Shown here: one piece after another, positions 1 to 64,000 of the stretch
Layout of the letters: the number at the start of each line of letters is the position of its first letter
Position numbering within the stretch: the first letter of the stretch is position 1
Source: Solibacillus sp. FSL R7-0682
GTDB lineage: Bacteria; Bacillota; Bacilli; Bacillales_A; Planococcaceae
DNA length: 64,000 nt
NCBI RefSeq assembly: GCF_038005985.1
Contig: NZ_JBBOUI010000001.1
Coordinates: forward strand, 2,066,001-2,130,000
Reading direction: 5' to 3'
Notes under the pieces: generated by a model
Told to the model about the DNA's origin: nothing
Databases searched by the model: none
What the model saw: the letters and a program-made list of their open reading frames with translations, nothing else
Program-made: the position numbers and the translations under genes

Positions 1-1080
1 TCACTTAATAAATTACATAAGCCTAAAGTAGATTGGTTGATTGTAGTGCCTATTGGGCTACTTTTAATGTTAAGCTTTTTGCCACTCCTTGCAGTCGATT
101 TACAATATAAATCGATGCTCATTGAAAGAAACTTCATATACATCCTATTAACTATTATGATGATCACGGGGCTTATGCTTTTTGATGTTAGAAAAGTAAA
201 AAATTATGGGTACTACTTTTACGCAGCAGGTATAGGACTAATGCTTCTTATAATGTGTTTTCCGAATTTAATTGTGAACGGAGAATCTATGCTTCGTGTT
301 GGTCCTTTAAGACTCCATGTTTGGTATACACTCCCGTTATTTTGTATCGCCTGGGCTGCTCTTTTTTCAAAGAAGTCAATGAAAATATGGCAGGCAATCG
401 TGCTTGCTGGATTTGCGTTTATTCTAATAGCGAACATTCCAAATGTACCAGTCTTGTTTATTTTTAGCGTGATGACATTTGTGATGCTTCTTTGTGGAAC
501 GTTTTCGAAACGAGAGAAAATCGTTGCGGCGACACTTATACTCGGTACAGTTGTAGCATTCTTTATCAGTATTTTTATAATGGCAAAGAAGGGTATTTTA
601 GCCCCTTATCAATTAGCCCGGATTAATGGCTTTTTACAACCTGAAATGTATATGGATACATCTGGCTATTTATATGTGAAATTCTCTAGCATCATAGAAA
701 ATGCGAATTGGATCGGTGGAAATAAAATACAGGGATTATCACCCGAAGCTCATACCGATTTCGTATTTGCTCATTTAATACAGTCATACGGCTTTGCACT
801 TGCATTATTTATAGCAGCACTTCTTTTATTTGTTCTTATTCGTATTGGAATTCAAAGCTTTAGTAAACCGCAAACATTTAGTAAGCTGCTAGTAATGGGC
901 GTTCTAACATTATTTGCTACGCAGGTGGTGTATGCTATAGCGATGACATTTGGCGTTGTGCCGCTTGTATCGATTCCACTACCATTTATCAGCTATGGGC
1001 TGACACCGATGTTACTAAATGCATGTATTATTGGAGTATGCTTAAGTGTTTTTCGTCGGAAATCTTATATTTTTATATAG
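1..1080 (+). CDS. SEDS-family protein (FtsW/RodA/SpoVE), 5' end cut by window
   Basis: Integral membrane protein of the SEDS family, whose members are peptidoglycan glycosyltransferases that act with class B PBPs in division, elongation or spore cortex synthesis. The reading frame is open from base 1, so the first recognisable TTG (37) is probably internal and the gene begins upstream of the window. About ten hydrophobic segments are visible. Near the C-terminus are the family signatures: a DFVFAHLIQSYGF loop (compare DFIFAxIGEELGF in FtsW) and PLPFISYGLTPML (compare PFxSYGGSSL). The SYGG motif reads SYGL here, so this is a divergent paralogue rather than a housekeeping FtsW or RodA. A terminator follows directly. 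Family assignment is firm; the specific role is not. Confidence 0.8.
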   Translation, partial: SLNKLHKPKVDWLIVVPIGLLLMLSFLPLLAVDLQYKSMLIERNFIYILLTIMMITGLMLFDVRKVKNYGYYFYAAGIGLMLLIMCFPNLIVNGESMLRVGPLRLHVWYTLPLFCIAWAALFSKKSMKIWQAIVLAGFAFILIANIPNVPVLFIFSVMTFVMLLCGTFSKREKIVAATLILGTVVAFFISIFIMAKKGILAPYQLARINGFLQPEMYMDTSGYLYVKFSSIIENANWIGGNKIQGLSPEAHTDFVFAHLIQSYGFALALFIAALLLFVLIRIGIQSFSKPQTFSKLLVMGVLTLFATQVVYAIAMTFGVVPLVSIPLPFISYGLTPMLLNACIIGVCLSVFRRKSYIFI

Positions 1081-1088
1081 AAAAATTC

Positions 1089-1119
1089 TCCCTGTTCGTA
1101 AAGAGAACAGGGTTTTTTT
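1089..1119 (+). terminator. Rho-independent terminator after the SEDS gene
   Basis: An 8-bp perfect stem (CCCTGTTC / GAACAGGG) with a 7-base loop is followed by seven Ts, starting 9 bases after the stop codon. Confidence 0.9.
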
Positions 1120-1179
1120 CCGTCATTCGACGGATTTACCAGAAAAAGGGTAGAAGTATAATACAGGGGAGGTGATCCA

Positions 1180-1753
1180 ATGCTTGTACATTTAAAGGAG
1201 TTAATGATATCCAATACAAAGTATCAAAAAAGTTTGGGAAAGCTCTTGCAAAAATCATCGGATATTGTATTTTCAAATAAATTCCAACGATAAAGGGATT
1301 GAGGCACATTTTCATCCATTTGGTGAAGATCATGCATTTGTATTACAAGGTGAATTAACATATGACATTTCATTTGAAAGACAAATTAAGGCGAAAGAAA
1401 ATAGCTTAGTATTTGGTTGGACGAATTATGTTCATGGTTACCAAAATGACAGTGATCAGCCTTTACATATATTAGTTTTTGCTACACCGAAGAATAATCC
1501 TTCGATATATGAAAAAAATATGCTATCTATGCAAAACTTTATCAATATAAGAACTTGGGACTGTTCAACATTTGACGAGATAAGATCTGAAAGGATTACA
1601 TTTTCCGCATCCCATTCAAAAGATTTATCGGATACAGTAATGATTCACTTACAAAGTAAAAAACTAATTGTGTTACCTAACGAAATAGAAACGAAAGATA
1701 ATGCGTTATACATCACATTTCATCAAGTAGAAAAAAAGTTAAATAAAAAGTGA
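1180..1753 (+). pseudogene. Cupin-domain protein, split by a frameshift
   Basis: A good ribosome site (GGGGAGGTGATCCA) precedes ATG 1180, but that frame stops after 36 codons (stop near 1288). A second frame, open from 1208 to 1753, carries the body of a small cupin: HFHPFGEDHAFVLQGEL matches the metal-binding cupin motif 1 and WTNYVHGYQND resembles motif 2. Dropping one T from the TTTT run at about 1270-1273 joins ...SSDIV to FQINSNDKG... in one frame, giving a protein of about 190 residues. Either this is a recent +1 frameshift mutation or a sequencing error. Both halves look otherwise undamaged. Substrate cannot be guessed. Confidence 0.7.
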
Positions 1754-2007
1754 TTTTATAAATATTTTAAGTTTTAATTAAAATGAAAATAGGATATAAT
1801 TTTAAAATCAATGCGCAGAAATGGGGTATTTTATATACCCTCATGCATAGTGTTAACCTTTCCTAGTTCGGTATTATCCCGGATAAATTGGATGTTTTAA
1901 ATATACGTTAGTTCATTAAAAAATCAGTGCTGCAAGTTTCGTTTGTAAGCATTCGGGTAAAGATAGGGTGTATACAATAATTATTATACTTTTAGGAGGT
2001 ACAATAG

Positions 2008-2199
2008 ATGATTGAATACAAACCGAAAGCACCTAATGAACTTGCGGACAAACAATTAAAGCGTGAAAAATATGAGAGTGAAAAAAGTAAAGCCGCAGCA
2101 AAACATTACTACAGTCAAGAAAAAAATATAGACAATCCAGATGCGGTTAAAAAAGGGGATACGAATAAAGAATCGTACAATACGATCCCTGGTAAATAA
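2008..2199 (+). CDS. Small lysine-rich hydrophilic protein
   Basis: A 63-residue protein with about one quarter Lys plus many Glu, Asn and Asp, no hydrophobic segment, and a tail ending NTIPGK. The start is supported by AGGAGG 8 bases before ATG. It has its own terminator, so it is a free-standing transcription unit. About 50-70 bases upstream, GTTTCG-N13-GGGTAA (1936-1960) vaguely resembles a general-stress (sigma-B) promoter, which would suit a small soluble stress protein; that is only a suggestion. I do not recognise the family. It looks intrinsically disordered. Confidence 0.65.
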   Translation: MIEYKPKAPNELADKQLKREKYESEKSKAAAKHYYSQEKNIDNPDAVKKGDTNKESYNTIPGK

Positions 2200-2218
2200 C
2201 TTGTAAATGGAATCATTA

Positions 2219-2266
2219 AAAAAGTGTCCTGTACAGAAGATTATGATCTTCTGTAGGACACTTTTC
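2219..2266. terminator. Bidirectional terminator between convergent genes
   Basis: A long stem (AAAAGTGTCCT then ACAGAAGAT on the left arm, with a GT bulge) around a short loop ends in CTTTTCATTTTTT on the plus strand and an A-rich left flank. It serves both the small plus-strand gene and the convergent minus-strand gene. Confidence 0.85.
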
Positions 2267-2285
2267 ATTTTTTTAAGGAATTATT

Positions 2286-3644
2286 TTACTCACAAGCCCA
2301 ACCGTCTTGATCACGGTCCATTTTTGCTTGATAAGCTGGGTGGCTTGCTGGCACACCACTTGGGTAATCTATACGTAACTCTGTACAGTTTTGATACGTT
2401 TTTGAAGGCACTGTTGGCGGTGCAACATTCCCTCCACTGAATTCCTTCGCATTCAATTTATAGCCATTACAATCGATCGTAGCAATAATTGTTCCTTCTG
2501 TTGCAGTTGAATACATTTTTGAACCAACTGTGTTTATATTGTTTAAAACCGTTTGATGTGGATGGCCGTAGGAATTATCTTTTCCATAGCTTAAAATTGT
2601 AGCTTCAGGATTAACTGCCTTTAAGAAATTTAATGAGCTACTTGAACTTGAGCCGTGATGTCCTACTTTTAATAAGTCGACTTTTAAATTATTTGCTGAC
2701 TTCAGTAAAATATTTTCAACTTCAAGTCCTGCATCTCCCATTAATAATACATCTGTTCCACAATAGCCACCTTTAATAACAAGGCTAGCTTCATTATTTT
2801 CCGTTGCATTTTTATTTGCATAAATAACTTTTAAATAAAATTCCAAATTATTTTCATCCATTACTACTGTTCCAGATGATGGTTCAGTATAGGGGATATT
2901 TTTACTTGAAATTAAATAAAGCATGTTCATATAGGTTTCAGAAGTATGATCTTTTCCACTATTGATAAATTTACTTACGGATATACTATTTAACACTGCA
3001 ATTAGGCCACCAATATGGTCTGCATCTGGATGTGTAGCGACGACATAATCGAGCTTTGATATGCCAAGTGACTTAATATAGGCGACTAGCTGATTGCCTT
3101 CTGAACGCGGACCACCATCAATTAAAATATTTTTGCCGTTTGGGGATTGAATTAACGTCGCATCCCCTTGCCCAACATCGATAAAGTGTATCTTCATCGT
3201 TTTTGAGGAGCCTTTAGCAGGCGTTATATCAATTGTTTTAGAAGCTTGTGTCCATTGTACATTTGCTCCTAATGCTTCACTAATAAATCGTAGTGGAACG
3301 AGCGTACTGCCATTCACAATTTGTGCTGGGACAGCAATGGTAACAGTTTTGCCATTTACCTTCGTAGTCTTTGAACCGATTTTTAACCAAATTTTTGTAT
3401 TTCCCTTAGATGCATCAATTGTTTTCGTTGATTGATTCCATTGAACAGTTGCTCCTAATGACTCAAAAATCCCTCTAAGTGGGACTAAGGTGCTCCCAGA
3501 TTTAATAATCGCTTTGTTGCTATAGGATTGCTTTACTCCTGCAACATTAATTGTAATATTTGAGGCTGCCTCAACGTTTTGATTCACAACTGTGAATGAT
3601 GTTAGTAGTAAAATCACTATTAACAAAATGTTAATTTTCTTCAT
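2286..3644 (-). CDS. Secreted ComEC-like metallo-beta-lactamase-fold hydrolase with excalibur tail
   Basis: 452-residue exported protein in four parts. Residues 1-26 are a signal peptide. Residues about 30-145 form a copper-amine-oxidase N-terminal-like (stalk) domain with two STLVPLR repeats, typical of Bacillales surface proteins. Residues about 150-400 are a metallo-beta-lactamase fold with THPDADHIGG (204-213, the HxHxDH-type metal site), GDAG, VGHHGS and SYGHPH. The C-terminus is an excalibur calcium-binding motif (DRDQDGWACE). The catalytic part resembles the C-terminal domain of the DNA-uptake protein ComEC, so a secreted nuclease or phosphodiesterase is plausible. The start follows GAGGAGGGAAAA. 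Monocistronic, between terminators. Domain calls are firm; the substrate is inference. Confidence 0.85.
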   Translation of the reverse strand: MKKINILLIVILLLTSFTVVNQNVEAASNITINVAGVKQSYSNKAIIKSGSTLVPLRGIFESLGATVQWNQSTKTIDASKGNTKIWLKIGSKTTKVNGKTVTIAVPAQIVNGSTLVPLRFISEALGANVQWTQASKTIDITPAKGSSKTMKIHFIDVGQGDATLIQSPNGKNILIDGGPRSEGNQLVAYIKSLGISKLDYVVATHPDADHIGGLIAVLNSISVSKFINSGKDHTSETYMNMLYLISSKNIPYTEPSSGTVVMDENNLEFYLKVIYANKNATENNEASLVIKGGYCGTDVLLMGDAGLEVENILLKSANNLKVDLLKVGHHGSSSSSSLNFLKAVNPEATILSYGKDNSYGHPHQTVLNNINTVGSKMYSTATEGTIIATIDCNGYKLNAKEFSGGNVAPPTVPSKTYQNCTELRIDYPSGVPASHPAYQAKMDRDQDGWACE

Positions 3645-3767
3645 TTTTCCCTCCTCGGTGTCAAAAATTTATTATGAGAGGAAGTGTGTAAAAATTCAAT
3701 GAGAATTAATGGGAATCGGAAAAAAAGCCTCTTATAAAGTAATGTGCAATAATACGGAATTTAATCA

Positions 3768-3803
3768 AAAAAGGAAGCTAAAGAATACGTTAGCTTCCTG
3801 TTA
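3768..3803 (-). terminator. Orphan terminator-like hairpin
   Basis: A 9-bp perfect stem (AGGAAGCTA / TAGCTTCCT) has an A-tract on its left, so it looks like an intrinsic terminator for a minus-strand transcript. No minus-strand gene lies immediately to its right. It may mark antisense transcription or a lost gene. Confidence 0.45.
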
Positions 3804-3893
3804 GGATTCGACTGTAATTAGAATGCAAAGCAATTATGCTATAATAAGAAGAAAAAATTGTTTTATGAAAGCATATTTTAGGAGTGAAGCATA

Positions 3894-4661
3894 ATGCCGT
3901 TGACTTTTGCTCATCCAGCTGCAGTTTTACCATTTTCAAGGAAGAGTATGTACATAAATTTTTTAGCTTTAGTATTAGGTAGTATGTCACCAGATTTTGA
4001 GTATTTTCTTCATGGAAAGCCACATAGTGTATACGGTCATACCTTTAGCGGATTTATATTATTTAATTTACCGCTCGTCATTATCGTCTATTTCCTTTAT
4101 AAAGCATGTATACATAGGGCATTAATTACTCATCTTCCATCAATTTTTCAGGATCATTCTACCCCAAAAGTAAGCGCCAACATTTTGGTAAAGAGTATTG
4201 TTTTTTTATATTCCGCGTTATTAGGGATGCTGACACATGTAGTTTGGGATTCCTTTACGCATATAGGCGGATATGTGGTATTAAAGTTACCGTTTCTTAC
4301 CTACACCGTTTCAATGTTGAATTTGAATATCCCTATTTATAAGTTTTTACAACATGGAAGCACAATGGTTGGAATCATCTTAATAATAGGATATATGTAT
4401 ATTCGTACAAAAAGAAATGGAGGTATACGTGATGAGAGGATAAAACCAATACAAAAATGTATGTATTGGGGTCAAATTACCGTACTCACATTTCTTCTGT
4501 TTTGTTTATGGTATGTAATCGATGAAGTATCCATTCAAGCGTATGGTATTATCGTTGTTCGCATCATTGATTCTGCCCTTATTAGTTTGTTAATTGTTTC
4601 ATTATTTTTTAATCATGTAATTAGAAAAAACGCGAAGCTAAACATTGCTCACTATAAGTAA
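3894..4661 (+). CDS. DUF4184 family membrane protein
   Basis: 255 residues. The N-terminus MPLTFAHPAAVLP followed by SMSPDFEYF is the signature of DUF4184. The family has several transmembrane segments and conserved His/Asp residues (THVVWDSFTH here) reminiscent of YdjM/LexA-regulated membrane hydrolases; no reaction is established. TTAGGAGTG lies 8 bases before ATG. It is a single-gene unit ended by the hairpin at 4690. Confidence 0.75.
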   Translation: MPLTFAHPAAVLPFSRKSMYINFLALVLGSMSPDFEYFLHGKPHSVYGHTFSGFILFNLPLVIIVYFLYKACIHRALITHLPSIFQDHSTPKVSANILVKSIVFLYSALLGMLTHVVWDSFTHIGGYVVLKLPFLTYTVSMLNLNIPIYKFLQHGSTMVGIILIIGYMYIRTKRNGGIRDERIKPIQKCMYWGQITVLTFLLFCLWYVIDEVSIQAYGIIVVRIIDSALISLLIVSLFFNHVIRKNAKLNIAHYK

Positions 4662-4689
4662 GCGTATATGGAACTTCCTTTTTATAATA

Positions 4690-4736
4690 GCTGGCTTAAG
4701 CTCTGTATTGTACAGTGCTTGAGCCAGCATTTTTAT
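4690..4736 (+). terminator. Rho-independent terminator
   Basis: A 12-bp stem (GCTGGCTTAAGC / GCTTGAGCCAGC, one G-T pair) closes a 15-base loop and is followed by ATTTTTATTTCTTTT. Confidence 0.85.
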
Positions 4737-4826
4737 TTCTTTTATTTACATTAATTGTTAAAATAAATAAAATTATGATTTCTTTTGAATGGAAGAATTA
4801 TTTTAATTGCACTAGGAGGAATTATT

Positions 4827-5387
4827 TTGCAAAAATTAGTTGTCATAAGGCATTGTGAAGCGGAAGGGCAGGCACCTACCGCAAACCTGACTCATAGCGG
4901 GCAGTATCAAGCTAAAGAGTTAGTAAAATTTTTAGAGGGCATGCCCATAAAAAAAATCATTTCTAGTCCATTTAATCGCGCGGTTCAATCCATATTGCCT
5001 TTTGCGAATAAACAGAATATGCCGATCGAAATAGACGATCGGTTAATGGAAAGAGTTTTAAGTAGTGAAAATTTAGTCGATTGGCAGGAAAAATTAAAAC
5101 AAAGCTTTCATGACGAAAATTTAAAGCTTACAGGCGGTGAATCAAGTAGGGAAGCGGCATCGCGCGTTGTAGAATTAGTGGAGCAATTGCTTCAGGAAAA
5201 TGAACATACGATAGCACTTATTACGCATGGTAACCTTATGACATTATTATTAAAGCATTTCTCACCAACAGAATTTGGTTTCGAACAATGGAAACAACTT
5301 AGTAATCCGGATGTATATTTAATAGAAAAGAATGAAGAAATCGAAATTAAGCGGATTTGGAATCCAAGTGGAAGCTTAAAAATGTAG
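4827..5387 (+). CDS. Histidine phosphatase (phosphoglycerate-mutase-like) family protein
   Basis: 186 residues from TTG 4827, chosen because AGGAGGA sits 7 bases upstream and the family motif begins directly after it: VVIRHCEAEG (catalytic RH at residues 8-9, with C replacing the usual G of RHG). The second catalytic His is in LITHGNLM, and ISSPFNRAVQS supplies the phosphate-pocket Arg. A longer in-frame ATG at 4785 would add residues that cover the ribosome site. These enzymes act on small phosphoesters; the substrate is unknown. Monocistronic. Confidence 0.8.
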   Translation: MQKLVVIRHCEAEGQAPTANLTHSGQYQAKELVKFLEGMPIKKIISSPFNRAVQSILPFANKQNMPIEIDDRLMERVLSSENLVDWQEKLKQSFHDENLKLTGGESSREAASRVVELVEQLLQENEHTIALITHGNLMTLLLKHFSPTEFGFEQWKQLSNPDVYLIEKNEEIEIKRIWNPSGSLKM

Positions 5388-5457
5388 CAAAGTATGTTTG
5401 GAACTTTTCCAGCTCGTTTCATTTAATTAGCTTTATGAAAAAGATTTTTAAAAACAC

Positions 5458-5488
5458 TTGAAACTTACGCAACGTCATTTTGTATACT
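5458..5488 (+). promoter_or_regulatory. MerR-type promoter with 19-bp spacer
   Basis: TTGAAA (5458-5463) and TATACT (5483-5488) are separated by exactly 19 bp, the over-long spacer that MerR-family activators correct by untwisting DNA. The spacer holds an imperfect dyad (TTACG-CAA-CGTCA). It lies 30 bp upstream of the merR-like gene, pointing to autoregulation. Confidence 0.75.
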
Positions 5489-5517
5489 GTTGGAAAATGA
5501 TAGGGGGCGCGTAAATA

Positions 5518-6270
5518 ATGATTACCATTAAAGATATTTCAAAAAGAACGGGTATTTCAGTTCGTACATTACGCTATTATGAAGAGATTGCTTTACTCAT
5601 ACCATCAGCTAAAACAGAGGGTGGCCATCGTCTATATGGAGAAGAAGAACTAAAAAAACTTCAACAAATTTTATTTCTCAAAAATTTAGGGTTTAAGCTG
5701 AAGGAAATTCAAACACTTTTGAATAAGACGTGGAATTGGTCCGCTAGTATTGAGCATCAGCTTGCATTTGTGAAAGAGGAGCAAGAGAAGTTAAAGCAAA
5801 TGGAGAATACATTAATTGGTTTGAAAAATGCTTTAGCCATCGAAGGGGAGCTGACAGAAGCCCTTATTCAACAGATGATTCAACTTTCATTACGAGAGCA
5901 AGACCAAAAACAAGCCTTTCGAAAGCAACTATTCGCTGATAGTGAAATGGATTTAATCAAAAAACTTCCGAATATAAATCGGAATGATCCTCACTCGTTA
6001 GAATGGGTCGCTTTATTAGGGCAGTTGAAGCAAGAGGTGTCACATGGTGCTGAATCAGCTGAGGTACAACGTATTATAAAACGTATGGTCGAAAAGAGTG
6101 AAGAAGCATATAAGGATAACGATCTTTTTCTAGAGAAAATGTGGGAAATACGAAAATCCCCCTCACTTTCAGAGCAAGCTGGATTGTATCCATTAGATAA
6201 TGATTTTATAAACTTTATTGAACAAGCATATACCATTTATGAAGCTAGAAAAGAAGCCGGTCAGCTATGA
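5518..6270 (+). CDS. MerR-family transcriptional regulator
   Basis: 250 residues. Residues 2-70 are a canonical MerR winged HTH (IKDISKRTGISVRTLRYYEEIALL...GHRLYGEEEL), followed by a helical dimerisation region rich in Glu/Lys and a C-terminal region of about 120 residues without Cys clusters. It is therefore a small-organic-ligand type rather than a metal sensor, resembling the TipA-like, BmrR/Mta group. Its own promoter has the 19-bp spacer. The stop overlaps the next ATG (ATGA), so regulator and membrane protein are translationally coupled. Confidence 0.88.
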   Translation: MITIKDISKRTGISVRTLRYYEEIALLIPSAKTEGGHRLYGEEELKKLQQILFLKNLGFKLKEIQTLLNKTWNWSASIEHQLAFVKEEQEKLKQMENTLIGLKNALAIEGELTEALIQQMIQLSLREQDQKQAFRKQLFADSEMDLIKKLPNINRNDPHSLEWVALLGQLKQEVSHGAESAEVQRIIKRMVEKSEEAYKDNDLFLEKMWEIRKSPSLSEQAGLYPLDNDFINFIEQAYTIYEARKEAGQL

Positions 6271-6920
6271 GTAATGAAATTTTATTGTATATTGGCGCAT
6301 TGGCATTACTTGATATGTTTAGTCCAGCGATAATCGGCGTAACAGTATATGTATTACTGTCAGCAAAAGGAAAACAAACGAAATTAATCATCACCTATTT
6401 AGTTACGATTATCGTCTTGTATTTTAGTACGGGTATTTTTTTAATGCTTGGCTTAGATATTATTTTTCGTCCAATTGCAGATGCATTCAGTAGCAATACG
6501 GCCAAAATAGCAATGACGAGTATTGGAGCTATTTTATTTATTGGTAGTTGGTTTGTGCCAAAGAAAAAAGGAATGGATCAACCGAGGCCGAAAAACTTTA
6601 AGGTAAATGCAATGGTTGCAATGGGATTAACGACGTTTGTTGTGGAAGTAGCTACTGCCATACCTTATTTTGCTTCGATCGGGCTAATGGTAAGTCATCA
6701 CTTTAGCTTTTATGAGTGGTTACCTATTTTACTAGGATACAATGTGATAATGATTGTACCAGCACTTTTTTTACTTTTCCTATTCATATTATTCCGTCGA
6801 TGGATGGTAAAACCGTTAAGGAATTTGCAAATTTTAATACAAAAGAATACAAGTTCAGCGCTTTCATGGATCATGTTTGTTGTTGGGCTAATTTTGCTAC
6901 TTAATGGTGGGGGAATTTAA
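6267..6920 (+). CDS. GAP/Sap-like (LysE-type fold) membrane protein
   Basis: 217 residues with about six transmembrane helices. The start LLYIGALALLDMFSPAIIGVTVYVLLS and the even spacing of hydrophobic segments resemble the GAP (Sap, sulfolipid-addressing) family related to LysE-type exporters. ATG overlaps the merR stop by 4 bp, so it is the obvious target of that regulator; an efflux or export role for the MerR ligand is a reasonable inference. A second gene (methyltransferase) starts 30 bp later and may be cotranscribed. Confidence 0.65.
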   Translation: MSNEILLYIGALALLDMFSPAIIGVTVYVLLSAKGKQTKLIITYLVTIIVLYFSTGIFLMLGLDIIFRPIADAFSSNTAKIAMTSIGAILFIGSWFVPKKKGMDQPRPKNFKVNAMVAMGLTTFVVEVATAIPYFASIGLMVSHHFSFYEWLPILLGYNVIMIVPALFLLFLFILFRRWMVKPLRNLQILIQKNTSSALSWIMFVVGLILLLNGGGI

Positions 6921-6950
6921 TTTAAATACGCCTTTGAAGGGAGTTAGACG

Positions 6951-7721
6951 ATGAAAAATACAGATAAATTTACGGGCTTAGCTAGCCATTATGCATCTGC
7001 TCGACCATCTTATTCTAAGCAATTAATAGATTACTTGTATGAACAATGCGGATTTACAGAGAAGTCTGTTATCGCAGATATCGGTTCAGGTACAGGGAAA
7101 TTTGCGAAATTACTGCTAGAGCGGGGCAGCTTTGTATATGGTGTGGAACCGAACAAGGATATGCGTGATATGGCAATGAAAGAGCTTGGGCAGTTTACTC
7201 ATTTTAAAGCATTAACAGGCTCCGATTCAGCTACAGGACTAATGCCAAAATCAGTGGATTTTGTTACAGTCGCCCAGGCATTTCATTGGTTTGACGAAGT
7301 CGCCTTTCAATGGGAATGTTCACGTATTTTAAAACCAGAGGGAAAAGTATTTTTAATATGGAATGTGCGCGACCAGAACGCTTTACTTAATCAAAGGATG
7401 CATCAGCTTTTTGAGAAGTATTGTCCGAATTTCCCTGGTTTTAGTGGTTGGATGCAGCGAGATGATTATAAAATCAATTCCTTTTTTAATAAGCAATATG
7501 AAGTGATTTCCTTTTCCGATCCGTTATTCTTCACGAAGGAAAAATATATTCAACGGTGTCTATCAGCATCGTACTCTCTTCAAAAAGGAGAGCCGAAATT
7601 TGATGAATATGTGAAAGAAATCGAACAACTTTTTAATGAATATGCGGTCGGAAATCTAGTCGAAATGCCAAATCAAGTAATAGCATATGTGGGATACCCT
7701 ACAAGTTTATTAAAGAGTTAA
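6951..7721 (+). CDS. Class I SAM-dependent methyltransferase
   Basis: 256 residues. VIADIGSGTGKFAKLL is motif I of Rossmann-fold methyltransferases and VYGVEPN ends strand beta-2 with the acidic SAM-binding residue. DFVTVAQAFHWFD and ILKPEGKVFLIWN are typical of the Methyltransf_11/25 group related to UbiE and YcgJ. AAGGGAG is upstream. The acceptor is unknown. It lies between the MerR pair and DUF2812, probably in the same transcription unit, as no terminator separates them. Confidence 0.85.
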   Translation: MKNTDKFTGLASHYASARPSYSKQLIDYLYEQCGFTEKSVIADIGSGTGKFAKLLLERGSFVYGVEPNKDMRDMAMKELGQFTHFKALTGSDSATGLMPKSVDFVTVAQAFHWFDEVAFQWECSRILKPEGKVFLIWNVRDQNALLNQRMHQLFEKYCPNFPGFSGWMQRDDYKINSFFNKQYEVISFSDPLFFTKEKYIQRCLSASYSLQKGEPKFDEYVKEIEQLFNEYAVGNLVEMPNQVIAYVGYPTSLLKS

Positions 7722-7744
7722 TAATTAAATATAAGGGGTTTGAT

Positions 7745-8932
7745 ATGGGTAATTTCATTCGAAAAATTCGAATAGATGAATTTTGGCGGATAGCTGAGCA
7801 GGAAGTATGGTTTCAGGAAATGTCCGCCAAAGGGTTTCACTTAAAAAAGCTAGGCAAGTACTTAGTTACTTTTGAAAAAGGAGAAAAAAGTGACGTCTAT
7901 TATAAAATTGAGCCTTCGAATTGGATGAACTTATCAACCGTTCAGCTGGAAAAAAGTGAACAATTAGGCTTTGAATATGTCACGAACTATACGGTCTATT
8001 TTACAACGTACCATGTTTTTAGTACGACAAATGAGCATGCAAAAGAACAAAGCATCATTGATCGAGAGGTGCAATTAAAGGCTTTTGAAACGGTTAAAAA
8101 GTGGACGAGAAATACTATCTTTATTACATTCATTCCGACGCTCCTTCTATCAGCAATTTTTGTAGCGTTCCTTTTTAGAAGTGAAGCATCTATATATCAT
8201 TTTGTAGTGAGTGAACATATACTTTTCTTTATTTTAGTAGGATATATACTTATGTCTTTACCTACTGCATATATTTCCATGAAAAGTATTAGTCAATATA
8301 GTTTAGAACAATTAAACAGTATAACCACCATTAGATCATCGAATAAGAAGAAACGAAGGTGGGTATTAATAATTGGTTTCCTATCATACCTCCTTCTAAT
8401 GACCGCATTAGCATTTATGCCTATTGTACAAATAATAAAAATGGATACAAAAACGATGCCAGCAGAAGCGCACGATTTGCCAATTATCCCTTTAGCGGAT
8501 ATCGAACAAAATGCAAATTTACGTCGAGAATCAAGTGATATTTGGGATGAAGTAGATTGGAATAATCGATACTCGGTGGAGTGGAGCATTTTAGCACCGA
8601 TTCAGTATAAATCAAATCAAGCATTAATTGATGATCAATCGTCTTATCGACCATATATGAGTTACGAGGTATACCAACTTCAGTTCGCTCAATTAACCGC
8701 ACTGTTCATGGATGATTTAATCGAACGAAATGAATATAGAGTGGAAAAAAAGGATTTTACGAAAATAAATGATCGTCGCTTTAATCAATTACTTGTATAT
8801 AATAACGGGTTAATCAAAACGATTGTGGCAGTAAAGGGCAAGGCGGTTGCGTATATAGACTACAATGGTCAGGCTGTAGAAGAAATCATTTTGGATCAAT
8901 TAAGTAACAGACTTTCGACAATTTCAGAATGA
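7745..8932 (+). CDS. DUF2812 domain membrane protein
   Basis: 395 residues. The N-terminal 110 residues (FWRIAEQEVWFQEMSAKGFHLKK...YYKIEP) match DUF2812, a domain found on Bacillales membrane proteins often next to PadR regulators. Three hydrophobic segments lie between about residues 125 and 235, followed by an extracytoplasmic-looking region of about 160 residues. No PadR gene is adjacent. It starts 23 bp after the methyltransferase. Function unknown. Confidence 0.75.
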   Translation: MGNFIRKIRIDEFWRIAEQEVWFQEMSAKGFHLKKLGKYLVTFEKGEKSDVYYKIEPSNWMNLSTVQLEKSEQLGFEYVTNYTVYFTTYHVFSTTNEHAKEQSIIDREVQLKAFETVKKWTRNTIFITFIPTLLLSAIFVAFLFRSEASIYHFVVSEHILFFILVGYILMSLPTAYISMKSISQYSLEQLNSITTIRSSNKKKRRWVLIIGFLSYLLLMTALAFMPIVQIIKMDTKTMPAEAHDLPIIPLADIEQNANLRRESSDIWDEVDWNNRYSVEWSILAPIQYKSNQALIDDQSSYRPYMSYEVYQLQFAQLTALFMDDLIERNEYRVEKKDFTKINDRRFNQLLVYNNGLIKTIVAVKGKAVAYIDYNGQAVEEIILDQLSNRLSTISE

Positions 8933-8961
8933 TCTTTCGTATATAAAATGGGGGGGAAAAG

Positions 8962-9456
8962 ATGAACTTAGGTAAAGCTTATTTAACAACTGTTAGGCAA
9001 CGATTTCTCGAAGCCAAAACAACGGCTGAAAAAGCAATGGAGCAATTAAGTGAAAGTGAGCTATTTTGGACGCCGAATGAAGAGTCAAACAGTATTGCGA
9101 TTATCATAAAACATATGAGTGGAAACATGGTATCTCGGTGGACGGATTTTCTTACAACGGATGGAGAGAAACCTGACCGAAATCGAGATGACGAATTTGT
9201 AGGGGATATTGCCTCCAAAGAACAGCTAATGAATATTTGGGCGGTTGGATGGGATACTTTTTTAAATGCGTTAGAAAGCATTACTGAAGAGCAGCTTTTA
9301 AATATTATTACAATCCGAAATGAACCACATACGGTGATCGACGCAATTGAACGCCAAATGTATCATTATTCTTATCATATTGGGCAAATCGTCTATGTGG
9401 CAAAACGGTTAAAATCAAATGATTGGCACACATTGACGATTCCTAGGAAAAAATAG
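8962..9456 (+). CDS. DUF1572 / DinB-like four-helix protein
   Basis: 164 residues. The KHMSGNMVSRWTDFLTTDGEKPDRNRDDEF block and the MYHYSYHIGQIVYVAK ending are characteristic of DUF1572, a member of the DinB/YfiT four-helix-bundle superfamily. His residues in KHM and in HYSYH would form the metal triad. Members of the superfamily include mycothiol/bacillithiol-dependent transferases, but no reaction can be named here. GGGGGGAAAAG precedes ATG. Confidence 0.8.
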   Translation: MNLGKAYLTTVRQRFLEAKTTAEKAMEQLSESELFWTPNEESNSIAIIIKHMSGNMVSRWTDFLTTDGEKPDRNRDDEFVGDIASKEQLMNIWAVGWDTFLNALESITEEQLLNIITIRNEPHTVIDAIERQMYHYSYHIGQIVYVAKRLKSNDWHTLTIPRKK

Positions 9457-9542
9457 CGGTTCCTTCCAAAAGAAGCACCACAAAAAATCATAAAAAGTGT
9501 GGTAAAATTAAGTAGAATTCAAATAGATTTGGAGGATGCTCG

Positions 9543-10157
9543 ATGTTTAAAAAAATTGCTGCCGATGCACTCGGCTTATCAGATATCGGTGTTGTTATAT
9601 CAAAAGAAGATTTTGATAAAACGGATGCAGATGATTTCGTCTTTAATGAAATTGATGAAAAAATTTATTTTTTAATTAAAACAAAAGCAGATGAATATTG
9701 CTTTACAAACTATGCGTTAATTCATGTTGACGGTGCCAATGCCATTAGTAAAAAGCGTTTACTACGCCGTTATGATTATGAGCATTACACAATTGATCAA
9801 GTACTGTTAGAAACAGCAGGTACAATCGATTTAGATGTTGAAATTAAGTTTACAATAGGCAATAATCCATTAAGCATTGATATTCATAAAAAATATTTAA
9901 CTGAGATTAAAGACTTATATAAAGCGTTGCATGCCATTTCGCTTGAGCAAAAAACAAATGCCTTTAGTATGGAGGCCGCTAAACAAAGCTTAACGCTAGC
10001 GTCGAATTCACTAGGCCGAATTGGCAATGATAGTATTTCTCCAGCTTCATCCTTTAAAGAAATTACAAGCTTCTCTCACAAGTGGTTAATCGATCAAAAA
10101 GCGCAATTTGTGAAGAAAGATTTCGGGGATGTATTTGAGAAATATATTCACAATTAA
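9543..10157 (+). CDS. yvbH: YvbH-like PH-domain protein
   Basis: 204 residues. The start MFKKIAADALGLSDIGVVI and the DEYCFTNYALIHVDG segment match Bacillus subtilis YvbH, a protein with a bacterial pleckstrin-homology (bPH) domain followed by a YvbH-type oligomerisation region. Cytosolic, no signal peptide. GGAGG lies 9 bases upstream of ATG. Role unknown in the reference organism as well. Its own terminator follows. Confidence 0.85.
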   Translation: MFKKIAADALGLSDIGVVISKEDFDKTDADDFVFNEIDEKIYFLIKTKADEYCFTNYALIHVDGANAISKKRLLRRYDYEHYTIDQVLLETAGTIDLDVEIKFTIGNNPLSIDIHKKYLTEIKDLYKALHAISLEQKTNAFSMEAAKQSLTLASNSLGRIGNDSISPASSFKEITSFSHKWLIDQKAQFVKKDFGDVFEKYIHN

Positions 10158-10192
10158 AAACTAATATATATATAAGAATAGTGTTTAAATTT

Positions 10193-10228
10193 ATCCGTTT
10201 GCTAAAAAATAGCGAACGGATATTTTTG
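10193..10228 (+). terminator. Rho-independent terminator after yvbH
   Basis: ATCCGTTTGCT / AGCGAACGGAT stem (one mismatch) with an A-rich loop, followed by ATTTTTG. Confidence 0.75.
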
Positions 10229-10289
10229 AATAAAGGTATCCTTCATAATTTTAAGTATTCATATTTTGTGATAAAGGAGGTGGGGTAAT

Positions 10290-10970
10290 TTGACAAACAT
10301 TCAAGCTATATTCTTTGATTTAGATGATACATTACTTGATCGAAATAAGGCAGTCGATAAGATGTTTTTAATAATTTTAGACAAGTATTATGACGAGATT
10401 ACCGATGGAGAAAAAAACAAAATGCTTAAAAGATTCAAAGACTATGACAGTAGGGCTTATGGTCAAAATGATAAAGCTTTTGTTTTGGAAGCATTTTTTA
10501 ATGAATTCCCACCAATCGAAAGAATTCAGCGAAATGCCCTTCAAAAATTTTGGAATGAACATTTTCCTATGTGTTTTTCGATAAACGAAAACGTACTACA
10601 TCTCGTAAATGTTATAAAAGAGCAAGTGAAGGTGGCCATAATAACAAATGGCTCCACACAGAGACAATACGCTAAAATAAGTAATACAAATTTACATTGT
10701 TGTTTTGATTCAATCTTTATTTCAGAAGAAGTGGGGATTAGTAAACCAGACAAACGAATATTCGAATTCGCTTTAAATAAGCTAAATGTAAAACCTGAAG
10801 CGACATTATTTGTAGGGGATGACTTAGAAAAGGATATTGGTGGCTGTCAAAATGACAATGTTAAGGGGATTTGGTTCAATCCAAACAAACACTCGAACGA
10901 TACGAAAATAAAACCATTTGCTGAAATTCATTCTTTAAATCAATTGATAAATTATGTAAAGGTGCCCTAA
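10290..10970 (+). CDS. HAD-superfamily hydrolase (subfamily IA)
   Basis: 226 residues from TTG 10290, supported by AAAGGAGGTGGGG. Motif I is FFDLDDTLLDR (catalytic DxD), motif II IITNGST, motif III the Lys of SKPDKRIF and motif IV VGDDLEKDI. A helical cap (about 18-95) places it with YjjG/YfnB-type nucleotidases and haloacid-dehalogenase-like phosphatases. Substrate not determinable. The stop codon lies inside the left arm of its terminator. Confidence 0.85.
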   Translation: MTNIQAIFFDLDDTLLDRNKAVDKMFLIILDKYYDEITDGEKNKMLKRFKDYDSRAYGQNDKAFVLEAFFNEFPPIERIQRNALQKFWNEHFPMCFSINENVLHLVNVIKEQVKVAIITNGSTQRQYAKISNTNLHCCFDSIFISEEVGISKPDKRIFEFALNKLNVKPEATLFVGDDLEKDIGGCQNDNVKGIWFNPNKHSNDTKIKPFAEIHSLNQLINYVKVP

Positions 10971-10996
10971 ATGACTCTTTTAGGACACCTTTTTTT
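10958..10996 (+). terminator. Terminator overlapping the HAD stop codon
   Basis: AAAGGTGCCCTAAA pairs with TTTAGGACACCTTT (one mismatch) and is followed by eight Ts. A-rich on the left as well, so it can also serve the convergent minus-strand gene. Confidence 0.85.
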
Positions 10997-11000
10997 AACT

Positions 11001-12551
11001 TTATTCATCCGCAATGCCATAATATTTTGATTGGTAATTTTTTATTTCTTTCTTTACTACAGATAATTTTTCTTCTAATTCGGCAATTTCACCACGTAAT
11101 GTAAGAGCTGTATTTGAAGATTCAGAGCGTTTTTGAATAAGGTCATTTGTTTCATTAATGATTTTTTGAAACCGTTGCCGATCATTCATCAATACAGTAC
11201 CTTCCGTTTGTAAAAGTTCCTCCACTAATTGCATTTCTGCTTCCCCAATTTCCTCGGTTAAAGTCCGTATTTCAGACCGCAATGAACTATTATCAAAAGC
11301 GGAACTTATCGATTTCCAAAAGCCTTTTTGCTTTGAGTTGTTTGCTTTTTGAATTTCGAGCGTTGCAATTCGCTCTTTTTTTGAAGAAATTGTTTGGAGT
11401 AAGTGATCATAGGTAGTCGATTGTTCGGATTTGTCAATCGCATAAATAACGTTTAATAATGCCTGTCGGATTGATTCTTTCTCTTTTGTAAGCGCCTGAA
11501 TCGTATTTGCTAATTCTGCACTCTCCCGTTCAGCGGAAACGGCCTTTTTTTGACGAAGGGCAATTTCTTTTAAGTATTGATGTTGGTCGTCTAGTAAACT
11601 AGTGTGCTTGTTTTTTAAATGCTGCCAGCGTGAAATGATTGGTTGAAATAATTTTTCATCATTGTTTGGTAATGCGACCATCGAGGGAAGTGTCATTTGT
11701 AAGAGTACAATTGGGACTAATCTTTTTTGTGAAACTTTATTTTGACGTGATACTAACCAACCACCTCCACCAATTGCTAATGGGATTAAAATGAACGGGT
11801 TAATGACTAACGTAAGGAGCGATGATGCTAATGTGTATACGCCAACAGGCATTGCTACTCCTCCTAAAGCAATCGTTGAAGCCATGGCAGTTGTTAATGT
11901 TGTATAGGCCGTAAAGCCAGCAATTTCCACAATAGCAGATAATACAAATACAGATCCCCTTGCAACCATTGCTTCGTGAATGGTCTCCTTCGTAACTTCC
12001 TCAATTTGTAATCGGTTTTTTAATCGGATTTGTTCATCATCAGGTAATTCAACAAGAAATTCTTGTATCTTTTGCGTGAATTTGAAGCGTTCATCTTCCT
12101 TTAATTCTTGATATTTATCATCAAAAGAAAAGAATAATTTTTGCATTTCAAATTGAATGATTTGCTGTAGCTTCGTTTGATCTGTTGAACGATCTGTGAA
12201 ATCAATAAAATTATGATCACTTTTTTCTAAATCACTATAAGCATGTTCTACTATTGCCGTGCATTGTTGTTCTATATTTTCGATAGAGTGATAAGGAATT
12301 CCTTTCATCTCATACACTTCCGTAAGCTTTAAAAATAATTCAAGCTGTAGTGCTTCATCTGAAATTTGCTCGATTTTTTGCATTTCCTTTTCCAGGTTGG
12401 CATTAAAGTGGTCTACATCCTTATTAAATAATTCCTTCGTTTTTACTCTTAACAAGCTAAAAATATTTGTTTTAAATAACAATGCATAAAGCATTCGCAG
12501 CTCACGTCCTTTTAAATTCATTAAGGACATCGCAACTAATTGACCGTCGAT
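11001..12551 (-). CDS. Coiled-coil membrane protein of unknown function; start uncertain
   Basis: About 516 residues. The N-terminal third is helical and acidic. Residues near 195-285 hold two or three hydrophobic Gly/Ala-rich segments (AMPVGVYTLASSLL; ILIPLAIGGGGWLV). The C-terminal 230 residues are heptad-rich coiled coil. The helical and hydrophobic arrangement recalls the UPF0174/YaaW family with a coiled-coil extension, but this is weak. The start is odd: the only ribosome site (AGAGGAGG) is 7 bases before an ATC codon (12551-12549). TTG 12569 would place the ribosome site inside the gene, and the first ATG (12530) has no such site. Monocistronic. Confidence 0.6.
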   Translation of the reverse strand: MDGQLVAMSLMNLKGRELRMLYALLFKTNIFSLLRVKTKELFNKDVDHFNANLEKEMQKIEQISDEALQLELFLKLTEVYEMKGIPYHSIENIEQQCTAIVEHAYSDLEKSDHNFIDFTDRSTDQTKLQQIIQFEMQKLFFSFDDKYQELKEDERFKFTQKIQEFLVELPDDEQIRLKNRLQIEEVTKETIHEAMVARGSVFVLSAIVEIAGFTAYTTLTTAMASTIALGGVAMPVGVYTLASSLLTLVINPFILIPLAIGGGGWLVSRQNKVSQKRLVPIVLLQMTLPSMVALPNNDEKLFQPIISRWQHLKNKHTSLLDDQHQYLKEIALRQKKAVSAERESAELANTIQALTKEKESIRQALLNVIYAIDKSEQSTTYDHLLQTISSKKERIATLEIQKANNSKQKGFWKSISSAFDNSSLRSEIRTLTEEIGEAEMQLVEELLQTEGTVLMNDRQRFQKIINETNDLIQKRSESSNTALTLRGEIAELEEKLSVVKKEIKNYQSKYYGIADE

Positions 12552-12665
12552 ATGTATTCCTCCTCTCAAGCTTTATACTATTGTACGACAACATGTTGCA
12601 AGGAAGTAGTAAATTCAAAACATTTCTTAGATTGAGTGAAATTCTAAAAAAATGTTCAATTTTGG

Positions 12666-12692
12666 TTGACACCGCTTTCAATCTATTATAAA
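12666..12692 (+). promoter_or_regulatory. Probable sigma-A promoter of guaC
   Basis: TTGACA (12666-12671) and TATAAA (12687-12692), spacer 15 bp (short), 65 bp before the guaC start. No G-box or purine riboswitch is apparent in the short leader. Confidence 0.4.
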
Positions 12693-12756
12693 GTACCTAA
12701 TGGCGAATGATTATTAAGCTGAATAAAAAAATGTTCGTGTTTAGGAGTGTTTTAAT

Positions 12757-13740
12757 ATGATGGATACAGTTTTTGATTATGAGGATATTCAATTAATACC
12801 TGCAAAGTGTATTGTGAAAAGCCGTACAGAATGTGATACAACAGTTACACTAGGTGGGTATCAATTTAAATTACCGGTTGTACCAGCGAATATGCAAACG
12901 ATAATTGATGAAACAATTGCTGAAAAATTGGCATCTGAAGGTTATTTTTACATTATGCACCGTTTCAATCCAGAAACGCGTGAGCAATTTATTCGTGATA
13001 TGCAGGGGAAAGGGTACATTGCATCGATTTCTGTTGGCGTGAAAGATGAAGAATATGCATTTGTTGAACAGCTTGCAGATGCAAAGTTAACACCGGAATT
13101 CATTACAATTGATATTGCACATGGTCATTCAAATCAAGTGATTGACATGATCGGTCATATTAAAAAGCATTTACCAAACAGTTTTGTTATTGCTGGAAAT
13201 GTAGGGACGCCTGAAGCTGTTCGCGAATTAGAAAACGCAGGGGCGGATGCGACAAAAGTAGGTATTGGACCAGGTAAAGTATGTATTACAAAAATTAAAA
13301 CAGGTTTTGGCACTGGTGGATGGCAGTTAGCCGCACTTCGTTGGTGTGCAAAAGCAGCATCAAAACCAATTATTGCAGATGGCGGTATTCGTACGCACGG
13401 TGATATTGCTAAATCGGTACGTTTCGGAGCGACAATGGTTATGATTGGCTCATTATTTGCTGGTCATGAGGAATCACCAGGAAAAACAGTCGAAGTTGAT
13501 GGTAAACTTATGAAGGAATATTTCGGCTCTGCGTCAGAGTTCCAAAAGGGTGAGCGCAAAAACGTAGAAGGTAAAAAGATGTATGTTAATTACAAAGGTC
13601 CTTTAATGGATACTTTGACAGAAATGGAGCAAGATTTACAATCATCTATTTCTTATTCAGGTGGGAAAACATTAGCTGCAATTCGCAATGTAGATTATGT
13701 GATCGTAAAAAACTCGATTTTCAATGGTGATCGCATTTAA
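12757..13740 (+). CDS. guaC: GMP reductase
   Basis: 327 residues, the usual length of the Firmicute-type GuaC. It converts GMP to IMP with NADPH and releases ammonia, linking guanine salvage to the IMP pool. The TIM-barrel shows [14 protein letters not shown] at the N-terminus, VPANMQT, the catalytic loop [11 protein letters not shown] with the active Cys near residue 174, and [13 protein letters not shown] for phosphate binding. There are no CBS domains, which separates it from IMP dehydrogenase, as does the GMPR-type [12 protein letters not shown] flap. AGGAG lies 8 bases before ATG. Monocistronic. Confidence 0.93.
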
Positions 13741-13772
13741 TTGTTATTTAATTAAAAATTTTCAGATAAATA

Positions 13773-13801
13773 TTGACATCAATATGGAAAGTGCGTAAAC
13801 T
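13773..13801 (+). promoter_or_regulatory. Promoter of the leuA T-box transcript
   Basis: TTGACA (13773-13778), 17-bp spacer, TAAACT (13796-13801). Transcription would begin near 13808, just ahead of the T-box stem I. Confidence 0.75.
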
Positions 13802-13807
13802 TGCTTT

Positions 13808-14092
13808 CAAGAGAACAGAAAAGGCTTTGATTGGAAGTAGTAAATTGTCCCGTATTCTTAAAGAGAGTCAGTGGGTGGTGTAAACTGACGGATACAGCAA
13901 TTGAACTCGTCCATGAGCTACAACCTGAATGTCAGTAGGGAAGTCGGATGCCTCCGTTATTAGGCAAGACAGTATTGTGCTGTCGTTAAGTGGAATTGTG
14001 TCAGTAATGACCGTTCAATTTAGAGTGGTACCGCGAGTTCAGTCTCGTCTCTATCAGTAGTTGATAGAGGCGGGGCTTTTTATTTTGCCGCT
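13808..14092 (+). ncRNA. T-box riboswitch, leucine specifier (CTC)
   Basis: The conserved T-box element AGAGTGGTACCGCG is at 14022-14035. It precedes a terminator hairpin with CTCTATCA / TGATAGAG core and a T run (about 14048-14088). In stem I the 5' side of the specifier loop carries GAAGTAGTAAA (AGTA motif), and the 3' side reads TTGAACTCGTCC, giving specifier codon CTC at 13906-13908 (Leu). This agrees with leuA lying 50 bp downstream. Uncharged tRNA-Leu would stabilise the antiterminator and switch leuA on. Confidence 0.93.
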
Positions 14093-14142
14093 GTGCCTAC
14101 TTTGTTTTCCCATCAAAATAAAACAGAAAAGGGGTTTTGTAA

Positions 14143-15732
14143 ATGAGTCGAAAAATTTGGGTGTTTGATACAACGTTACGTGATGGTGAGCAAGTACCAG
14201 GTGCAAAATTAAACCTATACGAAAAAGTAGAGATAGCTCAACAATTAAAAAAACTAGGTGTCGACATAATAGAAGCCGGTTTCCCTGCATCTTCTCAAGG
14301 TGATTTTGATGCGGTAAAGGCAGTAGCACAAAAAGTAGGGAATACATCAGATATTATGATTACAGCACTTGCTCGTGCGGTGAAGAGTGACATTGATGCT
14401 GTGTATCATGCAGTAAAACATGCACAAAATCCGATGATTCATATGGTATTAGGCACATCGGATATTCATGTAGAGAAAAAGTTTAGTAAATCAAAAGATC
14501 AAATTTTACAGATCGGTGTTGATGCGGTGAAATACGCTAAAACATTACTTCCACAAGTACAATATTCAACAGAAGATGCATCGCGCTCAGATTTTGAGTA
14601 TCTATGGAAAACGATTGAGGCCGTCATGAAGGCTGGTGCAACAATGATTAATGTCCCTGATACTGTAGGGTACGCAGAGCCGGAGCAATGGGGAAAAATG
14701 ATCGCGAAACTGAATGACCGCATGAAAAACTTAGATGACTCTGTGCTATTATCCGTACATTGCCACAATGATTTAGGTATGGCAACAGCAAATACGCTAG
14801 CTGCCATTAAAAATGGTGCAGATAAAGTAGAATGTACGATAAATGGTATTGGTGAACGGGCTGGTAATGCTGCTTTAGAGGAAGTTGTAATGGCGATTAA
14901 AACTCGTGGAGATGTGTATGATGTATTTACGGATATTCATACGAAGGAAATTATGAACACATCTCGCTTAGTATCAAGCTTTATGGGCATTGATGTACAA
15001 GTAAACAAGGCAATTACAGGAGATAATGCCTTTGCACACTCTTCGGGCATACATCAGGATGGCTTACTAAAATCTAGAGATGCCTATGAAATTGTTCATC
15101 CAGAAGATGTAGGTTTAGAAGATATGGAGCTTGTATTAACTGCACGCTCCGGCCGCCATGCAGTCAAAAATGCATTATCAAAGCTTGGTTTTAAAGATTT
15201 TACTGTGGAAGAATTTGAAGGTATTTTTGAAAACTTCTTAAAATTAGCCGATTCTAAGAAGGAAGTCTATAATCACGATTTATATGTAATCGTTGAGGAG
15301 TATTATGAAAAGGCAGAGAAAAACAATCCAAACGAACAAACTTATGCAGACCAGTTTTATGAAATTGAAGATTTACAAATTATCTCAAATTCAACGTTCC
15401 CGTCCGCAAGCGTGAAAGTAAGACGAGGGGCGGATGTCTTTCAAGCAAGTGCTGTAGGTTCAGGTCCAATTGATGCGCTTTACTTAGCAATAGCGGAGGT
15501 AACGGGGATTAACGTTAAATTAGTCGAGTATAATATTAGCTCTGTGTCACGTGGGCAAGAAGCATTAGGAAAAGTAAAAATTATTGTTGAATTTAATAGC
15601 GAGACGTATATGGCAAAGGCTGCCCATACTGATATATTAAAGGCATCTGCACTTGCTTATGTAAATGCGATTAACAGTATTATCGTAGCGCGCATTAATC
15701 CACAGACGGCTAGTCAAATTGCAACCGTATAA
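14143..15732 (+). CDS. leuA: 2-isopropylmalate synthase
   Basis: 529 residues. It condenses acetyl-CoA with 2-oxoisovalerate, the first committed step of leucine synthesis. VFDTTLRDGEQVPG (residues 7-20) binds the metal and oxoacid, HCHNDLGMA (near 205) supplies metal His residues, and NGIGERAGN is the second family signature. The C-terminal third is the LeuA regulatory domain for leucine feedback (VRRGADVFQASAVGSGPIDALY). Length and dimer domain fit LeuA rather than homocitrate or citramalate synthase, and the Leu T-box supports this. No leuB, leuC or leuD follows; the next gene is convergent. Confidence 0.93.
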   Translation: MSRKIWVFDTTLRDGEQVPGAKLNLYEKVEIAQQLKKLGVDIIEAGFPASSQGDFDAVKAVAQKVGNTSDIMITALARAVKSDIDAVYHAVKHAQNPMIHMVLGTSDIHVEKKFSKSKDQILQIGVDAVKYAKTLLPQVQYSTEDASRSDFEYLWKTIEAVMKAGATMINVPDTVGYAEPEQWGKMIAKLNDRMKNLDDSVLLSVHCHNDLGMATANTLAAIKNGADKVECTINGIGERAGNAALEEVVMAIKTRGDVYDVFTDIHTKEIMNTSRLVSSFMGIDVQVNKAITGDNAFAHSSGIHQDGLLKSRDAYEIVHPEDVGLEDMELVLTARSGRHAVKNALSKLGFKDFTVEEFEGIFENFLKLADSKKEVYNHDLYVIVEEYYEKAEKNNPNEQTYADQFYEIEDLQIISNSTFPSASVKVRRGADVFQASAVGSGPIDALYLAIAEVTGINVKLVEYNISSVSRGQEALGKVKIIVEFNSETYMAKAAHTDILKASALAYVNAINSIIVARINPQTASQIATV

Positions 15733-15780
15733 AACTACAGACTGAAATGGATTTCTAGCGGAATGAATTAGCGAAAAAAA

Positions 15781-15968
15781 AGAGGCTAGGACAGAAGTGG
15801 GAATTTCTCTATTTATGGAAAATGCAGTATTAAAAATTAGATACTTAATAAATTGGTTGTAGTGGAGGGGCGACTCCCCCGGAAATCGTTCTCACAACGG
15901 AAACCAATTACAAAAAACATCATTTTTCTCACTCGAGAAAAATGATGTTTTGGTTTTGTCCCAGCCTC
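15781..15968. repeat. Nested inverted-repeat module with bidirectional terminator
   Basis: Outer arms GAGGCTAGGACAGAA (from 15782) and TTTTGTCCCAGCCTC (15954-15968) are complementary at 13 of 15 positions. Inside lies a 59-bp palindromic fragment (15851-15909; ends AATTGGTT / AACCAATT) related to the GC-rich repeat found in the IS copies. Next comes a 16-bp-arm hairpin (15914-15952; CATTTTTCTC / GAGAAAAATG core) that works as terminator for leuA and for the convergent oxidoreductase. Confidence 0.7.
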
Positions 15969-15987
15969 ACAAAATTTGCATCTGAAA

Positions 15988-16983
15988 TTATTTGATCAAT
16001 TGCTCTGCCAGTAATTGATAGCTATTTAAACGTTGCTCAACAGTATATAAATTACTATTGATCATTGCCTCATCAAATCCGTAATACTCTTGCTCATATA
16101 AAATTCGCTCCGCAACTTCCTTCGCTGATCCAACAAGCATTAATGAACGGTTTTGCTGTAAAATCATTTTATCCATTTCTGTTAATGGATAATCCTTTGC
16201 TTCCTCAGGAGAAATCCCTTGTGTTAGCTTACCTCGCATTAAATTTAGTCGCGCAATTTGCATCGGCATCGATAAATATTCCGCCTCTTCTTCTGTTTCC
16301 GCCACACATACTGCATAAGTAGTAATTATTTCTGGCTTCTCCATAAAATAAGACGGTTGGAAAGCATTGCGATAGGCGTCAAAAATTCCTTTAGACATTT
16401 GCCCATTGAAAAATTGAGCAAACGAGTACCCAACCCCAGCAGCTCCTGCTTGTCTAGCACTTTGACCACTTGAGCCTAGCAGCCATGCTTGTGGCAGTTG
16501 AATTTTAAATGGCGCGGCAACGACTGCATCATAAACTGCCTCACCTGTTTGCTGCTCATTCATCAGACGTAAAATGATTTCAAGCTTATCATATTGTTCA
16601 TTCATCTCTGGGCGTCTGCCACTCGCAAGAGCCGTCATAGCTAGTCCATCTCCACCTGGTGCTCGCCCAGCGCCAAAATCAATGCGACCTGGCGCTAACG
16701 CAGCTAATGTCTTAAATACTTCTGCAATTTTTAATGGGGAATAATGCATCATCATTATCCCGCCGGTACCAACTCGGATACGCTCTGTTTTTGCTGCGAC
16801 ATAGGCAGCTGTAATTTCAGGTGCAGAGCTTGCTAATGAAGTCATATTATGATGCTCGGCAAACCACATGCGCTCATAGCCTAATTTATCACCGAGCTGA
16901 GCAATTTTTACACTATTTGCAAGAGCTTCTGTTGAAGTCATCCCTTTTGAAATTGGTACTTGATCTAAAATACTAAGTTTCAT
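15988..16983 (-). CDS. LLM-class flavin-dependent oxidoreductase
   Basis: 331 residues of the bacterial-luciferase-like (LLM) family, TIM-barrel monooxygenases that use FMNH2 supplied by a separate reductase. MKLSILDQVPISKG begins strand 1, RMWFAEHHNM carries the family His residues, RIRVGTGGIMMMHYSPLKIAEVF and PGRIDFGAGRAPGGD are diagnostic of the group-1 family (YvbT/YceB-like), and WLLGSSGQSA is the flavin phosphate loop. Substrate unknown. Monocistronic, convergent with leuA. Confidence 0.88.
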   Translation of the reverse strand: MKLSILDQVPISKGMTSTEALANSVKIAQLGDKLGYERMWFAEHHNMTSLASSAPEITAAYVAAKTERIRVGTGGIMMMHYSPLKIAEVFKTLAALAPGRIDFGAGRAPGGDGLAMTALASGRRPEMNEQYDKLEIILRLMNEQQTGEAVYDAVVAAPFKIQLPQAWLLGSSGQSARQAGAAGVGYSFAQFFNGQMSKGIFDAYRNAFQPSYFMEKPEIITTYAVCVAETEEEAEYLSMPMQIARLNLMRGKLTQGISPEEAKDYPLTEMDKMILQQNRSLMLVGSAKEVAERILYEQEYYGFDEAMINSNLYTVEQRLNSYQLLAEQLIK

Positions 16984-17043
16984 TTATTTCACCCCATTTT
17001 GTCGTTCTCTATAAAAATAACGAAATGGTTTCTAAATGTAAAA

Positions 17044-17616
17044 TTATTTACCTGCAATAAATGTTTTTAATAATGCTAGCCTTTCCCGAACCCGTGATTT
17101 GAACTCAACTACTTTAGGGGTAGGGGCTGCTAATACATCGGACTGCAATCCTAAATTTTGAGCTAACAGACTTGCTCGCCGCAAATGAAAATCATTCGAA
17201 ACGATTGTAATATCTGTAATCTTTTCTGGTAATAGAGACATTGAATAGAGTAGATTTTCATAAGTAGAAGTAGATTGATCCTCGAGCATGATTCGATCTG
17301 GAGCAATTCCTTTTTCTACTAACACGTCAAACATTACAGAGGCTTCGGTTCTGTCCTCATCGGGTCCTTGCCCACCTGAAACGATTGCTTTTACATGAGG
17401 ATGGTCATGTAAGTATACTGCAGCAACATCTAAACGGTTTTTAAGAGACAGGGAGGGAACACCACCCGGCTTCACTTTAGCTCCTAATACGATTAAATAA
17501 TCATTTGTACCGTCTGCTCTATTTTTCTCCCCTTGATTTATTTCATAGCCTAACCAAATATAAAGGCCGCTACTAATAACGCCTATGCCAATAATAAAGT
17601 ACAACCATTTATTCAT
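17044..17616 (-). CDS. DUF218 / YdcF-SanA-ElyC family membrane-anchored protein
   Basis: 190 residues. One N-terminal transmembrane helix is followed by the DUF218 core: YLIVLGAKVKPGGVPSLSLKNRLDVA, AIVSGGQGPDEDRTEASVM, IMLEDQSTSTYENLLYS and IVSNDFHLRRASLLA. Family members influence envelope integrity and lipid-carrier metabolism in Gram-negatives; the reaction is unproven here. The start follows GGAGGTCGAAAGA. Monocistronic. Confidence 0.85.
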   Translation of the reverse strand: MNKWLYFIIGIGVISSGLYIWLGYEINQGEKNRADGTNDYLIVLGAKVKPGGVPSLSLKNRLDVAAVYLHDHPHVKAIVSGGQGPDEDRTEASVMFDVLVEKGIAPDRIMLEDQSTSTYENLLYSMSLLPEKITDITIVSNDFHLRRASLLAQNLGLQSDVLAAPTPKVVEFKSRVRERLALLKTFIAGK

Positions 17617-17770
17617 TTCTTTCGACCTCCTTAAGTATTATACGACATCTGAGTGGAAAAAGTTTCTAATTGCAAATGCTTAAGAAGCGATAGGGGACGT
17701 AAAATTCAGAATGTACAATAAGAAAGAATATTCACGACAAATGCACACTACAGCTATCGAATGAAATGAC

Positions 17771-17808
17771 AAAAAGCACCAAGAATTAAATCTCGGTGCT
17801 TTTTGTTA
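17771..17808 (-). terminator. Terminator after the TDT transporter
   Basis: AAAAAGCACC / GGTGCTTTTT stem. A-rich left arm gives a U-tract on the minus strand, and a T-tract on the plus strand makes it bidirectional. The rest of 17617-17828 shows nothing else. Confidence 0.8.
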
Positions 17809-17828
17809 TTAAAAATAAGTTGTATTCG

Positions 17829-18800
17829 TTATGAAATCACTTCTTGATTTGATTGTTGCTTTATACGCTGTTGTTTAAATTGAAAAACTAAATAGTTACA
17901 ATATCGAATGAAAACATATGAAATCATTAAAGTAGCAAGGATTAGTTGTCCGTTTCCAACCCAATTTAACCATAGTAAGTCAATATTATGATTACTTAAA
18001 AATTGATACATAGCATGTGTTGCTGTTGCTGTAACAACAAGAGGAAACGTAAAGGCCGCATAGCTTGGATAAAAAGGAAGCTTTAAAGCACTTACTAGTT
18101 TTGTTAATACTAATAAAAATAAAGCTTGAGCGACAACAAATAGAGTAATTGCGATTGGTAATGTTCCTTCATACTGCTGGAAATAAGCAGCTAAGCTTAA
18201 TGATGCAGGCGCTGTTAAAATCGTAATCATTGGAATAGTGGGCTCTGGTAAGTCTTTTAAAATAAACCCACGTTTAATTACAATCGGAACGAGAATAATG
18301 AATGAGATCACCGCAAAAAGTAGGATTCCTTTTGTGAAAACATTTGATAGCTGTCCAGCAGTTAACGGCATCATCGCTGTTCCAACAAATAATATGAACC
18401 AACTTGGAAAAATCATCGAAATTGACAATTTTTTTCTCCAAATAAATGCCTTAATAAAATACAAAATAATAAAAATTTGAGTAGCAGCAGCAATAATCCA
18501 TATACTTTGAATGAGAAGTTCTGGAACAGAATAGTAATGTAAGCCATTACTAAAAGCCATCGTACCCATTGTAAAAGTAGGGGACACAGATGCGATAATT
18601 GGATTTTGCATTTCTGATAAAACACTTGACCAAGCAAACAACGCTTTTGACAAAAGCATTAATAATAAAAAGCCACCAATGAAAAATGCAATATGCCCTA
18701 GTACATGCTGTTCTACTGTATGAAATACGTTCCCCAATGAAACAAAACCTAGCATAAGCCCGCTCATTGGGATAGGGATAAGTTGTAAATAAGCTTTCAT
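17829..18800 (-). CDS. TDT-family (TehA/SLAC1-like) transporter
   Basis: 323 residues and ten hydrophobic helices. IPIPMSGLMLGFVSLGN at the N-terminus is the TDT-family signature, and the internal pseudo-repeats of helical hairpins fit TehA/SLAC1 channels and Mae1-type dicarboxylate transporters. Members move small anions or export tellurite and sulfite. No SAM methyltransferase TehB is adjacent, so tellurite is not specially favoured. The start follows GGAGGTACATAT. Monocistronic. Confidence 0.82.
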   Translation of the reverse strand: MKAYLQLIPIPMSGLMLGFVSLGNVFHTVEQHVLGHIAFFIGGFLLLMLLSKALFAWSSVLSEMQNPIIASVSPTFTMGTMAFSNGLHYYSVPELLIQSIWIIAAATQIFIILYFIKAFIWRKKLSISMIFPSWFILFVGTAMMPLTAGQLSNVFTKGILLFAVISFIILVPIVIKRGFILKDLPEPTIPMITILTAPASLSLAAYFQQYEGTLPIAITLFVVAQALFLLVLTKLVSALKLPFYPSYAAFTFPLVVTATATHAMYQFLSNHNIDLLWLNWVGNGQLILATLMISYVFIRYCNYLVFQFKQQRIKQQSNQEVIS

Positions 18801-18881
18801 ATATGTACCTCCACTATAATATACGAATATAAAAACGCAGAACGAGAAATGGCTGCTCCACGTTTAAGCTGTGACTCTATC

Positions 18882-19196
18882 TTACTGCGTTAACTTTAAT
18901 CCGACAACCGCAATTAAAATAAACGAAATAAACAAAATTCTTTTCCAACTTTTAGATTCGTTATAAAGAAACATTCCCACGAGTGTTCCACCAACAGTAC
19001 CGATACCCGTCCAAACAGCATAAGAAATTCCCATCGGTAAAGTTTTCATTGCTAATGCAAGCAATGTAAAGCTACAAGCAAATGATCCAAATAAAATGGT
19101 GAAGTTCGTGATGTTGCGTTTTTGAGCAACCTTATTCATGCCAATTACTCCACCAACTTCAAATGCACCTGCTAATAGTAAATATACCCAAGCCAT
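18882..19196 (-). CDS. ykkD: SMR efflux subunit YkkD
   Basis: 104 residues and four transmembrane helices of the small multidrug resistance (EmrE) family. The pattern LLLAGAFEVGGVIGMNK with the membrane Glu near residue 13, then TLPMGISYAVWTGIGTVGG, resembles B. subtilis YkkD. It overlaps the upstream subunit by one base (TAATG), indicating translational coupling. SMR pairs of this type act as heteromers; the YkkCD homologues have been linked to export of cationic drugs or guanidinium compounds. Confidence 0.85.
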   Translation of the reverse strand: MAWVYLLLAGAFEVGGVIGMNKVAQKRNITNFTILFGSFACSFTLLALAMKTLPMGISYAVWTGIGTVGGTLVGMFLYNESKSWKRILFISFILIAVVGLKLTQ

Positions 19197-19537
19197 TAGT
19201 TATCCCTCGCTTCTTCTGGCTCATTCGAAATAAGTTTTAGTCCAATTACGCCTATTAATAAAAGGGCGATAAAGCCAATTTTTGCAATACTGAATGGTTC
19301 GTTAAATAATAATGTCTCTACAATAACTGTTCCTGCGGTTCCTATTCCCGTAAATACCGCATACACCGTTGCAACAGGTAATTTTTCTGTTGCAATAATT
19401 AAAATATAAAAGGATATAATTATGAGCACAACAACGCCTATCCACATGCCAATCGTGCTTGCATATTTTAAGCCCATTGCCCAAAGAATTTCAATAAGTC
19501 CTGCTAATAATACAAGGAGCCAATATTTTGTCATCAT
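19196..19537 (-). CDS. ykkC: SMR efflux subunit YkkC
   Basis: 113 residues and four transmembrane helices. The membrane Glu is in LAGLIEILWAMGLKYA, and LPVATVYAVFTGIGTAGTVIVE and the ending LIGVIGLKLISNEPEEARDN closely follow B. subtilis YkkC. It pairs with YkkD to form a heteromeric SMR pump. Its ribosome site GAGGTGA overlaps the stop codon of the upstream TetR gene. The second ATG (19534) has the better spacing. Confidence 0.85.
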   Translation of the reverse strand: MMTKYWLLVLLAGLIEILWAMGLKYASTIGMWIGVVVLIIISFYILIIATEKLPVATVYAVFTGIGTAGTVIVETLLFNEPFSIAKIGFIALLLIGVIGLKLISNEPEEARDN

Positions 19538-19545
19538 CTTTCACC

Positions 19546-20106
19546 TCAATTTGTAATGCCCCGATAAAACACTTTCCAACCGGCTTCTAACCGTTTTTCA
19601 AAGCGTGCTTCACCACCATAAAGCATTTCAACATATAAACTGTCGAGTAACGCTAAAAAGCTACTTGCTGCTATTGTTGGGGATACTGCTATTTGTTGTT
19701 TAGCAAAAAAGTGTTTTAGTATAGCTTCTAATGAATCTAAATAAAAATAAGTTTGCTCCAGTAATTGCTTTTCTAAATGGGGTGGTGTAATAAATGTCGA
19801 CCGAATAAAAAATTTAGTACTTAATTGTTGCATAAAGCGTTGTTGTGCTGCGCGTAAAAGTAGATAGAGCATTTGTTCAACTTCTTGCTCTTGCTGTTGC
19901 TCGATAAATCCCTTCATAAAGGCCAGCTCTGTTTGCATGGCATCTTGAGATATTGATAAATAAAGATCATCCTTACTTTTAAAATACGTATAGATTGATT
20001 GCTTGCGAATCCCTACTTCTTCCGCTATTTGTGCTAGGGAACCACCACTATACCCATGCTCAGCAAAGTTACTATAAGCTGCCAGAACGATTTTTTGTTG
20101 CGTCAT
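19546..20106 (-). CDS. TetR/AcrR-family regulator of the ykkCD-like pump
   Basis: 186 residues. The N-terminal HTH spans residues about 1-50 (AAYSNFAEHGYSGGSLAQIAEEVGIRKQSIYTYFKSKDDLY), followed by a Gln-rich helical ligand domain. First gene of a three-gene operon with the two SMR subunits (9 bp spacing), so it almost certainly represses its own operon and responds to a pump substrate. AAGGTGATAAT precedes ATG. Confidence 0.88.
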   Translation of the reverse strand: MTQQKIVLAAYSNFAEHGYSGGSLAQIAEEVGIRKQSIYTYFKSKDDLYLSISQDAMQTELAFMKGFIEQQQEQEVEQMLYLLLRAAQQRFMQQLSTKFFIRSTFITPPHLEKQLLEQTYFYLDSLEAILKHFFAKQQIAVSPTIAASSFLALLDSLYVEMLYGGEARFEKRLEAGWKVFYRGITN

Positions 20107-20117
20107 ATTATCACCTT

Positions 20118-20174
20118 CCTAACGTTCGTCAGTTAAATCTATCACATTTTGATTGCGAATGCAAAATAGTTCGC
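20118..20174 (-). promoter_or_regulatory. Promoter and candidate operators of the tetR-ykkCD operon
   Basis: On the minus strand, TTGCAT (20164-20159) and TAGATT (20141-20136) are 17 bp apart. The -35 overlaps an inverted repeat GCGAA-N10-TTCGC (20155-20174). A second dyad, TAAC-N8-GTTA (20120-20135), lies just downstream of the -10. Either could be the TetR operator. No guanidine (ykkC) riboswitch fits in the 30-base leader. Confidence 0.55.
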
Positions 20175-20210
20175 TTAAAGTGAAAGAAAACAACCGTTGG
20201 GGTGATTATT

Positions 20211-20765
20211 ATGGAACGTTGTGCATGGGTGAAGTTAGATGAGCCGATTTATGTAAAGTATCATGATGAGGAGTGGGGCGTACCTGTATATGATGATCAG
20301 CATCTATTTGAGATGCTTTGTTTAGAAGGCGCACAAGCTGGACTGAGTTGGCTGACGATATTAAAACGAAGAGAAGGATACCGCTTAGCATTTGACCAGT
20401 TTAATGCTGAAGTGATTGCTACTTATGATGAACAAAGATTAGCACAATTAAAGGAAGATGAGCGAATCATTCGTAATCGTTTAAAAATTGCTAGTGTTGT
20501 GACGAATGCACAAAGCTACATAAAAATAAAAAACGATTATGGGTCATTTTCACAGTATGTTTGGTCCTTTGTAGATGGGAAGCCGATCATTAATTACTGG
20601 AATACGATTGAAGAAGTTCCTATCACAACAGAAATTAGTGACCGAATGAGCAAGCAATTAAAAAAAGATGGCTTTAAATTTGTAGGGAGCACAATCTGCT
20701 ATTCGTTTATGCAAGCAGTCGGTATGGTAAATGACCATACAACCAATTGTATTTGTCGTAAATAA
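20211..20765 (+). CDS. tag: DNA-3-methyladenine glycosylase I
   Basis: 184 residues from ATG 20211 (GGGGTG is 7 bases upstream; the in-frame GTG at 20202 would overlap it). Removes 3-methyladenine from alkylated DNA. MERCAWV carries the first Zn-binding Cys, YHDEEWGVP is the family signature, FEMLCLEGAQAGLSW lies in the base pocket, and the C-terminal NDHTTNCIC supplies the His/Cys zinc ligands. Length is standard. Divergent from the tetR-ykkCD operon. Confidence 0.92.
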   Translation: MERCAWVKLDEPIYVKYHDEEWGVPVYDDQHLFEMLCLEGAQAGLSWLTILKRREGYRLAFDQFNAEVIATYDEQRLAQLKEDERIIRNRLKIASVVTNAQSYIKIKNDYGSFSQYVWSFVDGKPIINYWNTIEEVPITTEISDRMSKQLKKDGFKFVGSTICYSFMQAVGMVNDHTTNCICRK

Positions 20766-20840
20766 CTCTACATGTGAGACTGCTCTTAATCATTTAACTT
20801 TAAGAAACGTCTTTCATCTAGTGTAAACGTAATGAAATAT

Positions 20841-20879
20841 AAAACACCATTTTTCATATTAGAGAAAAATGGTGTTTTG
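20841..20879. terminator. Bidirectional terminator between tag and the stress-protein gene
   Basis: 15-bp arms AAAACACCATTTTTC / GAAAAATGGTGTTTT. The ATTTTTC/GAAAAAT core is the same as in the hairpins at 15914 and 26164. Confidence 0.85.
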
Positions 20880-20901
20880 ACTTTTGAATTAAAGAATACA
20901 A

Positions 20902-21321
20902 TTATTTAACAATCATGGCCGGGCATTGGACACGTTTCATTACTTTATGAGATACACTTCCTAGCACCATTTCCTGTAAGCTATTTAATCCTCTACTTCC
21001 GATAATAACTAAATCTACTTTTTTTGAATTGGCATAGTTCACAATTTCAGGACCAGGACTACCATGCACCATTTCAATTGCATAGTGCACGTTTTCTGCC
21101 GTGAATAATTGCTCAATGTGTTGTAGCTTTTTCTTGCGTTCCATATACAAGCTTTCTGCTGAATTTGCGTGAAGTACCTCTGTTTTTACTTTTTCATAAT
21201 CAATCACAAATAATAGTGTAATTTTGCTATGTTCATTTAATTTGACTAGTTTAACTGCTTCTTTTGCTGCACGAAATGAGTTTTCAGAGCCATCTGCCGC
21301 AAGTAAAATATGTGGATACAT
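20902..21321 (-). CDS. Universal stress protein (UspA family)
   Basis: 139 residues from ATG 21321, chosen because GGGGG lies 7 bases upstream and the protein then begins MYPHILLAADGSENS, the canonical family start. The ATP-binding signature is present at the C-terminal end: VIIGSRGLNSLQEMVLGSVSHKVMKRVQCPAMIVK (G-2x-G-9x-G-S type). It follows the SulP transporter by 16 bp, and this pairing of SulP with a Usp suggests shared regulation. Confidence 0.9.
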   Translation of the reverse strand: MYPHILLAADGSENSFRAAKEAVKLVKLNEHSKITLLFVIDYEKVKTEVLHANSAESLYMERKKKLQHIEQLFTAENVHYAIEMVHGSPGPEIVNYANSKKVDLVIIGSRGLNSLQEMVLGSVSHKVMKRVQCPAMIVK

Positions 21322-21337
21322 GTTCATTCCCCCAAAG

Positions 21338-22771
21338 TTAGTCAATTATCGTATGACCGGTTAACTTCACAAGCAATTGTTTACTTGCTTCATCAATGCC
21401 TGTATACGCTACAGTTATATTTTTCGCCTTTAACAAGTCCTTCACCTTTACTAATGAACCAACTGCGGAATCGTCCCATACTTTACAATTGGTGAAATCG
21501 ATGATAATCGAATTAGAGGAAAACGCTTGTGTTTTAAAATATTCGACAAAGCTTTCTGTTGAAGCAAAAAATAATTGCCCTGATACAGCATACGTTGTTC
21601 CTTGCTGAGTTATTTTGACACGAGAAATTTCATTGACGAAAAAGAGCGCACTTACGATAATACCTGCCACAACCCCAATTGCAAGATTATGTGTGTAGAG
21701 TACAACAGCAATCGTTAATAGCATGACAAAGACATCCTTTTTTGGTGCTATCATTGCATATTTAAACGAATGCCAATCAAATTGTGTAATACAAACAACG
21801 ACCATAACACCAGCAAGTACAGGCATCGGTATTTGTACAACATAATCACCTAAAACTAAAATAAGAAACATTAAAAAACTACCTGCAACAAACGTTGAAA
21901 GGCGACCGCGCCCACCGGATTTAACATTAATAACTGACTGACCAATCATCGCACAACCCGCCATTCCTCCAAAAAATCCGTTAATGACATTGGCAATGCC
22001 TTGACCACGTGCTTCTTTGTTTTTATCACTTTCTGTAGACGTCATATCATCTAAAATAGACGCTGTGAGTAACGATTCCACTAAACCTACAACAGCAAGT
22101 GCTAAGGAATACGGTAAAATAATCATGAACGTTTCCCAATTGAATGGAATGTCTGGAATGAAAAACGACGGTAATGACTGACTGATCGAACCCATATCGC
22201 CAACGGTTTTTAAATTGACGCCTGAATAGACCGCTACAATTGATAAGATAACAACTGCAATTAATGGAGCGGGGATTCCTTTAATGATATAAGGAATCGC
22301 ATAAATTAACGCAATCGTCACAAGTAAAAATAACCACGTCATGAAATCCCCACCGATAAAGTGCGGAGTTTGTGCTAGAAATACTAAAATAGCTAAGGAG
22401 TTAACAAAGCCAATCATCACAGCATTTGGAATGAATTTCATTAATTTCGCAATTTTAAGTAGACCGAATGCTATTTGTATAAATCCAGTTAAAATTGTGG
22501 CAGCTAGTAAATAGTGCAAACCATGGTCCTTTACTAATGAGACAATGACTAATGCCATCGCGCCAGTAGCAGCAGAAATCATCGCAGGGCGTCCCCCAAC
22601 AAAGCTGATTGTTACGGCAATTACAAAGGATGCATAAAGACCTACCATAGGATCAACACCAGCTAATATTGAAAATGCAATGGCTTCCGGAATTAGTGCT
22701 AATGCAACGACTAAACCAGCTAATACATCTGCACGTATATTTCCGAACCATTGCTCACGTATACTTCCCAT
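21338..22771 (-). CDS. SulP-family anion transporter with STAS domain
   Basis: 477 residues. Residues about 10-375 form the SulP membrane core ([24 protein letters not shown] at the start; [25 protein letters not shown] in the middle). A C-terminal STAS domain (about 390-477) holds [20 protein letters not shown], the usual D-S phosphorylation-type loop. SulP proteins carry sulfate, bicarbonate or other anions, often Na+- or H+-coupled. Length and sequence type resemble YbaR/YvdB rather than long sulfate permeases; the ion is not predictable. First gene of a two-gene operon. Confidence 0.9.
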
Positions 22772-23014
22772 AAAAAAACCCCTTTAAATAATCTTTTCCT
22801 ATCATATCATGACCGTCAAATTGAGCAAGACGATAGATGTGGAATGAATCATTATTAATTGTATTCTATTAAAGTTAGTGTGTACTATTACCTATTTTTG
22901 TCGTTTATGACTGTGACACTTGTAGTGATTTTTTGAATCTGTTGAAAATTCCATATTCAAGCAATTTTGAAAGGACTTATAATGGAAATATTACTAGATA
23001 AGAGGGGAATACAG

Positions 23015-24844
23015 ATGACAAAGCCAACAGATGCACAGCAGACGAGTTTAAATGACATTACGGATTTACAGCAATTAATAGATCGTCTTAAGCCTCTGCA
23101 CATTATTTTATCGCAAAATTCTTATGTAAAAGATACGACAAGACGACTTAAGCGAATTATTGATGATGCAGATAGTCAGCCAATCTTTTTATTTTTAGGG
23201 AAAGAACGGGTAGGAAAGACGACTTTAATAAATAGTTTACTTGGAAGAGAATTACTTGAAGATAATAAAAATCAGCCAACAAATATTAACACATTTTTAC
23301 GCTATGGAGAAGAAGAGTGTATAAAAGCAATTTTCCTAGATGGCATGGTCGCAACATTTGATATTTCCAAATTACATTTACTTACAGTTTCTGATACATA
23401 TAGCGCTCAAATAATCCGGGAGCATTTAGATTTTATTGAAGTATATATTAAACATGATTTATTAAAAGCGGTCACACTTATTGATTCAACAGCGTTAGAA
23501 GTAGGAAATAACAATACCGCTTACTTCTCACATTCGTTAATCCAGCGTGTCGACGAAGTATTTTGGGTTTTACGAAATGGCTCACCTGCGACTGTTGATG
23601 AGGTGAATTTACTAAATAAATTAGAAACTTTCAATATACAGCCGCATATCATTTTAAATGGGATTGACGAATCTACAAGCGATGTTGAACAATCTTTTGC
23701 TTCTGAAAAGGCGCGATATGGCAACAAAGCAGGTGAATTTTTAGGGGTATCTGCATTAAATGCGTTAAAAGCAAGAAAAACGAATGACACGCAACTATTA
23801 ATTGATTCGAATATTACACATCTCTCTCAATTAATTTATCGCTTAGTAGAGGATAAGCAAAAGAAGACGCGTCACGTTACGGAATTGTTTATCCATTGGC
23901 TAGAAAGATTACGAAAAGAGATCGAGGTCATTCCAACTCGGGAGCCTTATATTTCTGCCCTTGAAAATGTGGAGCGATATCAATCAGACTCGGAGTACGA
24001 ATTTAGTCGTCAACAACGCGATTTAGTACTGCTTACGTCCTATGAAGAGGAATATCAAAATGTTAGCACCGTCTTTAAAGATGTCCAAACGCTCTATCAG
24101 TTGTTGCAAAAACTTGCGAGCGACTTATATTTACGCGATTCATTAGTAGAAAAATATGAAGAAATGGCCGTCTTGTATCAAAAAAATGTACGGGATTACC
24201 GAAAATTACACGTCGATTATTCGATGGAATATTCCCGCTTAGAAAAGCAATATAAAAAACTTACGGGGAAACCCTTAACATTCCCAATAGCAAATAATGA
24301 AATGGAAAGTTTAATAATTGAACGGATCCATTCACTAAATAAGCTCCAAAAGCAATGTGAGGAAAAACTAGAATTTATTAAGAAATACGAAGTGTTTGTG
24401 AGTGAAAATTTATATACTGTACAAAATCGTTTAAATGAGCTGGCAGCACAACGATTAAAAACAATTATTACGCAAGTAAGCGATTTAAATTTACAGCGGA
24501 AAACAGAACGTGTTCATCTACGTTCGTATGCGGATAAATTAGCAGAGTTTAACTGTATTGTTGAAGCACAAGGATTTTTACGTGATGCAATTATGCCGCA
24601 TTTACTAAATGGGGCATTCCCAATTACGGAACAAGAAAAATATCATGTTCAAAATACGATAGAATGTATTTGCGCTGTTGATTTAACGCATCAAGCTCTT
24701 TACAATCGATTAAATATCGCGGAGCCCGATGATTTACTCGTCCAGTTGGAGTTTGATTCAAAATATAAATTAAACGGCTTAAGCCTAACAGAGTCTGATG
24801 TAAAATCAGACATCCCAGAGCTCCCAAAATATATTGAAATATAA
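23015..24844 (+). CDS. Dynamin-like GTPase, coiled-coil
   Basis: 609 residues from ATG 23015 (AGAGGGG 7 bases upstream; ATG 22982, with AAAGGA, is an alternative). FLGKERVGKTTLINSLLG near residue 62-80 is the P-loop; QPTNIN supplies the switch-I Thr; the switch-II/G3 position reads LIDSTALEV rather than DxPG, and LNGID stands for the G4 motif. About 300 residues of charged helix follow, with no clear transmembrane or paddle segment. This fits the bacterial dynamin-like/YjdA-CrfC group of membrane-remodelling or chromosome-associated GTPases. The altered G3 makes hydrolysis capacity uncertain. Monocistronic. Confidence 0.7.
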   Translation: MTKPTDAQQTSLNDITDLQQLIDRLKPLHIILSQNSYVKDTTRRLKRIIDDADSQPIFLFLGKERVGKTTLINSLLGRELLEDNKNQPTNINTFLRYGEEECIKAIFLDGMVATFDISKLHLLTVSDTYSAQIIREHLDFIEVYIKHDLLKAVTLIDSTALEVGNNNTAYFSHSLIQRVDEVFWVLRNGSPATVDEVNLLNKLETFNIQPHIILNGIDESTSDVEQSFASEKARYGNKAGEFLGVSALNALKARKTNDTQLLIDSNITHLSQLIYRLVEDKQKKTRHVTELFIHWLERLRKEIEVIPTREPYISALENVERYQSDSEYEFSRQQRDLVLLTSYEEEYQNVSTVFKDVQTLYQLLQKLASDLYLRDSLVEKYEEMAVLYQKNVRDYRKLHVDYSMEYSRLEKQYKKLTGKPLTFPIANNEMESLIIERIHSLNKLQKQCEEKLEFIKKYEVFVSENLYTVQNRLNELAAQRLKTIITQVSDLNLQRKTERVHLRSYADKLAEFNCIVEAQGFLRDAIMPHLLNGAFPITEQEKYHVQNTIECICAVDLTHQALYNRLNIAEPDDLLVQLEFDSKYKLNGLSLTESDVKSDIPELPKYIEI

Positions 24845-24847
24845 TAG

Positions 24848-24903
24848 ATGCCTCCCTACAATACTAGTACGATTTTGTACGAATTGTAGGGAGGCATTTT
24901 TAC
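24848..24903. terminator. Strong bidirectional terminator
   Basis: 15-bp perfect arms (ATGCCTCCCTACAAT / ATTGTAGGGAGGCAT) followed by TTTTTACG, between the convergent GTPase and yfkAB genes. Confidence 0.92.
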
Positions 24904-24906
24904 GTT

Positions 24907-26016
24907 TTATTTCACAGAACCACTTACAAATGTTTCATGTTCATAATACATATTTTTTACAAGTACATTGGGTCCTAAGCATTTAACAGCAGGACAATGA
25001 CAGTTTAAGCTTTTTGCTAAGTCCGTCGCTAACCACTTATCAAATATGGCTGGTAATGAATCATGCTGAATATTTCCAAGAGCTGGCGTATCACCAAAAT
25101 CCGTAACGATGACTTCACCAGTAAATATATTAATATTTAAACGTGAACGGCCATCAGGATCGTTTCGAAGCGTTACATTTTTCGTCTGACGTATACGCTC
25201 TTGTAATTTCAAATCTTCTTCAGACTTACTACACGGATAAAACGGTAATGTACCAAAAAGCATCCATGTATTTTCATCCCGAATATCTAGTAAATGGTTA
25301 ATCGCGTCACGTGTCTCTTCAAGTGATAAAGAAGTGAGCGCAGAAGCGAAGTCTGATGGATACATCGGGTGGACTTCATGACGTGCACACTTCATTTCCT
25401 CGACGATTTGCTTATGAATATGCTCTAAATACGGTAATGTCTTTTTATTTAACATTGTTTCAGCCGATACCATAACACCATGATCTGCAAGCATTCTTGA
25501 ATTATCAATCATCCGCTGGAATAGGGCCGCCCGTTGCTCTTCTGTGGGTTTACGTTCCATCATTGCAAATCCTGTTTCTACGAATTCTTCAATCGTTCCC
25601 CAGTTATGTGAAATATGCAACACATCTAAATAAGGAGCGATTTCTAAATAGCGTGCACCATCAATTGTTAAGTTTGAGTTCATCTGTGTACGAACTCCAC
25701 GTTCATGTGCATATTTTAGGAGTGGAAGAACATAGTTTTGCACCGATTTTTTTGACATCATCGGCTCGCCACCAGTTATTGAAATTGTTTTTAAATGAGG
25801 AATCTCATCTAGTCGTTTCAAAATCAGTTCAATTGGTAATGCTTCGGGATCTTTCGTTTGAAGTGTGTAACCAACGGCACAATGTGCACAACGCATATTA
25901 CATAAAGTGGTTGTTGTAAATTCAATATTGGATAAAGTTAGGCCGCCATGTTGTTCAACGTCTAAATAGGCTTCCCATGGATCATAGCTTGGGGTAATTT
26001 CTTTTAACGTAGTCAT
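24907..26016 (-). CDS. yfkAB: Radical SAM protein YfkAB
   Basis: 369 residues. The [4Fe-4S]/SAM motif is C39-x3-C43-x2-C46 (CNMRCAHC), followed by SITGGEPMMSKK. The C-terminal half has extra Cys (FYPCSK, CHCPAVKC) expected to bind a second cluster, as in SPASM-like proteins. Sequence features (DPWEAYLDVEQHGG start, EVHPMYPSDFASAL) match the Bacillales YfkAB family, reported as a single ORF. The reaction is unknown. GGAAGTAAG lies before ATG. Monocistronic. Confidence 0.88.
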   Translation of the reverse strand: MTTLKEITPSYDPWEAYLDVEQHGGLTLSNIEFTTTTLCNMRCAHCAVGYTLQTKDPEALPIELILKRLDEIPHLKTISITGGEPMMSKKSVQNYVLPLLKYAHERGVRTQMNSNLTIDGARYLEIAPYLDVLHISHNWGTIEEFVETGFAMMERKPTEEQRAALFQRMIDNSRMLADHGVMVSAETMLNKKTLPYLEHIHKQIVEEMKCARHEVHPMYPSDFASALTSLSLEETRDAINHLLDIRDENTWMLFGTLPFYPCSKSEEDLKLQERIRQTKNVTLRNDPDGRSRLNINIFTGEVIVTDFGDTPALGNIQHDSLPAIFDKWLATDLAKSLNCHCPAVKCLGPNVLVKNMYYEHETFVSGSVK

Positions 26017-26147
26017 TAATTACTTACTTCCTTTCTAACGAACTATTTTCTCATAAATTAGCCTAGAAGAAAACGTTTAAATTCAGAGGGGCTAGAATTT
26101 TTTGCCACCATAACGAAGAGCAAAGGCTTCGAAGTAGACAAAAATAA

Positions 26148-26276
26148 AGAAGCTGAGACAAAACAAAAAAACAATTTTCTCCTAAGAGAAAAATTGTTTT
26201 TTTGATGCGGGTAAAATTGGTTTCAAGTTCCGGGTACGCTTTATGCGGGCACGGGCCTGAGTCTGTAGCCTGGCTT
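26148..26276. repeat. Truncated repeat module with terminator hairpin
   Basis: GAAGCTGAGACAAAAC (26149 on) resembles the outer arm of the 15781 module. It is followed by a hairpin (26164-26202; ACAATTTTCTC / GAGAAAAATTGT core) that terminates the minus-strand beta-helix gene. Then comes a decayed, inverted fragment of the GC-rich repeat (about 26212-26272), recognisable by ACGCTTT-ATGCGGGCACGGGCCTGAG compared with the reverse complement of 36370-36476. Confidence 0.6.
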
Positions 26277-26282
26277 CATTAC

Positions 26283-28217
26283 TCAATTTACTTCATCATA
26301 CGAATTAGTAATTTCACTATGGTTTTCACTATAAAATTTCTCGCCAACTGAATTTTCTACAGCTGTTTGGACTAAGTTTATTTTGGAATGGTTAACGGCT
26401 TGAATATTAAAGTTAAATTTATCGTTATGGATGATGCAATTTGTCGCGTGGACGGTCGAATTGTTTTGGACGTATATGTCTGATTCATGTCCTTCTGTTA
26501 ATTGAGTTGAAGAGAGCTCAACTGATGACTCTAAATCAATCCACACTTGTGGATATTGATGATTTGAAATAAATGAATCTTGTATTAATGCTTCCGAATG
26601 ATTTTCGATAATGAAGCCATTTTTTTCACCATGTAACAGCTCACTATTTCTGAAAATGAGCGAACTATCATTCACAACAATTTGAGGCATTTTATGGGCG
26701 ATAATTTGGCATTCTGTAATGTGAATCGAGGCATCTTTCATCGCTTTTATCGCATTACTTGTACCTTGTATTATTTTTGTTTTATGAATGGTTGCTTTTG
26801 TGTGACTTCCAACTTCGATTTGAACACCTGTACCGTCTGTAAAATGGCAGTCATTAACTTCTAATTGGCAGTTTTCAATCATAAAAATTCCTTTACCACC
26901 AGTAAATGTACTAGCTGAGACCGTTACTTGTGCTTTTTCTTTCCCGGCGATATGAGGCATTTGGTTCTTTTGAAATTGACAGTTTTCTATGGTGGCTTCC
27001 GTCTGCTTTACCGTCAAAATCCCATTTCCTTTATTGGCAAATATTTCAGTGTCTAATAAGAAAATTTCTGCGCCAATCGCTGTAATAGCAGTGTTCGCGT
27101 GATTGGATATTTTACTTGCTACGATCGAACAAGAAGCCTCTTTATCAACAAAGATTCCTACCTGTTTTCCATTTTTGATAACGGAATCTTTCCCAGTGCA
27201 AATCGATTTTTCCGTAATGTAAAGCTGAGATAATACATTGTCTTCAAAGATAGCATTTATAAAATTGACAATGGACTTTTCTTTTACTTGAATACCAACA
27301 CCCCGACATTTACTAATGTTGCTATCAGTCATATTTAGTAGTGATTCTAGTGTGAGTTGGATATTGGCAATTTTATGGTGGGAGAATTTACTATTTATAA
27401 TTGTTCCTTCGGATTGTTCTCGCAGCATGAGCCCTGATTCGCTACCTTGCTCAATAGAACAGTTTGTTAGTTGTATAGTACTTTTTTGTATCCAAAGCTG
27501 AGGGAGTACATGATGCTGGACGATTGTTTCATTTAATAGGACAGTCGACTGGTCGTTTGCATAAATACCGTTGCCTTCTCCATGTTCAATTGTACTTCCA
27601 GAATCTTGGTAGGTGGACTCTTCTTGTACAATAATTTGGGTTCCACTATGGTGATGGATATTGACATTTTCAGTAGTAACCTTTGAATTTGATTTTAGCC
27701 ATATGCCATGGCGCGCTTTGGAAAACTCGCAATTTTTTAATTCTACCTTTGAATTTTCTATAAATAAATGCGATTTTTGATTGTTATCAAAAGTACAATC
27801 TAGAAACGTAGCCACACTTTTATTACACAATATTACTGCAATTTCGTTTGCTCCAAAAAAATGACAGTTTGATATCGTTGCTTTTCCGCCGTTAAACGAA
27901 AGAAGCACATTTGTATTAGACCCATCGAATGTACAATTATTTATAAATACAGTTCCTTCAACATAAAACTGTGTAGAAGGATGAATGTTAATATTTTCAA
28001 ATGTAACTTCGAAACCTTTCGGGATGATGATAGCGCCCTTTAAGTAAACAATATCTCCATATTTTGCAGTAATCGTAACATTTCGATGAATGGATATCGA
28101 TTCTTTATATTTTCCATTGGCAAGTAGGATGACATCATCTTTACTTGCTTTTTTTAGTGCGCGATCTACTGTTTTATATTTTGAAAAAACAGAAGCTGAC
28201 ACTTTTATGATCGCCAT
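26283..28217 (-). CDS. Right-handed parallel beta-helix repeat protein, cytosolic
   Basis: 644 residues from ATG 28217 (AAGGAGG 7 bases upstream; a longer start covers it). After a short N-terminal region (KYKTVDRALKKASKDDVILLANGKYKESI, the pectin-lyase-like entry motif) the rest is about 25 coils of 22-24 residues with patterns such as ISNCHFFG, LTNCSIEQG, TITECQIIAH. These are typical of NosD/CASH-type beta-helices. No signal peptide or anchor is visible, unusual for this fold, so a cytoplasmic scaffold is implied. Many coils end in His-Lys/His-His patches. It is divergent, 266 bp away, from the MoxR-vWA-DUF2785 operon. Confidence 0.8.
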   Translation of the reverse strand: MAIIKVSASVFSKYKTVDRALKKASKDDVILLANGKYKESISIHRNVTITAKYGDIVYLKGAIIIPKGFEVTFENINIHPSTQFYVEGTVFINNCTFDGSNTNVLLSFNGGKATISNCHFFGANEIAVILCNKSVATFLDCTFDNNQKSHLFIENSKVELKNCEFSKARHGIWLKSNSKVTTENVNIHHHSGTQIIVQEESTYQDSGSTIEHGEGNGIYANDQSTVLLNETIVQHHVLPQLWIQKSTIQLTNCSIEQGSESGLMLREQSEGTIINSKFSHHKIANIQLTLESLLNMTDSNISKCRGVGIQVKEKSIVNFINAIFEDNVLSQLYITEKSICTGKDSVIKNGKQVGIFVDKEASCSIVASKISNHANTAITAIGAEIFLLDTEIFANKGNGILTVKQTEATIENCQFQKNQMPHIAGKEKAQVTVSASTFTGGKGIFMIENCQLEVNDCHFTDGTGVQIEVGSHTKATIHKTKIIQGTSNAIKAMKDASIHITECQIIAHKMPQIVVNDSSLIFRNSELLHGEKNGFIIENHSEALIQDSFISNHQYPQVWIDLESSVELSSTQLTEGHESDIYVQNNSTVHATNCIIHNDKFNFNIQAVNHSKINLVQTAVENSVGEKFYSENHSEITNSYDEVN

Positions 28218-28483
28218 GAAAACCCTCCTTGATGACATGCTATACCTATTATTTTCACTTATTTACGCAATCTTAATCAAAAAAATTCAAAATTTTTACA
28301 AGAAATTAATTATTCCATTCTTACATATAGTTATTTATAGGAAATAATATGTTACTTAAAATGAAAAAATAATACTTTGATTGAAATGTAGACGTTTAAA
28401 AACTTTTAATGTAGTGAATCGTTATACAAAAAGTGTAAATTCGTAAAAATAAAGTGTCGTTGTAAAGAAGGAGAGTAAAAGCA

Positions 28484-29602
28484 ATGCCAAAACAATTACA
28501 ACTCATCCAGCAAAAATTAAATGAACGTTTTTTTGATAGGGAAGAAGAAATTGAAGCATTAATAACAGCTATTCTTTCCAAGCAGCACCTTCTGTTTATT
28601 GGTCCAGCAGGAACTGGGAAAAGTGAATTGTCCTCAATGCTAGGACACATTGTAGAAGAAAGCCATTATTTTCAACATTTACTTACCCCATTTAGTACAC
28701 CAGAGGAACTATTTGGCGTGCTGTCTTTAAAGGACTTAGAACTAGGGCTATATAAACGAAATATAAAAAATATGTTGCCAGAAGCTCATTTTGCGTTTAT
28801 TGATGAAATTTTTAAAGCGAACTCAGCTATTTTAAATTCGTTATTAACAATAATTAATGAGCGGGTTTATTACAATAATGGTATACCAATCCCATGTCCA
28901 TTAATAACGATAGTGGGCTCTTCTAATGAATATATTGAAGAAGGGGAAGGTCTAGAAGCTTTATTTGATCGATTTTTATTACGTTATGAAGTGAATTATA
29001 TTCGACAACAAGATGACTTTATCGCAATGTTAAAAAATCAAAGTTATGTAGAGATTCCTAAATTGTCATTAGTTGAGTTATATGAACATCAAGAGAAGGT
29101 GTCACGTGTTTTCATATCGGATGCACTTTACAAAACACTTGCAAAAATTCGTCAGGCTTTACACGATGCTGGGATTCGTCCGTCAGATCGCCGTTTTAAG
29201 CAAGCGCTATCGATATTAAAAGCAAAGGCATACTTAGCTGGACGAGTAGTAGTGCTCAATGTTGACCTAAACATCCTTAAAAATATTTTATGGGATACGA
29301 TTGAGCAAAAGAAAAAAACAGAGGAAATTATAAATGAAATTGCTTTTGATACAGTAGATACCTTTATTGATCGGACAACTTCTGAGTTTGATCTCATCCT
29401 ATTAAATGCGCAAAATTTACTCATACGAAATACACCCGTTGCACGCAGTCAATTAAGTGAGCTTCTCATGCAAGGCAAAACGTTATTTATTGAAGTACAA
29501 AATATGAATCGCCAATTACCGAATCGCCCAGAATTACAAAACTTAAAAATGGACATGCATAAACGTTTATTACAAATGACATCTAAGGTTATTGGATTTT
29601 AA
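28484..29602 (+). CDS. MoxR-type AAA+ ATPase (RavA-like)
   Basis: 372 residues. Walker A GPAGTGKS (40-47), Walker B AFIDEIF (D107-E108), NSLLTIINERVYYNNG (the MoxR/helix-2-insert region), sensor 1 VGSSNEY (N148) and arginine finger DRFLLRYEV (163-167) are all present. GIRPSDRRFKQA is the sensor-2/lid Arg. It has a C-terminal helical extension like RavA/YehL. MoxR ATPases work with vWA proteins as chaperones that remodel partner proteins; the vWA gene follows 91 bp later. AAGGAGAG is upstream of ATG. Confidence 0.88.
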   Translation: MPKQLQLIQQKLNERFFDREEEIEALITAILSKQHLLFIGPAGTGKSELSSMLGHIVEESHYFQHLLTPFSTPEELFGVLSLKDLELGLYKRNIKNMLPEAHFAFIDEIFKANSAILNSLLTIINERVYYNNGIPIPCPLITIVGSSNEYIEEGEGLEALFDRFLLRYEVNYIRQQDDFIAMLKNQSYVEIPKLSLVELYEHQEKVSRVFISDALYKTLAKIRQALHDAGIRPSDRRFKQALSILKAKAYLAGRVVVLNVDLNILKNILWDTIEQKKKTEEIINEIAFDTVDTFIDRTTSEFDLILLNAQNLLIRNTPVARSQLSELLMQGKTLFIEVQNMNRQLPNRPELQNLKMDMHKRLLQMTSKVIGF

Positions 29603-29693
29603 AGTAAAATGGCTACCGAAAAAATAAATATATTAGCCCAAACATCTTGTGCAACCTCGTGCAAGGTGTATTTTTTCTAAAAGGAGGTTAATG

Positions 29694-31028
29694 ATGGAGT
29701 CAAATATACGGTTACTCTATAGTCATTCCATATTGAACATTTCACCGCTTCTACAACAACGCTTTAATGAATTATTAAAAATGGCAAAGATGTTGAATAA
29801 TATTTGTATAGAAGGCGAAAAACTATTACCCGGTTTTACAAATATTATCGGTGACAGCTGGTATGCATTTTTCGGACGTCATCCAAAAATACGGGAACAA
29901 GATATGCACCCTATTAAAATTCATGACACATTTATTTATAAGCTATTACGAAATGAGGAATATATCCGTTGGCATGAACTCACGAAAGGAGACGAAATGT
30001 TTAGTGTATTAACAGCGATTGGAATGGCTGAACAGCTGAAAAAATTATTGGAGAATGAGAGAAGTCAAACAATTGTCGTTCCACTGCATAATCACAATCA
30101 ATTTTCGACACTTTTACAAAACCTAAACGATTCTACAATCTCTACGATGATTCAACGGAATAAAAAGAAAGTAAGTAATACGCAAAAGTCTATTATTGCG
30201 GTAGGTACAATGGATGGAAAAAAACGAGAAGAAATTCCGCTACTTGATCAATTCGAGCTGGCAGAAAAATTACGGAACGATAAGGAGCTTCGGAAAATTG
30301 CTAATCTGGTTGGTCGCTTTAAAAAAATCGTGTTGAAAAAACAAAAAATGAAGCAAAAACAAACGATGGAGCGAAATAAAATTACCGTTGGCCAAGAAAT
30401 ATCGCGGTTATTACCGGCTGAAATGGCGAATTATATGATTCCTAATCGCAAAGTTGACTTTTTAAGACGCTTTAGTGAGCAGCAAACGTTTATCTTTGAT
30501 ACGAACGGGAAAGAGAAAAAAGGCAGAGGTCCGATAATAATTTGTATCGATGAAAGTAGTTCGATGACGTCGATTAAAGAACAAAGTAAAGCATTTTGTA
30601 TCGCGCTCTTAATGATAGCAAGAAATCAAAAACGTGATTTTGCAATTATTCCATTCGCTACAAAGCTGGGAGAAGTTAAAATCTTCTTGAAAGGTCAAGC
30701 TACGACACAGGAGCTGATTGAGTTTAGTAATAGTTTTCTAGGTGGCGGGACAAATTACGAACATCCATTACGAGAATCATTGGACATTTTATTAAAAAGT
30801 GAATTTAAAAAAGCGGATGTATTATTTGTGACAGACGGCTCCAGCTACTTGTCATCTAGCTTTATCCAACAATTTCTTCAAGCAAAAAAGGAAAAGCAAT
30901 TTGAATGTACGGCAATTGTCCTGACAAATTTTTATAACGCAGTTGATTTAACTGTTGTGAAGAAGTTTTCAGATCGTGTCATTGAGGTTGGAGAATTATT
31001 TGAAGCAGATGAAGCATTTGCTTTGTAA
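29694..31028 (+). CDS. vWA-domain protein (ViaA-like partner of MoxR)
   Basis: 444 residues from ATG 29694 (AAGGAGG 6 bases upstream). The N-terminal 270 residues are helical and basic. The C-terminal vWA domain has a complete MIDAS site: IICIDESSSM (DxSxS, about residue 286), GGGTNY (Thr, about 350) and FVTDGSS (Asp, about 380). This layout, an uncharacterised helical half plus C-terminal vWA, is that of ViaA/YehP-type partners of MoxR ATPases. Middle gene of the operon. Confidence 0.87.
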   Translation: MESNIRLLYSHSILNISPLLQQRFNELLKMAKMLNNICIEGEKLLPGFTNIIGDSWYAFFGRHPKIREQDMHPIKIHDTFIYKLLRNEEYIRWHELTKGDEMFSVLTAIGMAEQLKKLLENERSQTIVVPLHNHNQFSTLLQNLNDSTISTMIQRNKKKVSNTQKSIIAVGTMDGKKREEIPLLDQFELAEKLRNDKELRKIANLVGRFKKIVLKKQKMKQKQTMERNKITVGQEISRLLPAEMANYMIPNRKVDFLRRFSEQQTFIFDTNGKEKKGRGPIIICIDESSSMTSIKEQSKAFCIALLMIARNQKRDFAIIPFATKLGEVKIFLKGQATTQELIEFSNSFLGGGTNYEHPLRESLDILLKSEFKKADVLFVTDGSSYLSSSFIQQFLQAKKEKQFECTAIVLTNFYNAVDLTVVKKFSDRVIEVGELFEADEAFAL

Positions 31029-31113
31029 ATCCTATTTAAGAGTCGTTCTTCCTAGTCAAACTGCTTATTGTCTCTTACAATGACAATATGGAACTGATTT
31101 AGGAGGAATTTTA

Positions 31114-31950
31114 TTGTACCAGCAAGATTATGATCAATTATTATCATTAACACCAATGGACCGTGCACAATATGTATTAAACAATGAAGAAATATTTGAG
31201 CAACTATTAGCAGAGGTTGGAAATGACAATGCACAACTAAGAGATCAACAAAATTACCGTTTATTTCTTCAATTGCTATCAGAGAATGTAATACCAGAAA
31301 AAATCATTCATCACTATGTACAACGTTTAACATCATCTGAAGGCCTGCTCTATGAAATTGGAGCAGTTGGAGATACAAGTGTTTTTCAACGTTCATTCTC
31401 AGCGCTTTTTTTAACAGCTATTGTACATGCTGATCGCCAACTACAATTTTTAAATGAAATTGAAATTGAACAAATAACAAAAAGTGCACTTACTCTTTTT
31501 ACAAAGGAAAAGGATTTACGCAGTTATGTAAATGAACTATCAGGATGGGCACATAGTATTGCGCACACTACAGATCTTTTATGTGCAATTATTCAACATA
31601 CTCATTATCCAATTCAATATACAGCACATATTTTACAGGGGATCCGTCAAAACTTATGGAAGGGATATGTATTCCAAGATGATGAGGAAGAGCGCTTCTG
31701 TAATATTGTTGAAGCTTTGTTAGGAAAGGAGATTGACGAGGACTTACTCATTGAATGGATCGAGCAGTTATATGATTATTTGGAAATGGTAGCGTTCGAG
31801 CGCGGCTATGATGCAAATTGGTTTAAAGCAAGAACGAATTTATTAGCGACTTCCAAAACACTCTACTTTTATTTGAAATTTTCAAATCGAAGTGAAAAAT
31901 TACGGGGAATTGTCTCCATCTTTATCCAACGTTGGCTCAAATTGAACTAA
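31114..31950 (+). CDS. DUF2785 family protein
   Basis: 278 residues from TTG 31114 (AGGAGG 7 bases upstream). All-helical; RSFSALFLTAIVHADRQ and LSGWAHSIAHTTDLLCAI match DUF2785, a helical-repeat family whose WAHxxAHxxDLL motif is its hallmark. Function unknown. It follows the vWA gene by 85 bp without a terminator, so it is probably part of the same unit. Having this family beside MoxR-vWA is the unusual point. Confidence 0.72.
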   Translation: MYQQDYDQLLSLTPMDRAQYVLNNEEIFEQLLAEVGNDNAQLRDQQNYRLFLQLLSENVIPEKIIHHYVQRLTSSEGLLYEIGAVGDTSVFQRSFSALFLTAIVHADRQLQFLNEIEIEQITKSALTLFTKEKDLRSYVNELSGWAHSIAHTTDLLCAIIQHTHYPIQYTAHILQGIRQNLWKGYVFQDDEEERFCNIVEALLGKEIDEDLLIEWIEQLYDYLEMVAFERGYDANWFKARTNLLATSKTLYFYLKFSNRSEKLRGIVSIFIQRWLKLN

Positions 31951-32153
31951 AATATTGGGTGATAATGTTTTTCTACAATAATTCTGGGGAGTTTGACATG
32001 TAAATTTATCATCAATTTTATAGTTAATTCTCAAAAATTCTACATGAGGTCCCATGAAAATTTTTTGTTGGAAAATGCAGTCAGCTAAATGATTTCAGCG
32101 TGATTATAATTTCTCGATAATATTGTAGAATAAAAACGCTTTTCCGATAGGTC
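31951..32153. other. Intergenic upstream part of the acnA region, nothing further seen
   Basis: AT-rich sequence after the DUF2785 stop. No clear terminator, ORF or repeat was found here; the regulatory elements of acnA start at 32154. Confidence 0.5.
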
Positions 32154-32220
32154 ATAAATAAAACTTATCGTAAAAGATAATAATTATGCAATTTACTTAT
32201 GTGTGAATATAGGCTATTAT
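32154..32220 (+). promoter_or_regulatory. acnA promoter with CcpC-type operators
   Basis: TTTACT (32192-32197), 17-bp spacer and TATTAT (32215-32220) give a start near 32227. ATAA-N7-TTAT at 32154-32168 matches the CcpC dyad and is centred 66 bp upstream of that start. A half-site TTAT at 32197-32200 is centred near -28. As I recall, this is the same arrangement as B. subtilis citB (box I about -66, box II about -27), where CcpC represses aconitase unless citrate accumulates. Confidence 0.7.
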
Positions 32221-32282
32221 TAGCGTTGGAGAAAAGAGCATTACAACCTTTTCGATTAAGAAAAACTAGGGGGAACATAACA

Positions 32283-34976
32283 ATGGCAAACTTACACAAC
32301 AGCCGCGCTTCATTCGAAGTAAATGGTAAAGAGTATAACTACTTCCGTTTAGCTGCAATTGAAGAAGCTGGTATCGCAAACGTATCACGCCTTCCTTACT
32401 CAATCAAAGTATTATTAGAATCAGTATTACGTCAGTACGATAACTACGTAATCAAAGAAGAACACGTAAATGAATTAGCAAAATTCGGTTCACACAACAA
32501 AGAAGCGGAAGTACCATTCAAGCCTTCACGTGTTGTATTACAAGACTTCACTGGTGTACCAGTAGTAGTTGACTTAGCTTCATTACGTTCTGCAATGAAA
32601 GAAATGGGTGGAGACCCAGCTAAAATCAACCCTGCTATTCCTGTTGACCTTGTAATTGACCACTCAGTTCAAGTAGACAAATATGGTAACGCAGCTGCAT
32701 TACAAGCGAACATGGATTTAGAGTTCGAGCGTAACGCTGAACGTTATAACTTCTTAAAATGGGCTCAAACTGCTTATGATAACTTCCGCGCTGTACCACC
32801 TGCAACAGGTATCGTACACCAAGTTAACTTAGAGTACTTAGCACCAATCGTTCACGTGAACGAAACAGAAGAAGGCTTAGTAGCATTCCCAGACTCAGTA
32901 GTAGGTACTGACTCTCACACAACTATGATCAACGGTATCGGTGTTCTAGGTTGGGGTGTTGGTGGTATCGAAGCAGAAGCTGGTATGTTAGGTCAACCTT
33001 CTTACTTCCCAATTCCTGATGTAATCGGTGTTAAATTAGTAGGTGAATTACCAAACGGTACAACTGCTACTGACTTAGCATTAAAAGTTACTCAAGTATT
33101 ACGTGCTCGTGGCGTAGTTAACAAATTCGTTGAGTTCTTCGGACCTGGCGTTGTTAAATTACCATTAGCTGACCGTGCTACTATCTCAAACATGGCTCCA
33201 GAATACGGTGCTACTTGTGGTTTCTTCGCAGTTGACGAAGAGTCTCTTAACTACATGCGCTTAACTGGCCGTGACGAAGAACACATTGCAGTTGTAGAAG
33301 CTTACTTAAAAGCGAACGACATGTTCTTTAACCCAGATTTAGAGCCAGTTTACACTGACGTATTAGAAATTAACCTTGCAGACATCGAAGCGAACCTTTC
33401 TGGTCCAAAACGTCCACAAGATTTAATTCCTTTAACTGATATGAAATCTGTATACCGTAACTCTGTAGTAGCTCCACAAGGTACTCAAGGCTTTGGTTTA
33501 ACAGAAGAAGAATTCGACAAAACTTCAACAGCTAAATTCGCTGAAGGTGATGTTGAAATTCCAGCAGGTGCTGTAGCAATCGCTGCAATCACTTCTTGTA
33601 CAAACACTTCTAACCCATACGTATTATTAGCTGCTGGTTTAGTTGCTAAAAAAGCTGTTGAGTTAGGAATCAAACCTGCGAAGTGGGTTAAAACTTCTTT
33701 AGCACCAGGTTCTAAAGTAGTAACTGGTTACTTAGAAGATTCTGGTTTACAAGAATACTTCGATGCAATCGGATTCAACACAGTTGGTTACGGTTGTACA
33801 ACATGTATCGGTAACTCAGGTCCGTTATTACCAGAAATTGAAGAAGCGATCAAATCAAACGATTTATTCGTAACTTCTGTATTATCTGGTAACCGTAACT
33901 TCGAAGGCCGTGTACACCCATTAGTAAAAGCTAACTTCTTAGCATCACCACCATTAGTTGTAGCTTACGCTTTAGCTGGTACTGTAGACATCGATTTACA
34001 AAAAGACGCTATCGCAGTAACTCCAGAAGGCAAAGAAGTATTCTTCGCTGATATCTGGCCATCAACTGAAGAAGTTAACGAAGTATTAAACCGTGTTGTA
34101 ACGCGTGAATTATTCCAAAAAGAATACGAAACAGTATTCACTGCGAACGAAGCTTGGAATGCAATCGAAACTTCAACTGAAAACTTATATACTTTCGATG
34201 ATAAATCAACTTACATCCAAAACCCACCATTCTTCACTGGTCTTTCTAAAGAGCCAGGTGCGATCCAAACTTTAGAAGGATTACGTGTAATGGCTAAGTT
34301 CGGTGACTCTATCACTACTGACCACATCTCTCCTGCAGGTGCAATCGGTAAAGATACACCAGCTGGTAAGTATTTAATTGAAAACGGCGTAGCTATCCGT
34401 GATTTCAACTCTTACGGTTCACGTCGTGGTAACCACGAAGTAATGATGCGTGGTACATTCGCTAACATCCGTATCCGTAACCAAATCGCTCCAGGTACAG
34501 AAGGTGGTTTCACTACTTACTGGCCAACAGGTGAAGTTGAGTACATTTACGATGCATGCATGAAGTACCAAGAAGCAGGTACTGGCTTAGTAGTATTAGC
34601 TGGTAACGACTACGGTATGGGTTCTTCTCGTGACTGGGCTGCTAAAGGTACATTCTTACTAGGCGTTAAAACTGTAATCGCACAATCTTATGAGCGTATC
34701 CACCGTTCAAACCTTGTAATGATGGGTGTATTACCACTTCAATACATGGCTGGCGAATCTGCTGATACTTTAGGATTAAAAGGTGATGAAACAATCTCAG
34801 TTAACTTAACTGACAATGTTAAACCACGTGACATCTTAACAGTAACTGCTACTTCTCCAGAAGGTAAAGTAACTGAATTCAAAGCGTTAGCTCGTTTCGA
34901 TTCAGAAGTAGAAGTAGATTACTACCGTCACGGTGGTATCTTACAAATGGTATTACGTGCAAAAGCTGCTGAGTAA
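32283..34976 (+). CDS. acnA: Aconitate hydratase
   Basis: 897 residues from ATG 32283 (AGGGGGAA upstream; a longer open frame to 32199 has no ribosome site). Converts citrate to isocitrate in the TCA cycle and may bind RNA as an iron-regulatory protein. The three cluster Cys are in ITSCTNTSN (about 439) and [11 protein letters not shown] (about 505-508). [21 protein letters not shown] is the aconitase signature 1 region and the C-terminal swivel domain has [15 protein letters not shown]. Codon choice is strongly biased (TTC, AAC, GGT, CGT, TTA almost exclusively), marking very high expression compared with its neighbours. Confidence 0.96.
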
Positions 34977-34993
34977 CTCTTTGTAAATACTTT

Positions 34994-35033
34994 TAAAAAA
35001 AGGTAAAGTCCTTGCGACTTTACCTTTTTTTTA
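34994..35033 (+). terminator. Rho-independent terminator of acnA
   Basis: AAAAAAGGTAAAGTC / GACTTTACCTTTTTT stem with a short loop and an eight-T run. The ISL3 element begins ten bases beyond. Confidence 0.92.
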
Positions 35034-35160
35034 TTTTAAAATGGTTCTACAATATTTGTTGGGGTGTTCATACAAATTCACATAAAAAAAGCACAAAATC
35101 ACACTTTTTTATATACTTGAATTGACTAGAAACAAGATATAGAAAGGTGATTTGTGCTCT

Positions 35161-36363
35161 ATGAATTTTACCATGAACATCCCAGGATTAAAAGAAGTAA
35201 TCATCAATGAAATGACGGAACAGAAGAATCGAATTGTTCTTCATGTTTCGATGCCTCAAAAAGAACATACTTGCCCAGATTGTGGTCAATTAACAGATAA
35301 AGTTCACGATTATCGTATTCAAAAAATCAAACATTTAAAGTGGTTTGAACGTTTAACCGTTCTCTTTTATAAAAGACGCCGTTACCGCTGTTCTTGTGGC
35401 AAAAGATTTAGTGAAGATTCCCCTTTTGTCGAGCGTTACCAACGCTTTTCAAAGGAATGGAATCAGGTTGTTCGTATTCGTTCGGTTAAAGCGAAAACTT
35501 TTAAAGAAGCAGCAGATGTACTTGGTACATCTTCATCAACAGTGATTCGACGCTTTAAACAGCTTGTTCATCAATTACCAGAAAAGGTACGTTTACCAAA
35601 AGCGATTGCGATCGATGAATTTAAAGCAGATACAGATGCTGGAACTTATCAACTGATAATCGCAAACGCAGATACACATGAACCTATTGATATTTTGCCA
35701 AATCGTAGAAAAGAAACAATTAAACACTATCTTCAAGAAAATGGGGCAGATGTCGAAATCGTTGTGATGGATATGAATCCTAGCTTTAAAGCAGCAGTAA
35801 AGAAGGCTTTAAATCGTCCTGTTATTGTGGCTGACCGTTTTCATTACTGTCGCTATATTCATTGGGCTGTGGATGAAGTACGTCGGAAAGTCCAAAATGA
35901 ATGGAATTCTTATGACCGTAAAAAGGCGAAGCGAATGCGCTATGTCTTGCATAAGGATGAACACAAATTAACCGAAAAAGAACGTTGGTACTTAAATCGT
36001 TATATCAATATGTCCACTGAATTGAAGGAAGCACATGAATTAAAAGAACTTTATAAGAAGTGGCAACGAGAATCGAAAAAAGAAAGTGTATCAGAAGTGA
36101 AAGTGAAATTATATGACTTCTACCGAAAGGTTGAAGAAACAAAAAATCCAGCCTTTTTAAAAGCAATAAAAACGTTTAAGAACTGGCAAAAAGAAATTCT
36201 AAATAGCTATGCATTTGGTTATTCTAATGGATTTTTAGAAGGGATTAAAAATACCTCCAAAGTATTAAAAAGGAATGCCTATGGATTCCGTAAATTTGAA
36301 CACTATAAAGCAAAGATATTACTAAATCATGTATATAAAAATGTAGGGATTCACCTTGGTTAA
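35161..36363 (+). CDS. ISL3-family transposase
   Basis: 400 residues from ATG 35161 (a TTG at 35152 is possible). N-terminal zinc-finger CPDCG and CSCGKRF (zf-ISL3), an HTH (KEAADVLGTSSSTVIRRFK), then the DDE domain: AIDEFKADTDAG (first Asp), IVVMDMNPSFKAAV (second Asp) and YSNGFLEGIKNTSK (Glu). All catalytic positions are present and the frame is intact, so the element may be active. Full family length. Confidence 0.95.
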   Translation: MNFTMNIPGLKEVIINEMTEQKNRIVLHVSMPQKEHTCPDCGQLTDKVHDYRIQKIKHLKWFERLTVLFYKRRRYRCSCGKRFSEDSPFVERYQRFSKEWNQVVRIRSVKAKTFKEAADVLGTSSSTVIRRFKQLVHQLPEKVRLPKAIAIDEFKADTDAGTYQLIIANADTHEPIDILPNRRKETIKHYLQENGADVEIVVMDMNPSFKAAVKKALNRPVIVADRFHYCRYIHWAVDEVRRKVQNEWNSYDRKKAKRMRYVLHKDEHKLTEKERWYLNRYINMSTELKEAHELKELYKKWQRESKKESVSEVKVKLYDFYRKVEETKNPAFLKAIKTFKNWQKEILNSYAFGYSNGFLEGIKNTSKVLKRNAYGFRKFEHYKAKILLNHVYKNVGIHLG

Positions 36364-36369
36364 TAGAAA

Positions 36370-36476
36370 GTTGATTGGAATGGAGGGCGGCAGACTCCAG
36401 CGGGAACAGCACGACGCCTGAGACTACAGGCTCAGGCCGTGCCCGCGGAAAGCGTCCGCCCGTAATGGAAATCAAC
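36370..36476. repeat. GC-rich palindromic repeat inside the ISL3 element
   Basis: 107 bp between the transposase stop and right end, with outer arms GTTGATT / AATCAAC and GGGCGG / CCGCCC, and a central CCTGAG-N8-CTCAGG hairpin. It contrasts with the AT-rich surroundings. A relative sits at the same place in the decayed copy (42152-42286), and fragments lie at 15851 and 26212. Confidence 0.8.
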
Positions 36477-36672
36477 GGACTATATTAGAAACAACAAAAA
36501 GAGGCAGTGCCAATTGAAGAATCAATATGACACTACCCCAACATTTTACTTAGAACCTTTAAAATTACAATTTTTCAAATTTTTTTTTAAAAAAACTATA
36601 AAATGTAGAAATTTTAAATAGTTTTCGATAATATCAATATTGTAGTACAAATTAATTTTTGGGGGTAGAACG

Positions 36673-38856
36673 ATGTCGAAAAAACGTAAAATGTATTCAG
36701 TTGCTACTGTGTCGGCTGTAACAGCTGCAATCGTAGGAGTAACAGGTGTATCAGCAGAAACGCAAATTTTTAAAGATGTGGAAGAATCACATCCATATTA
36801 TGCAGGTATTCAAGTACTAGCAAGTGCTGGAATCATTGAAGGGTTTGGCGATGGTACATTCAAGCCGGACGCAACGATCACACGTGGTCAAGCAGCTAAA
36901 ATGATTGCAAATGTACTAAAATTAGATACTGGAAATGTTGTAAATCCGGGCTTTACAGATGTGAAAGAAGAACACTATTACTATAGTTCGGTTGCTGCTT
37001 TAGTTTCAACAGGCTTTATTAAAGGCTTTGCCGATAACACATTCCGACCAAATGATACGATTACACATAGTCAATTATTAATGATTTTTGAAAATGTAGC
37101 TTCTCTTGTAGATTTACAGGAAATCTTAAAACAAGTAAATATTGAAGTAAACCCTACAAAACAATTGCAACGAGGAGAATTAGCAAGCGTTTTAGCTGTA
37201 GTATTAACATCAAGCCTACCAACTCCACAACCAGATCCAGAGGTAACGCCAGACCCAGTTCCAGAACAGCAAATTGAATCCGACTATACAATGTCGTTAA
37301 TGCATTTTAATGATTCGCATGCGCGTGTTGAAAACTTCCCGAAATTAATGACTGCAGTAAATGAAGTACGTAAAGAAAACCCAGAAGCTTTATTATTACA
37401 CGCTGGAGATGTCTTTAACGGCACACTTTACTTCAATGAATTCCATGGTAAAGCAGACTTACCGTTTTTAAATGCTTTAAAGGTGGACTATTTTACGTTA
37501 GGAAATCATGAGTTTGATTTAGGCTCTTCTCCAGAAGGTCATCAGGCTTTAGTAGACTTTATTAAAGGGGCAAATTTCCCAGTCGTTTCTTCTAATGTAG
37601 ATTTTTCAGGAGATGCGAAGTTTACCGGTTTATTCTCTGATTTAATTAGTAGTGAACCAGAAAACGGTAAAATTTACTCGGGTATTGTGAAAGAAATTAA
37701 TGGGGAAAAGGTTGGTATTTTTGGCTTAACTACTGCTGAGACAGAATCGATTGCTTCTCCAGGCGCAGTTAAATTTGAAAACTATATTGAAGAAGCAAAA
37801 AAAGCTGTAAAAGCATTTGAAGATAAAGGTGTAAATAAAATTATCGCGCTAACGCATATCGGATTTGATGACAATGCGTTGGTAGACAACGATCAAGAAC
37901 TTGCAAAAGCAGTTCCTGGAATCGATATTATTGTTGGTGGTCACTCACATACTCGATTGGATGAACCATTTATTGTTGATACAAATACAGTTGGTGAGAA
38001 AAAGGATGCAACATTAATTGTCCAAGCTTATCAATATGCTGATTATTTAGGTACTTTAGATGTTGGATTCGATGAAAAGGGTGTAGTAGTAGCTCACAAT
38101 GGGAAACTATTAAAAATTGCTGATTATGTAGATGATGCAGAAGGATTAAAATTATTAGCGCCGTTTAAGGAAAAAGTTGATACTATTTCTTCTATAGAAA
38201 TTGGCGTAACATTAACAGAAGCATTAGTGACACCGCGTTCATCTGAGGGAGTAGGAATAAGTGTACGTAGTAGTGAAACTGCCCTTGGTAATATTATTAC
38301 GGACGGTATGCTAGCAAAAGCAAAGCAATTTACGAAGAAAAATGTCATTATGGCATTACAAAACGGTGGAGGAATTCGAGCTGAAATTCCTGCAGGTAAC
38401 GTAACAACAGGACAAGTCATTACTGTGTTACCAAACGGTAATACATTAGCACTAATGGATGTAACTGGAGCAGAATTAAAAGCAGCCTTTGAACATTCAG
38501 TAAAAGATGCCCCAAAAGAACACGGTGGCTTTTTACACATTGCAGGTGCTAAATTAGAATATGATTCATCAAAAGAAGCTGGCGCTCGTGTTGTTTCATT
38601 AAAATATTTTGATGAAGCGACTAAAGCGTATGTAGATATCAAAGATAATGAAACATATACAGTTGCGACAAATGCCTTCACAGCTATAGGTGGAGATAAC
38701 TATGAAGTATTTAAAAAAGCCTATGCTGAAAACCGTGTAACGGATTTAGGCTTATCGGATTGGGAAAACTTAAAAGAGCAGCTATTATCACTAAAAGAAG
38801 TGAAATATACAACTGAAGGTCGTATTACAGATGTAGCAGCTCCAAAAACAAAATAA
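36673..38856 (+). CDS. S-layer-anchored 5'-nucleotidase / 2',3'-cyclic phosphodiesterase
   Basis: 727 residues. Signal peptide 1-30 (cleavage near GVSAET). Two clear SLH domains (FKDVEESHPYYAGIQVL...; FTDVKEEHYYYSSVAAL...) and a degenerate third bind secondary cell-wall polymer. A Pro-rich linker follows (about 190-205). The metallophosphatase has MHFNDSHAR, HAGDVFNG, LGNHEFD and GGHSHTRLD metal ligands. The C-terminal 5_nucleotid_C domain has LQNGGGIRAEIPAG. It hydrolyses extracellular nucleotides for salvage. GGGGGTAG precedes ATG. Monocistronic, directly downstream of the intact IS. Confidence 0.92.
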   Translation: MSKKRKMYSVATVSAVTAAIVGVTGVSAETQIFKDVEESHPYYAGIQVLASAGIIEGFGDGTFKPDATITRGQAAKMIANVLKLDTGNVVNPGFTDVKEEHYYYSSVAALVSTGFIKGFADNTFRPNDTITHSQLLMIFENVASLVDLQEILKQVNIEVNPTKQLQRGELASVLAVVLTSSLPTPQPDPEVTPDPVPEQQIESDYTMSLMHFNDSHARVENFPKLMTAVNEVRKENPEALLLHAGDVFNGTLYFNEFHGKADLPFLNALKVDYFTLGNHEFDLGSSPEGHQALVDFIKGANFPVVSSNVDFSGDAKFTGLFSDLISSEPENGKIYSGIVKEINGEKVGIFGLTTAETESIASPGAVKFENYIEEAKKAVKAFEDKGVNKIIALTHIGFDDNALVDNDQELAKAVPGIDIIVGGHSHTRLDEPFIVDTNTVGEKKDATLIVQAYQYADYLGTLDVGFDEKGVVVAHNGKLLKIADYVDDAEGLKLLAPFKEKVDTISSIEIGVTLTEALVTPRSSEGVGISVRSSETALGNIITDGMLAKAKQFTKKNVIMALQNGGGIRAEIPAGNVTTGQVITVLPNGNTLALMDVTGAELKAAFEHSVKDAPKEHGGFLHIAGAKLEYDSSKEAGARVVSLKYFDEATKAYVDIKDNETYTVATNAFTAIGGDNYEVFKKAYAENRVTDLGLSDWENLKEQLLSLKEVKYTTEGRITDVAAPKTK

Positions 38857-38861
38857 TGAGC

Positions 38862-38902
38862 AAAAATCACTGAACAGGTAAATCTGTTCAGTGATTTTTT
38901 TA
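38862..38902 (+). terminator. Rho-independent terminator
   Basis: AAAAATCACTGAACAG / CTGTTCAGTGATTTTT arms with a six-base loop and T run. Confidence 0.92.
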
Positions 38903-39224
38903 TAATAAAGAGGATTTTCTATCTAGGAAAATAGCACTTTTTATAAAAATTTTTTAAGTAAAATTGTTATAACTAAAATAAAAAAGATTATATTTTTAAA
39001 TATTATTTTATGTCAAAAAAGTGAACTTTTACTTAGTAATAAGTTATATAGCAATTATTTAATACTTTATTTTATATACTTTTATGAACAAAATTCACGT
39101 AATAAGTAGAAAAAATAAACATTTTTTAGTAGAAAAATGTAAAAACATAGAATATATTTATTCATATACGGATGAGTGGATATTCATTCGTATTAAAAAA
39201 ATAGAAGTACAAAGGGGGTTTTGT
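38903..39224. other. Very AT-rich leader upstream of the yhgE-like gene
   Basis: About 320 bp. A small hairpin ATTTTC-TATCTAG-GAAAAT lies near 38914. The rest is A/T-rich and probably carries the promoter, but no single -35/-10 pair stands out. The open frame that extends upstream to 39084 has no ribosome site and reads as low-complexity Lys/Ile, so I treat it as non-coding. Confidence 0.45.
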
Positions 39225-41531
39225 ATGGGATCATTTCAGTTATTCGGAAAAGAGCTATCATCGCTCAAAAATCGTAAAGGATTGCTTTTTGCACTTATCG
39301 GGGTCATGTTAATCCCAATTGTTTATGTAGCCATCTTATTATCAGCTACATGGGGTCCTTACGACAATTTAAACAATTTGCCAGTTGCCTTTGTTAATAA
39401 AGATGAGGGTGGCGTATCGAGCGGTCAACCAATTAATGTTGGTAATGATTTAATGGAAACGCTTAAAGAGAGTAATTCTTTAGGTTGGCATTTTGTTAGT
39501 GAAGAGGAAGCTTTAAAGGGGCTGGATACTCAAAAGTACTACATGGTCGTTGAAATTCCAGAAGATTTCTCTCAAAAGGTTACAACTGTACTTGATCCGA
39601 ATCCGCAAGTGCCAGAGCTTCGCTATATTCAAAATGAAGGTCTAAACTTCATGGGTGCACAAGTGACAAATAGTGCGGTAGAGAAGCTGCGTGAGCAATT
39701 AGGGGATAAAATCACGGCTACTTATGCTCGTACGGTATTCTCAAGATTCACAGATATTGAAACTGGCTTTGCAGATGGAGCAGACGGTTCTAAGCAAATC
39801 GTTGATGGTACATCACAGTTAGCTCAAGGTACAAATACATTACTAACTAGTTTAACTGAAAAATCTGCTGATATTCAAACTTTAGCAGCAGGAGCAAAAT
39901 CAGCTGATGCTGGTGCAGGGGAATTAGTTTCAGCAATTTCAGGTGGTACTGGTAATATTCAAAAGCTTGCGAATGGCTCACAGCAAGTAGCAGCTGGTGC
40001 AGGTGAGTTAAAAGCTGGTTCGAATCAGTTAATTACAGGAATTACACAAGTACAAACTGGTTCAAAACAAATTTATACTGGATTACAGCAATTACAGCCT
40101 GGTAGTGAAAATTTATTAGCAGGATTACAACAATTATCAGGTGGTGCAAATCAGCTTTATGCAGGCATTGCATTAGGAGATGGCACTGCTAGTAATCCTG
40201 GCTTAGCAAATGGCTTAAACCAATTAGCTACTGTTTTACAATCGAAACAAGCGGACATCGAAAAATTAGCTGCTGGAGCACAATTGCTACAAGGCTTATC
40301 ACAAGCGCCAGGATTAGAAACGTACCGTGCAAATTTACAAGCATTAAGTGCGGGTTTAACAGAGTTAGGTACAATTTATCCAGTAGCAGTACAAAGTGCA
40401 AATGCACTAAATAGTGGGGCACAACAAATTGCACAAAGCATGCCCGCTTTAACTACTGGCTTAGAAGATGCAGTTGCTGGCCAAACGACAATTGTCGGGG
40501 GCATTAATTCATTAGTTGCAGGTCAAGGGCAAGCAGTTGCAGGTATTGATCAGTTAGCTACTGGACAAAAAGCTTTAGGAGCAGGGATTGATCGCTTATC
40601 AAGTGGTGCATCACAAGTGGCAGATGGAAATAAAACATTAGCTTCTTCATGGGGGCAACTTGGTGCTGGTGCAACGAGCTTGAAAAATGGCTTAGCACAA
40701 ATTAGTGCAGGGAATGAAACGGTAGCAACAGGCTGGCAAACAATGACAGAAGGTGTCACATCGTTAAATGATGGTGCGAATCGTCTACAGGCGGGAAGCT
40801 TAGAATTAACGGCTGGTCTTGAAGGTGGTGCTGAGCAAGTAGCAGCAATAAAAATTACGGATGATAATATCGCAATGTTCTCTTCTCCTGTAGTTTTAGC
40901 AGGTGAGAAGGTGAATGCCTACGAGTATTACCGTGATTCGACTGCACCATACATTTTATCATTAGCGTTATTTGTAGGGCTGCTTGTTTTATCGTTCTTC
41001 GTTGACTTTAAAAAGCCTGCAGTTATGCCAAAATCAGCTATTAGCTGGTTTGTGAGCAAATGGCTACAATTGGCTCTATTTGCAACAATTCAAGCATTGC
41101 TTGTTACTGTGTTTACCCTTGTAGTATTACAGCTACAAGTAGAGAACGTTCTATTATTTATTCTATTTGCGATTTTAGTAAGTGTAACGTTTATGTCAAT
41201 CGTATTCTTCTTAGTGTCAGCAGCAGGACATGTAGGTCGCTTTATCGGACTTGTGTTCATTGTAGCGCAATTGTCTATTACAGGCTCGAACTTACCAATT
41301 CCAATGCTTCCTGAGAATTTGAGAGCATTAAGCTCGTTCCTACCATTAACATACTCGAATGCGGGCTTTAAATCTGTAATCTCTTTAGGCGATGTATCAA
41401 TGCTTTCCTCAAATGCACTTGTGCTTGCACTCATCTTAGTTGGTGCATCTGCATTGGCATTTGTAGCATTCGTTATAGGCTATAAAACTTTATCAGCGAA
41501 ATATACACCAGAAGTACAACCAACAGCATAA
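39225..41531 (+). CDS. yhgE: YhgE/Pip-family membrane protein
   Basis: 768 residues from ATG 39225 (AAAGGGGGTT upstream). One N-terminal transmembrane helix (GLLFALIGVMLIPIVYVAIL) precedes the YhgE N-terminal motif WGPYDNLNNLPVAFVNKDEG. A long extracellular region follows (about residues 190-560) built of short repeats of the LAxGxxQLxxG type. Five or six C-terminal helices resemble ABC-2 transporters. Pip in Lactococcus is a phage-infection receptor, and other members are secretion-associated (type VII/EsaA-like fold). Family certain, role unknown. Confidence 0.9.
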   Translation: MGSFQLFGKELSSLKNRKGLLFALIGVMLIPIVYVAILLSATWGPYDNLNNLPVAFVNKDEGGVSSGQPINVGNDLMETLKESNSLGWHFVSEEEALKGLDTQKYYMVVEIPEDFSQKVTTVLDPNPQVPELRYIQNEGLNFMGAQVTNSAVEKLREQLGDKITATYARTVFSRFTDIETGFADGADGSKQIVDGTSQLAQGTNTLLTSLTEKSADIQTLAAGAKSADAGAGELVSAISGGTGNIQKLANGSQQVAAGAGELKAGSNQLITGITQVQTGSKQIYTGLQQLQPGSENLLAGLQQLSGGANQLYAGIALGDGTASNPGLANGLNQLATVLQSKQADIEKLAAGAQLLQGLSQAPGLETYRANLQALSAGLTELGTIYPVAVQSANALNSGAQQIAQSMPALTTGLEDAVAGQTTIVGGINSLVAGQGQAVAGIDQLATGQKALGAGIDRLSSGASQVADGNKTLASSWGQLGAGATSLKNGLAQISAGNETVATGWQTMTEGVTSLNDGANRLQAGSLELTAGLEGGAEQVAAIKITDDNIAMFSSPVVLAGEKVNAYEYYRDSTAPYILSLALFVGLLVLSFFVDFKKPAVMPKSAISWFVSKWLQLALFATIQALLVTVFTLVVLQLQVENVLLFILFAILVSVTFMSIVFFLVSAAGHVGRFIGLVFIVAQLSITGSNLPIPMLPENLRALSSFLPLTYSNAGFKSVISLGDVSMLSSNALVLALILVGASALAFVAFVIGYKTLSAKYTPEVQPTA

Positions 41532-41535
41532 AGGG

Positions 41536-41574
41536 TACCCCGTTCATTTTAAAAGGTGAACGGGGTATTTATTT
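41536..41574 (+). terminator. Rho-independent terminator of yhgE
   Basis: TACCCCGTTCA / TGAACGGGGTA stem, then TTTATTTTAT. The T-tract runs into the target duplication of the decayed ISL3 copy. Confidence 0.88.
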
Positions 41575-41679
41575 TATGGTTCTATAATATTTGTTTGGGT
41601 ATCTATTCAATTTGTGCAAAAAAAGCACAAAACTTTTTGTATACGATAATCATGTACTTTCGCTGTTTTATTTCCACAA

Positions 41680-42145
41680 GCCGGAAGAAGCAGCGGAAAC
41701 GACAGGTGTCTCCTCAACGACAGTAATTCGTCGCTTTAAAAATGTTGTACAAACAATGCCAAAAGGCGTGATGTTACCAAAAGTAATTGCGATTGATGAA
41801 TATAAGGCAGATACAGATGCGGGCAAATATCAGCTAATTATTGCAGACGCAAAAAATGCATCAACTAATAGATATTTTACCGAATCGTCGTAGAGATACA
41901 ATTAAAGATTATTTGGCACAGTACGGTTCAAATGTAGAAATCGTTGTCATGGATATGAACCCTGCAGGCAAGTAGAGATTTTAAATCGTTACGCATTTGG
42001 CTATTCAAATGGTTTTTAAGAGGGCATTAATAACACTTCGAAAGTCACCAAGCGTCATGCATTTGTATTTAGGAAGTATGAACACTTCAAAGCAAAAGTA
42101 CTATTAAGTAGAGTATATAAAGAAGTAGATATACACCTTGGTTAA
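41680..42145 (+). pseudogene. ISL3 transposase remnant
   Basis: Fragments in different frames match the intact transposase in order: EEAAETTGVSSTTVIRRFK and AIDEYKADTDAGKYQLIIADA; then, after a frameshift near 41850, ILPNRRRDTIKDYL and IVVMDMNP; then, after a large deletion near 41970, LNRYAFGYSNGF and the end KVLLSRVYKEVDIHLG. The zinc-finger third is gone. Divergence of the matching stretches shows it is a related, not identical, element. Confidence 0.9.
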
Positions 42146-42151
42146 TAGAGA

Positions 42152-42286
42152 GTTGATTGGAATGGAGGGCGGTCCTGCGGGAACAGCACGTGCGGGAAAT
42201 CCATTACCAACGCAACGGGACGCATCCAGTTGGTAGTTAGTTGGAGCCGTGCCCGCGGAAAGCGCCCGCCCGTAATGGAAATTAAC
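42152..42286. repeat. GC-rich palindromic repeat in the decayed ISL3 copy
   Basis: Shares the outer GTTGATTGGAATGGAGGGCG and GTGCCCGCGGAAAGCG blocks with 36370-36476. The centre is entirely different (ATTACCAAC...GTTGGTAGT instead of CCTGAG...CTCAGG) yet is again self-complementary. Confidence 0.8.
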
Positions 42287-42453
42287 GGACTTGTTTAGAA
42301 AAAACAAAAAGGTAGTGCCGATTGATGAATCATTATGACATTACCCCAACATTTGACATAGAACCTATTTTATAAGAATTTGTTATTTTTTGCATAATCA
42401 TTTATAATGAGAACAAACATTCGGTTTAGCTCGATTTGAAAGGAGGAAGTGAA

Positions 42454-43287
42454 TTGGCGTATTGTAAAGTTCGTCAGGCTGAGATTTATTATGAAGAAAT
42501 AGGAGATGGGATTCCAATTTTATTAATACACGGATTTACACCTGATCATAGATTAATGAGTGGTTGTATGGAGCCAATTTTTACTTTGAGGAAAGGGTGG
42601 AGACGAATTTATGTTGACTTACCTGGAATGGGTTTAACAAAAAATTATGACGAAATTAGTAATTCCGATCATATTTTAAGTACACTTATAGATTTTATTG
42701 AAGCTGTACTTCCTAATCAAGAATACATAATTGCAGGAGAATCATATGGAGGTTATTTAGCTAGAGGGCTTATTAAAAAGCACAAAGATCGAGTACTTGG
42801 AGTAGCATTTATTTGCCCTGTTATTATTCCTAATCAAAGCGAAAGAACAATTGAGAAACATAAAGTTTTAAAAAGGGACAATGAATTTTTAAAAAAGATT
42901 TCAGAGGTAGAATTAACTGACTTTAGTAGTAATCAAGTTGTACTCAATGAGTATAATTGGTTACGCTATAACAAAGAAATTATATCTGGATGTAAAATCG
43001 CGGATGCACAATTTTTGGAGAAGATTAAAAATAATTATGCATTTTCATTTGAACTTGAAAATACTAATTATACGAAACCAAGTTTATTTCTTTTAGGAAG
43101 ACAAGACGCATCTGTAGGATATAAAGATGCACTCAACATAATGGAATATTATCCAAGGGGTTCAGTTGCAATTTTAGATATCGCAGGTCATAACTTACAA
43201 ATTGAGCAACCAGAACTTTTTAACTGTTTAGTAAATGAATGGTTAGATAGGACAGAAAACTATATAAAACTAGATGCAATTGACTGA
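42454..43287 (+). CDS. Alpha/beta hydrolase
   Basis: 277 residues from TTG 42454 (AAAGGAGG 7 bases upstream). EIGDGIPILLIHGFTPD is the oxyanion strand, IIAGESYGGYLARGL the nucleophile elbow (GxSxGG), SLFLLGRQDASVGY carries the acid and DIAGHNLQIEQP the His. Resembles proline-iminopeptidase/haloperoxidase-like hydrolases. Substrate unknown. Lies beside the decayed IS and is followed by an unrelated small membrane-anchored protein. Confidence 0.82.
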   Translation: MAYCKVRQAEIYYEEIGDGIPILLIHGFTPDHRLMSGCMEPIFTLRKGWRRIYVDLPGMGLTKNYDEISNSDHILSTLIDFIEAVLPNQEYIIAGESYGGYLARGLIKKHKDRVLGVAFICPVIIPNQSERTIEKHKVLKRDNEFLKKISEVELTDFSSNQVVLNEYNWLRYNKEIISGCKIADAQFLEKIKNNYAFSFELENTNYTKPSLFLLGRQDASVGYKDALNIMEYYPRGSVAILDIAGHNLQIEQPELFNCLVNEWLDRTENYIKLDAID

Positions 43288-43383
43288 GATTTAAATAAGT
43301 GCTCAAATAACAGTTAGAACGATGCGGATTATTTAATCAATTCACTACTACTATTGCAAAATTATAAAAGGAGCAAGTACAGT

Positions 43384-43770
43384 ATGAAAAAGGGTATACT
43401 AGCATTCTCATTAGGAACGATTTGCATATTCATTCTTATTTTTGTAATTTACAACAAAGATTTTTATCCTTCGCTTCCAATTGAAAGTTTGAGCAAAAGA
43501 GACGTTATTAAAATAATCAATCATTCAGAAAAGCCAATGGAAAAATTAACGGATGAAGACGGATTTGCATGGTATATCACAAGTGAACAGGATATGTCTA
43601 TCGTTGATGATACGATTAAAAAATTGGTAGATCAAAATAAGTGGATTTATAAGGATAAAGAGGGTAGTGGATTAATTTTTGAAAAGCAAGAAAAAAAATT
43701 AATTGTGACTACACAAAAGTGGACAGGGAAATATGTAATCGTTAAAATTCCGATTAATTTTAACGATTAA
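43384..43770 (+). CDS. Small membrane-anchored protein of unknown function
   Basis: 128 residues from ATG 43384 (AAAAGGAG upstream). One N-terminal transmembrane segment (LAFSLGTICIFILIFVIY) and an alpha+beta outer domain of about 100 residues with several Trp/Tyr (FAWYITSEQDM, KWIYKDKEG). No lipobox. I do not recognise the family. It is 96 bp after the hydrolase and ends at a terminator. Confidence 0.6.
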   Translation: MKKGILAFSLGTICIFILIFVIYNKDFYPSLPIESLSKRDVIKIINHSEKPMEKLTDEDGFAWYITSEQDMSIVDDTIKKLVDQNKWIYKDKEGSGLIFEKQEKKLIVTTQKWTGKYVIVKIPINFND

Positions 43771-43812
43771 AAAATAGGTTTGACCTCAAAAAAATGAGGC
43801 AAACCTATTTGT
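43771..43812. terminator. Bidirectional terminator
   Basis: AATAGGTTTG / CAAACCTATT outer stem plus CCTCA / TGAGG inner stem around an A-run, between convergent genes. A-rich and T-containing on opposite flanks. Confidence 0.8.
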
Positions 43813-43815
43813 ACA

Positions 43816-44109
43816 CTAAAATTCGATATAAGCAACCATGCCTTCTTCATCATGGATGTCTAGCGAAATACGTGCAGACATTGAATCACGGCCAAGCTGC
43901 TCATCAATATAAAGGCGAATGGCCATAATGAAATTGACCGAATTATAAACTTCCAACTGTCCGTTATAAAACGCCTCGGCTGAATACCCCGCAACATCAT
44001 CATACATAAGTTCCACTTCAATATTTTGTGGTTCTACGTTTTTAAATTTAGCGTGGAATAAGCAAACAGCGTTAATTAAATCTTGTTCAAGTAACGTTAG
44101 TTTTTCCAA
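43816..44109 (-). CDS. YxcD-like (DUF2653) protein
   Basis: 97 residues, small acidic cytosolic protein. LLEQDLINAVCLFHA and VEVELMYDDVAGYSAEAFYN-type segments match the Bacillales YxcD/DUF2653 family of unknown role. Its start overlaps the end of the upstream gene by 13 bp, so the two are translationally coupled. Confidence 0.75.
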   Translation of the reverse strand: MEKLTLLEQDLINAVCLFHAKFKNVEPQNIEVELMYDDVAGYSAEAFYNGQLEVYNSVNFIMAIRLYIDEQLGRDSMSARISLDIHDEEGMVAYIEF

Positions 44110-44561
44110 GTTTGCGTAACCTCTTCTTTTTCTTTTTTGCGTTTAATTAATTGATAGATTTTCACTAAGAAGAATACGATTGCACCAATGGCAAGAACGT
44201 TTACTAATAAACCTAAAATTGAACCAAGCATACCCATGTTAGCAAATAAGCTTCCGAATAAAAGACCAGCTAAACCACCAAGCATAAGCCCTTTCATTAA
44301 GCCACCTTTATTTGAAGAAGCTTTAGTAGTATCTTGCTTCGTTGTAGTACCGTTGTTTTGCTTAGCTGTTGTTGGACTTGTTGCATCATCATTTTTTTGG
44401 ATATTCGAGTTGTTATTGCTGTTTGAATTGTTAAATCCTTTTTTGCCAGATTTGTACGATTTTGCTTCGACTGTTTGTGTATCGTTAGCGAAAAATAGAG
44501 TTGTTCCAACACTTGAGAATACAAGTGTAAACGCTAACATAACCGCTGATAATTTCTTCAT
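44097..44561 (-). CDS. Exported Ser/Asn-rich membrane protein, Tim44-like Gly segment
   Basis: 154 residues from ATG 44561 (GGGGGAAAGTA upstream). Signal sequence 1-37 (cleavage near QTVEAKS), a low-complexity linker of Ser/Asn/Thr/Lys (about 40-85), then GGLMKGLMLGGLAGLLFGSLFANMG, a Gly-rich hydrophobic hairpin like that in bacterial Tim44-domain proteins, and a second transmembrane helix with a basic cytosolic tail. The Tim44 soluble domain itself is missing. Operon with the YxcD-like gene. Confidence 0.65.
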   Translation of the reverse strand: MKKLSAVMLAFTLVFSSVGTTLFFANDTQTVEAKSYKSGKKGFNNSNSNNNSNIQKNDDATSPTTAKQNNGTTTKQDTTKASSNKGGLMKGLMLGGLAGLLFGSLFANMGMLGSILGLLVNVLAIGAIVFFLVKIYQLIKRKKEKEEVTQTWKN

Positions 44562-44576
44562 TACTTTCCCCCACAT

Positions 44577-44832
44577 AGTATTTATTTTACTTTCTCAGTA
44601 TAGCAAAAAGGGACATAGATAGAAAATAAAAACGCTGAAAATTATTAAAAGTATAGCATTTTCGCTTAAGGTCAGTTGTTCTTTAGCTGTTTCAATTAAA
44701 TTTTGTGCAAAGGAGGGTGAAGCTGCTAAGAGGGTGCGTATAGACGGTTTAGTTACTTAAACAAAGTTATTTAATATAAAAACGGGTAAAAATAAGGGGA
44801 ATTCAGAGTTTTTCTAGTAGAAACTCTTTTCT
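44577..44832. other. Intergenic region with orphan hairpin
   Basis: Mostly featureless. An AAAGGAGGG at 44709 precedes a GTG that opens only eight codons. A hairpin AGAGTTT-N9-AAACTCT with TTTTC tail (44805-44832) could end an unannotated short RNA, or insulate the yhdT promoter that starts at once after it. Confidence 0.4.
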
Positions 44833-44860
44833 TTGACACGATAGAAACGTATTATAGAAT
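44833..44860 (+). promoter_or_regulatory. Sigma-A promoter of yhdT-panF
   Basis: TTGACA (44833-44838), 16-bp spacer, TAGAAT (44855-44860), 36 bp ahead of the start codon. Confidence 0.75.
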
Positions 44861-44895
44861 AGATTATTTATTTGTTTAAGAAAGGATGTTTTTAC

Positions 44896-45159
44896 ATGCA
44901 AGATAAGCGTTTTAAAATCGCGCATCGAGAAGCTTTAATTGGTGTTGTACTAGTCGTAATTAACTTTGCTATTTGGTACGGCTTTGCGTACGGTCTCGGT
45001 TCAGGTGATCCAACTGAATATACGTATGTATTTGGTTTTCCCGCTTGGTTTTTCTATAGCTGCATAGCAGGTACAATTTTTATGATTGTGTGCATTTGGC
45101 TAGCGATGAAGCTTTTCTTCAAAGATATTTCGCTTGAAGAGGAGGAGGAAGAAAAGTGA
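44896..45159 (+). CDS. yhdT: YhdT-family membrane protein
   Basis: 87 residues from ATG 44896 (AAGAAAGGATG upstream). Two transmembrane helices (IGVVLVVINFAIWYGFAYGLG; FYSCIAGTIFMIVCIWLAM) and a Glu-rich tail; matches YhdT (DUF997), the small partner that is regularly coupled to pantothenate symporters. The GTG start of panF overlaps its stop by 3 bases. Confidence 0.85.
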   Translation: MQDKRFKIAHREALIGVVLVVINFAIWYGFAYGLGSGDPTEYTYVFGFPAWFFYSCIAGTIFMIVCIWLAMKLFFKDISLEEEEEEK

Positions 45160-46604
45160 TACATTGGCAAGTAATCATCCCACTATTTGTATTTTTAGTG
45201 GTGATATTCGGGATTGGGATATGGGCGAATCGTCAAGTTCGTACGTCAACTTCCTTTATGCAGGAGTATTTTTTAGGTGGACGTGAAATGGGTGGCTTCC
45301 TCTTAGCGATGACGATGATGGCGACCTATGGGAGCGCCTCAAGTTTTATTGGGGGACCAGGTGTTGCCTATAACACTGGCCTTGGTTGGGTGCTCTTAGC
45401 AATGGCACAGTTACCAGCAGGCTATTTCGTATTAATGGTATTAGGAAAGAAGTTTGCCATTGTAGCACGTCGTATTGAAGCAATTACGCTAATAGACTTT
45501 TTAAAAAAGCGCTATGACAGTAATACGATTGTTATTTTATCTGCAATCAGTATTATCGTTTTTTTATTTGCATCGATGACAGCACAATGGGTTGGTGGTG
45601 CACGTCTTATTGAATCGCTCACGGGACTATCGTACACAACTGCATTATTTATATTCGCTGCATCTGTGCTCGTGTATGTCATTATCGGTGGTTTCCGAGC
45701 AGTCGCATTAACGGATGCATTGCAAGGATCAATTATGATTATCGGTACTGTCATTTTATTAATCGGAACGATCATTGCAGGTGGTGGTGTCGATCATATT
45801 ATGCAAAGCTTAGTATCAGAAAATCCACAACTTGTTTCACCATTTGGTGCTGAAGGAAATTTAACGCCATTATATGTATCAACATTTTGGATTTTAATTG
45901 GACTTGGGGTAATCGGATTGCCGCAAATTGCCGTTCGTGCGATGAGCTATAAGGATTCAAAAAGCTTGCACCGTGCAATTTTAATTGGGACAATTGGAAT
46001 TGGTACAATCATGTTTGGGATGCACTTAATCGGTGTTTTCGCCCGTCCAGTTATCCCTGGTATTGAAATTGGTGATAAGGTGATGCCATTATTAACGCTT
46101 GAAGTATTACCGCCTGTATTAGCAGGAATCGTACTTGCTGCGCCAATGGCAGCGATTATGTCAACGGTAAATGCCTTACTAATCTTAGTGAGCTCAACCG
46201 TTGTAAAAGATATATATTTGAATTACATTAATAAAAATGCAACAGAAAGCCAGATTAAAAATCGAAGCTTCTGGGTGACTACAATTATTGGCTTAGCAGT
46301 AGTCATTTTTGCATTGAAGCCACCTGAATTACTAATTATGCTGAATTTATTTGCATTTGGTGGTTTAGAATCAGCGTTTTTATGGAGTGTTGTATTCGGT
46401 TTATATTGGAAAAAAGCAAACAAATATGGAGCGATTAGCTCGATGGTAGTCGGATTAATACTTTATATTTTCATTTCTGAATTCACTCCAAACATTTACG
46501 GAATGCATTCAGTCACACTGCCGATAGGTGCGTCCTTTGTAACATTTATTGTTGTGAGTTTAATTGCACAAAAAGTAAAGAAAATTGAAGACTATCACTT
46601 TTAA
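45156..46604 (+). CDS. panF: Sodium/pantothenate symporter
   Basis: 482 residues, thirteen-helix SSS family. Imports pantothenate with Na+ for coenzyme A synthesis. FMQEYFLGGREMGGFLLAMTMMATYGSASSFIGGPGVAY is the PanF-type first repeat; IIGGFRAVALTDALQG is the SSS signature in the middle. The yhdT-panF coupling, as in E. coli, supports pantothenate over proline. Start GTG 45156 with GAGGAGGAGG inside yhdT. Confidence 0.9.
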   Translation: MIHWQVIIPLFVFLVVIFGIGIWANRQVRTSTSFMQEYFLGGREMGGFLLAMTMMATYGSASSFIGGPGVAYNTGLGWVLLAMAQLPAGYFVLMVLGKKFAIVARRIEAITLIDFLKKRYDSNTIVILSAISIIVFLFASMTAQWVGGARLIESLTGLSYTTALFIFAASVLVYVIIGGFRAVALTDALQGSIMIIGTVILLIGTIIAGGGVDHIMQSLVSENPQLVSPFGAEGNLTPLYVSTFWILIGLGVIGLPQIAVRAMSYKDSKSLHRAILIGTIGIGTIMFGMHLIGVFARPVIPGIEIGDKVMPLLTLEVLPPVLAGIVLAAPMAAIMSTVNALLILVSSTVVKDIYLNYINKNATESQIKNRSFWVTTIIGLAVVIFALKPPELLIMLNLFAFGGLESAFLWSVVFGLYWKKANKYGAISSMVVGLILYIFISEFTPNIYGMHSVTLPIGASFVTFIVVSLIAQKVKKIEDYHF

Positions 46605-46685
46605 ATAATACTAACAACTATCGCACAAATTTATTAGGTTAGTACAACTGCCTGTTTATATGAGAAAACTGAAAATATAATAAAT

Positions 46686-46733
46686 AAAATAGGGCTACCA
46701 GAATAGTACAACGCTTTTCTGATAGCCCTTAAT
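46686..46733 (+). terminator. Terminator of yhdT-panF
   Basis: AGGGCTACCAGAA / TTCTGATAGCCCT stem (one mismatch) with an A-rich left flank and a short T tail. Confidence 0.65.
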
Positions 46734-46762
46734 TGACGTTCAACAGTTATTATTGTAAACTA

Positions 46763-46779
46763 AGTTACGTAAAGTAACT
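46763..46779. promoter_or_regulatory. Candidate operator before the ribA-like operon
   Basis: Perfect inverted repeat AGTTAC-GTAAA-GTAACT 20 bp ahead of the start codon. It overlaps the probable transcription start and leaves no room for an FMN riboswitch. Confidence 0.5.
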
Positions 46780-46798
46780 AGATAAAGGAATAATGGTG

Positions 46799-47539
46799 AT
46801 GAATATGAAAGATACTATGGATATTTTAAGAGATAAAATGAAACTTGTCGCGCGAAACGACTCGCAAAACTTAGCGTTAGTCGGACCGGTAAAATTACCG
46901 ATTAAACAAGGGGATTTTGAAGCGACTTTTAATTGGTATTCTTGGCTGCCAACAGAACGTTCGTTAACAAAAGAACAAGTTATTGGTTCATTACAGGAGA
47001 TGAACTTAGCATTCGGTCAACAGTCTTCTGTACTCGTTTATGGCGATTTTGAACATCAGGAAGAGGCCCTTATTCGTATGCATAGTATTTGTCATACAGG
47101 CGATATTTTTGGTTCACAACGATGTGATTGTGGTTATCAATTACACGAATCAATGAAAATGATAGTCGAGCATGGTTGTGGAGCGATTTTTTATTTAGCA
47201 GATCATGAAGGTCGTGGCATTGGATTATTCACAAAATCTTTAGCGTATCTTTTACAAGAACAAGATTATGATACGGTACAAGCAAATCATGCGCTTGGTT
47301 TTGAAGATGATACACGCTCATACGAAGATGCAATCAAGATTTTAGAGGCACTGCGTACGAAGACCGTAACACTCATTACAAATAATCCGAAAAAATTAGC
47401 AGCATTACAAGCACACGGTTTATCTGTAGATGGACACATCCCACTTTGGGGTGGATTAACAAAAAATAATGCACACTATCTACAAACTAAAGTAGAAAAA
47501 TCAGGTCATATCGGAAATGTAGAAAAGCTATTTGTTTAA
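46799..47539 (+). CDS. ribA: Stand-alone GTP cyclohydrolase II
   Basis: About 246 residues from ATG 46799 (several ATG/GTG possible; AAAGGA 9 bases before this one). Opens the imidazole ring of GTP to give the 2,5-diamino-pyrimidinone phosphate, first step to riboflavin and some azapteridines. Zn ligands C98, C109 and C111 in CHTGDIFGSQRCDCG and the GTP loop ADHEGRGIGL (136-143; His where most Firmicute enzymes have Gln) with Y132 before it. There is no DHBP-synthase domain, unlike the RibBA fusion usual in Bacillales, so this is probably a second copy. First of four overlapping or closely packed genes. Confidence 0.88.
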   Translation: MNMKDTMDILRDKMKLVARNDSQNLALVGPVKLPIKQGDFEATFNWYSWLPTERSLTKEQVIGSLQEMNLAFGQQSSVLVYGDFEHQEEALIRMHSICHTGDIFGSQRCDCGYQLHESMKMIVEHGCGAIFYLADHEGRGIGLFTKSLAYLLQEQDYDTVQANHALGFEDDTRSYEDAIKILEALRTKTVTLITNNPKKLAALQAHGLSVDGHIPLWGGLTKNNAHYLQTKVEKSGHIGNVEKLFV

Positions 47540-47551
47540 GGGGAAATAAAG

Positions 47552-48658
47552 ATGATGACAGATCGTAACTATATGCAGTTAGCACTTGATTTGGCAGCAA
47601 GTGCAAAAGGAAATACAAACCCAAATCCTCTTGTAGGGGCTGTGCTTGTAAAAGATGGTGTAATTGTAGGGACTGGGTTACACCGTAAAGCAGGTGAGCC
47701 ACATGCAGAGGTTCATGCATTTCGTATGGCTGGAGAGCATGCAAAGGGAGCAACCCTTTATGTAACACTAGAACCTTGCTCTCATTATGGAAAAACACCT
47801 CCTTGTGCAAATTTAGTTAAGGAATCCGAAGTTGCGCGGGTTGTTGTGGCAATGGAAGACCCAAATCCTTCTGTTGCGGGACGTGGCATTCAGCTTTTAC
47901 GTGATGCAGGAATTGAAGTAGAAGTTGGCATACTGGATGAAGAAGCAAGAAAACTAAACGAACGCTTCATCCATAATATGTTAACGGAGCGTCCGTTTGT
48001 TGTCTCGAAATTTGCAATGACTTTGGACGGTAAAATTGCAGCGCATAATGGGCATTCACAGTGGATTACAGCAGAAGCAGCGCGTGCGGATGTCCATCAA
48101 TTGCGCCATGAAGTGGACGGTATTTTAGTTGGTGTTCAAACAGTATTAAATGATAATCCAAAATTAACAACACGTCTCCCTGATGGCAATGGTCGAAATT
48201 CTATACGAGTTATATTAGATAGTTCGTTAAAAACACCGTTAGATGCGCATGTTAGCAATACAACTGAGGCACGTACAGTGATTGTTACTTCCTTTGATGC
48301 TGATGCCAAAAAGGCCGAGGCATTAGAAAAGCAAGGGATCATCATTATACGCGTCAAACAAACAGAGCGAGGATTAGACATCGAATCAACATTAAAAGCG
48401 CTTTATCAAGTAGGGATTACGCATTTATTAGTTGAAGGTGGAGGTGCAGTCAATGCGTCCTTTTTACGTAGCGGCTTCATTGACCAATATATTATTTACA
48501 TTGCACCGAAAGTACTTGGAGGGAAAAATTCGATTACACCCTTTAGTGGAGAAGATGTCGATTCAATTGATTTAGCGCAAACACTACAATTTGATGAGGT
48601 CGTCCGGATTGGCGAAGACATACGTATTACAGCTTATCCTAAGCAGGTGGAAAGATGA
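47552..48658 (+). CDS. ribD: RibD bifunctional pyrimidine deaminase/reductase
   Basis: 368 residues. Deaminates then reduces the GTP cyclohydrolase II product to 5-amino-6-ribitylamino-uracil phosphate. The N-terminal deaminase has H51-A-E53 and PCSHYGKTPPC (C76, C85) zinc motifs. The C-terminal reductase has KFAMTLDGKIAAHNGHSQWIT, GVQTVLNDNPKLTTR and LLVEGGGAVNASFL. Both halves look active. Starts 12 bp after ribA; its stop overlaps the monooxygenase start. Confidence 0.92.
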   Translation: MMTDRNYMQLALDLAASAKGNTNPNPLVGAVLVKDGVIVGTGLHRKAGEPHAEVHAFRMAGEHAKGATLYVTLEPCSHYGKTPPCANLVKESEVARVVVAMEDPNPSVAGRGIQLLRDAGIEVEVGILDEEARKLNERFIHNMLTERPFVVSKFAMTLDGKIAAHNGHSQWITAEAARADVHQLRHEVDGILVGVQTVLNDNPKLTTRLPDGNGRNSIRVILDSSLKTPLDAHVSNTTEARTVIVTSFDADAKKAEALEKQGIIIIRVKQTERGLDIESTLKALYQVGITHLLVEGGGAVNASFLRSGFIDQYIIYIAPKVLGGKNSITPFSGEDVDSIDLAQTLQFDEVVRIGEDIRITAYPKQVER

Positions 48659-49731
48659 ATCGAAAGGTAGATGTTTGTATTGTAGGTGGAGGCCCAGGTG
48701 GTGCATTACTTGCAAATTTATTAGCAAAAAAGAACGTGTCTGTTTTATTAATTGAACGGACAGGAGATTTTGCGAAAGCCTTTCGTGGGGAACATTTAAA
48801 TGAAGAAGGCGAAATGGTATTAAAACAACATGATTTGTATGATAAAATTGAGCAACTTGGTTTGTTGAAAATGGAAACACTTGAATATTGGCAACATGGG
48901 GAGTGTATTAAAACGATTTTCCCTGATAAACAGGTTGGTCATTTAGGAATTCATGTACCACAAGCGCATCTATTAGAGGCAATACTTGAACAGGCAAAAA
49001 CATATGAGCATTTTGACTATTTATTAAATACGTCGGTGAAAGAATTAATACAAAATGAACAAGGACAATATACTGCTGTTCATGCTGTTCAAAATGGTGA
49101 AGAATTCATTATTGAGAGTCAATTAATAATTGGTGCTGACGGACGATACTCAACAATTCGTAAAAAAGCGAATTTAGATGTGACAATACGAGACCATGGC
49201 TACGATTTATTATGGGCACGCATTCCAGCGCCAGACAATTGGATGCCCTCTATTAAGATGGCGTTAGTTGAAGGTATGCAAATTTCATTGTTCACCCAAG
49301 CTAAAGGCTTGGTTCAAATTGGCTGGAACATTGAAAAGGGTAGCTTTTCTTCACTTCGAAAACAACCTTTTACCCCATTCATCGAAAAGCTTGAACAAGC
49401 ATTTCCACAGCTCGCTTCAGCTGTAAGAGATCATATACAGTCGTGGCAGGATTTTATTTTGCTCGATGTTTTTAGTAGTACAAGTGAGCAATGGGGGAAA
49501 GATGGTGTCATTTTAATCGGTGACGCGGTGCACACAATGACCCCAACTGGCGCATTTGGATTGAATAGTGCTTTAATGGATGCGCATATTTTAGCGCAAA
49601 TGCTAACGAAGGATCAATCATTTGATTTTGTATCCTGTGCAACAAAACGGAAATCGGAAATCGCAAAAATTCAAGCAATACAAATAGAAAAAGAGCAAAA
49701 GTTTCACGAGGCTTTTGTCGTATATAGTTAG
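48655..49731 (+). CDS. FAD-dependent monooxygenase (PHBH/UbiH fold)
   Basis: 358 residues. FAD dinucleotide motif VGGGPGGALLANLLA (residues 9-24), DG motif IIGADGRYSTIRKKA (about 160) and GD motif ILIGDAVHTMTPTGAFGLNSALMDAHIL (about 285) identify a class A flavin monooxygenase, which hydroxylates aromatic or heteroaromatic rings with NAD(P)H and O2. ATGA overlap with ribD couples them. It is not part of standard riboflavin synthesis, so a pyrimidine- or pteridine-like substrate made by RibA-RibD is a fair inference. Confidence 0.85.
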   Translation: MNRKVDVCIVGGGPGGALLANLLAKKNVSVLLIERTGDFAKAFRGEHLNEEGEMVLKQHDLYDKIEQLGLLKMETLEYWQHGECIKTIFPDKQVGHLGIHVPQAHLLEAILEQAKTYEHFDYLLNTSVKELIQNEQGQYTAVHAVQNGEEFIIESQLIIGADGRYSTIRKKANLDVTIRDHGYDLLWARIPAPDNWMPSIKMALVEGMQISLFTQAKGLVQIGWNIEKGSFSSLRKQPFTPFIEKLEQAFPQLASAVRDHIQSWQDFILLDVFSSTSEQWGKDGVILIGDAVHTMTPTGAFGLNSALMDAHILAQMLTKDQSFDFVSCATKRKSEIAKIQAIQIEKEQKFHEAFVVYS

Positions 49732-49740
49732 GTGATTAAC

Positions 49741-50307
49741 ATGAAATTTGGTTTTGATATTGATGATACACTAATTGATTTACGTCGACACGCGTTTCAT
49801 TTGTATAACAAGAAATTAGGGCAATCAGTAGGGATTGACGTATTTGAAGCGATTCTTACAGTTGAAATTCACGAGGCATTTGGTTTAACTGGTGAGCAAG
49901 GAAACCAAATGTGGAAAGATACTATGGAAGAGATCTATTTCACTGACTGCCCAAGCTACGAATACGCGAAGGAAGTACTAAATAAGCTTGCGGAAGAAGG
50001 ACATGAAATTTACTATATTACTTCGCGTCCTAAAAAATTTTGTCAGCAGACGCGTGAATGGGTGAAAGCTCAAGGCTTCCCTGTAGTGGATGAGCGCTTT
50101 TACTGTGGTATGCAAGACCATGAAAAGATCGACATTATTAAAGATTTAGCACTGGATGTGTATGTAGATGATAAACCTGCTGTTTTAAATACTTTAGCAG
50201 ATTCGAAAACAGTAGCGATTGTAAAAAATCAATCCTACAATCAACAGTTATCATTCCCAAGATTAGTGAATTGGCAACAATTTGAATCATTGTGGAAAAC
50301 ACCTTAA
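49741..50307 (+). CDS. HAD-type 5'(3')-nucleotidase-like phosphatase
   Basis: 188 residues from ATG 49741 (TAGGTGATTAAC; GTG 49732 would overlap the ribosome site). HAD motif I FGFDIDDTLIDL (DxD), motif II YYITSRP, and late acidic motif DVYVDDKP; similar to the NT5C/YqfW-type nucleotidases. It follows the monooxygenase by 9 bp. In this operon it could remove the phosphate from the RibD product, a step done by HAD enzymes in the known riboflavin pathway; this is inference. Confidence 0.78.
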   Translation: MKFGFDIDDTLIDLRRHAFHLYNKKLGQSVGIDVFEAILTVEIHEAFGLTGEQGNQMWKDTMEEIYFTDCPSYEYAKEVLNKLAEEGHEIYYITSRPKKFCQQTREWVKAQGFPVVDERFYCGMQDHEKIDIIKDLALDVYVDDKPAVLNTLADSKTVAIVKNQSYNQQLSFPRLVNWQQFESLWKTP

Positions 50308-50436
50308 TGCGAACACGGACATAGTGTGTTATTGTTAGATTAGCATAAATAATAGCAATAGTACGAACTCGAATTGACGGAACAATTGATTACACAAAAG
50401 TTACTGTCAATTCCTTTTACGTGTTGGAGGAAGACG

Positions 50437-51024
50437 ATGACAAATCACTACGAAGCAAGTATTCATTATAATGGAATTATTTTATTAACTGCTTATTTAC
50501 AGCGTCAATATGTTTATGAGACGGTACAAGTACGTTTAAACGGTGCAAGTGATGAGAACTTTAAAAAGGCGAAGGACATGCTAGACCGTACATATTCCAT
50601 GCTTAAACTGTTTGAGGAAACAAAAAGCTTAATGGATGGACAAAAGGACAAATTAAAAGCATTTTCTAATGAAGTAACAATGATGATGCAAAATTATATT
50701 AAAGAAGAGCCTTCTTTTAATGAGCGATTAGCTGTTGTTGGCTCAACTTTGTATGCTGAACAAATGATGAACAACGGCATTATTCAGCTAGGTCATCTAT
50801 TTAAGCAAAATGTTGGGAAAGATTTTGCTGCACGTACGAAATTTTACGCAGATCGTACAAAGGCAATTGATATTATTGTACATTTATTGGCAGAAGGAAA
50901 AGAAGTTGAGCCTAAAATGCTTGATCAAATCGATAAGTGGTATGATGGCATTGCAAAGCAAAAGATAAACATATTGCAAGATATGAAGAAAATTAATGAA
51001 ATGTTAGATTATCAGCAAAAATAA
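50437..51024 (+). CDS. All-helical protein of unknown function
   Basis: 195 residues from ATG 50437 (GGAGG 9 bases upstream). Predominantly alpha-helical with many Met, Lys and Gln (LTAYLQRQYVYETVQVRL, MLDRTYSMLKLFEETKSLMDG); no transmembrane segment or recognised motif. 130 bp after the rib-like operon, without an obvious terminator between them, so cotranscription is possible but not shown. Confidence 0.6.
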   Translation: MTNHYEASIHYNGIILLTAYLQRQYVYETVQVRLNGASDENFKKAKDMLDRTYSMLKLFEETKSLMDGQKDKLKAFSNEVTMMMQNYIKEEPSFNERLAVVGSTLYAEQMMNNGIIQLGHLFKQNVGKDFAARTKFYADRTKAIDIIVHLLAEGKEVEPKMLDQIDKWYDGIAKQKINILQDMKKINEMLDYQQK

Positions 51025-51066
51025 AAAAAGGTTGTACTAACAATCAAATGCTAGTACAACCTATTC
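51022..51066 (-). terminator. Terminator of the GIY-YIG gene
   Basis: AGGTTGTACTA / TAGTACAACCT stem with seven As on the left (T-tract on the minus strand). The T-tract end overlaps the stop codon region of the plus-strand gene, and the plus-strand side has only a weak T run. Confidence 0.78.
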
Positions 51067-51074
51067 CATTTCAA

Positions 51075-51461
51075 TTAACGTTCAAAAAATACTTTATCGA
51101 TATTGTATTTTGATTTAAACATATTAATTGCATAAGTTTCGTAAATTTCACGTTCCATCGGGTCTTCGATTTCATACACTTCAATTTTGTGAATTTCATC
51201 ACGGTGGTTTTTCATTGGAGAAACATTATCTTCGAAGTGTTTTTTAATTCGTTGACGAATTTTTCTAGCTTTACCAACGAATAATAGTTCATTTTTCTCG
51301 TTGTAGAAGAAGAAAATTCCTCCATTTTCACGTGTGATTTTGTGGAAGTCAATAAAACCAAAGTAAGGAGTAATTTCTACTTCTCCTGGTTTAATTACTT
51401 GTTCACGTTGACGAATTACTACGTCTGGTTTTGGCATTTCTATGTTGATCAAATTGTTCAC
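51075..51461 (-). CDS. GIY-YIG domain nuclease-like protein
   Basis: 128 residues. GGIFFFYNEKNELLFVGKARKIRQRIKKHF is the UvrC-like GIY-YIG core (GIY replaced by GIF, YIG by FVG; Lys/Arg and the helix Arg kept), with E in MEREIYETYAINMFKSKYN as the metal ligand. Stand-alone domain proteins of this size are common in Bacillales; role in DNA repair or editing unproven. Monocistronic. Confidence 0.82.
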   Translation of the reverse strand: MNNLINIEMPKPDVVIRQREQVIKPGEVEITPYFGFIDFHKITRENGGIFFFYNEKNELLFVGKARKIRQRIKKHFEDNVSPMKNHRDEIHKIEVYEIEDPMEREIYETYAINMFKSKYNIDKVFFER

Positions 51462-51830
51462 GTCCCTAACTGTTTATAAAAGCTAATTCTACACGAATTT
51501 TAACAAAATTACCATTACAATTATTAAAACAAAGCAACATTTGCTCAACTATGAGAAAGTAGATTATATAGTTAAGTCTTAATTAACATATTATACGACA
51601 CTATAGTGAGAAATTATACTAATTACACTTCGAACAAATCAATCAGTACCTAAATCAAATCTCCTCTTAATCCATCAAAAAAACCCTTTTCATCCAATTC
51701 TGTCAAATGAAACATACAAAATTTCATTAGTTTCTACATGCATTATCATTAATATGAAAATGTACTTCCTTTTTTATTGAATTTTGATTATTGTAACTTT
51801 AATGTAGATAGATAGAGAGAAGGAATGAAC
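51462..51830. other. AT-rich divergent intergenic region
   Basis: About 370 bp between the divergent GIY-YIG and EamA genes. No ORF with a ribosome site, no hairpin of note; presumably holds both promoters, which I could not pin down. Confidence 0.45.
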
Positions 51831-52703
51831 ATGCAAAAGTATAAAGGTGAGATTTTAATGCTCATTACCGCAGTGATGTGGGGAAGTGGCTTCGTAGGAA
51901 TGGCTATAGGTCTTGAGCATTGGACGGTTTTTCAATTGATGGCTGGTAGATTTTTATTAGCTTCAGCAATATTAACGATTATTTTTTATAAGAAACTAAA
52001 GCTAATTACAAAGTCTGTACTTTGGAAAGGCGCAGTACTTGGTGCAATTTTATTTACAGCGTTTGCATTACAAACAATGGGACTAGAATATACAACCCCT
52101 TCAAAAAATGCCTTCTTAACAGCAATCAATGTGATTATCGTTCCAATTATTGCTTATGTTATATATAAGCGTCGAATCGATCGATTTGAGTTTGTAGCAG
52201 CAGGTGTTGCGATTGTCGGAATTGGGTTTTTATCATTACAAGATTCTTTAACGATTAATATTGGGGATATGTTATCCATAATTTGTGCTGTCGCCTTTGC
52301 GTTTGATATTTTTTATACGAATGTTTTCGTTAAAACCGAGGATGCGTTAGCTTTAACGATTGTCCAATTTTATACATCTGCGATTTTAAGTGTCATTGCC
52401 GTATTAATTTTAGGGGAGATACCTACAACCGCATCAACACAAGGTATTGGCATTATCATTTATTTAGCAGTATTTTGTACAGCTGTTGCATATGTATGTC
52501 AAAATATTGGGATGCAGTATGCAAACCCAACAAAGTCTGCGATTATTTTATCAACAGAATCATTATTCGGTACTTTATTTTCCGTTATACTTCTAAACGA
52601 GTTATTAACTGGACGTATGATTGTTGGCTGTATATTAATCTTCTTCGCCATTCTTTTTGCAGAAGTAAAGCCAACGTTTAAACGGAAAAAATCATATATA
52701 TAG
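51831..52703 (+). CDS. EamA/DMT-family transporter
   Basis: 290 residues, ten transmembrane helices in two EamA repeats (LMLITAVMWGSGFVGMAIGLEHWTVF; second repeat from IICAVAFAFDIFYTN). LEYTTPSKNAFLTAINVIIVPI is the usual repeat end. Members export metabolites and amino acids; substrate not predictable. ATG 51831 is chosen for spacing to AGAAGGA. Terminator at 52790. Confidence 0.87.
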   Translation: MQKYKGEILMLITAVMWGSGFVGMAIGLEHWTVFQLMAGRFLLASAILTIIFYKKLKLITKSVLWKGAVLGAILFTAFALQTMGLEYTTPSKNAFLTAINVIIVPIIAYVIYKRRIDRFEFVAAGVAIVGIGFLSLQDSLTINIGDMLSIICAVAFAFDIFYTNVFVKTEDALALTIVQFYTSAILSVIAVLILGEIPTTASTQGIGIIIYLAVFCTAVAYVCQNIGMQYANPTKSAIILSTESLFGTLFSVILLNELLTGRMIVGCILIFFAILFAEVKPTFKRKKSYI

Positions 52704-52789
52704 TGCCAAATAGACAAATTACGATTACCGCCTCAATTATGAGGGAGATTGTATAACAAAGCACGTAAATTAAAATAAGGTTTGGACTA

Positions 52790-52836
52790 AAATCATCTCT
52801 CTTCAGAAATTTCTTAGTTGAGAGATGATTTTTTTG
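52790..52836 (+). terminator. Rho-independent terminator
   Basis: AATCATCTCTC / GAGAGATGATT stem followed by TTTTTTGC. Confidence 0.85.
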
Positions 52837-52942
52837 CTATGAATAAAAAATAAAAAGAGAGAGAAAACCAAACGTCGTAGGTTTACATAGGGGCGCTAAA
52901 AGGAAATAGTACAAGTAGTATTCATAAGGGGAGGACTGTTAA

Positions 52943-53683
52943 ATGTTAAATTACACGCGAAAAGGCTCAGGTCAAGTATTAGTATTAATCCATGGTTTTT
53001 TAGGTGGGATTTCTATTTTCGATAAAATCATGGAACCACTACAAAAGCATTTTGATGTCATTGCTGTAGATTTACCAGGTCACGGCAGTAGCGACATTGA
53101 AGATGGTGATTACACGATGTACCGCTATGCGGAAGAAGTTGTTGATGTATTATTAAAAGAAGGTGTAGAAAAGGCCTATTGGGTCGGTCATTCGATGGGA
53201 GGCTATATTACACTTGCTGCGATTGAAAAGCAATATAGCCAAATTGAGAAGGCTGTTTTACTTTATTCATCTGATGCACCTGATACAGCAGAAGCCATTA
53301 TAAAAAGAACGAGACAGCAAGAAGAAATTCAGGATACAAGTGTCGGTTCTTTTGTCGATGGTGTCATTCATAACTTTCTAGCACCTGACGCAAAAACGGA
53401 AGATATTCTGTTTGCAAAGGATGTTGCCTATGAAGCAAAGAAGGAAGGATTAATAGCTGCACTTGGAGCAATGAAGTCACGCCCTAATCAACGTGACCTA
53501 GTAGATCAAACTTCTACGCCCATTTTAGTAATTGAAGGTGAACAAGATAAAGCAGTCACACCAATTGAAACATCCAATAGTAATGTTATAAAAGTCTCAA
53601 CAAATACTGGACATTTAGGTATGATTGAGGATCCAAAAAAGGTTATTAAAGAAATACTGGACTTCCTAAATCCGAATAAGTAA
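52943..53683 (+). CDS. Alpha/beta hydrolase (MenH/YtxM-like)
   Basis: 246 residues. LIHGFLGGISIFD oxyanion loop, VGHSMGGYITLAA nucleophile elbow, GEQDKAVTP acid and NTGHLGMIEDP His complete the triad. Short form with small cap, like MenH, BioH or carboxylesterase proteins. No men genes nearby, so no pathway is assigned. GGGGAGGACTG upstream. Terminator 53707. Confidence 0.85.
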   Translation: MLNYTRKGSGQVLVLIHGFLGGISIFDKIMEPLQKHFDVIAVDLPGHGSSDIEDGDYTMYRYAEEVVDVLLKEGVEKAYWVGHSMGGYITLAAIEKQYSQIEKAVLLYSSDAPDTAEAIIKRTRQQEEIQDTSVGSFVDGVIHNFLAPDAKTEDILFAKDVAYEAKKEGLIAALGAMKSRPNQRDLVDQTSTPILVIEGEQDKAVTPIETSNSNVIKVSTNTGHLGMIEDPKKVIKEILDFLNPNK

Positions 53684-53706
53684 TCCAGAACGAAGGGATA
53701 AATAAA

Positions 53707-53768
53707 GAAAGGCTCGCTACGCTTTTGGGTGCACTTCAATCCTCCATTAGCATAGCGAGCCTTTAAAT
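53707..53768. terminator. Bidirectional terminator
   Basis: AAAGGCTCGCTACGC / GCATAGCGAGCCTTT long stem with a large loop, between convergent genes. Confidence 0.82.
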
Positions 53769-53774
53769 TTGAAA

Positions 53775-54614
53775 TCATTTAGTTACTTTTTTAGTACTCA
53801 ATTGCTTTCGAATTAAGAACTTGATCCAATCGAATTTTTCGTTATTATTTAAATTTGATAAAAGACCTAGAATAATGGCTGTTCGTGGTTCTACTAACTT
53901 TAATTCCTCAATTAATAATAAAAGCGACTCTTTTTCAATGGTGCCATTTGTTTCATCAAGCATGCTCTGTAATTCATCTACATACTCTTGTAAAGGTTTT
54001 TGTTCGTACTTAGTGAATATAAATGCTGATTCTTCGAGAAAAATGAGCTGACTCTTTGTTGCGATAAGATCCGTCTTTTCAACTAAAGATTGTGATAATT
54101 TCACAATATCAAAAGGGTGTCTAACCTCAAAAATCCACGATAAATAACCTTGTATCATTCCATTAATAATCATTACTAAATCAAATTGCTTTCCTTTTAT
54201 TTGATCACCATACACATCAAAAAGGATTTTAATAAGATTTTCATTCGACAGAGCAACAAAAAAATGAAGCTTTTCAATTAAATCATCACTTATAGCTGCC
54301 ATCTTTTCCTTCATTAAAATTTCCGCAAAACTTGTATATTCCGACAAAATTGTAAAGGTTTGAACGTAGTAAGTCAGCAACTTGTCCTCCTTGTTAGGAG
54401 TTGCATTGACTGCTTGGTCAACTTTCATAATTATATTGTTCATAAAATGTTCAATAACTGATGTAACTAATTCTTCTTTTGATTTAAAAGATAAATAAAA
54501 TGCACCTTTTGAAATACCACAATGGTCTGTAATTTGCTGTACAGAAGTCGCCTCGATTCCTCTTTCCGAAAACAATTGGACAGCAGAATCAATGATCAAT
54601 TGTTTTTTTGTCAT
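53775..54614 (-). CDS. TetR-family regulator of the RND pump
   Basis: 279 residues from ATG 54614. HTH at residues 5-50 (IIDSAVQLFSERGIEATSVQQITDHCGISKGAFYLSFKSKEEL). The ligand domain is long for TetR, with an extra C-terminal helical segment after about residue 190. The ribosome site AAAGGAG is 12 bases from ATG, and two ATT codons lie between. Divergent from the RND gene with an operator-like dyad in the shared promoter region, so it most likely represses the pump. Confidence 0.88.
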   Translation of the reverse strand: MTKKQLIIDSAVQLFSERGIEATSVQQITDHCGISKGAFYLSFKSKEELVTSVIEHFMNNIIMKVDQAVNATPNKEDKLLTYYVQTFTILSEYTSFAEILMKEKMAAISDDLIEKLHFFVALSNENLIKILFDVYGDQIKGKQFDLVMIINGMIQGYLSWIFEVRHPFDIVKLSQSLVEKTDLIATKSQLIFLEESAFIFTKYEQKPLQEYVDELQSMLDETNGTIEKESLLLLIEELKLVEPRTAIILGLLSNLNNNEKFDWIKFLIRKQLSTKKVTK

Positions 54615-54636
54615 AATAATTAGGTGCTCCTTTCGT

Positions 54637-54665
54637 TTGACACGTGACCGAGTAGTCATTATTAT
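54637..54665 (+). promoter_or_regulatory. RND pump promoter with TetR operator-like dyad
   Basis: TTGACA (54637-54642), 17-bp spacer, TATTAT (54660-54665). The spacer contains TGAC-N6-GTCA (54645-54658). A repressor bound there would block RNA polymerase, and possibly tetR transcription as well. Confidence 0.6.
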
Positions 54666-54707
54666 AGAATGGTGATTAAATATAGTCAAGAAAGGTAAGG
54701 TGAAAGC

Positions 54708-57700
54708 GTGAACGGTTTAGTGAATTTCGTGTTGAAAAATAAGTTAGCGGTATGGTTATTAACGATAATCATTACGTTTTCTGGTATTTATTCGGCATCA
54801 CGTATGAAAATGGAATCTATTCCTGACATCTCTATTCCTTTCCTTATCGTGATGGGTGTGTATCCTGGAGCTACACCGGAACAAGTAATGAATGACGTTT
54901 CCGTACCATACGAAAAGGCATTGGAAAGCCTAGAAGATGTTAAGGCCGTATATTCAACTTCGTCATCAAATGTTTCACAAGTTCAAGTGGAATATGAATA
55001 TGGCGTAGATATGGATGAGAAAAAGAGAGATCTAGAAGCAGCATTAGATAATGTGGTAGTTCCTGAAGGTGTTCAAGAACCGTCAGTAATGGCGATAAGC
55101 ATGAACATGATGCCTGTTATCGCACTATCGATTAGTAGTACAGAGGAGGATATCGTTGAATTAACGTCAACTGTTGAAGATCTAATCCTTCCAAAATTAA
55201 ATAAAATTGATGGTGTTGCATCTGCAACAATTACAGGGCAACATATCGAGGAAGTATCATTTACATATGATACAGCTAAAATGGAATCACTTGGATTGAC
55301 TGAAGATTCAGTGAAGCAAATGATTCAAGCTAGTGACCTAGCCGTTTCACTAGGATTATATGAGTTCGAAGATGGAGAGCAAGCCGTAGCTATAGATGGC
55401 AAGTTCAAAACGATGGATGACTTGAAGGAAATGTTAATTCCTGTTACTCCATCCGCAGAAAATCCAACACCATTCGTGAAATTAAGTGATATTGCTAAAA
55501 TTGAAAAAGTGGGTAAAGTTCAATCTGTTTCACGTACCAATGGTGAAGACTCGATTTCAATTCAAGTCGTAAAAGGGCAAGATGCAAACACAGTTACAGT
55601 CGTAAACGCTGTAAAGGATTTAATTAAAGAAGAAGAGAAGGCAATCGATGGTCTTGCAATCGATATTTCTCTTGACCAAGGTAAACCAATTGAAGATTCA
55701 GTGTTTACTATGATTGAAAAAGCGGTATTCGGTGGATTAATTGCGATTTTAATTATCCTTTTATTCCTACGTGACTTTAAATCAACAATTATTTCGATCA
55801 TATCAATTCCGGTTTCAATCTTCATGGCATTGCTATTATTAAACTGGATGGATATTACGTTAAATATTATGACACTAGGTGCCATTACGGTTGCCATTGG
55901 TCGTGTTATTGACGACTCGATCGTAGTAGTCGAAAACATTTACCGTCGTATGCATTTAAAAGAAGAAAAATTACAAGGTCGTGCATTAATTCGTGAAGCA
56001 ACGATTGAAATGTTCAAGCCAATTTTATCTTCTACATTAGTAACAATCGCGGTATTCGCACCGTTAATCTTTGTTGGTGGTATGGTTGGCGAGTTATTCT
56101 TACCATTCGCCTTAACAATGTCATTTGCATTAATTGCATCATTAATCGTTGCGATTACAATCGTACCTGCACTTTCTCACTTCTTATTCCGTAAGAAAAT
56201 TTACGGTGAAAAGTCAGCAAGTCAGCATAAAGAAGTTGGTAAATTAGCGATTCTGTATCGCAACTTCTTAGAAAAATGTTTAAATCATAAGTGGATTACG
56301 TCAATTATAGCCGTTCTTATGCTTGTTGGTTCATTAGCGTTAACGCCATTAATTGGCTTCAGCTTCATGGGTTCTCAAGAAGAAAAAGTAATGTATTTAA
56401 CATATACACCTGAAACAGGCGAGTTAATTGATGACACATTAGCAAACATCGAAGTTGTTGAAAAAGAATTAATGAAACGTGACGATATTGATATTATTCA
56501 ATTATCAGTGACGACTGAAGCTTCGTCAGATCCGTCAGCAATGATGATGGGTGGCGGTGCTGGTGGCGGTTTAATGTACTTAATCTTTGATCCAGAAATG
56601 GATAACTTCTCAGAAGCAAAAGAAGAAGTACTAGATTATGTGTTTAATATCGGTCAATCAGGCGAGTGGAAATCACAAGACTTCTCAATGGGTATGTCTT
56701 CAAATGAAGTAAGCTACACATTATACGGTGAAGACTTAGATGATTTACGTGAAGCCGTAGCACAAGTAGAATCAGCATTAAAGGATGTGAAAGGTTTAGA
56801 AGATGTTGAATCAAACGCATCTAACCCATATGTAGAGCACCGCTTAATTGTTGAACAACAAAATGTATTACAATACGGTTTAACTACTGCACAAATTTTA
56901 ATGGCTTTACAATCAGATACTACGAAAGAAGTATTAACAAAAGTTGAAAGCGATGGCAATGACATTGAAGTTGTAGTTCAACGCGATGCAAGAACAAGCG
57001 CAGCAACAATTGATGAGTTACTTGAAACGCCAATTCAAACTGCTACGGGTCAAGCAATGAAAATTGCTGATTTAGTAGAGGTTGAGGAAGGTACGACATT
57101 AAATTCATTATCTCGTCAAAAAGGTGAGTACTTTGCAACAGTAACTGCTGCAATTACTGACAAAGATATTTCTAAAGCTACTACAACAGCGGACGAAAAA
57201 ATTGCTGATATCGATTTACCAAAAGGTGTATCAACTGGTGTTGGCGGTGTTGCCGCAGATATGGCTGAAACATTCACACAACTTGGTGTAGCTATGTTAG
57301 CTGCAATTGCCATTGTATACTTCATCTTAGTTGTAACATTCGGTGAAGGTTTAGCACCATTTGCCATCCTATTCTCATTACCATTCGCAGTAATCGGTTC
57401 ATGGGTTGGATTATGGGCAACGGGTCAAACAATTTCTGTATCCGTTATGATGGGCTTACTCATGTTAATAGGTATTGTCGTTACGAATGCGATTGTACTC
57501 GTCGACCGGATTATCCATATGGAACACGATGGTATGAACATGCGTGAGGCGATATTAGAAGCTGGGGCTACACGATTACGCCCAATCTTAATGACAGCCA
57601 TCGCAACAATTGGTGCAATGATGCCAATGGCTTTCGGTGGTGCTGGTGGCGGTCTGATCTCTCAAGACCTAGCAATCACAGTAATCGGTGGGTTATTATC

Positions 57701-57794
57701 TTCTACATTATTAACATTAATTGTCGTTCCGATTGTCTATGAAGTATTATCGAAAATGCTGAAGAAAAATCGTAAAGATGTAAAAGACAACTAA
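54708..57794 (+). CDS. RND-family efflux transporter (SwrC/YerP-like)
   Basis: 1028 residues. HAE-type RND pump: first helix LAVWLLTIIITFSGIYSASRMKMESIPDISIPFLIVMGVYPGATPEQV, porter domains about 40-330 and 560-850, and twelve helices with the TM4 proton-relay acids in IGRVIDDSIVVVENIYRR. In Gram-positives such pumps lack an outer-membrane partner; SwrC in B. subtilis exports surfactin and supports swarming. A Met/Gly-rich stretch (MMMGGGAGGGLMY, about 610) is unusual. GTG start with AAGGTGAAAGC. Controlled by the divergent TetR. Confidence 0.93.
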   Translation: MNGLVNFVLKNKLAVWLLTIIITFSGIYSASRMKMESIPDISIPFLIVMGVYPGATPEQVMNDVSVPYEKALESLEDVKAVYSTSSSNVSQVQVEYEYGVDMDEKKRDLEAALDNVVVPEGVQEPSVMAISMNMMPVIALSISSTEEDIVELTSTVEDLILPKLNKIDGVASATITGQHIEEVSFTYDTAKMESLGLTEDSVKQMIQASDLAVSLGLYEFEDGEQAVAIDGKFKTMDDLKEMLIPVTPSAENPTPFVKLSDIAKIEKVGKVQSVSRTNGEDSISIQVVKGQDANTVTVVNAVKDLIKEEEKAIDGLAIDISLDQGKPIEDSVFTMIEKAVFGGLIAILIILLFLRDFKSTIISIISIPVSIFMALLLLNWMDITLNIMTLGAITVAIGRVIDDSIVVVENIYRRMHLKEEKLQGRALIREATIEMFKPILSSTLVTIAVFAPLIFVGGMVGELFLPFALTMSFALIASLIVAITIVPALSHFLFRKKIYGEKSASQHKEVGKLAILYRNFLEKCLNHKWITSIIAVLMLVGSLALTPLIGFSFMGSQEEKVMYLTYTPETGELIDDTLANIEVVEKELMKRDDIDIIQLSVTTEASSDPSAMMMGGGAGGGLMYLIFDPEMDNFSEAKEEVLDYVFNIGQSGEWKSQDFSMGMSSNEVSYTLYGEDLDDLREAVAQVESALKDVKGLEDVESNASNPYVEHRLIVEQQNVLQYGLTTAQILMALQSDTTKEVLTKVESDGNDIEVVVQRDARTSAATIDELLETPIQTATGQAMKIADLVEVEEGTTLNSLSRQKGEYFATVTAAITDKDISKATTTADEKIADIDLPKGVSTGVGGVAADMAETFTQLGVAMLAAIAIVYFILVVTFGEGLAPFAILFSLPFAVIGSWVGLWATGQTISVSVMMGLLMLIGIVVTNAIVLVDRIIHMEHDGMNMREAILEAGATRLRPILMTAIATIGAMMPMAFGGAGGGLISQDLAITVIGGLLSSTLLTLIVVPIVYEVLSKMLKKNRKDVKDN

Positions 57795-57808
57795 TTATTA
57801 AGTAAACG

Positions 57809-57842
57809 GCCTGTAGGATTCATTTCCTGCAGGCTTTTTGTT
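57809..57842 (+). terminator. Rho-independent terminator of the RND gene
   Basis: GCCTGTAGG / CCTGCAGGC stem (one G-T type mismatch) and TTTTTGTTT tail. Confidence 0.85.
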
Positions 57843-57928
57843 TATGGTAAAATTTGTATAGTTATTCCATTTGTTTTGTTACAATAAATTTAAAATAGAC
57901 CTTAGGAGGATAGGGGCGATGATGTAGG

Positions 57929-58498
57929 ATGAGAGCTGTGTTTATAGATAGGGATGGAACCATTGGGGGTACTGGTGGAGGAATTCATCCATTTGATTTT
58001 TCGTTGTATAACTTTGCACCCGCAGCTATTAAATCACTTAACGAAATTGGAGTAAAAGTATTTCTTTTTACAAACCAAACTAGAGTAGGTAGAGGCTATT
58101 TTACTGAAGCTGATTTATTAAAGGGCTTTAAAATGATGCAGAAAGAATTAGCAAAGCATTCCGCTTTTCTAGACGAGATTTACTACTGTCCACATAGTCC
58201 TGATGATAGATGTGAATGCCAAAAGCCGAATATCGGATTATTGTTAAAAGCTAGAGAAATGCATAATTTAAAACTTGAAGAATGTTATGTTGTTGGTGAT
58301 ACGGGTAGCTCGGATATGCTAGCTGCATACAAAGCAGGAGCAAAAAAGGTATTAGTAAAAACAGGTTGGGGAAAAGGTTCACTAACTAGATTTCGCCATG
58401 AATGGCAAGACGTTCAACCAGACTATATTGCAGAGAATCTTGTAACTGCAGTTGATTGGATAATAAATGATTTACATAAATATAAAATTCGAGTATAG
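57929..58498 (+). CDS. HAD-IIIA phosphatase (GmhB/HisB-N-like)
   Basis: 189 residues. VFIDRDGTIGGTGGGIHP (DxD motif I), LFTNQTRVGRG (motif II), YYCPHSPDDRCECQKPNIG (zinc-binding Cys/His loop plus motif III Lys) and VVGDTGSSDMLAAYKAGAKKVLV (motif IV) match GmhB and histidinol-phosphate phosphatase. The zinc loop is complete. Neither heptose nor histidine genes are near. The strong ribosome site AGGAGGATAGGGG is followed by a two-codon ORF ATG-ATG-TAG (57919-57927), one base before the real ATG. Confidence 0.85.
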   Translation: MRAVFIDRDGTIGGTGGGIHPFDFSLYNFAPAAIKSLNEIGVKVFLFTNQTRVGRGYFTEADLLKGFKMMQKELAKHSAFLDEIYYCPHSPDDRCECQKPNIGLLLKAREMHNLKLEECYVVGDTGSSDMLAAYKAGAKKVLVKTGWGKGSLTRFRHEWQDVQPDYIAENLVTAVDWIINDLHKYKIRV

Positions 58499-58539
58499 TT
58501 TTTTACTATTTTTAACTATTGAATTTCATATGCAAATGA

Positions 58540-58577
58540 TGCGTTAATCCAATAAAAGGATTAATGCTCTTTTTTGT
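58540..58577 (+). terminator. Rho-independent terminator
   Basis: GCGTTAATCC / GGATTAATGC stem with TCTTTTTTG tail. The rest of 58499-58820 holds no ORF or repeat that I can support. Confidence 0.85.
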
Positions 58578-58820
58578 TTTTCATTAAAAAAATATGAACA
58601 CCTTGCCTATCAATGTATGATGGCTTATCCAAAAACATTTATTTTGTGGTGGAACCACTACTGAATAGGATCTCGATGTCTAGTTAAAAATAGAAAGCAG
58701 GTTCAAAAAAAGCTTGTTTATTTGAACGATTTAGATCCATGTATATAGATTCTCATGATTTCGGGTATAAGGAGTTTGTTACTGTTAAAACAGTAAAAGA
58801 AATGAATAAGGTGGTAAAAA

Positions 58821-59726
58821 ATGAAAGTTTTTGATTGCACCGTAATAGGTGGAGGTCCATCTGGGCTAAGTGCTAGTTTAACTTTAGGGAGAGCTAGGAG
58901 AAAAATTGCATTATTTGACGATGGAACAAATCGAAATAGAGTGACACAGGAATCACATGGATTTCTCACTCGCGATGGGATAAATCCCCAACAATTTAAA
59001 GAATTAGGGTTAAAAGAATTAAAGAATTATCCTTCGGTATCCTATTTTAATACAACAATTACTGAAATAATCAAGGTTAAAGATCAGGATAGGTTTATTG
59101 TCAAAACGCCAAATGGTCAGGAATATATTACAGAAAAGATACTATTAGCCACAGGTATTCAAGAGATTTTTTCGATACCAACTATAAGAAATTATTACGG
59201 TAAAAGCCTATTTAGTTGCCCATATTGTGATGGCTGGGAACAAAGAGATAAACCGTTAGTTGTCATAGCAGAAAAAGAAGAGCATGTACTGCATTTGACA
59301 AAATTAGTTTATAACTGGTCGCAGGATATTGTCGTTTTAACAAATGGCATTCAATTATCGAAAGAAGGCATTGCAGAGTTACAAAAACGGAATATCCAAA
59401 TAAAATCAGAGGCAATAAAGGCGTTGATCGGGTATGATGGGCTCCTTCAAAAAATTGAATTTGTGACAGGAGAAATACTTCATAGATCATGTGGGTTTGT
59501 TGCACCATCTTTTTATCGCCCCAATCACTTTGCAGAAAAACTAGGATGTGAAGTTAAAGAAAACGGAAAGGTGATTACAGATGGTGTCGGTAGAACGACA
59601 CAGAAAAATATTTACATTGCGGGGGAAACAGAAAAGTCTAGACCAACTTCATTACTAATTTCTGCTGCGAAAGGAAATAAAGCTGCCGTTGCGGTTAATA
59701 CGGATCTTACTATGGAACGCTTTTGA
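58821..59726 (+). CDS. TrxR-like FAD disulfide oxidoreductase (GliT/HlmI type)
   Basis: 301 residues. FAD motif VIGGGPSGLSASLTLGRA at the N-terminus, redox CPYCDGWE (C-x2-C), and closing FAD motif NIYIAGETEKSRPTSLLISAAKGNKAAVAV. The central region where thioredoxin reductase has a GxGxxA NADPH motif reads LVVIAEKEEHVLHLTKLVYNWSQDIVVLTNG, without it, as in dithiol oxidases such as GliT and HlmI. It may therefore use O2, not NADPH. GGTGG upstream. Monocistronic. Confidence 0.8.
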   Translation: MKVFDCTVIGGGPSGLSASLTLGRARRKIALFDDGTNRNRVTQESHGFLTRDGINPQQFKELGLKELKNYPSVSYFNTTITEIIKVKDQDRFIVKTPNGQEYITEKILLATGIQEIFSIPTIRNYYGKSLFSCPYCDGWEQRDKPLVVIAEKEEHVLHLTKLVYNWSQDIVVLTNGIQLSKEGIAELQKRNIQIKSEAIKALIGYDGLLQKIEFVTGEILHRSCGFVAPSFYRPNHFAEKLGCEVKENGKVITDGVGRTTQKNIYIAGETEKSRPTSLLISAAKGNKAAVAVNTDLTMERF

Positions 59727-59812
59727 TCGCGGAATAGTAATTTGTCACTCTTAACGATCGTTGTACCTTAGTCAAAAATGTCTGTATGAATCATAAAAAT
59801 AAATAGCTGTTG

Positions 59813-59852
59813 AGAAACGCTTAGAGGAAAATTACTAAGCGTTTTTCTTTTA
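59813..59852 (+). terminator. Rho-independent terminator
   Basis: AAACGCTTAG / CTAAGCGTTT stem followed by TTCTTTT. Sits between the flavoprotein and the HTH gene. Confidence 0.85.
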
Positions 59853-59923
59853 AACTCTACGAAGCGTTTGTTGTAAATAGTGCTTTTTCATTTTACTCTT
59901 AAACAAGAGTAGGAGGCGAGAAA

Positions 59924-60508
59924 ATGGATAGTGAAAAAATAGGCCAGCTGATTTCTCAATTAAGAAAAGAAAAAGGATTAACTCAAAAGCAATTAGCCGA
60001 TCAAATGTGTTTATCAGATCGGACTATTTCAAAATGGGAGCGTGGAATTGGGTGCCCTGATATTACATTATTAGCTCAGCTTTCAAACCACCTTGGAGTC
60101 AATATTGAAAACATTTTGGATGGCGAAATTGTAGAGAATGCATTTGTAGGAGGCAATATGAAAAAATCAACGTATTATGTATGTCCGAGCTGCTTAAATA
60201 TCGGGCTATCAACAGGGAGTTTTATTATGTCATGTTGTGGTCGTAAGCTAGAACCACTTGAAGCAAAAAAGGCGATGGAAGAAGAACAGCTAAACGTCGA
60301 GGAAATTGATAAACAATGGTACATTTCAAGTCAACATCCAATGACAAAGGACCATTACATTTCGTTTGTTGCCTTTGCAACTGGCGATCAAATCCAGCTC
60401 GTAAAGCAATTTCCAGAATGGGCATTGCAAGTACACATTCCAAAGAAAAAGCATGGTCAATTACTATGGTTTGATACACAAAAAGGCTTGTATACTCAAT
60501 ATATTTAA
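59924..60508 (+). CDS. XRE-type HTH protein with a degenerate superoxide-reductase-like C-terminus
   Basis: 194 residues. Residues 5-65 are a Cro/C1 HTH (ISQLRKEKGLTQKQLADQMCLSDRTISKWERG). A zinc-ribbon-like CPSC...SCCGRKLEPLE segment (about 87-108) follows. The last 75 residues (SSQHPMTKDHYISFVAFATGDQI...HIPKKKHGQLLWF) resemble desulfoferrodoxin/neelaredoxin, where HPM-xxHYI supplies iron ligands. The Cys of the CNxHG iron site is absent (KKKHGQ here), so the domain is more likely a sensor or structural than an enzyme. AGGAGGCG upstream. Confidence 0.75.
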   Translation: MDSEKIGQLISQLRKEKGLTQKQLADQMCLSDRTISKWERGIGCPDITLLAQLSNHLGVNIENILDGEIVENAFVGGNMKKSTYYVCPSCLNIGLSTGSFIMSCCGRKLEPLEAKKAMEEEQLNVEEIDKQWYISSQHPMTKDHYISFVAFATGDQIQLVKQFPEWALQVHIPKKKHGQLLWFDTQKGLYTQYI

Positions 60509-60564
60509 TAAAAGACATTACACCTCGATTATTTTAGCGCTATACTATACTAGAGGTGAAGATG

Positions 60565-60987
60565 ATGTTTATTTCAGAAACAACAGTTGAAATTCGTTAT
60601 GCAGAAACAGACCAAATGGGTGTTGTGTATCATGCTAACTATTTAGTATGGTGTGATATTGGACGCACAAAAATCGTTCAGGATTTAGGATTTAACTATG
60701 CTAAGCTTGAGGAAGATGGATATTTATCGCCAGTAATGGATTTCTCAATACAATACAAAGCCGCTATGCGTTACGGGCAAACAGCAACCGTACGTACGTG
60801 GATTGAGGAGCATACGAAGCTCCGCACTACATATGGCTATGAAATTTTACATGAGGACGGTACAGTTGCAGTAACAGCAACATCACAGCATATTTTAGTG
60901 AAAAAGGAAAATTTCCGTCCAGTAGCATTGAAAAAAATCAATCCTGAGTGGGATGCAAAATATATAGAGGTTGCAAAAATTCAATAG
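60565..60987 (+). CDS. Acyl-CoA thioesterase (YbgC/4HBT family)
   Basis: 140 residues from ATG 60565 (GAGGTG 7 bases upstream). VEIRYAETDQMGVVYHANYLVWCDIGRTKIVQDLG is the hot-dog-fold 4-hydroxybenzoyl-CoA thioesterase signature with the catalytic Asp, and the rest (SIQYKAAMRYGQTATVRTWI) is standard. Hydrolyses small acyl-CoA or acyl-ACP thioesters. Monocistronic with terminator at 61000. Confidence 0.88.
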   Translation: MFISETTVEIRYAETDQMGVVYHANYLVWCDIGRTKIVQDLGFNYAKLEEDGYLSPVMDFSIQYKAAMRYGQTATVRTWIEEHTKLRTTYGYEILHEDGTVAVTATSQHILVKKENFRPVALKKINPEWDAKYIEVAKIQ

Positions 60988-60999
60988 TGAAATTTCTAA

Positions 61000-61050
61000 G
61001 AATGCTAGGTAAACGAATAAACAACAACGTTTACCTAGCATTTTTTCTTT
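61000..61050 (+). terminator. Rho-independent terminator
   Basis: 15-bp arms AATGCTAGGTAAACG / CGTTTACCTAGCATT, then TTTTTCTTT. Confidence 0.92.
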
Positions 61051-61111
61051 AATGCATCACCTTTTATTGATATAATAAAATTTATGACTAAAAAGAATTG
61101 GAGGTGTGTTC

Positions 61112-64000
61112 ATGGCAATCAAAACAGCTGCACTAGCGCAAACGCGTTGTCACATATTACTTACAAATACCGCGCGTGAAGCATTAAAAGAGCATGTTTC
61201 AGATGAACACGCCTTTTTTAAATTACAGCAATATTTCTTTGTGGCCATTGAAAAGGTTTCATTAGAAGAGGAGCAAATGCATGTAACGCTTTATTTCGAT
61301 AATGACAAGAATACGAAGCTGAAAGCAAAATTCGATGAGCGCGTTGTCATTATGGACTGTGTATTTGATAAAAAAAATGGACTAGTAGCAAAAAGCTTCC
61401 GAACACGTGGCAAAGGAACACCTGTAAAAACAAACCGACGTGCGATGATGCGTATACATTTTGTCCCTTCACGCATAAGTGGACATACGTATCAGGAACA
61501 GTTTATACAAATGATAGAAGATTTACCGATTGCCCAAGAACGCTTTGATTACGTAAACAAACGTATTTCAAGCTGGGAGGGTTACTTAAAAGTACTCAAT
61601 AAAAATGCTGATATTGATGATATTCACGCACGCTATACAACGGTTACATACGATAGCGATTTTACTCATATGACGATGCGACTTTCGAATGTTGAAAATA
61701 AGCAATGGAAGCAACTTGAAGGATTAAGTGCAAGATTACATGGCTATGTACAAGAAATTGGTGATGTTGTAAAAGTGCGCCGAAATGAAAGCACAGTTGA
61801 CATTGCATTAAAGCCATTTTATAGCCGATTAGCACGCAAAAATGAGCTACAATTCCAGTCCGAAGATGTAGAATTTTCAAATGCAGCAACGAAATCCCAA
61901 TTAAAGCGATTGCTAAAGGGCTTTGAACGTTTAAAGGAAGGATTAGCTGCAAACACAAATTTAGAAACAATTTTATTTGAAGATAAACCAGTAATTGCAG
62001 AACGGAAAAATCACCTGTCAATCGATTTTCACAATCGACTTAATCCCTATCAGCAGCAGGCCGTACAAGGCGCAATGAATGCTGAGGATTTATACGTTAT
62101 TCAAGGGCCCCCTGGGACAGGGAAAACAACGGTAATTTCAGAAATTTGCTACCAAAATGCAAAAGCAGGTCTTAAAACACTTGTGGCTTCGCAATCCAAT
62201 TTAGCAGTAGATAATGCACTAAGCCGTTTATTATCAAATAAAGATATTCGAATATTACGCTATGGTCGTACAGAAAGCATTGAAGAAGAAGGCAAAAAAT
62301 TCATCGAAGAAAATGTCGCTTCATATTGGCAAAAGCAAACGTATGATGCCATTGGCCATGAAATTTCCTTACACGCGCAAAAAGAAGCATTGTTAAACGA
62401 GGAAATTGCCTCTGCACAAAAGGAGATTGAAGCTTTAAACGAACAAAAAAAACAGCTTGAACAGCAAATTGAACAAAAGGAAGCAGCAAAGGCCGAGCTT
62501 CATGTATTAGTAGACAAGATTCAGACACTCAAAAAGGAACTGACAGCATGTAAAAAAGAGCTTGAGGAAAATGAGCGTACCCTTAATAAGTTAACAAACA
62601 CTTACGATACAGTAAAAGGCGCTATTGAAACCTTTGAACAGCAATTAGCAACAATTGATACTACACAGACGCTATTAACTGAAAAAAAACAACTTCAAGA
62701 ACAATTACTAACGTTACAGCAACTTATTCAGGAAAGTAAGAACCGGGCGGAAATGAAGCAAGTGGAAAGTCGCTTACAAGCAGCTTCACTTAAAATGAGC
62801 CGACTACAGGAATCATCCGAATATACGCATTTGACTGAAAAAATTGTCTCATTAAAAAAGGTTTATGAAATTGAACAATTTATGGCACAGTATGATATTC
62901 GCCGTAATTATGCGATGGATCGTTTACTTACAGCACTAGATCGTATTCAACCACAGATGGAGCAATATAAGCCAATTAAAGACGTGCGTGAACGATTAGA
63001 AAAAGCGCTAAAATACAGTGAAACAGCGCTTGGTATTCATGTAAAACCTGAGCAATTACCGATGAATCATAACTATTCTCTTGATGAGGTTCAAAACTTT
63101 TTAACGAAATTAAGTATGGCCTTCCGAGATCGTAAAGTGAATGTACAAAACGGTACGCGTTCAATCCAAGGCATACATCTACGTATGCAGTACATTGAGC
63201 AATTAAATGAAAAATATATGGATTCGATTCGTGAAACGGTCCTTATTTTTGAAAAATTAAAAGAAGAAATATTGACTCAGTTTAAAGAACAAAATAGTGA
63301 AAAAGCTCAGCAACTGGATCAGTTAAAGCAAGAAATTAATACGATAGAACAGCAGCAAAAAGCAATAAAGGCTGTTGTAAATGACGACTTACAAATTGAG
63401 CATACGATCGAAGAGCTACAACAACAAATTGCAACAAATGAATTACAACAAATCCAGGTCGAAACACAATTACAAAATCGTGAAAAATTAGAACAACAAC
63501 TCAAGCAAAAATCAGAGGAATTTGCAGTATTAGCCGAGCAAATGACATTAGGACAAGCAACTATCGTTGAAAAATCGACCCTTTTCAAAGAAATTAATGC
63601 ACAGGGCGTACAGCTTGAAAAACGTCGTGCTGAACTCGAACAACTAACAAAGCTAAATCCAGAAGCTGCCATTATTGAAGTAACAAAACACATTGAGGCT
63701 TGGAATGAGCAAATTACTGCGCTTCAAGTAAAAATTGAGCTTCTTCCCGTCACACAGGAACTTCAAAACGAGTGGCACGGTTTATTAGCTGAAGCGAATG
63801 AACATGACTTAGATGAAATCCGTAAGCTATATGTAAAGCATGCAAATGTGATTGGGACAACTTGTGTTGCATCTGCGAATAAAGAGTTTATGGACAACTA
63901 TCCAACCTTTGATGTCGTTATTATAGACGAAGTGTCGAAGGCGACACCACCTGAGTTACTTTTACCGATGCTTAAAGGTGCCAAAATTATTTTAGTAGGA
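61112..64000 (+). CDS. Superfamily 1 helicase/ATPase with long coiled-coil insertion, 3' end cut by window
   Basis: At least 963 residues; the frame is open to the window end. ATG 61112 follows TTGGAGGTGTG. Residues 1-300 are an N-terminal domain without recognised motif. LNPYQQQAVQGAMNAEDLYVIQGPPGTGKTTVISEI (about 310-345) is Q-motif plus Walker A of UPF1/Dna2-type SF1 helicases, followed by motif Ia SQSNLAVDNAL. From about residue 420 to 900 is heptad-rich coiled coil (Gln/Glu/Lys). Then comes TTCVASANKEF and Walker B VVIIDEVSKATPPELLLP (about 938). The insertion between motifs I and II gives an SMC/Rad50-like shape. Helicase motifs III-VI would lie beyond the window. Confidence 0.85.
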   Translation, partial: MAIKTAALAQTRCHILLTNTAREALKEHVSDEHAFFKLQQYFFVAIEKVSLEEEQMHVTLYFDNDKNTKLKAKFDERVVIMDCVFDKKNGLVAKSFRTRGKGTPVKTNRRAMMRIHFVPSRISGHTYQEQFIQMIEDLPIAQERFDYVNKRISSWEGYLKVLNKNADIDDIHARYTTVTYDSDFTHMTMRLSNVENKQWKQLEGLSARLHGYVQEIGDVVKVRRNESTVDIALKPFYSRLARKNELQFQSEDVEFSNAATKSQLKRLLKGFERLKEGLAANTNLETILFEDKPVIAERKNHLSIDFHNRLNPYQQQAVQGAMNAEDLYVIQGPPGTGKTTVISEICYQNAKAGLKTLVASQSNLAVDNALSRLLSNKDIRILRYGRTESIEEEGKKFIEENVASYWQKQTYDAIGHEISLHAQKEALLNEEIASAQKEIEALNEQKKQLEQQIEQKEAAKAELHVLVDKIQTLKKELTACKKELEENERTLNKLTNTYDTVKGAIETFEQQLATIDTTQTLLTEKKQLQEQLLTLQQLIQESKNRAEMKQVESRLQAASLKMSRLQESSEYTHLTEKIVSLKKVYEIEQFMAQYDIRRNYAMDRLLTALDRIQPQMEQYKPIKDVRERLEKALKYSETALGIHVKPEQLPMNHNYSLDEVQNFLTKLSMAFRDRKVNVQNGTRSIQGIHLRMQYIEQLNEKYMDSIRETVLIFEKLKEEILTQFKEQNSEKAQQLDQLKQEINTIEQQQKAIKAVVNDDLQIEHTIEELQQQIATNELQQIQVETQLQNREKLEQQLKQKSEEFAVLAEQMTLGQATIVEKSTLFKEINAQGVQLEKRRAELEQLTKLNPEAAIIEVTKHIEAWNEQITALQVKIELLPVTQELQNEWHGLLAEANEHDLDEIRKLYVKHANVIGTTCVASANKEFMDNYPTFDVVIIDEVSKATPPELLLPMLKGAKIILVG

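Follow-up and report, generated by a model that had tools for sequence, protein, structure and literature searches.

To our knowledge, the clients of most MoxR–vWA pairs are unknown. In the E. coli pair RavA–ViaA, the LARA domain is described as the LdcI- and lipid-binding part of RavA (PMC9489729), and expression of ravA-viaA in aerobic growth is reported to be mainly sigmaS-dependent (PMC3893208). The E. coli YehL-YehM-YehP-YehQ cluster also contains adjoining MoxR and vWA genes, and a MoxR–vWA core is shared by the ternary conflict systems described in eLife 2020 (PMC7159879). In AAA+ proteins of the SpoVK/CbbX/EccA type, N-terminal domains, among them a beta-helix in EccA, may recruit substrate, as PMC10659427 proposes.

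The window analyzed here is a 64,000-nucleotide stretch of the Solibacillus sp. FSL R7-0682 genome, in which a MoxR–vWA pair and a DUF2785 gene are divergent from a gene for a beta-helix protein. The four neighboring open reading frames are all intact and lie where an earlier sequence-only reading had placed them (26283..31950; Table 1). The combination of beta-helix, MoxR, and vWA is undescribed, as far as literature searches reach; these list one jumbo-phage paper for the three together, one paper for DUF2785, and one preprint for SpoVK with a beta-helix. Our preferred reading, to which we give a probability of about 0.45, is that a RavA/ViaA-like machine acts in trans on the cytosolic beta-helix, probably under general-stress control.

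Table 1. Features of the MoxR–vWA and beta-helix locus (window coordinates)
Feature	Position	Strand	Basis
Cytosolic right-handed beta-helix protein, 644 aa	26283..28217	-	ORF, ribosome-binding site, PF13229, AlphaFold2, 23/46 period
Divergent region with sigB-like elements pointing each way	28220..28483	.	Alignment and pattern scans
RavA-type MoxR AAA+ ATPase without LARA domain	28484..29602	+	AAA_5, AAA_lid_8, comparison with RavA
ViaA-like vWA protein, MIDAS complete	29649..31028	+	Domain scans, 21-row alignment, hhalign to ViaA
DUF2785 all-alpha protein	31114..31950	+	PF10978, predicted structure, neighborhoods

A RavA-type ATPase and a ViaA-like cofactor

The window MoxR protein carries the Pfam domains AAA_5 and AAA_lid_8, the latter shared with RavA, and its AAA+ core is 35% identical to that of RavA over 279 amino acids. 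Residues of Walker A (G40/P41/G43/K46/S47) and Walker B (D107/E108), together with S234-R237, are invariant in a 19-row alignment that includes the window protein. An hhalign comparison matches the profile of the window vWA protein with residues 201-454 of ViaA (E 2e-22), and all five MIDAS residues (D301, S303, S305, T368, and D396) are invariant across 21 aligned rows, the window protein among them. The MoxR ATPase with its AAA+ motifs and the vWA protein with an intact MIDAS site, both claimed from the sequence alone, are thus borne out. As in E. coli, the two genes share an operon, and in identical order.

Among the described pairs that had been named as comparisons, RavA–ViaA is related to the window pair and YehL–YehP is not, since YehL matches the window MoxR only at E 0.23 and the match of YehP to the window vWA protein is confined to the vWA fold (E 1e-5). 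RavA differs in possessing LARA (PF20265) and a C-terminal domain (PF12592), neither of which is found in the window MoxR; the window pair instead has the divergent beta-helix gene and the DUF2785 gene, the latter probably co-transcribed with the pair. By sequence comparison, the window MoxR is a RavA-type core without LARA and the vWA protein is ViaA-like. A RavA-type pair that lacks LARA and keeps one dedicated neighbor offers a concrete, testable partner.

A cytosolic beta-helix protein

The beta-helix open reading frame extends over 26283-28238 on the minus strand, and the ATG at 28217 is its likely start because AAGGAGGG precedes that ATG. The protein matches PF13229 (E 3e-59), and AlphaFold2 confidently predicts a regular parallel beta-helix (mean pLDDT 95.2; 8-row alignment). 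Period analysis gives coils of 23 residues and a super-repeat of two coils, or 46 residues. The N-terminus, inspected by eye, shows no signal-like stretch, and both the length and the predicted fold agree with the 644-residue beta-helix protein without a signal peptide that had been proposed. A Pfam scan of the window protein returns beta-helix families only, with no C-terminal classical AAA+ domain, and a Walker A motif is absent.

Among turn positions, conservation is highest at a ladder of Gln, His, and Asn, with a register set by eye from DSSP in which one anchor is possibly out of register. Foldseek places two chains of the phage Andhra upper-tail structure first, followed by many alginate lyases and epimerases. 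An enzymatic role was rejected on the low identity of these matches (7-14% among the best 50 listed) and on the ladder, which by our reading is not lyase-like.

Distribution and descent of the module

The sample comprised 250 genomes of the window's family, with a full-length beta-helix defined by more than 600 bits and a vWA protein by an E-value of at most 1e-30. Full-length beta-helices occur in 52 of the 250 genomes, among the matches listed, and 51 of these loci were read, leaving out one at a contig edge (G223). The divergent MoxR–vWA pair adjoins the beta-helix gene in 25 loci and is absent in 26. Because this order recurs in 25 of 51 loci and in five of six genera, it is not due to chance; conversely, the 26 loci without the pair indicate that the beta-helix works without it.

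Among the matches listed, beta-helix and vWA genes passing these thresholds are adjacent in all 25 genomes that have both. The 25 linked MoxR proteins fall on one side of a branch in a 103-row tree (SH-aLRT 94, quick method), where genus order resembles that in the beta-helix tree. A further 78 MoxR and vWA loci (20 + 58, leaving out a fragmentary unlinked vWA place in G274) contain neither a beta-helix nor a DUF2785 gene in the stretch read. Together, these results support a single origin for a conserved, divergently arranged module of beta-helix and MoxR–vWA.

Promoter-like elements between the divergent genes

The divergent region contains a sigma-B-like element pointing each way: GATTAA-N14-GTGAA towards the beta-helix gene and GTTTAA-N14-GTGAA (28394-28418) towards MoxR. 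Such elements face the beta-helix gene in 22 of 25 pair loci and MoxR in 16 of 25, compared with 2% of letter shuffles, for a pattern that was written after the alignment had been seen and whose spacer was widened after misses. The scans took in 47 of the 51 loci, leaving out four with neither pair nor DUF2785 gene; one region (L160) was cut to 49 bases by the start guess. Genome-wide, the pattern is not enriched (17 matches versus 20 in a reversed control). The genome's own sigB operon shows the same -35 and spacer ahead of rsbV, with a -10 (GGG) unlike that of the pattern (GTG). An element of this kind parallels the stationary-phase sigma factor of RavA–ViaA, and its presence facing both genes is a hint, at the level of sequence, that the products may be partners.

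Beta-helix homologues fused to other AAA+ motors

Homologues of this beta-helix occur elsewhere in one chain with an AAA+ motor. Long proteins with a beta-helix homologue from sister genera of the family carry a C-terminal AAA+ domain in 5/5 tested, as do Streptomyces plasmid homologues in 8/8 tested. The fused domains are of the SpoVK/CbbX/EccA type, found in Streptomyces, often at type VII secretion loci, and in family genera g3, g9, and g10. Whereas these proteins hold an AAA+ domain of the classical clade in cis, the window protein would meet its motor in trans, from the MoxR clade and with a vWA cofactor. Open frames of at least 1,000 amino acids occur in 26 genomes of g3, g9, and g10, and stand-alone full-length beta-helices in 52 genomes of six other genera, with none shared between the two sets, all among the matches listed.

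The window beta-helix is only about 16-20% identical to the Streptomyces proteins, and a reverse search with a Streptomyces beta-helix through 16 genomes of the window's genus matches this locus alone in 15. A 513-aa beta-helix from g14 matches 12 records, all from Streptomyces, and the Streptomyces beta-helix matches 38 (35 Streptomyces, 2 Deinococcus, and 1 Embleya), so the similarity is at the family level and does not single out the pair-linked form. Likeness among repeat proteins is weak evidence for a common function. The fusions suggest that rods related to this beta-helix may help AAA+ motors choose or hold substrates. A broader proposal, which we put forward tentatively and consider somewhat unlikely, is that cytosolic beta-helices generally serve AAA+ machines as the part that recruits substrates, in cis with SpoVK/CbbX/EccA-type motors and in trans with a RavA/ViaA-like pair, the two arrangements replacing each other across genera within one family. 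If beta-helices do recruit for two such distant clades, this would amount to a shared adaptor principle, and their role in actinobacterial type VII secretion ATPases could be tested in a simpler setting. A literature search found no paper joining beta-helix, EccA, AAA, and Streptomyces.

Proposed function and alternative explanations

Under the preferred reading of a machine acting in trans, the beta-helix would bind a target or serve as a scaffold, and the MoxR ring, steered by its vWA cofactor, would load, release, or remodel it. By analogy, the AAA+ domain presumably acts likewise in cis where the two are fused. The beta-helix had been cast earlier as client, scaffold, or recognition surface of the pair; the AAA+-fused homologues fit such a role. 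The pair-less loci weigh against the preferred reading, as do the residue counts given below.

Alternatively, the beta-helix may be a client whose folding, assembly, or ligand uptake is assisted by the pair, the pair being dispensable where the beta-helix matures unaided. Loss is asymmetric in a way that favors this idea, since the MoxR group is found only beside the beta-helix (25/25) and the beta-helix is kept in 26 loci where the pair is missing. In one genome (G002), the vWA frame is split and those of MoxR and the beta-helix are open, which points the same way unless it reflects a sequencing error. We regard a client relationship as unlikely, given that fusion in cis to a different AAA+ clade is explained at least equally well by an adaptor and that compensating change in pair-less beta-helices is small. 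Among pair-bearing beta-helices there is no position that is fixed (95%) and falls below 40% in the pair-less ones, and the reverse comparison yields three (186, 341, and 495); conservation of 95% or more is reached at 81 positions in rows with the pair and at 56 in rows without it. These counts (no sites fixed with the pair, three without) led us to reject a signature of the pair among the beta-helix residues.

The lack of such a signature, like the absence of the pair from 26 of the 51 loci, is consistent with a second alternative, in which the pair was inserted once into a conserved yfkAB-beta-helix-DUF2785-acnA locus and repeatedly lost, with no functional tie. The flanks are largely constant (acnA in 48/51 and yfkAB in 46/51 loci), at odds with a mobile conflict system, and acnA and yfkAB are both present at 21/25 loci with the pair and 24/26 without it. 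Shared ancestry of a single locus explains much of the linkage. Descent alone is contradicted by two g16 genomes (2/25 pair loci) that retain the triad among different genes, by the similar promoter elements on both sides, and by the fusion of beta-helix homologues to AAA+ domains elsewhere, and we consider this alternative quite unlikely.

A predicted MoxR–vWA ternary conflict system with the beta-helix as variable effector is very improbable: the window MoxR matches PF20030 (bpMoxR), but this profile gives E. coli RavA the better score (191 bits against 167), scans of the four proteins find no beta-propeller, VMAP, iSTAND, FtsH, or effector domain, the beta-helix has no match at E 1e-5 among 50,697 phage records, PADLOC gives the four proteins no E-value below 0.02, and the largely constant flanks and the MoxR and beta-helix trees indicate vertical inheritance. 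With the third components and effectors named in PMC7159879 absent from the Pfam scan, the locus is outside the definition of a beta-propeller conflict system given there, and a conflict or defense role was rejected. The pVip matches in PADLOC belong to the neighboring YfkAB radical SAM protein.

A separate candidate, electrostatic pairing of an acidic beta-helix with the vWA protein (positive in most rows shown), was also rejected. Pair-bearing beta-helices are more acidic overall, but charge differs between lineages and, inside g11, shows no contrast with pair status.

The DUF2785 protein

The DUF2785 assignment stands (PF10978, E 2e-44). Relatives occur in 163 of the 250 family genomes, and the majority of these genomes have no full-length beta-helix (present in 52/250, among the matches listed). 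Together with the 26 of 51 beta-helix loci that lack the pair, this wide occurrence elsewhere is the outcome that had been named beforehand as refuting the four-part system, and an obligate system was rejected on the distribution of beta-helix, vWA, and DUF2785 across the 250 genomes. The module of beta-helix, MoxR, and vWA is upheld; the four-part system is not.

The predicted fold is all-alpha (pLDDT 71), and its structural matches are ARM/HEAT-like at E 0.09 or worse, so no function is assigned from them. The gene of this locus is present at 45 of 51 beta-helix loci, whether the pair is present or absent, and thus tracks the beta-helix better than the pair; its product may be a helical accessory of the former rather than of the latter. 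In the two g16 genomes, the DUF2785 gene lies about 6 kb past the vWA gene.

Organization and distribution of the locus

The locus consists of a beta-helix gene divergent from genes for a MoxR ATPase and a vWA protein (the pair), with a DUF2785 gene behind them. This arrangement is real and conserved. The closest named matches of the beta-helix are from Solibacillus. An aconitase-like gene, which we take to be acnA, comes next after DUF2785, and yfkAB lies on the beta-helix side. The ORF past the transposase resembles a 5'-nucleotidase with S-layer-homology repeats.

Features of the locus and a transposase gene (window positions)
Feature	Position	Strand or direction	Remarks
Beta-helix gene	26283-28217	minus	divergent from MoxR
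MoxR gene	28484-29602	reads away from beta-helix gene	carries AAA+ motifs
vWA gene	29649-31028		downstream of MoxR; MIDAS complete
DUF2785 gene	31114-31950		downstream of vWA
ISL3-family transposase gene	35152-36363		between acnA-like gene and putative 5'-nucleotidase ORF

Full-length beta-helices (over 600 bits) are found in 52 of 250 sampled genomes of the window's family, spread over six genera. At the level of the order, a search covering 261 genomes listed the same 52, and all of its listed matches belong to the window's family. By comparison, a vWA profile at E 1e-30 has matches in 80 of the 250 genomes, and DUF2785 in 163. Among the 51 beta-helix loci read (of 52), the pair adjoins the beta-helix in 25: all 16 in the window's genus (g1), three each in genera g19 and g11, two in g16 and one in g15. 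It is absent from 26 (21 in g11, five in g18), and the four-part system proposed in the sequence-only reading is therefore not upheld. DUF2785 is present in 45 loci, of which 23 have the pair and 22 lack it; two ORFs without assigned identity separate it from the beta-helix in one genome (G147). It lies ~6 kb beyond vWA in two g16 genomes, and the remaining four beta-helix genomes have no DUF2785 among the matches.

A three-part module of beta-helix, MoxR and vWA does stand. Beta-helix and vWA genes lie side by side in all 25 sampled genomes having both (full-length beta-helix), and neither beta-helix nor DUF2785 occurs within ~6 kb on each side (less at contig ends) of 78 other MoxR-vWA loci, 20 plus 58 drawn from 60 fetched stretches.

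Most g11 loci read (L082, L150-L170) have a small-protein gene ahead of acnA, mostly of 184-198 aa and with one apparent membrane segment; other genes occupy this spot in g18 and g19.

History of the association

The simplest reading is one association, inherited vertically, in which MoxR and vWA were repeatedly lost together, with beta-helix and DUF2785 retained. A beta-helix tree of 51 rows requires the pair label to change three times. Three pair-bearing g11 members fall inside the pair-less part of that genus; support for their sister group is weak (82/50), and the placement of g16 and g18, both on long branches, may be wrong. An initial MoxR tree of 45 rows grouped the linked proteins with one unlinked second pair, of genome G204, without resolving their order; it needed two label changes, and in 55% of bootstrap trees a single change was enough. 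Reading the 60 further stretches strengthened a single origin of linked pairs: in a 103-row tree (58 proteins added, quick method), a single branch (SH-aLRT 94) separates the 25 linked proteins from all other rows. Genus order in the MoxR tree resembles that of the beta-helix tree.

In one g1 genome (G002), the vWA gene (G002:C1:2266848-2268342) is split into two frames, possibly by sequencing error, beside open MoxR and beta-helix frames.

Promoter-like elements in the divergent region

The divergent region is poorly conserved in alignment apart from two elements, GTTTAA-N14-GTGWA facing MoxR and G[AG]TTAA-N14-GTGAA facing the beta-helix. With the spacer fixed, a pattern composed after inspection of the alignment matches 16 of 25 pair loci in each direction; it matches none of the 22 pair-less loci that carry DUF2785, and its rate in letter shuffles is 0.5%. 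Widening the spacer to 13-17 following misses gives 22/25 towards the beta-helix and 16/25 towards MoxR at pair loci, against 3/22 and 1/22 at pair-less loci and 2% in shuffles; the loci in all these counts are related and hence not independent. Across the 4.06-Mb genome, the strict pattern is not enriched (17 matches versus 20 for a reversed control).

Three proteins of the genome exceed the SigB/F/G cut-off, and one locus is read as the sigB operon, its rsb names being our assignment from gene order. Ahead of its presumed rsbV stands GTTTAA-N14-GGGGAT, with GGG in the -10 element where the present locus has GTG. This mismatch, like the lack of genome-wide enrichment and the relatedness of the loci, counts against sigB-type control.

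The beta-helix protein and its AAA+-fused homologues

The beta-helix profile has a period of 23 residues and a super-period of 46, and an AlphaFold2 model from an 8-row alignment reaches pLDDT 95.2. Between residues 194 and 604, Gln, His or Asn occupies 8 of 10 alternate-coil turn positions with 98-100% conservation (51 rows); the intervening coils mostly carry Gly at the same position. This ladder is conserved with and without the pair, suggesting that it serves the beta-helix's own task.

The most useful new lead comes from beta-helix homologues fused to AAA+ domains. When 72,556 plasmid records were searched in translation with the beta-helix, 13 reached E 1e-5, every one from Streptomyces; at E 0.01 the number was 26, with Streptomyces accounting for 25. 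All eight Streptomyces proteins examined carry one or two C-terminal AAA+ domains; the three scanned match SpoVK, CbbX and EccA models, one below cut-offs. Type VII secretion genes adjoin five of the eight in the fetched regions (L220, L221, L222, L226, L229); L225 and L227 have other annotated neighbors, and the L228 region is without annotation. A reverse search with one Streptomyces beta-helix listed 22 matches (best E 7e-10) across 15 of the 16 genomes from the window's genus, and every listed match falls at this locus. Within the family, all five long beta-helix proteins examined from g3, g9 and g10 have the AAA+ end (Pfam for two), and three shorter ones of 513-754 aa lack it. The family fusions (L088, L178, L180, L182, L090) span 1,027-1,193 aa, and no type VII secretion genes were noticed beside them when neighbors were viewed by eye. 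A preprint on SpoVK describes variable N-terminal parts in this AAA+ clade, including a beta-helix in EccA, that may recruit substrate (PMC10659427).

Relation to known systems and proposed function

The MoxR AAA+ core is RavA-type (35% identity to E. coli RavA over 279 aa; hhalign E 1.5e-50) but lacks RavA's LARA and C-terminal domains, and the vWA protein is ViaA-like rather than YehP-like. Because E. coli RavA outscores the window MoxR for it, the Pfam bpMoxR label is not diagnostic. The beta-propeller class of predicted ternary conflict systems has the propeller fused to vWA in the eLife paper that defined these systems (PMC7159879); no such fusion or similar was found at the window locus.

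The reading we favor makes the beta-helix a cytosolic protein with a binding or scaffold role, on which the RavA/ViaA-like machine would act in trans, with general stress control probably turning on both. Asymmetric loss leans towards a client role or accessory control, and the AAA+ fusions lean towards an adaptor. Counting against contact, neither any beta-helix residue nor its charge is tied to pair presence, and half of the beta-helix loci manage without the pair.

Other MoxR-vWA pairs

Other RavA/ViaA-like pairs (L091, L092, L093, L102, L224) lie near a DUF6744-family gene, identified by PF20529 for L093, by annotation for L224 and by clustering for the others. They are possibly a mobile kind of the pair; L224, from a Brevibacillus laterosporus plasmid, is the sole plasmid case among them. 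On Lysinibacillus capsici plasmid pFN9A (L223, 83648-96934), a MoxR-vWA pair near conjugation genes is flanked by a Lon_C protease-domain protein on one side and an AAA_21/AbiEii-like ATPase on the other.
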